Source: an uncultured Selenomonadales bacterium (GTDB lineage Bacteria; Bacillota; Negativicutes; Selenomonadales; Selenomonadaceae). From it: 37,980 nt of DNA. Position numbers and translations under genes: made by a program. Position 1 is the stretch's first letter. Each line of letters opens with the position of its first letter. The notes under the pieces are model-generated. The model searched no databases and had not been told where the DNA came from. It saw only the letters and a list, made by a program, of their open reading frames with translations. This document shows, in pieces, positions 1 to 37,980 of the stretch. The stretch lies in NCBI GenBank assembly GCA_946407095.1, contig CAMJMR010000024.1:1-37980 (forward strand), in the 5' to 3' direction.

Positions 1-44
1 CCATTTTGTTTCACCCGAAATATATTTTATCACTTTTTGTCCAC

Positions 45-72
45 AGTTCCTAGTTCCTAGTTCCTAGTTCCT
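45..72. repeat. 4 x 7-bp tandem repeat (AGTTCCT)
   Basis: Four perfect, contiguous copies of AGTTCCT run directly into the REP-like palindrome at 75-92. No gene is visible here. The run lies beyond the mutB terminator and could vary in copy number by slippage. Its role is unknown. Confidence 0.9.
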
Positions 73-74
73 AA

Positions 75-92
75 ATGCAACGTCACGTTGCC
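75..92 (+). repeat. REP-like palindrome, core-only copy
   Basis: ATGCAACGTCACGTTGCC, with arms GCAACG and CGTTGC around a TCA loop, is identical to the copies at 22068-22085 and 28299-28316. Here only the core is present. The roughly 55-bp upstream portion found in the other copies is replaced by the AGTTCCT tandem repeat. Confidence 0.8.
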
Positions 93-113
93 GCTACACT
101 TAAGCAAGCAAAA

Positions 114-141
114 AACCGTCAAGCCTTTGAGCCTGACGGTT
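114..141 (-). terminator. Rho-independent terminator of mutAB
   Basis: Arms AACCGTCA and TGACGGTT form an 8-bp stem. Read on the minus strand it is followed by TTTTTTG. It lies 27 bp past the mutB stop, so it probably ends the mutA-mutB transcript. Confidence 0.8.
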
Positions 142-168
142 AATTTTATTCGTGCAGAAAATTTTTAA

Positions 169-2370
169 TCAGCCCGCGTCTTCCTCTTCCTTAGCGCGGT
201 CAATCAGGATGTTGAGCAATTTAACCGACGCTTCGGGGATATTGGTGCCGGGCGCGAAAATCGCAACGGCTCCGCTCTTGTAAAGGTGGTCGTAGTCTTG
301 AACGGGAATGACGCCGCCGATTGCAACGAGAATGTCTTCGCGGCCGAGCTTCTTGAGTTCGTCGACGAGTTCGGGCAAAAGTGTGTTATGCCCCGCCGCC
401 AACGAGCTGAATCCGACAATGTGAACGTCGTTGTCAACGGCATCCTGCGCGGCCTCTTGCGGAGTCTGGAAAAGCGGACCCACGTCGACATCCCAGCCCA
501 TATCGGCGAAGCTGGAGGCGATAACCTTCGCGCCTCTGTCGTGACCGTCTTGACCGATTTTGGCAACGAAAATGCGCGGGCGGCGTCCCGTGAGCTGTTC
601 GAAGTCGTCAGCAACCTTGCGAGCCTTGTCGAGCTTGCCGTCGTCGCCGAATTCCTTCGAGTACACGCCGCTGATTGTGTGAATCGTCGCAACGTAGCGG
701 CCGGAAACTTTTTCGACAGCGTCAGAAATTTCGCCGAGCGAGCAACGGACGCGAGCCGCTTCAACGGCGCATTCAAGCAGGTTGCCGTTGTCGCGAGACT
801 CTGCCGCCTTCGTGATGCCTTCGAGTGCTGCGCGGACGTCATCTTCGTTGCGTTCGGCGCGGAGCTTGTTGAGGCGTTCGACTTGCGCATTGCGGACGGC
901 GGTGTTGTCGACGGCAAGGATTTCGAGCGGGTCTTCCTTGTCGAGGCGGAATTTGTTCAAGCCGACAATCGTTTCGTTGTTGGAGTCGATACGCGCTTGA
1001 CGACGCGCCGCAGCCTCTTCGATACGCATTTTCGGCAAGCCCGTCGCAATAGCCTTGGCCATGCCGCCGAGCTGTTCAATCTCTTGGATGTGAGCCCAGG
1101 CGCGGCGAATAATTTCATTCGTGAGAGCTTCGACGTAGTAAGAGCCGCCCCACGGGTCAATAATCTTGCAAACGCTGGTTTCGTCCTGAATGTAAAGCTG
1201 CGTGTTGCGGGCGATACGCGCGCTGAAGTCGGTCGGCAAGGCAATGGCTTCGTCGAGCGCGTTGGTGTGAAGGGATTGCGTGTGACCGAGAGCCGCGCCC
1301 ATTGCCTCCATGACGGTGCGGGAAATGTTGTTGAACGGATCTTGCGCGGTGAGCGACCAGCCCGACGTTTGGCAGTGCGTGCGCAACGCCATCGACTTGG
1401 CATCGGTGCCGCCCATTTGCTTGACGATTTTCGCCCACAAGACGCGAGCCGCGCGCATTTTGGCAACTTCCATGAAATAATTCTTGCCGATAGCCCAGAA
1501 GAAGCTAAGACGTTTCGCGAAGGCGTCAACCTTCAAGCCGGCGTTGATACCCGTGCGAATGTATTCGAGACCGTCAGCCAGCGTGTAGCCCAGTTCGATA
1601 TCGGCAGGCGCGCCCGCCTCTTGCATGTGGTAGCCGCTGATTGAAATCGAATTGAATTTCGGCATGTATTTCGTCGTGTACTCAAAGATATCGCCGATGA
1701 TGCGCATTGACATATCGGGCGGGTAAATGTAGGTGTTGCGCACCATGAATTCCTTGAGGATGTCGTTTTGAATCGTGCCGTTGAGGATTGACTTGTCGAC
1801 GCCCTGTTCAATGCCGCTCTGGATAAAGAACGCGAGAATCGGCAAGACTGCGCCGTTCATAGTCATTGAGACGGACATTTGGTCGAGCGGAATGCCGCTG
1901 AACAGAATATTCATATCGAGCATGGAGCAGACCGAAACGCCCGCCTTGCCCACGTCGCCGAAGACGCGCGGGTTGTCGGCGTCGTAGCCGCGGTGTGTCG
2001 GCAGGTCGAACGCGATAGACAAACCCTTTTGCCCGGCGGCGAGGTTGCGGCGATAGAACGCGTTGGATTCTTCAGCCGTCGAGAAGCCCGCGTATTGGCG
2101 AACAGTCCACGGACGGAAAACGTACATTGTCGCGTAAGGACCGCGCAGGAACGGCGGAATGCCGCTAACGAAGTCCAAGTGGTTCATGTGCGCGTATTCG
2201 TCGTGCGTGTACAGCGGCTTAACGGGAACGTGTTCCATCGTCTTGTAGATAAGCTTGTCGTAGTCGGCCTTGGCCGCCTGTTCAAATTTAGCCTTCCACT
2301 CCGCCGCGTCAGAAGCCGGGGCGTCGCTCAGACCCATCTGCGTGAAGTCAGGGTTAGTGTACTGTGCCAT
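169..2370 (-). CDS. mutB: Methylmalonyl-CoA mutase large (catalytic) subunit
   Basis: A 733-residue protein of normal family length. It catalyses the adenosylcobalamin-dependent interconversion of (R)-methylmalonyl-CoA and succinyl-CoA in the cytoplasm, a central step of propionate formation from succinate or of propionate use. The N-terminal TIM-barrel substrate domain is intact (for example [20 protein letters not shown] near residue 85). The C-terminal cobalamin-binding domain carries the base-off motif DGHDRG near residues 607-612, whose His would be the lower cobalt ligand, followed by GFSSLAAGH. The ATG lies two bases after the mutA stop, with GGGG upstream inside the mutA end, so the two are surely cotranscribed. 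Partner mutA encodes the non-catalytic subunit of the heterodimer. Identity is very secure; metabolic direction cannot be told from the sequence. No epimerase or MeaB chaperone gene is in the window. Confidence 0.97.
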
Positions 2371-2372
2371 TA

Positions 2373-4544
2373 TTACATCCCCTTTTTCTGTTGAAGTGTT
2401 TGAAGAATTTGATAGCAGTTTGCCTTGACGTGAATGTATTCGTCAATGCCCGCCGCGTCGTAGGTCGCTTTCAAGTCGGCAGGAGCCGCGCCCGCAAGGA
2501 AGACCGTCGCATTGGGCAATGCCTCATGAAGTTTCGGGGCAAGCGCGGGGATAATTTCGGGATAAGTGGCGTCCGTCGAGCAGATAACCGCCGCGTCCGC
2601 GCCCGAAGCCTTTGCCGCCTCCGCCGCCTCTTCCACAGTCTTGAAGCCGTTGTTGCCCAAAACTTGGAACGCGCCGACTTGCAGGAAGCCCGTGGTGAAA
2701 TCTGCGCGGGCTTTGTGTTGCGGAATGGGTCCCATGTTGGCGAGGAAGATTTTGACGTTGTCGCCCGTCTTTGCTTTGAACTGTTCGGTCTTTTCGCGAA
2801 GAGCCTCAAAGCGTTCGCTCCAACGGTGCGGCTCAATGGCTTTAATCTCTGCAACGTCAGCCGTGCCGAGAGCCTTGCGAATGTCGGCAATGGTCGCGCC
2901 CTTTTCCGCCGCCGCGATAACGCAGTTGGCGCAACCGTCCTTGACATCGGCGAGCGCGTCCGCAACAGCGGCAGAATCGACTTTGCTCAAATAATTTTCA
3001 ATCGCGGCCTTGCGAGCCTGCATGTTGGCGGCTTGGTCTTCGGGGCGAGCGTCAATGCGTTCTTCGGTCATGTTCGGATACATGTTGTTGCCGACGATGC
3101 GGTCTTTGCGGGTTTCGGCAGCCTTGAAGCGGGCGTCAAGCACCTTGGCGATTTCGTCTTGCGGGTAGCTTTCCTTCAGCGCGGCAACGATACCGCCTTT
3201 GCCCTCGATGACTTGGAACTCTGCCCAAATTTTTTCGCGAATCTGCTTGGTCAAAGTTTCGACAGCCCAACTGCCGCCGGCGGGGTCAATCGGTTGAAGA
3301 AGGCCGAATTCCTCTTGCAAGATGATTTGCATGTTGCGGGCGATACGACGGCTGAACTCGTCGCCTTTGCGAACGGGCTCGTCGAAGGTCGAATTCTCGA
3401 AGCTGTCGACGCCGCCGACTACGCCGCTGAAAAGTTCGGTCGTGTCGCGTAGCATGTTGACGTAAGGATCGTATATGGTCTTGAAGAACTTGGCGGGGCG
3501 TCCGTGGATGTGCATTTTCTGCGATTCGGCATTGCCGCCAAAGGCTTTGACGATTTGCGCCCAAATCGGACGGACTGCGCGGAGCTTTGCGATTTGCATG
3601 AAGAAATTGGCGCCCATAGAAAAGCCGAACATGATTTGACTTGCCGCCTCGTCGACGGTCAAGCCGCGTTCAAGCAGGGCACGAAGATAGGCAACGCCCG
3701 CCGCCACCGTGTAAGCGACTTCCTGAACGTCATTTGCGCCGCCGTTGCTGAAGACGTTGCTCTTGACGAAAACCGTCTTGACTTCGGGAGCATTCTTGAC
3801 AGCCCACTTCGCCGCAACGGCCGCCTCGTCGTAAAGCTTGTCGAGGTCTTGAATCAGCGTGCCTTTAGCCGCGTATTCGGCAATGGGATTCGCGCCGATT
3901 ATGCCGCGCAGTTTTGAAACGTCGCCGCCCTGTTTCTTGACCGCCGCAACAATCATGGCGAGCAACGGCAAAGCGGATTGTCCCGCGTAGATGTAAAGCG
4001 GGTATTGGTCGAGCTTGAGCCCGTTAAGCAAAGTTTCGACGTCGCCGAGGGTCGTCAAGCTGACGCCGCCCTTGCCGATGTGTTTGCATTCGCGCGCGTC
4101 CTTGTTCTTGCGAGTGGCGCAGTCAACCTTGACGTTGTAGACGGTCGAGCCCTTGTCGATTTCGTGCTTAAGCAGTTCGTTGTTTTCTTCGGGGAGGGTT
4201 TCGTCGCACGCCTGCGCGATAAGCCAGGGCGCGTTGACGTAGCCGTTTGCTTCGACGCCGCGCAGGTAGTCGCCCATGCCGGGGAAAGATTTCGTCGGCT
4301 GAATCGGTTCTGTGTCGCCGTGGAAGTACATCGGGCTGAAGGTTATGCCTTCGTAGGTTTTCGTGAAGAGTTTCTTTTCAAACGGCGCGCCCTTGAGCAA
4401 AGCTATGCAGGCTTCCTTCCACTGCTCGTAAGTGGGCGGCGTGAACTCGTCAAGCGGAACTTCGGGGAAATTTTCTTGCGCCTCTGCACGTTGAATCAAG
4501 GCTTGCAGATCCAGTTCGGCGGACGCATTTTTTTCATTGCTCAT
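2373..4544 (-). CDS. mutA: Methylmalonyl-CoA mutase small subunit
   Basis: A 723-residue paralogue of MutB forming the structural half of the mutase heterodimer. The barrel fold is recognisable ([47 protein letters not shown]). In the C-terminal domain the cobalamin motif is degenerate: the stretch aligned with MutB's DGHDRG reads [14 protein letters not shown] near residue 605, so it should not bind B12. That is normal for small subunits. The ATG is preceded by ATAGGAGGTC on the minus strand, a strong ribosome binding site. It is the first gene of mutA-mutB. The TnpB element ends only about 75 bp upstream, so the native promoter is either very close to the start or has been displaced. Confidence 0.95.
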
Positions 4545-4618
4545 ACAAAAATTGACCTCCTATAAAATTTTGGTTGTTGCTTACGAAAAGTTTTTCTACC
4601 TCCTCAAGTTGATTGAAC

Positions 4619-5990
4619 CTCCCCCGCCTAAAGAGGCGGGGGATTCATGAGAAGTTTGATAATTTAAGCTACCCTTATTCTCAAAGGTCTGTCCAAAAGA
4701 CCCACACACAGTCGCTCAAAATTGAGGTTCTGCTTGCTTTTGCGCAAAATGTTTGCCGCACCGTTCACGTCGGCATTGATTAACCTTCCGCTCTTCGACT
4801 TGTACAAACCGCGCCGAATTCGCTTGCCGCTAAATGTTCCCGTGTGGAATCTTTCCGCGTCGTATACGGGAATTTCGTCCAAATCCAAAAAGCTTGCCTT
4901 GCTCGTGTAACTTTCTTCCTGTTCTATGTAATTCATGCTGTAGCGGGCGCAAAGACTTTCCAACTGCCGACGAAGCGCGCCAAACGGAATCTGCGTGAAC
5001 TGTTGATTGATTTTCGCTCCAAGATTTATTCCGCGCTTGAAATCAGGATTGTGACCGCAAATTACCACCCCAATATCGTTGGCAATACAAAAGTTGATGA
5101 TGTAGCGGGCGGTTTTCTTCAAGCAGTCATTGATACGATTGTTGCGTTTCAGCGTAATTCGCTCTAAAAGTCTCGACGAGCAGCGTCCTTGTTTCATCAG
5201 AATTGATTGAAAATATGCGCGGCGTTTGTTCCAATTCCGATTAATATGTTTGATTTTACGTCCGTCCATGATGAACGAAGTCCCGAAATTGGTTACACAC
5301 GTCGCCAAATTGTCAAGCCCAATGTCAATCGCCAATGAATTATTGCGATTCAGTTGCAAATCTTGTTCGTCGATTTCATAGCAGTACGCAATTTTGAACG
5401 CACGCCCTTTGTACAACGGAATAATTTTCACTTCGCGAATTTTCTTGCCGATTAATCGCTCCGGCACTTTGATTTTGATCCGGTGACTGTTCAAGACGCT
5501 CGTATAGGTTCGACTTTGCGGCACAGTCAAATATCCGTCTCGAATACTGATTGAATTGCCGTTGATGATTAGGTTATACAAGCCGCCTTTCTTGCGATAG
5601 CGCGGCGGACGTGCACCTTTAACTTTACCGACGGAGCCGAAAAACGACCTAAACGCAAAGTCAACCGCTCGCAACGTTTGTTGTGCCATGTTCGACTGCA
5701 AAAGTTTGTAGTTATCGTTTTCCTTGCATTCGTGATAGTTCGCCTCAAAGCGCAAGTAAGTTTTTTCTTTGAAGAATTGCTGACGAACATTGTAGAGCGC
5801 GACATTGTACAGGCAGTTGCCGAAAAAGCACAGCTCGCGAAGTTGAAAGTATTCTGCTTTGGTTAATCCGCGAATCATATTTATTTGCGCCAGGTACATT
5901 TTATCACCCCCTTTCGGAGGAAGTATTACATGCTTTTAAGGAGAAGACAACTTGCGGTGGCGATTCATCCCCCACAAGCGGGGGTATTCT
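4619..5990 (-). mobile_element. TnpB-only IS200/IS605-type element (IS1341-like)
   Basis: The tnpB gene is flanked by G+C-rich hairpins typical of IS200/IS605 ends. At the 3' side (4621-4642) a 9-bp stem CCCCCGCCT/AGGCGGGGG has a four-base loop. At the 5' side (about 5969-5984) CCCCC/GGGGG sits next to GATTCATC. Both ends share the motif 'hairpin next to ATTCAT'. No tnpA transposase is present, so mobility would need a TnpA in trans. Exact cleavage sites cannot be fixed from one copy; boundaries are approximate. Confidence 0.8.
4664..5899 (-). CDS. tnpB: TnpB-family RNA-guided nuclease (OrfB), atypical catalytic centre
   Basis: A 411-residue IS200/IS605 TnpB homologue. It has an N-terminal OrfB helix-turn-helix/REC-like region and then a RuvC fold: RuvC-I LAIDIGLDNLATCVTN near residue 193, and RuvC-III NADVNGAANIL near residue 374. 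Where the RuvC-II glutamate is expected (near residue 281) the strand reads VVICGHNPDFKRGINLG, with no Glu. The nearest acidic residues are in QEESYTSKASFLDLDEIP near 327-340. The usual CxxC...CxxC zinc ribbon is missing; that segment reads GTFSGKRIRRGLYKSKSGR. Known TnpBs cut DNA guided by an RNA from the element's right end. This one belongs to a cysteine-less subgroup, and whether it cuts is uncertain. The ATG has a GGGGG-type upstream purine run. The frame is intact, arguing against old decay. Confidence 0.9.
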   Translation of the reverse strand: MYLAQINMIRGLTKAEYFQLRELCFFGNCLYNVALYNVRQQFFKEKTYLRFEANYHECKENDNYKLLQSNMAQQTLRAVDFAFRSFFGSVGKVKGARPPRYRKKGGLYNLIINGNSISIRDGYLTVPQSRTYTSVLNSHRIKIKVPERLIGKKIREVKIIPLYKGRAFKIAYCYEIDEQDLQLNRNNSLAIDIGLDNLATCVTNFGTSFIMDGRKIKHINRNWNKRRAYFQSILMKQGRCSSRLLERITLKRNNRINDCLKKTARYIINFCIANDIGVVICGHNPDFKRGINLGAKINQQFTQIPFGALRRQLESLCARYSMNYIEQEESYTSKASFLDLDEIPVYDAERFHTGTFSGKRIRRGLYKSKSGRLINADVNGAANILRKSKQNLNFERLCVGLLDRPLRIRVA

Positions 5991-6083
5991 CGCTGATTTT
6001 AGGATAAATTGAAGACTGTAGCAATATTAACGCAGATTATAACCTGCGTCAACGCCGCCGCCGAAAAATAAATTGGTCGCGCG

Positions 6084-7130
6084 TCAGTCCATTGCCTTCA
6101 CGTGACGCTCGATAAAGTCAATTTCAGCCTCGCTCAAGCCGTATTTCCGATAAAGTTGCGCGTCGACGTCACCAAACCAATCGATGTCGCTCGTCGACGA
6201 AAAATCTTGCAACGGAACCTTTGCCCACGTCGACGGCGGATTATCTTGCGTGATTTTCAAAATGCCCAGCATGGCTCGCGCGAATTTGCTTTTAACGTAA
6301 GTTAAGCAAGCTTCGGCTTCTGCGCGGCTGTCAAAGGCTCCAATCGTTACAAAAGTTTGCGTGCAACCGACAAGCGGCTCACCGACAGCAGGCGGGCTGA
6401 TAAGTTGCCCCGCTCCTTCGCCAAGATTGCTTCGCCCGAACGATTTGGGGACAAAAACTTTAAACTTCTCCAAGCTCTCGTGATGTGTAACATAATCGCG
6501 ACGAACCCATTTGAGGACGCGTTTGTTACTTTGCCGCCCGAAAATCTGAATGTATTCACGTCCGTCGGCGGGTTTGGCGTCGAAAAAAATTTCGGGCATT
6601 AAATCGAAAACGTTTGACGACATTTGAAGTTCGTTGCCTTTGCTGAAATTTTTCTTGGCGTCGGGAAAATCTTCGTGAGCTTTTGGCGTTAAGCTGTAAG
6701 CTGTGCGCGAGTACATAATTTCGCTTAGCGGGCGGAAATTCGGATTGTCGACGACAACTTTTTGATGAATCGACTTCAGCTCGGCGAAAGGAATGAACGT
6801 GCCTACAGGCTCGAAAGTTTTAGAGTTGTCGTAAAGAGTAATGGCAACGCCGCCGTCGATGTCGACGCCCTTGAAGTATTTGCTTGCGTCGGGCGCGTAC
6901 TCCAAAACTTTGAAGTGCGGGTCGTTTAGCATTCGGCGGTTGAAGTCCTTGGGGGTTGCGCCCGCGTCGAAGAGAAAACGCGCCGGCGTGATTAAGATTG
7001 TCTTGTCGGCAACTTTGTGCGCGGCCTCCATGATTTTGTTGTAGACGGGCGGCGCGAAATTTTTGTTATCGCCGGTGGTGTCGTCCTGATAGGGCGGATT
7101 GCCGATAACCATACTGAATTTTTTCTTCAT
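6084..7130 (-). CDS. Eco57I-type methyltransferase-domain protein, solitary
   Basis: A 348-residue protein carrying the N6-adenine methyltransferase catalytic motif NPPYQ at residues 11-15, almost at its N-terminus. There follow the hydrophobic strand ILITPARFLFDAG and a region like the target-recognition half of Eco57I-class enzymes. The AdoMet-binding motif I, which normally precedes NPPY by about 100 residues, is absent. The protein is therefore either a truncated methylase or one of the NPPY-first family members that begin this way. I chose the ATG at 7130 because GGGAGG lies seven bases before it; an in-frame ATG at 7196 has no such site. There is no nuclease or specificity gene beside it. 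It is divergent from the ABC exporter. Activity is uncertain. Confidence 0.75.
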   Translation of the reverse strand: MKKKFSMVIGNPPYQDDTTGDNKNFAPPVYNKIMEAAHKVADKTILITPARFLFDAGATPKDFNRRMLNDPHFKVLEYAPDASKYFKGVDIDGGVAITLYDNSKTFEPVGTFIPFAELKSIHQKVVVDNPNFRPLSEIMYSRTAYSLTPKAHEDFPDAKKNFSKGNELQMSSNVFDLMPEIFFDAKPADGREYIQIFGRQSNKRVLKWVRRDYVTHHESLEKFKVFVPKSFGRSNLGEGAGQLISPPAVGEPLVGCTQTFVTIGAFDSRAEAEACLTYVKSKFARAMLGILKITQDNPPSTWAKVPLQDFSSTSDIDWFGDVDAQLYRKYGLSEAEIDFIERHVKAMD

Positions 7131-7283
7131 GACGAAGCCTCCCGAAAAGATTTTGGTCATTGCGGCGATTATTGCACCGATTCGGGAGGCGCGCAACTTC
7201 CGCCAATCGGAAAAAGAACCGTCACCTGTTAAATGGTATCAACAGCCTCTAAATGCCCGCCCTTGCCGCTTTTTGAATTGTGC

Positions 7284-7312
7284 TTGATAAAAATCTGCGC
7301 GGCAATTATACT
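7284..7312 (+). promoter_or_regulatory. Promoter of the SbmA/YddA-like exporter
   Basis: TTGATA, a 17-bp spacer, and TATACT at 7307-7312. The predicted start of transcription (about 7319) falls at the ribosome binding site GGGAGG (7318-7323), so the mRNA leader would be only about a dozen bases. Confidence 0.65.
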
Positions 7313-7331
7313 TGCGCGGGAGGTTTTGCAT

Positions 7332-9017
7332 TTGGAAACGAAAAAATTATTCCGAGGCTTCTGGACGCTGTTCAGGGGCTACTGGTCGTCGGAGGAAAAA
7401 TGGAAGGCGCGCGGCTTGTTGGCGGTCGTTATCGCCATGAACTTCGCAATGGTCTATCTGCTTGTTCAAATCAACGATTGGTACAAAGTTTTCTACGACG
7501 CGCTACAAAATTACGAGGCGGAAAGTTTTTGGCCGCTTATCGGGCAGTTCACGGGCATAGCGTTCGCTTACATAATCATTGCGGTCTACGCGGTGTACTT
7601 GCGGCAAATGTTGCAGATAAAGTGGCGCACGTGGATGACGAACAACTATTTGGCAGCGTGGATGGGCGGGCAGACGTATTATCGCCTGCAAGACTCGACA
7701 GACAACCCCGACCAGCGTATCTCGGAGGACATCGGGCAGTTCGTCAACATTTCGCTGACGTTGATAATCGGCTTCCTGCGGCAGTTGACGACGTTGGCGG
7801 CGTTCGGCGTAGTGCTGTGGGAATTGAGCGGCTCAATCACAATCGCCGGACTCGTCATTCCGGGCTACATGTTTTGGTTTTCGTTCATCTATTCGGGCGT
7901 CGGCACGTTCTTGGTGCACAAGGTCGGACGGCGGCTTATCGGCTTGAACTTTGACCAACAGAAATACGAGGCGGACTTTCGTTTCAGCATGATGCGCGTC
8001 CGCGAAAATTCGGAAAGCATTGCGTTCTATCGCGGCGAGGCGTCCGAAATGGAAGGCTTCAATCTGAAATTCTCCAACGTCATAAAAAATTATTGGCAAC
8101 TCATGCGCAAGACCAAGCACTTGAACTTTTACGTGAACGGCTACGCGCAACTGGCAGTCGTCGTGCCGTTTTTGATGGCGGCTCCGCGCTACTTCGCCAA
8201 GGAAATTCAGCTAGGCGGGCTCATGCAAATTTCGTCGGCATTCGGGCGCGTGCAGGACGCGTTGAGTTTCTTCGTCGATTCGTATGACACGTTGGCATCG
8301 TTGGCGGCGGTTATCAATCGTCTGGCGGGCTTCACCGAACACATGAACGACGCGCAGAAAGTCAAAAGCTCCGTCACGACCGCGACCGCTCCCGAACTGC
8401 AAATATCCGCGCTCAACGTCTCTTTGCCGACAGGGCGCGAACTGCTCAAGAAACTTTCGCTTCAACTGCAAAACGCCAAGTCGTTGCTCGTGACGGGCGC
8501 ATCGGGTTGCGGCAAGTCGACGCTACTTAGGACGCTGGCGGGCATTTGGGCTTACGCTTCGGGCGAAATTTCCTTGCCGCCGAAAGCCCGCGTGATGTTC
8601 CTGCCGCAAAAACCCTACTTGCCGCTGGGGACGCTTCGGCGCGCGTTAATCTACCCTTCAGCCGAAACGGACGCGCCGCCCGACGACAAGCTCAAGCAAA
8701 CGCTGAAACTGGTTGACTTGCCCGCGTTGGCCGATAAGCTCGACGCGGCGGACGATTGGAGCAGAATTTTATCGTTGGGCGAACAGCAACGACTTGCCTT
8801 CGCGCGGGTGCTGTTGAGCAAGCCCGACTACATTTTCCTGGACGAGGCAACCAGCGCACTCGACGAGCCCCGCGAATTGGAAATGTACGAACTTTTGCGC
8901 GAACAGCTGCCCGCCGTCACAATCGTAAGCGTGGGGCACAGGTCGACGCTCTTCAAAATGCACGACGTCGAATTGAACTTGGACGGTGCGGGCAATTACA
9001 AACTTCGCGAGCTGTAA
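7332..9017 (+). CDS. SbmA/BacA-YddA family ABC exporter, fused permease-ATPase
   Basis: A 561-residue half-transporter. The N-terminal membrane domain (about residues 25-330) has several hydrophobic helices and the family hallmark NDWYKVFYDALQN near residue 50. The C-terminal nucleotide-binding domain has Walker A GASGCGKST near residue 390, signature LSLGEQQRLAF near 480 and Walker B YIFLDEATSAL near 498. Relatives are annotated as vitamin B12/bleomycin/antimicrobial-peptide transporters; the substrate here is unknown. I chose TTG at 7332, eight bases after GGGAGG. The ATG at 7233 lies upstream of the promoter and would add an unrelated leader. A MITE-type repeat follows the stop directly. 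Confidence 0.9.
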   Translation: METKKLFRGFWTLFRGYWSSEEKWKARGLLAVVIAMNFAMVYLLVQINDWYKVFYDALQNYEAESFWPLIGQFTGIAFAYIIIAVYAVYLRQMLQIKWRTWMTNNYLAAWMGGQTYYRLQDSTDNPDQRISEDIGQFVNISLTLIIGFLRQLTTLAAFGVVLWELSGSITIAGLVIPGYMFWFSFIYSGVGTFLVHKVGRRLIGLNFDQQKYEADFRFSMMRVRENSESIAFYRGEASEMEGFNLKFSNVIKNYWQLMRKTKHLNFYVNGYAQLAVVVPFLMAAPRYFAKEIQLGGLMQISSAFGRVQDALSFFVDSYDTLASLAAVINRLAGFTEHMNDAQKVKSSVTTATAPELQISALNVSLPTGRELLKKLSLQLQNAKSLLVTGASGCGKSTLLRTLAGIWAYASGEISLPPKARVMFLPQKPYLPLGTLRRALIYPSAETDAPPDDKLKQTLKLVDLPALADKLDAADDWSRILSLGEQQRLAFARVLLSKPDYIFLDEATSALDEPRELEMYELLREQLPAVTIVSVGHRSTLFKMHDVELNLDGAGNYKLREL

Positions 9018-9240
9018 AGCAGACGTTAAGGTTCGTTGGTAAGGAAGACGTTGCAAGGGACAGAGGCCGCCAAGGATGGCGGCCGCCGGCAACAAAAACA
9101 TGGAAGTTTTTTTGCCGGCATGAGCGTCTGACTGGGACGCGGGCGTTGCGGTGGTGGTCTGTATCCGCCCCCGCGAGGCGAGTTTCTTTGCTACTTTCTT
9201 TGCTCGGTCAAAGAAAGTAGTTAAGACTTCCAACGCACCC
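9018..9240 (-). repeat. Dispersed hairpin repeat, copy 1 (reverse orientation)
   Basis: This non-coding stretch follows the exporter. It begins near TTCGTTGGTAAGGAAGACGTTGC, a diverged TIR also seen inside the 25221-25540 element. It contains the palindrome GGCCGCC-AAGGAT-GGCGGCC and the perfect 12-bp inverted repeat CTACTTTCTTTG (9191-9202) / CAAAGAAAGTAG (9209-9220). The same order of motifs, reversed, is found at 12341-12614, 21090-21304 and 25270-25450. Confidence 0.8.
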
Positions 9241-9277
9241 CCGCAATGCGTTTTGAGAAACATTGGAGGCTGATAGC

Positions 9278-9727
9278 ATGTTGAAAAAAATTTTACTGGC
9301 AATCGTGGCGATATTGGCGGTTATCGGAGCGGTCGCGCTGTACAGCACTTACAAGGTCGTCGATACCTCGGTCAAGTTGAAAGAGCCGCAACTTCGCCAA
9401 TACGTGCAAATGGACGAGGCGGCGCAGAACAAATACATCGTCGACAACTACGTGGAGATTATGGACGGCATGGACATCAACAAGGACGGCACGCCCGAAC
9501 AAAAAGCAGAGCTCGAACTTTTTAAACAGATGAACACCGTCCCCGACGTTCGGCAGGCACTTATCGAAATGGGACGTTCGTTAATGGCGACCGCCGTCCT
9601 TATGTCCGATAACGTAACCAACGAACTCAGCGCGGACGACAAGGCGAAATATGAACAGGAGCGCGACCAACTGACGACGCGCCTCGAAAATTACAACAAA
9701 CTGCTTGAGGCGCAGGGCGTCAAGTAA
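9278..9727 (+). CDS. Membrane-anchored small protein, tandem paralogue 1
   Basis: A 149-residue protein I do not recognise. An N-terminal Lys-flanked hydrophobic helix (KKILLAIVAILAVIGAVAL, residues 3-21) is an uncleaved anchor or signal. A charged, helix-prone domain follows, ending in a probable coiled coil (KYEQERDQLTTRLENYNKLLEA). The ATG follows TTGGAGGCTGATAGC. The next gene, 19 bases on, is a paralogue: both share EPQLRQYVQMDEAAQN near residue 33 and an E[ML]GR[SA][LI]MA[TA]AVL motif. The ribosome binding region is duplicated too. Probably one operon and a recent tandem duplication. Function unknown. Confidence 0.8.
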   Translation: MLKKILLAIVAILAVIGAVALYSTYKVVDTSVKLKEPQLRQYVQMDEAAQNKYIVDNYVEIMDGMDINKDGTPEQKAELELFKQMNTVPDVRQALIEMGRSLMATAVLMSDNVTNELSADDKAKYEQERDQLTTRLENYNKLLEAQGVK

Positions 9728-9746
9728 GCTATTGGAGGCTGACAGC

Positions 9747-10208
9747 GTGATAAAAAGAGCTTTGCTGACAATCGCGGCGATATTGATAGCGGGCGGCGCG
9801 CTCATGATTTACGGGACGTACAAGGCGGCCGACGACTTCGTAGCGAAAAACGAGCCGCAACTTCGCCAATACGTGCAAATGGACGAGGCGGCGCAAAATC
9901 AATACATATCGGAGCACGCAGACGAAATTATTTCGCAGGCGTCAACGGAAGCCAAGTCGACTGAAGAAAAATCGGGGGCGTCATTCCTGATGAAAGTCAA
10001 AGACGACCCTGCGGTTCAGAAGGCGACGAACGAATTGGGACGGGCGATAATGGCGGCGGCCGTTTTGCATTCCGACGCCCTGGCGCAAGAACTAAACGAC
10101 GCGCTCAAAGAAAAATTTCGGCAAGAAAAAAACGAGCTGACGAATCGGCTCGAAAAGTACACGGAAGTTTTGGAGGCGGCTGAGGCTAAACTCAAAGCTG
10201 CGCAATAG
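9747..10208 (+). CDS. Membrane-anchored small protein, tandem paralogue 2
   Basis: A 153-residue paralogue of the preceding gene with the same architecture: hydrophobic N-terminus (RALLTIAAILIAGGALMIYG), the shared EPQLRQYVQMDEAAQNQYI block, and an Ala/Lys/Glu-rich C-terminal coiled coil. The middle section differs most, with an acidic Ser/Thr/Glu-rich insert near residues 60-75. The start is GTG at 9747, seven bases past ATTGGAGGCTGACAGC, nearly the same leader as its neighbour. No enzymatic motif is visible. A role in the envelope, as a surface-exposed anchored helix, is only a guess. Confidence 0.78.
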   Translation: MIKRALLTIAAILIAGGALMIYGTYKAADDFVAKNEPQLRQYVQMDEAAQNQYISEHADEIISQASTEAKSTEEKSGASFLMKVKDDPAVQKATNELGRAIMAAAVLHSDALAQELNDALKEKFRQEKNELTNRLEKYTEVLEAAEAKLKAAQ

Positions 10209-10238
10209 CTCAAAAGATGTGTTTTGTGAGTGGAGATT

Positions 10239-10955
10239 GTGATACGGGCGCAAAAAAAATTTTTAGGAGCGGGTGTCGCAAGCTTGGCAATAATTGCGGC
10301 TTTGACATCGCAACAATTCACCGCACCGCCCGCGCAGGAGCCCTTCATAATCAACTCGGCATACGCGGCTGACGAACAAACTTCCGAGCGCCCCCGCAGG
10401 CACCTACTACTAAAATATAGCACTCAACGGCAGCTGGAGCGAAAATTACGGACTCGAGAGGTCGCATATCGTTCGCCCTTCGAGGCGTTAAGGTGAGACT
10501 GTCAAGCTTTCCTTGGCTACTCAACACGGCGACTCGATCAACGATAACGCCCGAAACTTGGCGCGCGGACATCAGCCAATTCAACATTGCGCTTGGATCA
10601 AGATTGCAATAACTTTTTTGGCAGCGACTTGGCTCCCGTCACGCTTTTGGGCACCATGAAGGATTTTCAAACGTTGTTGGCGGAAATGGAGCGGCGCGGT
10701 ACGCATTTGATAATGGACGGCGTCTTCAATCACGCGGGCGACCAATTCGATTCGGTAATGAATTACAAATTGGCGTTCGCGCGCAACGACTTATACCTTG
10801 AGCCGACGCGGACGAATTTCGATTACGAACTTGGCAGGCGCGCTTGAAATTGGCAATGACGTTCATAGCGGGCTATCCCGGAATTCCCATGATTTACTAC
10901 GGCGATGAGGCGAGCGTTTGGAAAAATCACTTTGGAGGCGGATTCGCAACAAGCT
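10239..10955 (+). pseudogene. Decayed secreted GH13 alpha-amylase/pullulanase-type gene
   Basis: Starting at GTG 10239 there is a good signal peptide (KKFLGAGVASLAIIAALTS...SAYAAD). The frame then breaks near the C5 tract at about 10391. In other frames fragments of a starch hydrolase follow: PPAGTYY, an in-frame TAA, then NIALNGSWSENYGLE (carbohydrate-module-like). Next comes NFFGSDLAP fused to LLGTMKDFQTLLAEMERRGT and LIMDGVFNHAGDQF (GH13 conserved region I, DGVFNH; about 10650-10750). Last, in a third frame, is LAMTFIAGYPGIPMIYYGDEASVW (the late-barrel 'PGIPMIYYGDE' block; 10845-10920). The catalytic Asp/Glu regions II-IV are deleted. Total coding remains are about 0.7 kb against the usual 1.5-2 kb. 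It has multiple frameshifts, a stop and internal deletions, so it is not functional. Confidence 0.85.
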
Positions 10956-10985
10956 TTCGTATTTGTCAAAAGTTTGGCGTGTTGA

Positions 10986-11013
10986 TTGAAATAAAAATTT
11001 TTTCGGGTATAAT
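10986..11013 (+). promoter_or_regulatory. Promoter of the vanW-family gene
   Basis: TTGAAA at 10986-10991, a 16-bp spacer, and a perfect TATAAT at 11008-11013. The predicted RNA start is about 11020. GGAGG at 11030-11034 serves the GTG at 11045. Confidence 0.7.
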
Positions 11014-11044
11014 AAGCTGAATAAAATATGGAGGCGAAATTTTT

Positions 11045-12337
11045 GTGGAGACTTCGGAAGTTCAAAAGTTCAACCTTAAAAATTTGCTCTCGAAGAAAGG
11101 TTCGGCGGCTCTGGTGGGAACTTTAGCGGCAGTCGGCGTCGGGACGCTTGCATTGTCGGATTCGGTGGCTGACGGCGATAAAATCGTTTTGGGCATACGC
11201 GCTGACGGGCGAAACATCGGCGGCTTGGACAGAAGCGGCGTCGAAAAAGTTTTCACGAACATCGCCGCGCAGAAAATTCACGAACTCAAATTCCGCTACG
11301 GAGACCAAGAATTTGTCGTTACGCCCGAAGAAATTGCTTTGACGCCGCTGGTCGACAAGGCGACGCAAGAGGCTTTCAATTACGGGCGCGGCGGCTCGAC
11401 AATCGGCAACTTCAATGAGCAAATCAAATGTTTTCTCAACGGGCGCAACGTCACGCTTGCCGCCAATTTCGATTCGACTTTGCTCGACGAAAAGCTGAAC
11501 GCCATCGCCGCGCAGATTAATCGCGACCCCGTCAATGCCGTCGTCGAATTAAAGTCGGACGGCGCGATTGAAAAGTATCCTGGCGTCATCGGCAAGAAGT
11601 TGAACGTCGAACAGCTTGCCGCGTCCTTGAAAGACCCGCTGACGACTTTAAACCTGCCTAAGAGCGCGATTTACCTTGAGCCCGAAGACGTTGCGCCCTT
11701 CGTGACGACCGAAGACATAGCGAATATCGATTCGGTTCTGGGCACCTACAGCACTTATTATTATCCCGGCGACCGCGGCGATAACATTTGGCTCGCCGCC
11801 AACGCCATTTCTCACAAACTCGTGAAAAGCAGCTGGACTTTTTCCTTCAACGACACGGTGGGCGAACGCACCTGGGACGCGGGCTACAAAGTGGCGGGCG
11901 TCATTATCAACGGGCGGCCTGCCGAAGATTACGGCGGAGGCGTTTGCCAAGTCAGCTCGACACTGTACAATGCGGTTTTGCTCGCGGGATTGACGCCGAC
12001 GGAGCGCACGCCGCACTATTATCAATCGACCTACGTCGCGCCCGGCAGAGACGCTACTGTTGCCGACGGCTATCTTGACTTCAAATTCCGCAACGACTTT
12101 CCGCACAACGTTTACCTTATCGCCGACGCTTACGGCTCGACGCTCAGCGTTTCGGTTCTGGGCACCAAGGCTGATTTGGGCGGCGCGGAGATTGCGATTG
12201 AGCGCGAAGGTTCCGATATGACGCCGTCGATTTATCGCGTGTGGTACAGCGGCAACGACGTTATCAAGAGTGAATTCTTGCACACCGACGTTTACGAAAA
12301 GCCCAAGCCGAGGCTCGAACAACAGCGCCAGCTTTAA
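11045..12337 (+). CDS. VanW family protein with YoaR-like N-terminal domain
   Basis: A 430-residue protein. After a short cytoplasmic tail a hydrophobic segment (AALVGTLAAVGVGTLALS, about residues 19-36) acts as an anchor or signal. The region to about residue 235 resembles the putative peptidoglycan-binding domain found before VanW. The VanW domain spans about 245-390, with FSFNDTVGERTWDAGYK, the hallmark DYGGGVCQVSSTLYNAVLLAG and the tail DFKFRNDFPHNVYL. VanW occurs in some vancomycin clusters, but most family members, including those with this architecture, are unlinked to resistance and have no proven activity. The start is GTG eleven bases after GGAGG. It stands alone behind its own promoter and is followed by a dispersed repeat. 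Confidence 0.9.
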   Translation: METSEVQKFNLKNLLSKKGSAALVGTLAAVGVGTLALSDSVADGDKIVLGIRADGRNIGGLDRSGVEKVFTNIAAQKIHELKFRYGDQEFVVTPEEIALTPLVDKATQEAFNYGRGGSTIGNFNEQIKCFLNGRNVTLAANFDSTLLDEKLNAIAAQINRDPVNAVVELKSDGAIEKYPGVIGKKLNVEQLAASLKDPLTTLNLPKSAIYLEPEDVAPFVTTEDIANIDSVLGTYSTYYYPGDRGDNIWLAANAISHKLVKSSWTFSFNDTVGERTWDAGYKVAGVIINGRPAEDYGGGVCQVSSTLYNAVLLAGLTPTERTPHYYQSTYVAPGRDATVADGYLDFKFRNDFPHNVYLIADAYGSTLSVSVLGTKADLGGAEIAIEREGSDMTPSIYRVWYSGNDVIKSEFLHTDVYEKPKPRLEQQRQL

Positions 12338-12340
12338 GGG

Positions 12341-12614
12341 GAAATGCCCTTTCGTTTGCTAAGCAAAAGGGCGCAAAGACAGCGTGGCTTGACATTCGCG
12401 GCACGTTCGTTCGATTCAGTTAATCGATGATTTCAAGTTTTAGAATCTACTTTTTCTTTGTTCGCCCAAAGAAAAAGTAGCAAAAAGAAAGTGCGCCTCG
12501 CAGGGGCGAAAGGTCGCAACCCGCGCCGTCCGATAATTTCAGCGTGGCTACGCCGACGGTTTTTGCATCACGCAAAAGCGTCGGCGAACGGCCGTCATCC
12601 ATGACGGCCTCTAA
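12341..12614 (+). repeat. Dispersed hairpin repeat, copy 2
   Basis: The 306-bp gap between vanW and comEC holds no gene. It carries ATGCCCTTTCGT...AAAAGGGC (a hairpin shared with 21090-21117), then CGTTCGTTCGATTC (shared with the MITE at 25221), then a 14-bp inverted repeat CTACTTTTTCTTTG (12447-12460) / CAAAGAAAAAGTAG (12467-12480). It ends with GGCCGTCATCCATGACGGCC (12590-12609), identical to 21282-21301. It is therefore a composite of several hairpins, probably a non-autonomous element. Confidence 0.8.
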
Positions 12615-12643
12615 AATCGCGACTCGCTTGTTAATTAGGAACA

Positions 12644-14968
12644 ATGAAACCAAAAGTATCGAATACAACGCTGAACATTTTGCTCGCGGCACTGGCGGCG
12701 GGCATTATTTTTATGGAAAATTTCAACCGCTCGTCGAAGTTTTTAATCGGAGCCTGCGCCGCGGCGGCGGCAGTCGGCTTGCTGGCGACGTGGCGACGGA
12801 AAAATTTGACGGCTCGGATAATCGTCACGATAATTTTTTTCGCGCTCGGAGCATTGAGGTTTTCGGCAGTCGACACACTTGCGCCCGACGATGTTTCCAA
12901 GTTCGCAGGTCAAGCCGTGCAGATAACGGGCTTTGTTCGCGAAGAACCGCAAATCAAAACCATGCCCAACGGCTTGACGCAAGTGCGCTTTGTCGTCGAC
13001 GCGGAGGCCGTCAAAGTCAAAGGCTCGGCGGAAAAAATTTCGGGCGGCTTGATTCTGACTTACTACCCGAAGGCTGGCGAAGGACTTCCGACGGCTCGAA
13101 TCGGCGATAAAATTTCGGCGGGCGGCAACCTGAAGCTTTTAACCAACTACAACAACCCCGGACAAATCGACGGCGTCACTCGAATGAAGGCGAACAGCAT
13201 AACGACTCGGCTGACGGCGGGCAAGCAAGGCATTTCGGTTGAGTCGGTCGACGGCGGGCTTTGGACGAAATTTCTGCGCGGAACGGCGGCAATTCGAGAA
13301 CACTATCGCGAATCGATGGAAGCGGTTATGTCACGGGAGGACGCGGCGGCAATCTTCGCAATGCTGTTCGGCGGCTACGCGGGGCTGAATCCCGAATTGG
13401 TCGAAGACTTCGCGACGACGGGCATAGTCCACATCTTGTCGGTCAGCGGCTCGCATATGAGCTTGGTAGCGGCGTTCGCGGCGTGGTTCTGCTTGCTGCT
13501 GAAGTTCCCGCGCAGTTTGACGTTCGCGGTTGGCGTGTTCCTAATCGGCGGCTATGCGATATTGAGCGGGCTGTTGCCGCAAGTTTTGCGCTCGGCGACG
13601 ATGGGCGTCCTGATTTTCTTCGCGCGGACACTCGACGCGGAGGCGGAAGGCGCACGGCTTTTGACGTTGACGGCGGCGGCAATGCTAATCAATCAGCCGC
13701 TACTTTTGTTCGACGTGAGCTTTCAGCTGAGCTTCACGGCGACGGCGGGGCTTATGTACTTGGCGGAAGATTTACGCAACGCAATGGAACGTTTGCCGAA
13801 ATTTTTCGCCGACGCCGCGTCGATGACGATAGCCGCGCAGGTGGCAAGCTTGCCGGTCGTGGTGTGGTATTTCAATCAAATTTCGTTGAGTTCGGTCTTC
13901 GCCAACGCGTTCGTCATGCCGCTGCTTGAAGTCGTGATAGTCGGTGGGCTTATCGGCGGAATAATCGCTTGGGTCGTGCCGCTGGTCGGAAAAATTTTTT
14001 TCACGGTAATGGCGGCGACATTCGGGGCGGGCGCGGAGCTGAATCGAATTTTCGCGAGCTTGCCGTTCAGTGCGGTGCAAGTGCCGACGTTGGGATTTTT
14101 GGCGGGCGCGTTCTACTATGCCGCGCTGATTTGTCGTCGAGCGGCGCTTTTGTTGCCGATAATCGTTTTGGTTGCGCTTAGCGTCTTCAAGGCGGGCGGC
14201 GAAGTCGAAGTGAGTTTCGTGGACGTTGGTCAAGGCGATTGCGCGGTGGTAGTGACGCCGCACGGCAAGTGCCTAATCTTCGACACGGGCGGCGTCCGAG
14301 AGCACATGTTCGACGTGGGCGGGCGAGTCGTCGTGCCGTATCTTAAGCATGAAAACATTCGCGAGGTCGAAAAAATTTTCTTGACGCACGTGCACGAAGA
14401 CCATGCGGGCGGCGCGGGAGCCGTGATAAAAAAATTGCCCGTCGGTGAGGTCATCACTGCGGGCGAGCCGCGAGCCGAATACGCGGCGGTTTTCGGCATT
14501 GCGGAAGAATATTTGCCACCGTTGCGCGCGGGGCAGGCGGGCGAGGCTTTCAACGTCGACGGCGTGGCTGTTGAAATTTTGTTCGCGCCGAGCGTCGGGA
14601 CGGGCAACGAAATTTCAAACGTTTACCGCGTGAGCTATGGCGGCGTGAGCTTTCTGATAACGGGCGACTTGGTCAAAGAGATTGAGGCGCAGATTTTGCG
14701 GGCGGGCGTCGACGTTTCGAGTACGGTTTTGAAGGTCGGGCATCACGGCAGCGCGACCAGTTCGAGCAAAGAATTTTTGCGAGCCGTCAAGCCGAAGTGC
14801 GCGGTTATCTGCGTCGGCTACGGAAATAATTTCGGACACCCCCGCGCCGAGGTTTTGGAGCGTCTTGAGCGTTTGCCCGCGAAAATTTATCGCACAGACC
14901 AAGACGGCTTGATAAAGTTCCGAACGGACGGCAAAAGCTTACGCGTCGAGACGTTCAATAAAAAATAA
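12644..14968 (+). CDS. comEC: DNA internalisation competence protein ComEC/Rec2
   Basis: A 774-residue polytopic protein. It has N-terminal membrane helices with the periplasmic DUF4131/OB-like domain (about residues 20-200), then the Competence domain (about 225-490) with GLNPELVEDFATTGIVHILSVSGSHMSLVA. The C-terminal metallo-beta-lactamase-like domain starts near residue 520 (VEVSFVDVGQGDCAVV). Its metal motif is THVHEDHAGG near 582-590, with later VGHHGSATSSS and GYGNNFGHP. ComEC forms the inner-membrane channel for single-stranded DNA during transformation; the lactamase-like domain may degrade one strand. It is full length and intact, so DNA uptake is plausible; comF is 6.4 kb away. No ribosome binding site is obvious at ATG 12644; an in-frame ATG at 12713 has none either. 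Confidence 0.95.
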   Translation: MKPKVSNTTLNILLAALAAGIIFMENFNRSSKFLIGACAAAAAVGLLATWRRKNLTARIIVTIIFFALGALRFSAVDTLAPDDVSKFAGQAVQITGFVREEPQIKTMPNGLTQVRFVVDAEAVKVKGSAEKISGGLILTYYPKAGEGLPTARIGDKISAGGNLKLLTNYNNPGQIDGVTRMKANSITTRLTAGKQGISVESVDGGLWTKFLRGTAAIREHYRESMEAVMSREDAAAIFAMLFGGYAGLNPELVEDFATTGIVHILSVSGSHMSLVAAFAAWFCLLLKFPRSLTFAVGVFLIGGYAILSGLLPQVLRSATMGVLIFFARTLDAEAEGARLLTLTAAAMLINQPLLLFDVSFQLSFTATAGLMYLAEDLRNAMERLPKFFADAASMTIAAQVASLPVVVWYFNQISLSSVFANAFVMPLLEVVIVGGLIGGIIAWVVPLVGKIFFTVMAATFGAGAELNRIFASLPFSAVQVPTLGFLAGAFYYAALICRRAALLLPIIVLVALSVFKAGGEVEVSFVDVGQGDCAVVVTPHGKCLIFDTGGVREHMFDVGGRVVVPYLKHENIREVEKIFLTHVHEDHAGGAGAVIKKLPVGEVITAGEPRAEYAAVFGIAEEYLPPLRAGQAGEAFNVDGVAVEILFAPSVGTGNEISNVYRVSYGGVSFLITGDLVKEIEAQILRAGVDVSSTVLKVGHHGSATSSSKEFLRAVKPKCAVICVGYGNNFGHPRAEVLERLERLPAKIYRTDQDGLIKFRTDGKSLRVETFNKK

Positions 14969-14993
14969 TCCGCCCGAAGGCGGAATTTTTTTT
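14969..14993. terminator. Bidirectional terminator between comEC and the GT61 gene
   Basis: TCCGCC-CGAA-GGCGGA followed by ATTTTTTTTT on the plus strand; A-rich sequence on the other side gives a T run on the minus strand. It sits between convergent comEC and the car operon end. Confidence 0.85.
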
Positions 14994-15007
14994 GCAAAGT
15001 CTTTCGA

Positions 15008-16199
15008 TTACGTTTGCGGAGGCAAGAGGCGGTTAAAATCTTCGCGCGTCTTGAGCTGCGTCAAAAAGTCTTCAAGGGCAGAGCCGTAAGCTTTCACTTC
15101 CTTAAGGTTAAAGTCACGCCCGTTGCCGACGGCGAATTTGAAATACTGCAGGAACGTTTGAAAGTCCGCATCAGTGTAGCCGTCGAATTTGTCGCCGAAA
15201 AATCTTTTCAATTGCCTGCTTATCACGTAGCAAAACAAATCGTGACCCTTATTAAACACCGAAAACGACGAATCGATATAGGTTGCGTTCACGGGATGAA
15301 CTTGGTCGAGTATCCTCTGATATGGAATGCGAGCACCAGAACGCGGGATAAAAATTGCTTCGGCATTGTCGCGCAGAAAAACAGAATTGTGCGAGCAGGA
15401 GCCGACCGTCGACGCAAAACTGTCCGCGTTAATCAGCAGATTGAGCTGTTCGTCCGTCGTCAAAAATTCGGGCAAAGTAATGGCGTAGCCCTTCGACATA
15501 AAATATTTCGCGATTCTTTCTTCGCCGAACTGCTTTCGAGCGTGAAAGTAGTATATTTTCCTTAAGGGCGTAGGCGTGCGGTTTTTCATGGCGAAATGCC
15601 GCACACAATCAATTGTCTCGCGATATTTTTCAGTAAAATACACTTTTCCGTCGGAGTTGTTTATAGAAATGGATTCGTCGGGCAGAATGATTTTGTCGAA
15701 CTGCGTCGGTTGCGTTATGGGTTGAAGTCTGTCGACGTCGACCTCCAAAATTTCCAACAGCCGCCTGAAATTTTTCTGTTGCTCCAAAGGGGCTCCTGTC
15801 CAAGGAATGTAGATGAGCGGACAATTTTTAAATTCATTGAGGAAGAAGTCGCTTTTCAAAAACCATATGCAGCGAATGTTATCGAGTATGACGTGACCCC
15901 AAACGCGAGCGAACATTCCCAAATAAACAACGGTTTCAGTGCTGTGTCGGATGCAGTGGGGGGGTTGTGTAAGGTTCGCCGCGATTATTTACCGCAAAAG
16001 TGCTTTTGATAAATTCGCCTTGGCTGTCGACAATGCCGCCTGCGCCCCAAGACCATTGTCCCGGCGGCGCAGTCTTTTTGTGCGGGAGGACGGTGCCACG
16101 CTCAATGACGCTGAAGCCCAATTTCTTGTCGACGAAATAATTTCTGTCGAACTTGTCTTTTACGGCGTCGGGGTTGTAAAGGTAATTAATATTCGTCAT
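15008..16199 (-). pseudogene. GT61-like (DUF563) glycosyltransferase split by a poly-C frameshift
   Basis: The N-terminal half (ATG 16199, frame ending 15936) reads VDKKLGFSVIERGTVLPHKK and WSWGAGGIVDSQGEFIKS. The C-terminal half (frame ending 15008) reads RVWGHVILDNIRCIWFLKSD, YYFHARKQFGEERI and LPEFLTTDEQLNLLINADSF, the usual family 61 order. The break is at seven C's on the minus strand (15958-15964). Removing one C joins the frames through EPYTTPHCIRHSTETVVYLG and gives an unbroken 396-residue protein of 1,191 coding bases. Family members transfer sugars onto cell-surface glycans. The start overlaps the upstream antitoxin stop (TGATG), so translation is coupled to the car-brn operon. It may be phase variable, a recent mutation or a sequencing error; the rest of both halves is undamaged. 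Confidence 0.85.
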
Positions 16200-16378
16200 C
16201 AGCCTGCCGCCTGTTCTTTGCGCCGAGGATAAAAGCGTTTGAATTGTTTTAGCTGTTCGTCGGTCAGTTCGGGGCAATCTTCGTCAAAAACAATCGGACG
16301 GTCTTTCAGTTTTTTTATTTCCTCAATTTGTTCGGGCGTCGGCTTCTGCCCCTTATAGATAACTCGTTGCACAAGCAT
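16199..16378 (-). CDS. Putative BrnT-partner antitoxin (BrnA-like small protein)
   Basis: A 59-residue acidic/basic protein (QKPTPEQIEEIKKLKDRPIV, then FDEDCPELTDEQLKQF). It lacks an obvious ribbon-helix-helix, but size, position after brnT and the 'DEDCPELT' style match small antitoxin partners of BrnT. The start at 16378 follows AAAGGAGCGAATATT; the longer in-frame start at 16408 lies inside brnT without such a site. The gene overlaps the end of brnT by 26 bases, and its stop overlaps the glycosyltransferase start by one base. It probably binds and neutralises the toxin and may repress transcription, though no separate promoter is visible. Confidence 0.65.
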   Translation of the reverse strand: MLVQRVIYKGQKPTPEQIEEIKKLKDRPIVFDEDCPELTDEQLKQFKRFYPRRKEQAAG

Positions 16379-16664
16379 AATATTCGCTCCTTTCATTTGG
16401 TGTCGCAACGCGAGCGGTGATTAATCTCAAGGCTTCGCCACGTTCAGTGAAAACAACAAACAATACATCTCCAACCTTACCGATAATTTGCCAGCGGTCT
16501 TCATCAGACGAATGATTATTGTCACGACTTATAATCGCATTTTCATCTGCGAAAACTAATGCTGCGTTTTCAAAGCTGACGCCGTGCTTTTGTTTGTTAA
16601 TGGCGGCTTTTTTGCTGTCCCATTCGACAAGCAAGCCGTCAATCTCTTTTGTAACGTTGCTCAT
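16353..16664 (-). CDS. brnT: BrnT family toxin (type II toxin-antitoxin)
   Basis: A 103-residue protein with the BrnT layout. The N-terminal block [28 protein letters not shown] (W-D...K...KHGVSF) is followed by [41 protein letters not shown], including the conserved D-R-W, R-G and R-x-I-[ST]-A-R. BrnT is a RelE-fold ribonuclease that stops translation and is neutralised by BrnA. Unusually, it starts inside the end of carB (ATGA overlap), so toxin synthesis is translationally coupled to pyrimidine/arginine gene expression. Toxin-first order is typical for brnTA. Confidence 0.85.
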
Positions 16665-19600
16665 GCTAAAGCGTCACCGCCGCCGACGTAATCTTGAATC
16701 GCCAGCGAGTAGACGAGCCGCCTGTCGCGCATGAAGCTGAGGACGCGCATGACTTCCCAAGCCGTGTCAAGACTGGTAAAGCACGGGACGCCCAGCTCAA
16801 CCGTGGCGCGCCGAATCCTGAATCCGTCTTTGGCAACGTGCTTGCCGGGTGCTTGCGTGTTCACGACCATGTGAATCTTGCCGAGCTTAATCATTTGAAT
16901 GATGTCGGTGCTGCGCTGATGAACTTTGCCGACAATCTCCGCGTTAATGCCGATTGATTGAAGCGCGCGCGCCGTGCCCTCCGTTGCCACAATCTTGAAG
17001 CCGAGTTCCGAAAAAGCTTTGGCGAGCTGTTTCATTTCTTCCTTGTCCTTATCGGCGACCGTGAAGAGTATGCAACCGTTCTTCGGAATGCTGATGCCTG
17101 CGCCCGTTATCGCCTTGTAGAGCGCGCGGGCGTAGTGATAATCAATGCCCATGACTTCGCCCGTCGACTTCATTTCGGGGCCGAGGGAAATGTCAACGTC
17201 CTGCATCTTCGCGAAGGAAAACACGGGTGCTTTGACGGCAACGTAAGGCTTAGGCTCAACCAGCCCCGGATAGTAGCCCAATTCCTTAATCGTCGCGCCG
17301 AGAGCAATACGCGTCGCCACGTTTACCATTTTGATGTTCGTGACCTTGCTGAGGAAAGGAACCGTCCGACTGGAACGCGGATTGACTTCGATGACATAAA
17401 CGCGCCCGTCCGCCACGACGTATTGAATGTTCAGCAAGCCCTTGACGTTCAGCGCAAGTGCCATGCGTTTGGTGTAGTCGCTTATCGTGTAGATGATTTT
17501 CGACGGCAAAGTTTGCGGCGGGTAAACGGCAATGCTGTCGCCGCTGTGGACGCCCGCGCGTTCGACGTGCTCCATAATGCCGGGGATAACCACGTCGACG
17601 CCGTCGCTTATCGCGTCAACTTCAACCTCGGTGCCCTGCATGTACCTGTCGACAAGCACGGGATGGTCGGGCGTGACTTTGACGGCGCGGCTCATATAGT
17701 CGCGAAGTTCCTCCTCGTTGTAGACGATTTCCATGGCGCGGCCGCCCAAAACGTAGCTCGGACGAACCATGACGGGATAGCCGATTGAAGCCGCTCCTCT
17801 TATTGCGTCGTCCAAGTTGGTGACGCTGATACCTTTCGGGCGCGGAATGCCAAGTTCGGTCAACATTTCGTCGAAGCGTTCACGGTCTTCTGCGCGGTCG
17901 ATGTTGTCAACGCTCGTGCCGAAAATTTTAACGCCCGCCGCCGCCAAACTCGCCGCAAGGTTAATCGCGGTCTGCCCGCCGAATTGGACGATGACGCCGT
18001 CGGGATGTTCCTTGTCGATGATGTTCAAGACATCTTCGGTCGTAAGCGGCTCGAAGTAAAGCTTATCGGAGATGTCGAAGTCGGTCGAAACGGTTTCGGG
18101 GTTGTTGTTGATGATAATCGCCTCGATGCCCGCCTCGCGCAGAGCCCACACCGAATGCACGGAGCAATAATCGAACTCGACGCCCTGCCCTATGCGAATG
18201 GGACCCGAACCCAGCACGACGATTTTGCGCTTGTCGCTGACTTCGACCTCGTCAACCTCGCCGCGATACGTCGAATAGTAGTAGGGCGTCATTGCCTCGA
18301 ATTCAGCCGCGCAGGTGTCGACCATCTTGTAGACGGGCAGGATTCGGAATTGCTTGCGCATGTCGCGAATCTCGTTGACGGGCGTGCCCGTAAGCTCGGA
18401 AATGGACTTGTCGGCAAGCCCGATGAGTTTTGCCTCGCGCAAGGTCTTGGCAGTAAGCGGCTCGCCCTTTTTCAAGCGAACTTCCATATCGGTGATATTT
18501 TTAATCTTGTCGATAAACCAGCGGTCAATCTTGGTTATTTCGGCAATTTCCTCGACGGTAGCAACGCCTCTGCGCAATGCCTCGGCGATAAGGAAAAGCC
18601 TTTCGTCGTCGATGCGGCTCAGGCGTTTTTTAATCCGCTCGTTGTCCCAATCGTCCATCTTGTCCATGTGCAGGCGATTGACGCCGATTTCAAGACTGCG
18701 CACGGCTTTAAGTATCGCGCCCTCAAAGCAGCGGTCGAGGCTCATGACTTCGCCCGTCGCCTTCATTTGCGTGCCGAGCGTCGTGTCGGCGTAGACAAAT
18801 TTATCGAACGGCCAACGCGGGAACTTGACGACGATATAATCAACGGACGGCTCAAAGCAAGCCTTGGTCTTTTTCGTGACGGCGTTGACAATTTCGTCGA
18901 GCGTGTAGCCGATTGCGATTTTGACGCTGACTTTCGCGATAGGATAGCCCGTCGCCTTCGACGCAAGCGCACTGGAACGGCTGACGCGCGGGTTGACTTC
19001 GATGACGTAATAGTTGTCGCTCTTCGGGTCTAGCGCGAACTGAATGTTGCAACCGCCTTCGATTTCAAGGGCGCGAATGATTTTCAAGCTTGCCGAGCGC
19101 AACAGCTGATATTCGTGGTCGTTAAGGGTCTGCGTGGGCGCAACGACGATTGAATCGCCCGTATGCACGCCGACGGGGTCGAAGTTCTCCATTGAGCAAA
19201 TCGTTATGCAAGTGTCGTTGCCGTCGCGCATAACTTCGTATTCGATTTCCTTCCAGCCCGCGATACTGCGTTCGATAAGCACTTGCCCGATCATTGAGTA
19301 CTTGAGCCCGCGCAGAGTCGTTTCGATAAGTTCTTCCTCATTGTTGACGATGCCGCCGCCCGTGCCGCCGAGCGTGTAAGCCGGTCGGACAATCAGCGGG
19401 TAGCCGATTTTGTTTGCGAAGTCAATCGCGCCGTGAATGTCTTCAACGATTGTCGATTCGGGTATCGGCTCACCGATGCGCTCCATGGTCTCCTTGAAGA
19501 GTTCGCGGTCTTCAGCCTTCTTAATCGCTTCAATCGACGTGCCAAGCAGTTCGACGCTGTACTTTTCGAGCGCGCCGCTTTCCGCCAGCTGAACCGCCAA

Positions 19601-19897
19601 GTTCAAGCCCGCCTGTCCGCCGAGCGTAGCAAGCAAGCCGTCGGGGCGTTCCTTTTCGATTATCGCGGTCAAGAAGTCGACGGTCAGCGGCTCAATGTAA
19701 ACGCGGTCGGCAATGTTGGCGTCGGTCATTATCGTCGCGGGATTTGAATTGACGAGGACGACTTCCAAGCCCTCCTCCTTCAGCGAACGACACGCTTGCG
19801 AGCCCGCGTAATCGAACTCCGCCGCCTGCCCTATAACTATCGGCCCCGAACCGATGACGATTATTTTGTTGAGATTTTTTTTCTTAGGCAAGGTCAA
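16661..19897 (-). CDS. carB: Carbamoyl-phosphate synthase large subunit
   Basis: 1,078 residues, full family length. Two homologous ATP-grasp halves, each starting with the nucleotide motif ([20 protein letters not shown] near residue 13; [20 protein letters not shown] near 560), make carboxy-phosphate and phosphorylate carbamate. The oligomerisation domain lies between about 400 and 550 and the MGS-like allosteric domain covers the last 140 residues ([20 protein letters not shown]...). It forms carbamoyl phosphate from bicarbonate, two ATP and ammonia delivered by CarA, for pyrimidines and arginine. The start overlaps the carA stop by four bases (ATGA) and its stop overlaps brnT in the same way. 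Confidence 0.98.
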
Positions 19898-20976
19898 ACC
19901 CCCTTAGCACTGCGCATATTATCTATGAATTCGTCGAACAAACGGACGCTGTCGTTGGGACCGGGCGCGGCTTCGGGATGATACTGCACCGAGCTTATCG
20001 GCAAGGACGCATGACGGAGCCCTTCAATCGTGCCGTCGTTCAGCGAAATGTGCGTGACTTTGACGGGCAAGCCTTTCAGCGATTTGAGTTCAATGGCGTA
20101 GCCGTGATTTTGCGAGGTTATGGCAACCTTGCCCGTTTCCAGATTCTTGACGGGCTGGTTGGAGCCGCGATGCCCGAATTTGAGCTTGTAGGTGTTCGCG
20201 CCCATTGCCAACGCCAAAATCTGATGACCGAGGCAAATGCCGAAAATCGGACGCTTGCCGATAAGCCGCTTGACGGTTTGAATCGCGTCGGGCACGTCCT
20301 TGGGGTCGCCGGGGCCGTTCGACAGGAAAATGCCGTCGGGCTTTAGCGCAAGAATTTCTTCGGCAGTCGTCTTGGCAGGCACGACCGTCACGCGGCAGTT
20401 CAGTTTGCGCAGGGCGTCGAGGATGTTGCGCTTGATACCGAAGTCCATCGTCACGACGTTTAGCGCGTTCTTGCCCGCGTCAATCGAGTAGCTTACTGGC
20501 GTCGTCACCATTTCGACGACGTTCTTGCGAATCGGCAACGCCATCATTTCGTTAATCGTGTTCTGCGAAGTGTATTCGCTGACAATGACGCCCTTCATGG
20601 TGCCCGCCGAGCGAATTTTTTTCGTCAAGGCGCGCGTGTCGACGTCGTAGAGGCAAGGAATTTTTTCCGCCGTGAGGAATTCGGACAAAGTCTTTTGCAT
20701 GGACGAGCTGGACGGCTTTTCGCACAGTTCGTCAATCACGAGCCCGCCGACGAAACTTTTGCGACTCTGATTGAATTGCTTGGCAGTGCCGTAGTTTCCG
20801 ATTAGCGGGTAAGTCAGCGTGACGATTTGCCTGCAATAGGACGGGTCGGTCAAAATTTCTTGATAGCCGGTCATGCCCGTGTTGAAGACGACTTCGCCTT
20901 CGGTTGTGGCATTTGAGCCGCCGAACAGTTGCCCGCGAAACGTCGTGCCGTCCGCCAGTATCAATTTCCCTTTCAA
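19894..20976 (-). CDS. carA: Carbamoyl-phosphate synthase small (glutaminase) subunit
   Basis: 360 residues. The N-terminal CPSase domain begins [20 protein letters not shown] and contains [20 protein letters not shown]. The class I amidotransferase domain (about 175-360) has the nucleophile in [15 protein letters not shown] near residue 255 and the His/Glu pair in [15 protein letters not shown] near 340. It hydrolyses glutamine and channels ammonia to CarB. I favour TTG at 20976, five bases after AGGTGA, which gives the usual 'MKGKLIL' N-terminus; a GTG three codons upstream is the alternative. First gene of the carA-carB-brnT-antitoxin-GT61 operon. The leader of about 45 bases shows no PyrR-type attenuator or leader peptide. 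Confidence 0.96.
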
Positions 20977-21025
20977 AGTCTTCACCTACTAAATCTAAAA
21001 TTATTTTGTTATACTTACGAAGAAA

Positions 21026-21054
21026 GTTTATCACACGGCAAGCGGCGTTGCAAA
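21026..21054 (-). promoter_or_regulatory. Putative promoter of the carAB operon
   Basis: On the minus strand TTGCAA (21049-21054), 17 bp, TAAACT (21026-21031), followed by a short A+T-rich leader to carA. The -10 match is moderate. Confidence 0.5.
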
Positions 21055-21089
21055 TTATTTTCGCGTCACCGTCGAATAATTCTGTATAC

Positions 21090-21304
21090 AATGCCCTTTC
21101 GTTGGCTAAGCAAAAGGGCTCAAAGACAGCTTTAATGTTTATTACCTACTTTCTTTGACCGAGCAAAGAAAGTAGCAAAGAAACTCGCCTCGCGGGGGCG
21201 GAAGCCGACCACTGACGAAACGCCCGCGCTACCCGAAACCATCTGTGCCGGCAAAGAAACATCCCTGTTTCTGTTGCCGGCGGCCGTCATCCATGACGGC
21301 CTCT
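21090..21304 (+). repeat. Dispersed hairpin repeat, copy 3
   Basis: It lies between divergent carA and comF. Parts in order: ATGCCCTTTCGT...AAAAGGGC hairpin (also at 12344-12372), CTACTTTCTTTG (21146-21157) / CAAAGAAAGTAG (21164-21175), the CGCCTCGCGGGGGCG hairpin, GTGCCGGCAAAGAAAC...TTGCCGGC, and GGCCGTCATCCATGACGGCC (21282-21301). All lie in the same order as copy 2. It ends 27 bp before the comF start, so it may form the comF mRNA leader. Confidence 0.8.
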
Positions 21305-21330
21305 TAATTCAAGAATTGGAGGGAATGGCT

Positions 21331-22020
21331 ATGAAATTTTTGCTTGAGTTGTGGCAGGCAGCGATTTATTTTCTGTTCCCGCCGAGGTGCCCGAATTGTC
21401 GGGAGATGGTCGACGAACGCTATCAGCTCTGCGCGGCGTGCGAGCCGAAAATTTTGCGCGTCGATTTTTATTCGCGGCCGCCCGCGCCGCTTGATAAAGT
21501 CTTGCGCGTGACGCGTTACCGTGAAGGCTCAAGAGCACTCCTCCACAAGCTCAAGTTCGATAACAACTTGAACGTCGTGCCCGCGCTGAAAAAAATCCTC
21601 AACGACGTTTCAAGTCGCGAGGAAGTTTCGGAACTGCTTAAAGGCGTCGACTTCGCCGTGCCCGTGCCGCTTCACCAGGAACGCCTCAAGGAGCGCGGAT
21701 TCAATCAGACGGAAAAAATTTTCGGCGATTGGTTGGCGCGGAAAAATCTGTCGCTGAAAAATATTTTGGTCAGGACGCACGCAACGCCCAAGCTGTTCAG
21801 CCTCGGCAAGGCGGAGCGCGAAAAAATTTTGTCGGGAGCGTTCGCGGCGGCTGAAGGCGTCGACCTGCGCGGTCAAAGCGTCCTAATCGTCGACGACATT
21901 TTCACGACCGGCACGACTTGCAAGGAATGCGCCAAAGTTTTGAAAGACCTCGGCGCGGAAAAAGTTTCGGTGCTTGCCTTCGCCGCCGACTTCGACGACA
22001 ATCTCGGTAAACAAGCTTGA
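21331..22020 (+). CDS. comF: ComF family amidophosphoribosyltransferase-like protein
   Basis: 229 residues. The N-terminal zinc-finger-like part is CPNC...CAAC (residues 17-42). The phosphoribosyltransferase domain carries the PRPP motif SVLIVDDIFTTGTTCKECAK near residues 189-208, and the ComF signature PVPLHQERLKERGFNQTEKI is near 110. In Bacillus the homologue acts in late competence with the ComFA helicase; here comEC is nearby but no comFA is visible. ATG 21331 is seven bases after GGAGGG; an in-frame ATG at 21325 is too close to it. The last residues (NLGKQA) appear to be a replacement tail: the sequence coding the original end recurs beyond a REP-like element at 22086-22136, where it would read NLSSVNQRREV. 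Confidence 0.92.
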   Translation: MKFLLELWQAAIYFLFPPRCPNCREMVDERYQLCAACEPKILRVDFYSRPPAPLDKVLRVTRYREGSRALLHKLKFDNNLNVVPALKKILNDVSSREEVSELLKGVDFAVPVPLHQERLKERGFNQTEKIFGDWLARKNLSLKNILVRTHATPKLFSLGKAEREKILSGAFAAAEGVDLRGQSVLIVDDIFTTGTTCKECAKVLKDLGAEKVSVLAFAADFDDNLGKQA

Positions 22021-22085
22021 ACGCGGCGATGAATTGAAGTCGTAAGCGGGTTGGGCGCGTCATCTGGATGCAACGTCACGTTGCC
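22013..22085 (+). repeat. REP-like 3'-end element, copy after comF
   Basis: About 73 bp from AAGCTT, spanning the comF stop, through CGCGGCGAT and GGGCGCG to GGATGCAACGTCACGTTGCC. It aligns end to end with 28243-28316. A perfect 21-bp repeat of the upstream comF tail (21984-22004) follows at 22086-22106. Confidence 0.85.
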
Positions 22086-22107
22086 CGCCGACTTCGACGA
22101 CAATCTT

Positions 22108-22539
22108 TCAAGCGTCAATCAGCGGCGCGAAGTTTGAATCGCTCAACAGCTCATCCGTCTCCGAAACCGTCTTGCCGTTCTCAAGCGCGAAGATAATCAC
22201 CGCGTCCCACGTGTCGCGAACGTAAAGCTTGCTGTGCCCCGCGTAGTAAAGCAGATAATCCGTCTCCTTGGGCGTCAGCTTCATTGCCAGGGCAAGCGAT
22301 AAAACTTTTTCGCGCGAGGGATTTTTTCTGCCCGCGAAGATGTGAGGCGCGTAATCGGGCTTGAGCAGCGAATCGCGAATCACTTGCGCCCGCGTCAGAT
22401 TTTTTTCGGCAAGCAAGCGTCTCAAGTATTCGGCAAGCGTGTAATTGCGAAGATTTTCGGCGTTCGCGTCCAGGAAGGCTTTCACGTCGTCGGCTTCGGT
22501 CAATTCGTGTTCAAGCTGCGCGGTGTCCTTGGCAGTCAT
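22108..22539 (-). CDS. Helix-turn-helix (XRE-like) protein, divergent from the kinase
   Basis: 143 residues. An acidic N-terminal part (residues 1-45) precedes a lambda-repressor-like fold, about 45-105: LAEYLRRLLAEKNLTRAQVIRDSLLKPDYAPHIFAGRKNPSREKVLSLALAMKLTPKETDYLLYYAG. The second half describes a cytoplasmic regulator or adaptor rather than a membrane protein. ATG 22539 is eight bases after GGAGG; an upstream in-frame ATG at 22575 lacks one. It is back to back with the Ser/Thr kinase across 62 bp, so the two probably share control and may act together, for example as kinase substrate. Its stop abuts the displaced comF tail. Function unproven. Confidence 0.8.
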   Translation of the reverse strand: MTAKDTAQLEHELTEADDVKAFLDANAENLRNYTLAEYLRRLLAEKNLTRAQVIRDSLLKPDYAPHIFAGRKNPSREKVLSLALAMKLTPKETDYLLYYAGHSKLYVRDTWDAVIIFALENGKTVSETDELLSDSNFAPLIDA

Positions 22540-22601
22540 GGTTATCGCCTCCGTTTTTGCGAAATCGTATCGCAAGCCCGCGCGAAAGGCAAGGTGCGCT
22601 C

Positions 22602-24143
22602 ATGAAAAAAAACGTTTCAGAGTTTCTTGAATTCCGCTACGAAAAACTGAAATTGCTCAAGCGTTCGGGGCGCGGCGAAGTGTGGCTTGCTTCGACAAGA
22701 CAGAGCGGCGACCTCGTGATACTAAAGCGCGTGGCGGCGACGGGCTTGCCCTACGACGTGATAAGAGCGTCCGACTTCACACTGCCCGCGAAAGTTTTGT
22801 ACTGCGCGGCGGACGAATCGGAAACGGTCATCGTCGAAGAATTCATTCAAGGCGAAACTTTGCTTGCGCGGCTGGAGCGGCGACAATTCCTAAGCGAGGA
22901 GGAGGCGCGGGCGATACTCTTGCAGATGTGCGACGGGCTTGCGGAACTTCACGCGCAAAACATAATCCACCGCGACATAAAGCCGTCGAACATGATTTTG
23001 CAGGGCGACAGGGTTAGATTGATTGACTTCGACGCCGCGCGGATTTTCAAGGACGGCAAGGAAGCCGACACCAACCTTTTGGGCACGAAGGGCTACGCGC
23101 CGCCCGAACAATTCGGCTACGGGCAGACCGACCAACGCAGCGACATTTACGCGCTGGGCGTCACGATTAAAGTTTTGCTCGGCGGGAACGGCAGTGCGCG
23201 GCTCAAAAAAATTTTGGATAAGTGCACCGACCGCGACCAAGACGACCGCTATCAAAACGTCGACGAACTCAAGGACGCCTTGACGACGGACGACCTCGAC
23301 GACTCGGAAACGGAATTGTCGGCGGGCGATTCGCGCAAGGCACTGTTTTTTTTGGCGACAAGGGTTTTGTGGTTCATCGTTCGCCAATATCTCAACGCGC
23401 GGCTGATCGTCTTGACGGCAGGAATTTTTTTGTTGGCAAGCTCGCAAACGCTCGACCGCGCAGAAAATCCCTCGGAGGAAGTCGTCACGCAAGCAGAAAC
23501 TTCGTCCGAAGAAAAGCCGCCGCCCGCGCAGGTTGACGCCGTAAAATTCCCCGACATAGCCGCGCCGTCAATCGAACAGCCCGCCGTTGACTTGCCGCAA
23601 CCTTCGACGCTCGACTTGCCGCCCGCCAAAAAATTTTCGTTGCCCGCGCAGGACGACGCCATAAAATTCCCCAAAATAACTTTGCCGCCGACGGAGCCGA
23701 ATCCGCTTGAACTCAAGCCCGCGCCCGCGCCGCAACCCTTGCCGACGCCGCCAACACCTTCGGGGCAACTCAAGACGGCATTGTACATGAACGGCGCGCC
23801 GTTCGACCAATTCGCGCACATGAACGAAAACGTAAGGATGTCCCGCGACCAATGGCGGCGAACGCAAGCGCGACTGCACATAACCAACGACACAGGCACC
23901 GTCTGGAAGAATCCGACGATAAAATTCACCTTGGGGCAAAATTGGGGCGAAGGCACGGTCAAGGAGACGCGAACGGCGGCATCGCTTGCGCCGGGCGAAT
24001 CGACGGATTTTGTCATACCGTTTGAGTTGCTTAACGTTTCGGAGCGCGAAAACACTTCAACTTACATTCAGATTTGGCTAAGCGGCGACGAATCCAAAAT
24101 GGACGAGCATTATTGGGGCGCGTGGTTCGATATGACAGACTAA
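22602..24143 (+). CDS. Membrane-bound eukaryotic-like Ser/Thr protein kinase
   Basis: 513 residues. The kinase domain covers about 12-230, with glycine-rich loop SGRGEVWLA (22-30), Lys42 in VILKRVA, catalytic loop HRDIKPSN near 123-130, DFD in place of DFG near 141, and APPEQFG activation segment. I see no clear alpha-C glutamate; the N-lobe between Lys42 and VIVEEF is short. A hydrophobic segment (about 248-285, ending LIVLTAGIFLLASS) crosses the membrane. It is followed by a Pro-rich linker of about 110 residues and an outer domain of about 125 residues (QARLHITNDTGTVWKNPTIK, then LAPGESTDFVIPFELL), resembling an Ig-like fold. Such kinases sense the envelope. ATG 22602 has only a weak AAGG site. 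Eight-base A and T runs lie at codons 2-4 and near 23346. Confidence 0.88.
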   Translation: MKKNVSEFLEFRYEKLKLLKRSGRGEVWLASTRQSGDLVILKRVAATGLPYDVIRASDFTLPAKVLYCAADESETVIVEEFIQGETLLARLERRQFLSEEEARAILLQMCDGLAELHAQNIIHRDIKPSNMILQGDRVRLIDFDAARIFKDGKEADTNLLGTKGYAPPEQFGYGQTDQRSDIYALGVTIKVLLGGNGSARLKKILDKCTDRDQDDRYQNVDELKDALTTDDLDDSETELSAGDSRKALFFLATRVLWFIVRQYLNARLIVLTAGIFLLASSQTLDRAENPSEEVVTQAETSSEEKPPPAQVDAVKFPDIAAPSIEQPAVDLPQPSTLDLPPAKKFSLPAQDDAIKFPKITLPPTEPNPLELKPAPAPQPLPTPPTPSGQLKTALYMNGAPFDQFAHMNENVRMSRDQWRRTQARLHITNDTGTVWKNPTIKFTLGQNWGEGTVKETRTAASLAPGESTDFVIPFELLNVSERENTSTYIQIWLSGDESKMDEHYWGAWFDMTD

Positions 24144-24147
24144 AAAA

Positions 24148-24188
24148 AATTTCGCCTTGTACCCGCGAGGTACTGTGACGGCGGAATT
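24148..24188. other. Two-stem hairpin after the kinase gene
   Basis: Outer arms AATTTCGCC/GGCGGAATT (nine pairs, one G-T) enclose an inner stem GTACC-CGCGA-GGTAC. On the minus strand it is followed by eight T's, but no minus-strand gene enters from the right; on the plus strand it lacks a T run. The inner motif ACCCGCGAGGTACT recurs at 24424-24437. The rest of 24144-24340 shows only a 40-codon ORF (24198-24320) without a convincing ribosome binding site. Confidence 0.55.
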
Positions 24189-24340
24189 CAAGAGCTTATG
24201 ATGTTCGGCAACGGCGGAAGTTTTTTCAGTTCCACAGCCGAACTCGAAATTTTTGTTGATTCCCTCTCGCCGCGCAAAAGACGGTTCAAGCTGTCGTCCT
24301 TCCCGCACGGGATACATTGACTTTCAAGGAGGCGTTAAGC

Positions 24341-24370
24341 ATGGGTGAAGTTATAATTGCCATCGACTAA
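24341..24370 (+). CDS. Nine-codon ORF MGEVIIAID, module copy 1
   Basis: ATG to TAA encodes MGEVIIAID, preceded by a near-perfect site AAGGAGG (24326-24332) eight bases upstream and followed after 10 bp by a strong terminator. The whole unit recurs at 25559-25626 with peptide MGEVIILVG. Conservation of ribosome binding site, start, peptide and stop suggests translation. It could be a leader peptide, a tiny functional peptide, or part of a regulatory RNA. I do not recognise it. Confidence 0.5.
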   Translation: MGEVIIAID

Positions 24371-24380
24371 AAATTTTCGG

Positions 24381-24408
24381 GCTCGTTCCACTCGGAGCGG
24401 GCTTTTTT
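24381..24408 (+). terminator. Terminator of module copy 1
   Basis: Stem GCTCGTTCC/GGAGCGGGC (two G-T pairs) with loop ACTC, then TTTTTT. It is identical to 25599-25626 and would separate the nine-codon ORF from the glycine-zipper gene at 24504. Confidence 0.85.
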
Positions 24409-24503
24409 GTTGGCGAAGGCTACCCGCGAGGTACTCGTCCGACAAAAATTTTTTTCGTACAATGGGTTCAGTCAAAATTTTTCTCGGCAGGGAGATTAAA
24501 ACT

Positions 24504-24761
24504 ATGTGGTTTGGCAGAAATTCAAGTAGAGGTTTCTTAGACGTGTTGGATGACGGCAGACGCGATGCCGTCAGCAGGACGGTTTACAGAATGCCCGACG
24601 GCTCGGAAAGGACGACGACGGAGATTAAACCCTCGGCAAGCGGCGCGAAGGCAGGAGCGGCGGCGGGCGCAGTTATCGGCAGTGCTGTCCCCGTAGTCGG
24701 CACGGTAGCGGGCGCGCTCGTTGGCGGCATCGTCGGCTTTATCTTCGGTCCCGCAGATTAA
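24504..24761 (+). CDS. Small glycine-zipper membrane protein
   Basis: 85 residues. A charged N-terminal half (FGRNSSRGFLDVLDDGRRDAVS...) is followed by a long Gly/Ala-rich hydrophobic segment, GAKAGAAAGAVIGSAVPVVGTVAGALVGGIVGFIFG (residues 48-82), with repeated GxxxG spacing typical of glycine-zipper helices that pack in membranes. ATG 24504 follows GGGAGATTAAAACT. First of three closely spaced small genes (three and 15 bases apart) that look like one operon. Function unknown. Confidence 0.8.
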   Translation: MWFGRNSSRGFLDVLDDGRRDAVSRTVYRMPDGSERTTTEIKPSASGAKAGAAAGAVIGSAVPVVGTVAGALVGGIVGFIFGPAD

Positions 24762-24764
24762 GTC

Positions 24765-24962
24765 ATGCGCACGGCAGGAATTATATTCGCCGTAATTTTT
24801 CTGTTGTTGGCGGGCAGTGCGGGATTAAAATTTTTGCTGTTCCTCTGCTCGCTCACGGGATTGATTGTCGGCTTGATTTTTCTGTTTGTCTGCACGCCGC
24901 TCGGAGTGTTCTTGGAAATTTTTTGCGGGATAATGTTGGAAATTTTACTTTCAAGCTTCTGA
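24765..24962 (+). CDS. Small two-helix membrane protein
   Basis: A 65-residue, almost entirely hydrophobic protein with two or three predicted membrane segments (TAGIIFAVIFLLLAGSAGL, then FLLFLCSLTGLIVGLIFLFV, then VFLEIFCGIMLEILLSSF). It starts three bases after the glycine-zipper stop with no clear ribosome binding site, so it may be translated by coupling. It probably works with its neighbours at the membrane. I recognise no family. Confidence 0.6.
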   Translation: MRTAGIIFAVIFLLLAGSAGLKFLLFLCSLTGLIVGLIFLFVCTPLGVFLEIFCGIMLEILLSSF

Positions 24963-24977
24963 AAGGAGATGTCCTGT

Positions 24978-25223
24978 ATGAAAAAATTATTGCTTGCGGC
25001 ATTGGCGTTGGCGGTTATCGCGTTCGTGCCCGCCGAGGAAGTTGAAATTACGTCGGGCAAAGAAATTCATCTTCACAAGCACGCCGAAGCCTATTCGGTT
25101 ACGTGGCAATGCAGAAATTGCGGCCAACAGATTTACAGCAGCAGTAAGGGGCAGCCGCCCAGAGCGTCATACGGTTGCGGCGGCGAATTCAACAAACAAC
25201 ACGTATGGGAAAGATTGAATTAG
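24978..25223 (+). CDS. Small secreted zinc-ribbon-like protein
   Basis: 81 residues. A Sec signal peptide (KKLLLAALALAVIAFVPAEE; cleavage probably near residue 19) precedes a compact domain with WQCRNCGQQIYSSSKGQPP, then RASYGCGGEFNKQHVWE. CxxC plus a later CG and several His residues could bind one metal ion. ATG 24978 is about nine bases after AAAGGAG; an in-frame ATG at 24969 overlaps that site. Its TAG stop is also the left boundary of the MITE at 25221, so the true C-terminus may once have been different. Confidence 0.72.
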   Translation: MKKLLLAALALAVIAFVPAEEVEITSGKEIHLHKHAEAYSVTWQCRNCGQQIYSSSKGQPPRASYGCGGEFNKQHVWERLN

Positions 25224-25540
25224 GGACTGTTGGTAAATGAAATCGTTCCTTCGATTCGTCGTTTAGCATCTACTTTCTTTGTCTGGGCAAAGAAAGTAGC
25301 AAAGAAACCCACCACTGCGCGTGGAGCGTCTTACCGACCACCGCCGCAATGTCCGCGCTACCCGAAGTCGCTCGTGCCGCTATGAAACCTTCCAGGTTTC
25401 GAGTGGGCGAACGCGCGTCCATGCACGCCCTCATCCCCTGCAACGTCTTTGTTAATTTACCAACACGCCCTAGTTTAACCAACTTAAAGCTATCGAGAAG
25501 CCGAATCCGAATCGCCAATTCAATTTACCAACAGCCCCTA
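25221..25540. mobile_element. MITE with 18-20-bp terminal inverted repeats, TA duplication
   Basis: The left end TAGGGACTGTTGGTAAAT (25221-25238) and the reverse complement of the right end, TAGGGGCTGTTGGTAAAT (25523-25540), match at 17 of 18 positions. Inside lie the dispersed hairpin CTACTTTCTTTG/CAAAGAAAGTAG (25270-25299) and a second, internal TIR-like block near 25442-25458. There is no transposase gene. TA at both edges suggests a TA target duplication, as for IS630/Tc1-like transposases, though assignment is uncertain. It separates the small-protein operon from the second nine-codon module. Confidence 0.82.
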
Positions 25541-25558
25541 AAACAGGAGGCGTTAAGC

Positions 25559-25588
25559 ATGGGCGAAGTTATAATTCTCGTCGGCTAA
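25559..25588 (+). CDS. Nine-codon ORF MGEVIILVG, module copy 2
   Basis: ATG to TAA encodes MGEVIILVG, with CAGGAGG eight bases upstream and the same following AAAATTTTCGG spacer and terminator as copy 1. Against copy 1 the peptide differs at three of nine residues, all at the end, while ribosome binding site, first six codons and terminator are conserved. It begins 18 bp after the MITE's right end. Confidence 0.5.
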   Translation: MGEVIILVG

Positions 25589-25598
25589 AAATTTTCGG

Positions 25599-25626
25599 GC
25601 TCGTTCCACTCGGAGCGGGCTTTTTT
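25599..25626 (+). terminator. Terminator of module copy 2
   Basis: Same stem, loop ACTC and TTTTTT tail as 24381-24408, base for base. Confidence 0.85.
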
Positions 25627-25633
25627 GTTTCCG

Positions 25634-25662
25634 TTGACAACGCGGCGGGCTTGTGATAAATT
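25634..25662 (+). promoter_or_regulatory. Strong promoter of a short RNA upstream of ilvB
   Basis: Consensus TTGACA (25634-25639), 17 bp, TAAATT (25657-25662) with an extended TG at 25654-25655. No ORF with a ribosome binding site follows before a terminator at 25722-25764. Confidence 0.7.
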
Positions 25663-25668
25663 GACGTT

Positions 25669-25764
25669 GCTACTTAGGAAACACCCAACGAACAAGTCTG
25701 ACATATGTAACACAAACGAAGAAAACCCCGCGCAGAGTAGCGAACTGCACGGGGTTTTCGTTTT
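25669..25764 (+). ncRNA. Candidate ~95-nt small RNA or leader RNA
   Basis: Predicted from the consensus promoter at 25634 and the terminator at 25722-25764. The interval carries no ORF beyond an ATG directly followed by TAA at 25704-25709 (CATATGTAAC). It could be an independent sRNA or the 5' end of an attenuated ilvB transcript. I see no T-box or run of Ile/Leu/Val codons. Confidence 0.4.
25722..25764 (+). terminator. Terminator/attenuator hairpin upstream of ilvB
   Basis: AAAACCCCG/CGGGGTTTT encloses a second stem GCAG/CTGC, and TTTTCGTTTT follows. It ends the short RNA. Confidence 0.8.
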
Positions 25765-25825
25765 GCCTAACCGATTGTCAGGGGCAACCGGGAGAACGTT
25801 CTGCTACTTATATCAGAAAATTTTC

Positions 25826-25850
25826 AGCCGCTCAATACGGGCGGCTTTTT
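25826..25850 (+). terminator. Second terminator-like hairpin upstream of ilvB
   Basis: AGCCGC-TCAATACGG-GCGGCT followed by TTTT. It lies two bases before the -35 box of the ilvB promoter, insulating ilvB from upstream transcription. Confidence 0.65.
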
Positions 25851-25851
25851 G

Positions 25852-25880
25852 TTGGCAAAGGGCGGCGTTCGTTGTATAAT
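25852..25880 (+). promoter_or_regulatory. ilvB promoter
   Basis: TTGGCA (25852-25857), 17-bp spacer, perfect TATAAT (25875-25880). The leader is only about 25 bases and holds AAGGAGG at 25897-25903. Confidence 0.75.
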
Positions 25881-25911
25881 CGGCGGCAACAAGCTTAAGG
25901 AGGTTAGAGCT

Positions 25912-27609
25912 TTGAAAATGAACGGAGCGCGAGCACTGCTTGAGAGCCTGAAGAATGAGGGCGTTGAATTGGTATTCGGCTACCCCGGCGGCGTCGTGCT
26001 GAAACTTTACGACGAAATTTATAAAATGAAGTTCCCCAACATCTTGACGGGACACGAACAGGGCGCGGTGCACGCGGCTGACGGCTACGCGCGGGCAAGC
26101 GGCAAGGTCGGTGTCGTCATAGCCACGAGCGGCCCCGGCGCGGCGAATTTAATCACGGGCATCGCTACCGCCTACATGGATTCGATTCCGCTGGTCTGCA
26201 TAACGGGACAGGTCGCCAACCACGCCATTGGCAAAGATTCTTTCCAAGAGGTCGACGTTTACGGCATAACCACGCCGATAACCAAGCACAACTACCTTGT
26301 CAAGGATGTGCACGACTTGCCGCGCGTCGTCAAGGAAGCGTTCTTCATTGCGCGCACGGGCAGGCAAGGCCCCGTTTCGATTGACATTGCCGCTGACGTT
26401 TTCAATGCCGAATGCGATTTCAACTACCCCGAAACGATAAATCTGCGCGGCTACAGCGGGAAAAATCCTGTGGCGGAGGTTGCGATTGAGGAAGTCGTCA
26501 AAGCGGTTGAGTCTTGCTCTCGCCCGCTGATTTTCGTTGGCGGCGGCGTGATAAGCTCGGAGACTTCAGACGACTTGCGCGCGATAGTAAAGCGGCTCGG
26601 TTGCCCGTCGACTTCGACGCTTATGGGGCTCGGCTGTATCGACGCCGACACTGACGGCTTTTTGGGCTTCGCGGGTATGCACGGCTCATACGGCGCGAAC
26701 ATGGCGATTCAAACTTGCGACTTGCTTTTGTGTATCGGAATGCGTTTCAGCGACAGAGTGACGGGACGCGTCAAAGATTTTGCTCCGAACGCCAAGATTG
26801 TCCACTTTGAACTCGACCCCGCCGAAGTCAACAAGAATGTCCAAGCCGACTTGAAAGTTATCGGCGACCTGCGTCAATCGCTGCCGTTGTTCAGAGAAAA
26901 GCTCGATGCCGCGCAGATTGACTTTGCCGAAAAATTTTCCGCGTGGAAGGCTCAAGCCGTCGACAAGGGCGCGGAACATCCCTTCAGCTGGACGGACGAA
27001 GGCGACGAGATTAAACCCGGCGCACTTATCAGCAAAATCAGCAGTATCTGCGACGAAAATACAATCGCCGTCACTGACGTCGGTCAACATCAAATGTGGG
27101 CGGCTCAATTCTTCAAAGCGCACAAGCCTCGCCAATTTTTGACGTCGGGCGGCTTGGGAACTATGGGCTACGGCTTGCCCGCCGCCATGGGCGCGAAGTT
27201 GGCTTGCCCCGACAAAAACGTCGTGCTGTTCACCGGCGACGGCTCAATCATGATGAACGTCCAGGAACTCGCCACGCTCGCCGACAACGACATCGACGTT
27301 AAGATTGTCATCGTCCACAACTTTATTCTGGGCATGGTCGGGCAATGGCAACGGCTTTTCTACGAACATCACTATTCGGCGTCCGAACTCAAATGCAAGC
27401 GCGACTTTGTGAAGATAGCGGAGGCAATGGGACTGCGCGGCTACCGCTTGACGAAGGCGGAAGAGCTTGAAGACGATTTGGTAGAAATTCTGTTCTCGAA
27501 GGGCGCGGCGGTTATCGACGTGTGGGTGCCCGAAGAGGAAAACGTTTTGCCCATGGTGCCGGGCGGCAGGCGGCTTGACCAAATGGTTTTGGGGAGCGCG
27601 AAGGAATGA
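25912..27609 (+). CDS. ilvB: Acetolactate synthase large subunit
   Basis: 565 residues. The ThDP enzyme makes acetolactate or acetohydroxybutyrate, the first common step of Val/Leu/Ile synthesis. The Pyr domain carries GYPGGVVLKLYDE and the catalytic Glu in LTGHEQGAVHAADGYARA near residue 50. The middle domain has the FAD-type region FAGMHGSYGANMAIQTCDLL. The PP domain has GDGSIMMNVQELATLADNDI near 445-465. The motif after it reads HNFILGMVGQWQ where NNxxLGMVRQWQ is usual. TTG 25912 is eight bases after AAGGAGG; ATG 25918 is the alternative. No small regulatory subunit (ilvN) follows; yigZ overlaps its stop by four bases instead. The enzyme may use a small subunit from elsewhere. Confidence 0.93.
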   Translation: MKMNGARALLESLKNEGVELVFGYPGGVVLKLYDEIYKMKFPNILTGHEQGAVHAADGYARASGKVGVVIATSGPGAANLITGIATAYMDSIPLVCITGQVANHAIGKDSFQEVDVYGITTPITKHNYLVKDVHDLPRVVKEAFFIARTGRQGPVSIDIAADVFNAECDFNYPETINLRGYSGKNPVAEVAIEEVVKAVESCSRPLIFVGGGVISSETSDDLRAIVKRLGCPSTSTLMGLGCIDADTDGFLGFAGMHGSYGANMAIQTCDLLLCIGMRFSDRVTGRVKDFAPNAKIVHFELDPAEVNKNVQADLKVIGDLRQSLPLFREKLDAAQIDFAEKFSAWKAQAVDKGAEHPFSWTDEGDEIKPGALISKISSICDENTIAVTDVGQHQMWAAQFFKAHKPRQFLTSGGLGTMGYGLPAAMGAKLACPDKNVVLFTGDGSIMMNVQELATLADNDIDVKIVIVHNFILGMVGQWQRLFYEHHYSASELKCKRDFVKIAEAMGLRGYRLTKAEELEDDLVEILFSKGAAVIDVWVPEEENVLPMVPGGRRLDQMVLGSAKE

Positions 27610-28244
27610 ACTTCAAGACGGTTGCTGACGGCGAAATTTTCGGCGCGGCTTACGAAGTCAACAAGTCGAAGTTTCTGGCGCACGTTCGGCACGTCGAAAG
27701 CGAAGAATCTGCGCGGGACTTCGTGCTGACGATTCGGAAGAAATATTTCGACGCGACGCATAATTGTTCGGCGTGGGTGCTCGGTGAGCGCGGCGACAAA
27801 CAGAAATCGAATGACGATGGCGAACCGGGCGGCACGGCGGGCAATCCGATTTTGGAGACGATAAAAAAGAACGGCTTGACGAACTGCGCGGTCGTCGTGA
27901 CGCGTTACTTCGGCGGAATAAAACTCGGCGCGGGCGGCTTGATTCGGGCTTATTCGCACACGGCAGCACTCGGCATCAATGCCGCGCGCCTCGTGCAGAT
28001 AACCGCCTTCCGAAAACTTTCCTTGACGCTCGAATACAATTTCTTGGCGACGATCGAAAATTACTTGCGCAACAAAAAAATCAGCGTCACCCACACCGAT
28101 TACGCCGATGTCGTGACGCTGGATTTGATTTTGTTGCCCGCGCAGGTCGAAGGCTTTTTGGCGGAACTGAACGACTTGACTGCCGCGAATTTTTTATGCG
28201 AAGAGCTCGGTGAAGTACTTATCCCCGTCGAAGTCGAACATTAA
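27606..28244 (+). CDS. yigZ: YigZ/IMPACT family protein
   Basis: 212 residues. The N-terminal UPF0029/IMPACT domain has EVNKSKFLAHVRHVESEESA, NCSAWVLGERGDKQKSNDDG, EPGGTAGNPIL and the signature VVVTRYFGGIKLGAGGLIRAYS (about 100-120). The C-terminal ferredoxin-like DUF1949 domain is about 140-205. The biochemical role is unsettled; the eukaryotic relative IMPACT affects translational control. ATGA overlap with ilvB shows coupling. The C-terminal codons (LGEVLIPVEVEH) are repeated past a REP-like element as LGEVLIPVAVEA, suggesting the gene end was replaced. Confidence 0.92.
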   Translation: MNFKTVADGEIFGAAYEVNKSKFLAHVRHVESEESARDFVLTIRKKYFDATHNCSAWVLGERGDKQKSNDDGEPGGTAGNPILETIKKNGLTNCAVVVTRYFGGIKLGAGGLIRAYSHTAALGINAARLVQITAFRKLSLTLEYNFLATIENYLRNKKISVTHTDYADVVTLDLILLPAQVEGFLAELNDLTAANFLCEELGEVLIPVEVEH

Positions 28245-28361
28245 GCTTAAGCGCGGCGATAACGTTCAAAGTGTCGGACGGCACGGCGCGCTATCAGGAT
28301 GCAACGTCACGTTGCCGAAGAGCTCGGTGAAGTGCTTATCCCTGTTGCGGTTGAAGCGTAA
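28243..28361 (+). repeat. REP-like 3'-end element after yigZ, with duplicated gene tail
   Basis: The element (28243-28316) matches the copy after comF end to end, closing with GGATGCAACGTCACGTTGCC. A second yigZ tail at 28317-28361 follows. It matches 28200-28244 for 25 of its first 26 bases; most later changes are at third codon positions. On the other strand this duplicate encodes the C-terminus TLQPQQG of the DUF262 gene. Confidence 0.85.
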
Positions 28362-30405
28362 ACCAAATTTCGTCCTTGCAGTTGGTATCGCCCATTCGGT
28401 CGAAGTTGTCCACGAGGATTTTCGCCATCCTTAAGCAGGTCTTGGTATCGAAGTCAATCTTCATGTAAAAGCCGTCGTCGATTTTGAAATTCGTCGGCTC
28501 GGTCTGAAACAGCCTTTTGGGAACGTTTTCAAGTTGCGTCGCCTTGCGGAAGGTGTCCTTGTCCAGCGCGTAGAGTTGTTTCGCAATTTCCCAAAGCAAC
28601 CGGTTCCAATGCGTCATTTTCATTTCCTTGCCGAAGACGGAAAGGGTCGCGGGCTTCGTATAAGTGAAGGCGTTGAAGTCCCCCTCCAACTTGAAAATTT
28701 CCGTGGCGTTTTGGATTGTCGCGTTGAACTCTTCGGGCAACGTCCAGACTTTGACGGCCGCCGCCGCCAACTTTTGAGCCCGCGCCTGAATCTGTTTGCT
28801 TGTCCATTGTGAATCGCCGCTTAACGTCTTCGTGAAGGAAAAACACGACCGCGCATAGCGGATTTTTTTTTGCTCGAAAATGTCGCCGCGTCCCCTTTCC
28901 GCACCGTTGACAAGCGTCTGGTTGCCCAAAGCTTGAGTCCACGGCTCGTGAGATTGCAAACCGCCGCGCTCGGTCAGATAACTTTTCCAAGCGGTATTGG
29001 GCTTTTTCGGCAGAATTTGTTCGACGGCAACGTCCGAATATGCAGGCAAAGTTTGCGGGCTCTCCGCCCGCTCCAAAGAGTAAAGCAGATACTTGAAGCC
29101 GTCGCTTTTTATGCGGTCTTGCAAGTCGGTATTCATCAGCGCGGCTTGAAAGTCGTTGTCGTTGGGAAAAGCGCGGTCGCCGCTGCCGAAGGTTATCGCC
29201 TGCCAAAAAGCTTTTTCGGTCAAAGGATTTTCCTTGTCGAGGCGCGCAAGGACGTTGCCCGCGAATTGTTGGTCGATGCCGTTGCGCTTGCAAGCCTTGG
29301 CGCGGAAGGCAAGCGAAATCATTGCGTCGACGAACTTTATAAACGTCGCCTCGTCGAAGTGATTTTGTTCGTAACGGTCAAGCAGATACATCAGGATAAT
29401 CGGCGCGTTGTCGGCTTTGAGCAGAAAAGTCAGCTCGTAAAATTTTTTATCAAGCGCGGACAGGTCAGCGAAGGCGATTTCGGCACTGAAGAGGCACCGT
29501 TTGAACAGTTTGGCGTAGCGGAGCATGTCGCGCAGGCAAACTTCGGCGTCGGCGTCGAAAAATTTTTCGTACTCGACTTTGAATATCTCGTAAAGATTTT
29601 TGTTGCTTAGCTGCCGCTGCCCGTCCGATATGGCATTCGATTTGCGCTTGGTTATCAGATACTGCACCATGAACTTTTCGACGCTGTTCGACGGGCGCAG
29701 GAGCTCTTCCACCTTCAGCCAGTAATTTTTGTACATCGTCGTTTGCAGGTCGTAAGCAAGCGGCATGAGCAGAAAATTTCTAACCAAATCCGTTTGCGAA
29801 AGGTTGAGCCCCGTTGAGTTCAGCGATTCAAAAATTTCTTGCGGGTTTTCCTTGTCGAGGCAAATGCTTACGATGTTCAGCTTATCTATCGCGTCGCAAA
29901 AATCTTCGTGCGTGAGATTCGACTTGGCAATTTCTTCGCGGAAGAAACGATAATTTCTGTACATGGCGGAGGATTTTTCGTCGTCGGTGAAATCGTCCGC
30001 GCCGTCCATAATTTTTTGGAAAACGCCTTGGTCGAATTCGGTCGGGCGCAAACGAAATTTATTTTCCGCGCCGCAGGAGGTGTGCCTTAAAAATTTCGCA
30101 TTGATGTTCGCCTTCAAGCTGTCGTCGGCAAAGTCGTAAAGGGCGCGCGCGAATAGGATAATGCTTGCGATTCGCTGTTGCCCGTCGATTATCGTGTAGT
30201 CTTGAAAAATATCGTCGGCGGGCGTGCTTTGATAGACGAACGTCCCGATAAAGTGCGGCTTGCCGTTCGTGACTATGCGAATCATATCGTTGAACAGTTG
30301 CGCGCAATGCGTCGCCTTCCAATCGTAATTGCGCTGATAGACGGGAATGACCAAAGTCACTTCGCCCGACATGAATTTTTTAAAAGTATCTTTACCGGCT
30401 TGCAC
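28336..30405 (-). CDS. DUF262/DUF1524 (GmrSD-like) protein with altered HNH motif
   Basis: 689 residues. The N-terminal DUF262 ParB-like domain has VIPVYQRNYDWKATHCAQLF and the nucleotide-binding DGQQR near residue 76. A helical middle follows, then a C-terminal DUF1524 domain with WTQALGNQTLVNG and a K-K-I-R-Y-A-R-S segment. GmrSD-type enzymes restrict modified DNA using an HNH-like 'EHILPQ' motif; here the aligned stretch reads VEQILPK near residue 464, the His being replaced by Gln. It may have lost nuclease activity or use another residue. I chose GTG 30405, eight bases after GGAGG; ATG at 30435 is the alternative. It stands alone, convergent to yigZ and divergent from ybaK. Confidence 0.85.
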   Translation of the reverse strand: MQAGKDTFKKFMSGEVTLVIPVYQRNYDWKATHCAQLFNDMIRIVTNGKPHFIGTFVYQSTPADDIFQDYTIIDGQQRIASIILFARALYDFADDSLKANINAKFLRHTSCGAENKFRLRPTEFDQGVFQKIMDGADDFTDDEKSSAMYRNYRFFREEIAKSNLTHEDFCDAIDKLNIVSICLDKENPQEIFESLNSTGLNLSQTDLVRNFLLMPLAYDLQTTMYKNYWLKVEELLRPSNSVEKFMVQYLITKRKSNAISDGQRQLSNKNLYEIFKVEYEKFFDADAEVCLRDMLRYAKLFKRCLFSAEIAFADLSALDKKFYELTFLLKADNAPIILMYLLDRYEQNHFDEATFIKFVDAMISLAFRAKACKRNGIDQQFAGNVLARLDKENPLTEKAFWQAITFGSGDRAFPNDNDFQAALMNTDLQDRIKSDGFKYLLYSLERAESPQTLPAYSDVAVEQILPKKPNTAWKSYLTERGGLQSHEPWTQALGNQTLVNGAERGRGDIFEQKKIRYARSCFSFTKTLSGDSQWTSKQIQARAQKLAAAAVKVWTLPEEFNATIQNATEIFKLEGDFNAFTYTKPATLSVFGKEMKMTHWNRLLWEIAKQLYALDKDTFRKATQLENVPKRLFQTEPTNFKIDDGFYMKIDFDTKTCLRMAKILVDNFDRMGDTNCKDEIWFTLQPQQG

Positions 30406-30476
30406 AGGCACCGCCTCCAAAAAATTTTCCGTCATTATAAAAATCTGCGCGGAAATTTTCAACACGGGCGGCGCGG

Positions 30477-30506
30477 TTTACTTTCTTCGCGGACGCGTGA
30501 TATAAT
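30477..30506 (+). promoter_or_regulatory. ybaK promoter with extended -10
   Basis: TTTACT (30477-30482), 18 bp, TGATATAAT with perfect TATAAT at 30501-30506. AAGGAGG precedes the TTG start at 30539. Confidence 0.65.
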
Positions 30507-30538
30507 CGCCCGCAATTCAAGGCAAGGAGGAAAGCAAT

Positions 30539-31006
30539 TTGTCTATCGAAAGGGTCAGAAAGTTTTTCGCGGAAATCGGCGAGCCCGAACGCGTGATTGA
30601 GTTTGAACAGTCGACGGCCACCAGCGAGCTTGCCGCGCAGGCGTTGGGTTGCGAGGTCGGACGCATCGCCAAAACAATTTCGGTCTTCGTCGACAAAAAG
30701 CCCGTGCTGATTTTGATGTCGGGCGATATGAAAATCGACAACAAAAAGTTCAAGGCGCAATTCAACTGCCGCCCGCACATGATACCCGTCGAGGAGGTCG
30801 AAGGCTTAATCGGTCACGCGGTCGGCGGCGTGTGTCCGTTCGCCGTCAACGAGGGCGTGCCCATTTACCTTGACGCGTCGCTTGAGCGTTTCGACGTGGT
30901 CTATCCCGCTGCCGGCAACGACAAAAGTTGTGCGCGCTTTAAAATCGACGAGCTGCCCCGCTACATAAAAAGCGCGGGACGCGTCGACGTTGCCCGCCCA
31001 AAATGA
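30539..31006 (+). CDS. ybaK: YbaK/EbsC-family aminoacyl-tRNA deacylase
   Basis: 155 residues with the YbaK fold: RVIEFEQSTATSELAAQALG, the catalytic-lysine region RIAKTISVFVDKKPVLILMSGD near residues 40-62, and the GHAVGGVCPFAVNEGVPIYLD signature near 91-111. Members hydrolyse misacylated Cys- or Ala-tRNAPro; which substrate is used here cannot be told. The start is TTG 30539, following AAGGAGGAAAGCAAT. Single gene; the promoter of the next gene lies across its stop. Confidence 0.9.
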   Translation: MSIERVRKFFAEIGEPERVIEFEQSTATSELAAQALGCEVGRIAKTISVFVDKKPVLILMSGDMKIDNKKFKAQFNCRPHMIPVEEVEGLIGHAVGGVCPFAVNEGVPIYLDASLERFDVVYPAAGNDKSCARFKIDELPRYIKSAGRVDVARPK

Positions 31007-31018
31007 ATTTGCTATAAT
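30990..31018 (+). promoter_or_regulatory. Promoter of the secreted protein gene
   Basis: TTGCCC (30990-30995), 17 bp, TATAAT (31013-31018). The -35 box and spacer sit inside the end of ybaK. Confidence 0.65.
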
Positions 31019-31040
31019 CGGCGCGGAAAGGATGAGCGAC

Positions 31041-31676
31041 ATGAAAATTTTCACGCGGCGCAAGAAACTTTTCGCGGGGCTGATATCGGCGGCAATGCTC
31101 TTTTCCGTGACGCCGACCTTCGCGCAGGAGGACGACGGCGAAATCATAACGGAAGTCCCGACGGCGATTTATACTTGGGTGCAGTCGACGGCGCGAGCCA
31201 ATTACTGGTTCAATCACTTGCACATGGGCTATCGCGTCAAAGACGACGGCACGCTTGATTTGAATACGCTGATGGTTCCTACGGTTTGCATTTACGATAA
31301 CGTTCAGATTGAAGACGTGATTCAGAAACGGCGTTGGCGCAAACTTTCCACGAAGGGCTACGACAGGCTTGCCGGCCGCGCAGATTATCTGAAGTTCGAT
31401 TTGCCGAAGGGGACGGTGCAAGTCGCCGAGCGCGTCGATTTGGACGATACATGGGCTCCGCTGGACAAAGACGTTTCGGGCGAGCCGCTTGAATTGAAAA
31501 GCTTGCCGAGCAAAGACATTCGCTACAATTTTTACCGCACGATATTGGAATGGGCGCGGGCGCATAACGAGGAAATAATTCGTCGTTCGCGAGGCACTTT
31601 GAGCGAGGCAGACGCCGCCCTTGAGCCGAACGAAATGCCGATTAACAAAATTTTTATTCCGCCCGCCGAAGGTTAG
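31041..31676 (+). CDS. Secreted protein of unknown function
   Basis: 211 residues. A clear Sec signal peptide (MKIFTRRKKLFAGLISAAML, continuing FSVTPTFAQ; cleavage after TFA about residue 28) precedes a soluble domain of about 180 residues, rich in Trp, Tyr and Arg (TAIYTWVQSTARANYWFNHL, VQIEDVIQKRRWRKLS, RYNFYRTILEWARAHNEEII). There are no cysteines after position 80 and no lipobox. I do not recognise the family. ATG 31041 is preceded by GAAAGGATGAGCGAC; an in-frame ATG at 31032 overlaps the site. Confidence 0.8.
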   Translation: MKIFTRRKKLFAGLISAAMLFSVTPTFAQEDDGEIITEVPTAIYTWVQSTARANYWFNHLHMGYRVKDDGTLDLNTLMVPTVCIYDNVQIEDVIQKRRWRKLSTKGYDRLAGRADYLKFDLPKGTVQVAERVDLDDTWAPLDKDVSGEPLELKSLPSKDIRYNFYRTILEWARAHNEEIIRRSRGTLSEADAALEPNEMPINKIFIPPAEG

Positions 31677-31737
31677 AGGTTGTTACGCGGCGGCTTGCGT
31701 GCTCCGATTCGGCGATTCAATGACTTTTGAGTTGATT

Positions 31738-31782
31738 AACTACTTTCTTTCACCGAGGAAAGACCCGCTTTAGAAGCGGGGG
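31738..31782. repeat. Truncated dispersed repeat joined to an orphan IS200/IS605-like end
   Basis: CTACTTTCTTTCACCGAGGAAAG matches the first arm and loop of the dispersed hairpin and then stops abruptly at ACCCGCTTTAGAAGCGGGGG. That hairpin is like the ends of the TnpB element (CCCCCGCCT...AGGCGGGGG). No tnpB is present. It could be a relic insertion. The rest of 31677-31903 holds only the small ORF listed next. Confidence 0.5.
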
Positions 31783-31859
31783 AACAGCTGGTACGCGGAG
31801 ACTACCTTTAAGCCGTCAACGATTTTCAACGCGTCCGCTGGGTCAAGCATCACGCTCAA
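31770..31859 (-). CDS. Possible 29-codon ORF or gene remnant
   Basis: TTG start at 31859 five bases after GGGAGGTG, encoding LSVMLDPADALKIVDGLKVV then SAYQLFPRF. The last four codons come from the IS-like hairpin, so this may be the 5' remnant of a longer gene truncated by insertion. Only the ribosome binding site supports it. Confidence 0.3.
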   Translation of the reverse strand: MSVMLDPADALKIVDGLKVVSAYQLFPRF

Positions 31860-31903
31860 TAGCACCTCCCTTTTTTACCGACAGTCCTTAATTTGCCAAC
31901 GAA

Positions 31904-31928
31904 AAAAGCCTCCGCTAAGGAGGCTTTT
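31904..31928 (-). terminator. Terminator of the GT2 gene
   Basis: AAAAGCCTCC-GCTAA-GGAGGCTTTT overlaps the last base pairs of the gene's stop codon region. On the minus strand it continues into TTTTTTCG. Confidence 0.85.
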
Positions 31929-33180
31929 AGTATGTGCGTTTCTTTACGAAGTCGTCATAGCTCATGGCGCGGGTGTGCCGAGTGTGCGCCCATTCGTGCT
32001 CGTTGCGGTGCAGGAAGCCGATAAAAATAATCGGTATCCACGAGTAGATGAACAGCGGGTAGAACAGCAGATACCACCACGACTTCAGCTTGGCGCGAAC
32101 TTTGACCAGGATAATCATCGGCAAGACGTATTGCGCGACCATAATGACCATTAGGATTTGCGACGGCAGGACGGAATAAATATTCGTGTAGAGCGCGCCG
32201 ACCGCCAGCTGAATGTAACTCATTGCGAAGAAAAACGACGACAGCATAAGGAAATGCGGCTGCAACAGATACAAACAGCCGTCGAACATGCGAATGTCCT
32301 TGCGCCGCCAGCCTTCGCGTAACATTTTCGGGATAAAGCGGTGAGCCACGTCAAATTGCCCTTGCGCCCAACGCTTGCGCTGCGTCCACGATTGCGCGAA
32401 CGTCAAAGGCTTTTCGTCGTAAACAATGGCATCGTGCGCCCAAGTCGTCTTCAAACCTTCGGCGAGCGACTTCATGGTAAATTCCATGTCTTCGGTGAGG
32501 CAAGTGGCGCGCCAACCGTATTTCTTGAGCACGTCGAGGGTAATGCACATGCCCGTGCCGCCCAAGACCGCCGACAAGCCGATATTCGTTTTGGCGAGGT
32601 GGCTGACGTAGTCGATAACCCAAAAGGCAATGGCGAAGGTGCCGCTGACCCACGTGTCGTAGGGATTTTTCGCGTCGAGGAAGCCTTGAATGATTTTATC
32701 GCCCTTGCAGAGCCGATTGTTCATTTCAAACAGAAATTTCGGGTGAACGAGGTTGTCGGCGTCGAAAATGGCGACGGCGTCGTAAACTTGCCCGCGAGCC
32801 TCCATTTCAAACAGCCGTTCAAACATCCACTCCAGCGCGAAGCCTTTAGACTTTTTTGTCTCGTCGACGCGCTTGCAAACGATAGCTCCTGCCTGCGCGG
32901 CAATTTCGGCGGTATTGTCGGCGCAGTTGTCGGCAATGACGTAAATGTCGTAGAGTTCGGCGGGGTAGTCGAGCGATTTAAGATTTTCAATGAGCTGACC
33001 GATAACCGCGCTTTCGTTGTGAGCGGCGACAATCACGGCGAATTTTTTTTGCGGCGTCGTGATTTTGACTTCCTTGCGCCGCCACATCCCGAAGAATCCT
33101 ATCAGGCAAAGGTAAAACGTGAACACGAACAGCACGGCTTGAATCGGAACCATCAAAACATCGAGCGGGTAATTGAACAT
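31927..33180 (-). CDS. Processive-type family 2 glycosyltransferase, membrane bound
   Basis: 417 residues. An N-terminal membrane helix (VLMVPIQAVLFVFTFYLCLIG) precedes the GT-A domain (FAVIVAAHNESAVIGQLIEN; IADNCADNT; metal motif FDADN; CLTEDMEFT; product motif QRKRW). Three or four C-terminal helices follow (FLMLSSFFFAMSYIQLAVGA, SQILMVIMVAQYVLPMIILV, WWYLLFYPLFIYSWIPIIFIG). This is the layout of cellulose, hyaluronan and poly-N-acetylglucosamine synthase-like enzymes that extend and export a chain; sugar and polymer are unknown. ATG 33180 is preferred; a TTG at 33198 is in frame and neither has a strong ribosome binding site. Single gene with its own promoter and terminator, no partner deacetylase or PilZ gene nearby. 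Confidence 0.9.
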   Translation of the reverse strand: MFNYPLDVLMVPIQAVLFVFTFYLCLIGFFGMWRRKEVKITTPQKKFAVIVAAHNESAVIGQLIENLKSLDYPAELYDIYVIADNCADNTAEIAAQAGAIVCKRVDETKKSKGFALEWMFERLFEMEARGQVYDAVAIFDADNLVHPKFLFEMNNRLCKGDKIIQGFLDAKNPYDTWVSGTFAIAFWVIDYVSHLAKTNIGLSAVLGGTGMCITLDVLKKYGWRATCLTEDMEFTMKSLAEGLKTTWAHDAIVYDEKPLTFAQSWTQRKRWAQGQFDVAHRFIPKMLREGWRRKDIRMFDGCLYLLQPHFLMLSSFFFAMSYIQLAVGALYTNIYSVLPSQILMVIMVAQYVLPMIILVKVRAKLKSWWYLLFYPLFIYSWIPIIFIGFLHRNEHEWAHTRHTRAMSYDDFVKKRTY

Positions 33181-33214
33181 TATCGAACCTAATTTCAAAA
33201 GTAATTGTGCGGCT

Positions 33215-33243
33215 AGTCTAACTGCCCGCGCCTACCTTGTCAA
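33215..33243 (-). promoter_or_regulatory. Promoter of the GT2 gene
   Basis: On the minus strand a consensus TTGACA (33238-33243), 17 bp, TAGACT (33215-33220), about 35 bases from the start codon. Confidence 0.7.
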
Positions 33244-33300
33244 GGTTAGCGGCCGATTAAAAAGCCGCCCGCTGCGCCGAAAATTTTCTGCCGCCGCGCA

Positions 33301-33368
33301 GGAGCAACGTGACATTGCCTCCAGATAGCGCGTTCAATTGCCCACAATTTCAATCGCTCGCCGCGCTG
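33301..33368 (-). repeat. Diverged REP-like 3'-end element after the oppF-like gene
   Basis: Read on the minus strand: GCGCGGCGAGCGATTGAA ... ACGCGCTATCTGGAGGC, then AATGTCACGTTGC. It aligns with the copies after comF and yigZ, with one change in the left arm of the palindrome, and again starts just past a stop codon (oppF-like stop at 33378) in the gene's orientation. No duplicated gene tail follows it. Confidence 0.65.
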
Positions 33369-33377
33369 AAACGCAAT

Positions 33378-34325
33378 TCACAGCGGGTAGTGGCACGCTA
33401 CAAAGTGATTTGGCTCAACCTCGACGAAGGAAGGCTTTTCCTTTTGGCAACGCTCTTGGCAATACTCGCAACGGTTTTGGAACGGACAGCCGCTCGGAAT
33501 GTTCAGCGGACTCGGAATGTCGCCGGGCAAAATCCCGATGTATTGATTTTTTTCCTGGTCGGTCGAAAAGACAGCCTTCAGCAAAGCGCGGGTGTAGGGG
33601 TGGCGCGCCGCGTCCAGTTTGTCGCCGTCAAGCTTTTCCATCATGTTGCCCAAGTACATGACGGCAACGCGGTGGCTGAACAAGCTGACCAATGCCATGT
33701 CGTGGCAGATGAAAATGTAGGTTATGCCTTTCTCGCGCTGAAGCTTGACCAACAGTTTGATAATCGTGTCTTGAACGGAAACGTCAAGGGCACTTGTCGC
33801 CTCGTCACACGCGATAATTTCGGGCTCAAGGGCAAGGGCACGCGCTATCGCCACACGTTGACGCTGACCGCCGCTCATGTTGTTGGGGTAGCGGTCGACG
33901 AAGTCGGCGGGCAAATCGACTTGCGTCAAAAGTTCGCGCGCCTTTGAGTCAACGTCACTCGTCGAAATCAAATCGAAATTCAGTAGCGGCTCGCAAACGA
34001 TGTCACGGATTTTCATTTTGGGATTGAACGCGGCGGTCGGGTCTTGGAAAACCATTTGAATGCGGCGATAGTTTTGTCGCTTGGCCTCGCCCGTCAGCTG
34101 CGTGATGTCCTCGCCGTGAAAGATTATCTTGCCCGACGTGGGCTTTTGCATGTTCATTATCGCCTTGAGGAGGGTCGTCTTGCCGCAACCGCTCTCGCCG
34201 ACGACGGCAACGGTCTCGCCCTTGCGCACGTTGAAGCTTATATCGTCGCACGCCGTCAAGAATCGCCCGCCGCTCACGGGAAATTTTTTCGTGACGTGTT
34301 CGACGCTCAAAATTATTTCAGACAT
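33378..34325 (-). CDS. Peptide/nickel-type ABC transporter ATPase (OppF/DppF-like)
   Basis: 315 residues. Walker A GESGCGKTTLLK near residue 43, Q-loop QMVFQDPTAAFNPKM, signature NNMSGGQRQRVAIARAL, Walker B PEIIACDEATSALDVS and the H-loop ICHDMALV. The oligopeptide/dipeptide C-terminal domain has the Cys-rich PSGCPFQNRCEYCQERC (about 280-296). It pairs with the upstream OppD-like ATPase (8-base overlap) to power a peptide, nickel or opine importer. No permease or binding protein gene is in the window. The substrate is unknown. Confidence 0.9.
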   Translation of the reverse strand: MSEIILSVEHVTKKFPVSGGRFLTACDDISFNVRKGETVAVVGESGCGKTTLLKAIMNMQKPTSGKIIFHGEDITQLTGEAKRQNYRRIQMVFQDPTAAFNPKMKIRDIVCEPLLNFDLISTSDVDSKARELLTQVDLPADFVDRYPNNMSGGQRQRVAIARALALEPEIIACDEATSALDVSVQDTIIKLLVKLQREKGITYIFICHDMALVSLFSHRVAVMYLGNMMEKLDGDKLDAARHPYTRALLKAVFSTDQEKNQYIGILPGDIPSPLNIPSGCPFQNRCEYCQERCQKEKPSFVEVEPNHFVACHYPL

Positions 34326-35109
34326 ATCGCCGTCCTCCGATTTCGGGCACGCTCGCCAACAAAGTTTTAGTGTAGTCGGCTTGCGGGCGATTGATAACGT
34401 CGTCAGTCTTGCCGTATTCGACGACTCGCCCGCCGCTCATGACCATCAAGTTGTCGGCAAGGTAGGACGCGACGCCTATGTTGTGCGTGACGATAATCAT
34501 GGCCGCGCCCGACCCGCGCGTTATAAACATCAGCTCTCCTACGATTTGCGCTTGCGTCGTTACGTCCAGGGCTGAAGTCGGTTCATCGGCAAGCAAAAGT
34601 TTCGGCTGAAAGGTTATCGCCATTGCAATGCCGACGCGTTGACGCATGCCGCCCGACAGTTCAAACGTGTACGAGTTCAAAATATTTTCGGGGTTCGGCA
34701 AGTTCATAAGCTCCAGCTTTTCAATCGCCATAGCCCGCGCAGATTTTTTGTCGAGGTCGCTGTGCACTTGAATGTATTCGACGAACTGTTTGCCGATTGT
34801 GTGGACGGGATTCATCATGTTGCCGCTGTCCTGGAATATCATCGAAATGTTTTTGCCGCGCAGGTTGCGCCAACCCGCCGCGTCCAGCTCCAAAAGATTT
34901 TTGCCGTCGAAAACCATTGAGCCTTCGGACACGCGCCCGCCGCCCGGCAACACGTTCAGAATCGCGCGAATGACGGTCGTCTTGCCGGAGCCGCTCTCGC
35001 CGACAATGGCCAAAATTTCTCCGTCGTTCAAGTCGAAGCTCACGCCCGCGATTGTCGGCTTGGGGTTTTTGCCGTAGCTCACCGCCAAATTTTTCACGTC
35101 AAGCAACAT
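34318..35109 (-). CDS. Peptide/nickel-type ABC transporter ATPase (OppD/NikD-like), short form
   Basis: 263 residues. Walker A GESGSGKTTVIR near residue 38, SMIFQDSGNMMNPVHTIG, signature ELSGGMRQRVGIAMAI, Walker B KLLLADEPTSALDVT and H-loop VTHNIGVA. It lacks the Cys-rich C-terminal extension of OppD (usual length about 320-340) and is closer to NikD in size. The ATG overlaps the end of lysR by 11 bases, with AAGGAAGTGA upstream. It must work with the following ATPase and unseen permeases. Confidence 0.9.
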   Translation of the reverse strand: MLLDVKNLAVSYGKNPKPTIAGVSFDLNDGEILAIVGESGSGKTTVIRAILNVLPGGGRVSEGSMVFDGKNLLELDAAGWRNLRGKNISMIFQDSGNMMNPVHTIGKQFVEYIQVHSDLDKKSARAMAIEKLELMNLPNPENILNSYTFELSGGMRQRVGIAMAITFQPKLLLADEPTSALDVTTQAQIVGELMFITRGSGAAMIIVTHNIGVASYLADNLMVMSGGRVVEYGKTDDVINRPQADYTKTLLASVPEIGGRRYV

Positions 35110-35941
35110 TCAAATTCACTTCCTTAATAGTCCTCACGAACTCGGCGGCAAGCGGCGACAAATTTTTCAAGTCCTGTGCCGCAAGCCCAAGTTGCATTTT
35201 GATTGACGGTTTGACGTTGCAAATCGTCACGCGCCCGCCGACCGTCGTCAAAACCAATTTCGATATGACGCCGACGCCGTTACCCTCCTCAACAAGTTTG
35301 ACGGCAGTCTCGGCATTTTGCACGACAAGATTTTTATTCGCGTCGACGCTGAAAATTTTCCTCACGACTTCGAAACCTGCGCGGCAGAAAATCAAATTCT
35401 TAACGCCGTCACAAAGCACGACGAAATTTTTATCGGAGCCGATGCCGACCATTTCGTCTTCGATTAAAACTTCCGAATCAAAACTTCCGAACGGCGAATA
35501 AGTTATCGCGAAGTCGACGGCGTAATTTTCAAGCAGACGTTGAACTTCGGCGGGCGTGCCTTCGTTGAGTTCGACGGTAACGGCAGGATATTTTTCGCGG
35601 TAGCGGCGCAGAGCCTTAGACAGAATCAAAGTCGTGGCAATCGGCACGGAGGCGATACGAAGCTTGCCGCCAAGGAAATTGTTTTCGCGGAAGGCCGTCT
35701 GATAAATTTTCGCCTCCAAGTTCGCCATTTGTCGGGCGAGCAACAAAATTCTTTCGCCCGCGTCGGTGAGAATCAAGCCGCGCCGTTTGTCGCGGTGAAA
35801 AAGTTTCAAGTTCAGTTTCTGCTCCAAATTTTTAATCGCCTTGCTGACAGCGGGTTGCGAAACGTAAAGTTCGTTCGCCGTCTCTGTGACGCTGCCCTTA
35901 TCCGCGACCTGCAAAAAAATTCTCAAGCTGTAGGAAATCAT
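35099..35941 (-). CDS. LysR-family transcriptional regulator
   Basis: 280 residues. An N-terminal winged helix (residues 2-60, SLRIFLQVADKGSVTETANE, LYVSQPAVSKAIKNLEQKL, LFHRDKRRGLILTDAG) and a periplasmic-binding-protein-like effector domain (about 88-280). ATG 35941 gives the canonical N-terminus; the open frame continues upstream through the neighbouring gene's opposite strand without meaning. It is divergent from the aldo/keto reductase (84 bp between starts), the usual arrangement for a LysR target, and leads an operon with two ABC ATPases, which is less usual. The effector is unknown. Confidence 0.92.
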   Translation of the reverse strand: MISYSLRIFLQVADKGSVTETANELYVSQPAVSKAIKNLEQKLNLKLFHRDKRRGLILTDAGERILLLARQMANLEAKIYQTAFRENNFLGGKLRIASVPIATTLILSKALRRYREKYPAVTVELNEGTPAEVQRLLENYAVDFAITYSPFGSFDSEVLIEDEMVGIGSDKNFVVLCDGVKNLIFCRAGFEVVRKIFSVDANKNLVVQNAETAVKLVEEGNGVGVISKLVLTTVGGRVTICNVKPSIKMQLGLAAQDLKNLSPLAAEFVRTIKEVNLNVA

Positions 35942-36025
35942 AACTGCGCGCTTATCCCCTCTTGAATCAAAATGTATTCGACGCCGTGAAAATCTTAGCA
36001 TAAAATTTCGGCGAGGTGAATTTTC

Positions 36026-37156
36026 ATGAGCAACTATCAAATCGGATTCGGAATGATGCGCTTGCCCGAAGAAAGCGACGGCACGGTTAATTTCCGCGAA
36101 TCGTGCGCCATGGTCGACGAATTTTTGAGCGGCGGCGGAAAATATTTCGATACGAGTTACGTTTATCAGGGCGGGCACAACGAGGAGACCGTCCGCAAAG
36201 TTTTGGTTGAACGGCACAGGCGCGACGAGTTCGAACTTGCGACGAAGCTGCCGACGTTCTTCATGGACTCTAAGGAAAAAGTTCGCGCGACGTTCGACGA
36301 ACAGCTTGGCAACCTCGGCGTCGACTACCTTGACCGCTACCTGTTGCACAGCATTTACTCGACGACTTACGACAGCAAAATTCTTGCCTGCGACATGTTT
36401 GACTTCGGGCGGGAAATGAAGCGGCAAGGCAAGATTCGCGAATTCGGCTTTTCCTTCCACGACACGCCCGAAATTTTGGACAGAGTGTTGAGCGAACACC
36501 CCGAAACGGATTTTGTTCAGCTGGTCATCAACTGGTACGATTGGGACAGCCCTTTCATTCAGTCGCGGCGCAGTTACGAAGTCGCACGCAAGCACGGCGT
36601 AAAAATTTTCGTCATGGAGCCCGTCAAAGGCGGCTTGCTTGCCAAATTGCCCGCGCAGATTCATGACAAGTTGCAACGGCTCAATCCCGGCATGTCGGAC
36701 GCATCTTACGGCTTCAGATTCGCGGCGGGGCTTGACGGCGTGGAAATTATTTTGTCGGGCATGTCAAGCATGGCGCAAGTCAAAGACAACATCGCACTTG
36801 CGAAAAATTTCGTGCCGCTGTCTGCCGAGGAAAAATCTTTGCTCAACGACGCCGTGAAAATTTTCAAGGAGTCGGGCGAATTGCGGCGCAGTGACTTCAG
36901 CATTTACGACAACATTTGCGAAAACGGAATGCCCGTCGCCGCCGTCTTGGACGCTTACAACTCAATCACCGTCCAGCAAGCAAACGGTTGCGCCGTGCAG
37001 GCGGAGAACGGCTACTATCGCGGGCTGCAGTTCCTGGCGGGGCGCGAGACCGGCAAGACGTGGATTGAAGGGCGCATCGTCGACAAGGCGGGCAACGATA
37101 TTACCGAGACCGTCCGCAAGGCTGAAACTTATCTGATTGAACATACATTTTTATAA
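36026..37156 (+). CDS. Aldo/keto reductase lacking the C-terminal ferredoxin motif
   Basis: 376 residues. NAD(P)H-dependent reductase barrel: FGMMRLPEE near the start, catalytic Asp/Tyr in YFDTSYVYQGG near 40-50, Lys in LATKLP and His in RYLLHSI, and NADP-site GVEIILSGMSSMAQVKDN near 235. Members of this subfamily often end with a CxxCxxC iron-sulfur cluster; here only NICENGMPVAAVLDAYNS is left, with one Cys. ATG 36026 follows GGCGAGGTGAATTTTC. It probably forms an operon with the SDR gene 13 bases on and is a likely target of the divergent LysR protein. The substrate is unknown. Confidence 0.88.
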   Translation: MSNYQIGFGMMRLPEESDGTVNFRESCAMVDEFLSGGGKYFDTSYVYQGGHNEETVRKVLVERHRRDEFELATKLPTFFMDSKEKVRATFDEQLGNLGVDYLDRYLLHSIYSTTYDSKILACDMFDFGREMKRQGKIREFGFSFHDTPEILDRVLSEHPETDFVQLVINWYDWDSPFIQSRRSYEVARKHGVKIFVMEPVKGGLLAKLPAQIHDKLQRLNPGMSDASYGFRFAAGLDGVEIILSGMSSMAQVKDNIALAKNFVPLSAEEKSLLNDAVKIFKESGELRRSDFSIYDNICENGMPVAAVLDAYNSITVQQANGCAVQAENGYYRGLQFLAGRETGKTWIEGRIVDKAGNDITETVRKAETYLIEHTFL

Positions 37157-37169
37157 CGGAGTGAGCGTC

Positions 37170-37823
37170 ATGAAAAAATTGGCATTGATAATCGGCGCGG
37201 GGCGCGGCATGGGCAACAACATCGCCGAACGGTTCGCGAAAGAAAATTTCCGCGTGGTGTTGGTTGCGCGTCGGCAAAGTGCGTTGGACGAATACGCCGC
37301 CGAGCTGACCGCGCAGGGTTACGAAGTTATCGGCAAAGCGGCTGACGCTTCCGACACGGCATCGCTGACGAAAGTTTTCGCGGACGTGCAGGAAAAATTC
37401 GGGGCGGTCGACGTGCTGATTTACAACGCGGCCTTTATGGCGGGCGGTCGTGCTTCGAAGCTTTCTGCGGCGGAGGCGGTCGAACATTTTCGCGTTGACG
37501 TGGCGGGAGCCGTTCACTGCGTCGAACAGGTTTTGCCGAAACAAATCGAGCGCAGCGCGGGCGCGATAATCTTCACGGGCGGCTTGTTCGGCGTCCACCC
37601 CAACGCCAATGCCGATTACGCGTGCATGTCTATGGACAAGGCGACCTTGCGTGCGCTTGCGCAAATGCTAAACGCCGAACTCAAGGGCAAGGGCATTTTT
37701 GCGGGCGTCGTGCAGATTATGGGCGTCGTGGGCAGCAACGAACACTTCGCGCCGAAAAATATCGCCGAAGCTTATTGGAAACTCTACACCGAGAAAAGTT
37801 CTTTCGAATACATTTTTGATTGA
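37170..37823 (+). CDS. Short-chain dehydrogenase/reductase
   Basis: 217 residues. Rossmann motif ALIIGAGRGMGNNIAERFA (TGxxxGxG equivalent, residues 5-23), NADP-type Arg pair VLVARRQ, D-x-x-D (KAADASD), YNAAFMAGG for NNAG, and Y-x-x-x-K replaced by YACMSMDKATL (Tyr, then Lys six residues later near 153-160). The catalytic Ser position reads TGGLFG. These departures suggest altered or lost classical activity, as in some SDR subfamilies. ATG 37170 follows CGGAGTGAGCGTC. It lies between the reductase and a broken nitroreductase gene. Confidence 0.85.
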   Translation: MKKLALIIGAGRGMGNNIAERFAKENFRVVLVARRQSALDEYAAELTAQGYEVIGKAADASDTASLTKVFADVQEKFGAVDVLIYNAAFMAGGRASKLSAAEAVEHFRVDVAGAVHCVEQVLPKQIERSAGAIIFTGGLFGVHPNANADYACMSMDKATLRALAQMLNAELKGKGIFAGVVQIMGVVGSNEHFAPKNIAEAYWKLYTEKSSFEYIFD

Positions 37824-37832
37824 GGTATCGCC

Positions 37833-37943
37833 ATGACGAACGAACTTTTTGATTTGGCGCGGCGTCGTTGGTCGTGTCGAAGGTATACGGGCGAAAAAAT
37901 TCCCGATGCGCTTGTCGACGAAATTCTTAGGGGTTGTTGGTAA
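37833..37943 (+). pseudogene. Nitroreductase gene interrupted after 33 codons
   Basis: It starts at ATG 37833 (GAGGTATCGCC upstream) and reads MTNELFDLARRRWSCRRYTG, then EKIPDALVDEILR, the standard N-terminus of FMN-dependent nitroreductases (RRSxRxFxxxxVP...). After ILR the frame runs into GGGGTTGTTGGTAAATTAA, the TIR of the MITE family, giving GCW and a stop. The remaining gene should lie beyond the element, outside the window. Confidence 0.8.
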
Positions 37944-37980
37944 ATTAAAAGTGAATAACGACAGAAGCAAGTAAAACAAA
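37928..37980. mobile_element. Left end of a TIR element, runs off the window
   Basis: TAGGGGTTGTTGGTAAATTAAA begins at TA 37928-37929 and matches the TIRs of the 25221-25540 MITE at nearly every position. The following sequence (AAGTGAATAACGACAG...) differs from that MITE, so this could be a different member or the autonomous parent element. Confidence 0.7.

Follow-up and report, generated by a model that had tools for sequence, protein, structure and literature searches.

A hairpin-ended repeat and its accompanying duplicated gene borders in a genus of Selenomonadaceae

In an uncultured Selenomonadales bacterium the gene yigZ ends twice. On the window studied here (the whole stretch of DNA that was analysed, 37,980 nt of contig CAMJMR010000024.1), one copy of the gene end is joined to the body of yigZ, a short repeat follows, and behind the repeat a second version of the same gene end overlaps a convergent gene. 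Where does the additional end come from, and what part does the repeat, hereafter element E, play in its origin? The features at yigZ and at the other copies in the window are as follows.

27606..28244, + strand: yigZ (UPF0029 family; open reading frame, PF01205 at 1.6e-39, PF09186 at 1e-10), ending in tail 1
28199..28244, + strand: tail 1, the gene-end copy joined to the yigZ body (direct repeat D12), with its stop codon TAA at 28242-28244
28251..28315, + strand: element E in its short form, 65 nt, from GCGCGG to GGAT (28297-28300) and the hairpin GCAACG-TCA-CGTTGC (28301-28315), of which the genome holds exact copies
28316..28361, + strand: tail 2, the native yigZ end, beginning exactly at the 3′ tip of E; part of it doubles as the DUF262 C-terminus on the opposite strand, an overlap also found in relatives without E
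28336..30465, − strand: gene of a DUF262/GmrSD-type protein (PF03235 at 1.1e-34, PF07510 at 1.3e-13), convergent to yigZ, with its stop codon (28336-28338) within tail 2
21983..22004, + strand: upstream member of the duplicated pair around the second in-window E (22 nt, 0 mismatches)
22021..22084, + strand: second in-window E, directly 3′ of the stop codon (22018-22020) of a zinc-ribbon/phosphoribosyltransferase gene ending at 22020
22085..22106, + strand: downstream member of the duplicated pair around the second in-window E (22 nt, 0 mismatches)
74..92, + strand: hairpin copy near the contig start with 1 mismatch before the hairpin; no duplication seen there
33303..33321, − strand: degenerate hairpin copy with 3 mismatches

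The two yigZ tails are identical over their first 18 nt, after which 9 of 28 positions differ. Read in the yigZ frame, these amount to 4 synonymous and 2 non-synonymous codon differences, tail 1 ending in EELGEVLIPVEVEH and tail 2 in EELGEVLIPVAVEA, each directly before its stop. The translated C-terminus of the DUF262 protein in the window is EIWFTLQPQQG. The first-pass annotation had described an element after yigZ together with a diverged but protein-conserving copy of the tail, and this description holds. At the second in-window locus (21983-22106) the likeness between the copies stops beyond the 22-nt duplication.

Structure and distribution of element E

The constant part of E is its 3′ hairpin, a perfect 6-bp stem with a TCA loop that directly follows a tetranucleotide. 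This is usually GGAT; a second set of copies has GGGT and a changed stem. A pattern scan also returned the hairpin variant GGGTCAAGCGTCACG, with the full stem CAAGCG-TCA-CGCTTG at L065. The 5′ part differs from copy to copy, with long, short and other forms: the RCGCGG start of the short form lies 48-52 nt before the hairpin in 85 distinct copies and is lacking in 8. Copies from different loci are never identical (0.96 over 48 nt at most), identical copies being confined to arrays. Within the copies of the genus no covariation was found in the 5′ module, and the alignment energy was no better than that of row shuffles. A search of Rfam at the gathering threshold, covering the window and four loci, yielded a single match, a tRNA, and no known structured RNA for E.

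The 15-nt hairpin GCAACGTCACGTTGC occurs in 113 exact copies in the genome from which the window stems (G000; 2.6 Mb, 101 contigs, 89% complete), compared with 0 for a reversed-pattern control. Of 66 genomes of the genus, which appear to be MAGs, 40 contain it. A 251-nt query found matches in 15 of 41 genomes, all of the same genus, and in 0 of 16 others; some of these matches are yigZ itself. Most of the own-genome copies are located at or beyond gene ends. The 3′ tip may also lie flush, with zero spacing, against the 5′ end of tRNA-Phe (L003, L144, L219) or tRNA-Gly (L043) and, in antisense orientation, against the 3′ end of tRNA-Pro (L173). Array spacings of 86 and 87 nt were found both at L128, where the hairpin is carried by public Quinella sp. 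records, and in G045, a genome of the same genus.

In public genomes the string GAT plus hairpin was found in at least 112 stretches, a number counted without a chance expectation. Hosts among the matches listed include Selenomonadaceae, Clostridia, Fusobacteria (among them Propionigenium maris DSM 9537), Planctomycetes, Verrucomicrobia and others. No convincing recurrent protein-coding partner near the hairpin emerged among the 148 public loci listed. In Propionigenium maris (L133, L142, L153, L179, L206) the hairpin terminates another conserved repeat, and at L142 and L153 it lies in terminator T-tracts. Viral contigs contributed 36 stretches (L230-L265), likewise counted without a chance expectation, and in several of them the hairpin lies just before a start codon on the opposite strand. 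These viral copies, which carry no duplication in those inspected, may be unrelated to E. Named phages gave no match to E and plasmids five weak partial matches. Literature searches on the 15-mer hairpin and on GGATGCAACGTCACG retrieved no paper, and judging from these searches E appears to be undescribed so far.

Duplications at the hairpin tip

Using anchored detection, we found a duplication in 46 of 100 distinct own-genome E copies with full flanks: DNA from the 3′ tip of E onward recurs upstream, mostly as the end or the start of the upstream gene. The two loci in the window, whose common architecture had been pointed out before, are two of these 46, and the recurrence is far above chance. 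When local alignments were left unanchored, 43 of 48 duplications (two of the 48 coming from other genomes) started at offset 0 from the hairpin 3′ tip; for the remaining five the offsets were 1, 2, 2, 2 and 17. Over all loci 80 of 229 copies have a duplication with a readable upstream flank, with a median length of ~40 nt and a range of 15-238 nt, the longest of which span array units. For most of the 46 copies, E has the gene with the duplicated stretch on its left. Joining of the tip to a position upstream would produce this arrangement in any case, so that it adds no independent evidence.

The base after the hairpin is a pyrimidine in 220 of 229 distinct copies (C163, T57, G7, A2; 1.33 bits). 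Over the 80 joints no other position between -30 and +44 exceeds 0.24 bits. The information is thus concentrated at the first base after the tip, and the joints carry no TAM or PAM. The base preceding the target joint is mostly not C, which counts against a simple cleavage-dinucleotide rule of the REP type, and a hairpin at the target joint was not generally enriched relative to other offsets. At L038, L065, L030 and L031 arrays combine identical or nearly identical E with different gene-end alleles; at L062 two forms of E share a single joint.

The copies of a gene end differ like two naturally evolved versions of the gene. All 27 gene-end pairs together show 58 synonymous versus 55 non-synonymous codon differences, where 22% synonymous would be expected (p 1e-11). 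Keeping 21 of the 27 pairs gives 54 synonymous versus 29 non-synonymous differences (p 7e-17, with pairs that share an array not being independent); the 6 dropped, the second in-window copy among them, are pairs in which homology stops, which have zero differences or which are not gene ends. In several pairs stop codons are swapped yet retained, and at L038 the second and third of three tails differ from the first solely at synonymous sites. The earlier suggestion that the second tail is unlike a newly made target duplication therefore gains support from many genes. The identical run beside the tip often extends over 18-45 nt before the copies diverge. Differences cluster away from the tip (14 loci having three or more differences, combined Fisher 8e-11), a signal driven by L004, L005 and L069; no clustering was seen in five of the 14 (L028, L030, L032, L041, L104).

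Relatives and the Mini-RNase III locus

yigZ is present in 61 of 66 genomes of the genus. In three relatives without E (G062, G020 and G077) the DUF262 (GmrSD) frame already ends within the yigZ 3′ end, with the C-termini EIWFTIKPQSE, EIWFTLRAE and EISFTLRQAE. We conclude from this shared overlap that the native end is tail 2, with tail 1 as the additional copy. The idea in the first-pass annotation of a displaced tail that 'now' encodes the DUF262 C-terminus is not supported. A hairpin motif within 300 nt behind yigZ was found at 0 of 29 other yigZ loci, G000 being the only case among 30. Gene-end replacement, as the process had been called, is a fair description of the product, whereas the import of the end from a donor is an inference, no donor allele with E having been found among these 29 loci. 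Tandem duplications of yigZ borders also occur without E: of the head in G060 and G058, and of the tail in G001 (loci L335, L307 and L098).

Eight cross-species pairs of E matches were examined. Three of them, L048/L204, L071/L151 and L056/L154 (the duplication at L154 was called by eye, the script having missed it), share exactly the same nucleotide at the joint; they represent mrnC, another gene start and one gene end. In L031/L195 the joints lie ~5 nt apart, and the remaining four pairs are not comparable joints. By eye, resemblance between the copies in orthologous pairs seems greater inside one species than across species.

An in-frame E within a coding gene was seen at L071 and in a gene which we take to be mrnC (Mini-RNase III), which, according to the translations, overlaps the end of a gene presumed to be cysS. 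E lies in frame on the coding strand in 7 of 30 mrnC loci, with the exact hairpin in 6 and an altered one in G070. Judged by eye, its left edge is constant within about a nucleotide. On the right, the joint comes after one of five codons (P, K, L, G or D), and the frame is open in all. The head copies show synonymous differences in 6/15, 5/15, 6/14 and 2/15 codons and 0, 2, 1 and 1 non-synonymous ones; between species without E we counted 0.33 synonymous differences per codon. The mrnC copies of E are closer to one another than the average E, the best mrnC partner ranking 1, 2, 6, 7, 22 and 30 among 222. This likeness hints that a single old E in mrnC may have been followed by later, independent duplications. 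At L048 and L341-L370, E can be read in frame as lengthening Mini-RNase III at its N-terminus (GNVTLHP...), the head peptide being present twice.

Possible origin of the duplicated borders

We tentatively read E as a REP-like repeat whose tip becomes joined to an upstream pyrimidine in a sister or allelic copy, which would produce both the E-bounded duplications and the mosaic gene ends; in our judgement this comes close to an even chance without quite reaching it. What is observed is the architecture, the exact 3′ edge, the pyrimidine rule, the coding-type divergence, the arrays and, by eye, the fixed left edge with its variable right joint in mrnC; together with the cross-species pairs that share a joint and the REP architecture, these speak for the reading, while the mechanism is inferred. 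A strand ending at the hairpin tip would be joined, presumably by an enzyme, to a pyrimidine lying ~15-130 nt further upstream on a homologous copy of that region. Joining to the sister strand would lead to tandem tail-E arrays, joining to another allele to chimeric ends, and the product would have the order gene, tail 1, E, tail 2, native flank. Such a product would persist when both neighbouring genes retain a full end, as the duplication ensures. At yigZ the gene body is followed by tail 1 and E, the native tail 2 being retained for the convergent DUF262 gene. E would have arrived first and the duplications later, each ending at the tip. Three observations fit such a two-step history: in mrnC the left edge stays constant while the right joint moves, arrays combine near-identical E with differing tails, and many copies of E have no duplication. 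Exchange between alleles is argued from the apparently unused tails that fail to decay and from the identical stretch near the tip; a donor was not found. Several observations count against joining at the tip: no donor allele is seen at the other yigZ loci, yigZ borders are duplicated in tandem without E, five of 14 loci lack clustering of differences, and arrays that combine identical E with different tails are not predicted by import of a tail-E unit.

Could E instead be a non-autonomous transposon? Its insertion would have to make long, variable target-site duplications (~15-130 nt), after which tail 1 would evolve in its role as gene end, tail 2 would be constrained differently, and homologous recombination between strains would mix the alleles. 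This is a serious rival, if a rather unlikely one. The exact 3′ edge with direct repeats flanking E, the E-less yigZ-DUF262 sites of the three relatives and copies joined at one site within other E copies (L044, L065, L083) would all follow from it. However, the duplication is undetected in 54 of 100 copies, seemingly unused tails stay intact, as in the three tails of L038, the left edge of E in mrnC is fixed while the right joint shifts, and no transposase family tracks E. A duplication range of ~15-130 nt is also unusual for a DNA transposon. We consider it improbable that ordinary unequal homologous recombination or slippage duplicates gene borders in this genus and that E is a bystander inside: the E-less tandem copies of yigZ head and tail speak for such a process, but it is already poorly compatible with the 43 of 48 duplications bounded exactly by the hairpin tip, and the pyrimidine rule stands against it as well. 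The titled related records are mostly MAGs and the tails resemble two alleles, so that chimeric tails might be ascribed to strain mixture in metagenome assembly. This is very improbable, as the junction of E and tail would have to exist in reads, identical joints occur in separately assembled genomes of other species, and the frame is open across all seven mrnC insertions.

Joining at the hairpin tip may belong to a broader process, a one-ended, homology-aligned recombination in which an enzyme joins the tip to the homologous DNA of a different allele. Genes would thereby gain a foreign 3′ or 5′ end and a hairpin tag, with their own end retained behind it. Borders would then be exchanged between species without loss of either neighbour, in several bacterial phyla; we regard this generalization as doubtful. 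If joining at the tip as such were right, a tiny non-coding repeat would act as a precise breakpoint at which overlapping or abutting genes can be separated without damage. E would build arrays of alternative gene ends and add in-frame N-terminal peptides to a conserved RNase, between-species recombination of gene borders would become testable, and a hairpin-specific enzyme would be implied.

Candidate movers were sought among known enzyme families. The RAYT/Y1 transposase (PF01797) occurs in 7 of 66 genus genomes and is absent from the E-rich G000 (89% complete), G064, G070 and G078; among the seven only G013 is E-rich (19 copies), and its PF01797 match is a fragment. A reverse transcriptase (PF00078), as expected of a TPRT-like retroelement, is absent from G000 and from the 99%-complete G064 with its 43 exact hairpin copies. 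TnpB is absent from the E-rich G064 and G021 and present in G000, G060, G070, G077 and G078; the window itself encodes a TnpB-like protein (4664-5899, − strand; PF01385, PF07282). The Y2 transposase (PF04986; IS91/Helitron-like) gave no match anywhere, with the controls likewise silent. Y1/RAYT, reverse transcriptase and TnpB families thus do not track E, which speaks against tip joining as well as against insertion.

Among known systems, the REP/RAYT (TnpA-REP) pair is the nearest model. In the excerpted account of PMC8266576, REPs consist of a perfect palindrome with a 3-nt loop directly preceded by a tetranucleotide, and a single-strand transposase cuts them beside the hairpin, on its 5′ or its 3′ side. 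E is likewise high-copy and mostly intergenic and, like the group 3 S. maltophilia REP of that account, combines a tetranucleotide, a perfect palindrome and a 3-nt loop (PMC8266576). In contrast to REP with its GTAG, E has GGAT in the main set and GGGT in the second, carries an extra ~50-nt 5′ module and duplicated gene borders, lacks the RAYT family in the E-rich genomes tested, and its GAT plus hairpin string recurs across several phyla. Rickettsia palindromic elements (RPE) insert in frame, as far as the excerpt of PMC10969869 describes them, and the in-frame E copies in mrnC, which add a peptide to a housekeeping protein, and at L071 may be comparable; unlike RPE, E lies mostly outside genes, has one fixed end and is accompanied by a duplicated gene border. 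With MITEs E shares its shortness, its multiple copies and the lack of a gene of its own, but it has no terminal inverted repeats at both ends, and it comes with long and variable direct repeats that have diverged. In TnpB/IscB omega-RNA elements a structured 3′ end is immediately followed by sequence matching a nearby target. E resembles them in exactly this arrangement, whereas its joints have no adjacent motif and TnpB does not track it.

Another dispersed repeat family in the window is longer than E and has CTACTTTCTTTG/CAAAGAAAGTAG hairpins (9062-9234, 12343-12383, 21090-21310, 25261-25400, 31731-31783), and elsewhere in the genome some E copies adjoin sequence resembling this family. Two further 100-nt repeats (24327-24426 and 25545-25644) are 88% identical, each made up of a very short reading frame with a terminator-like stem behind it.
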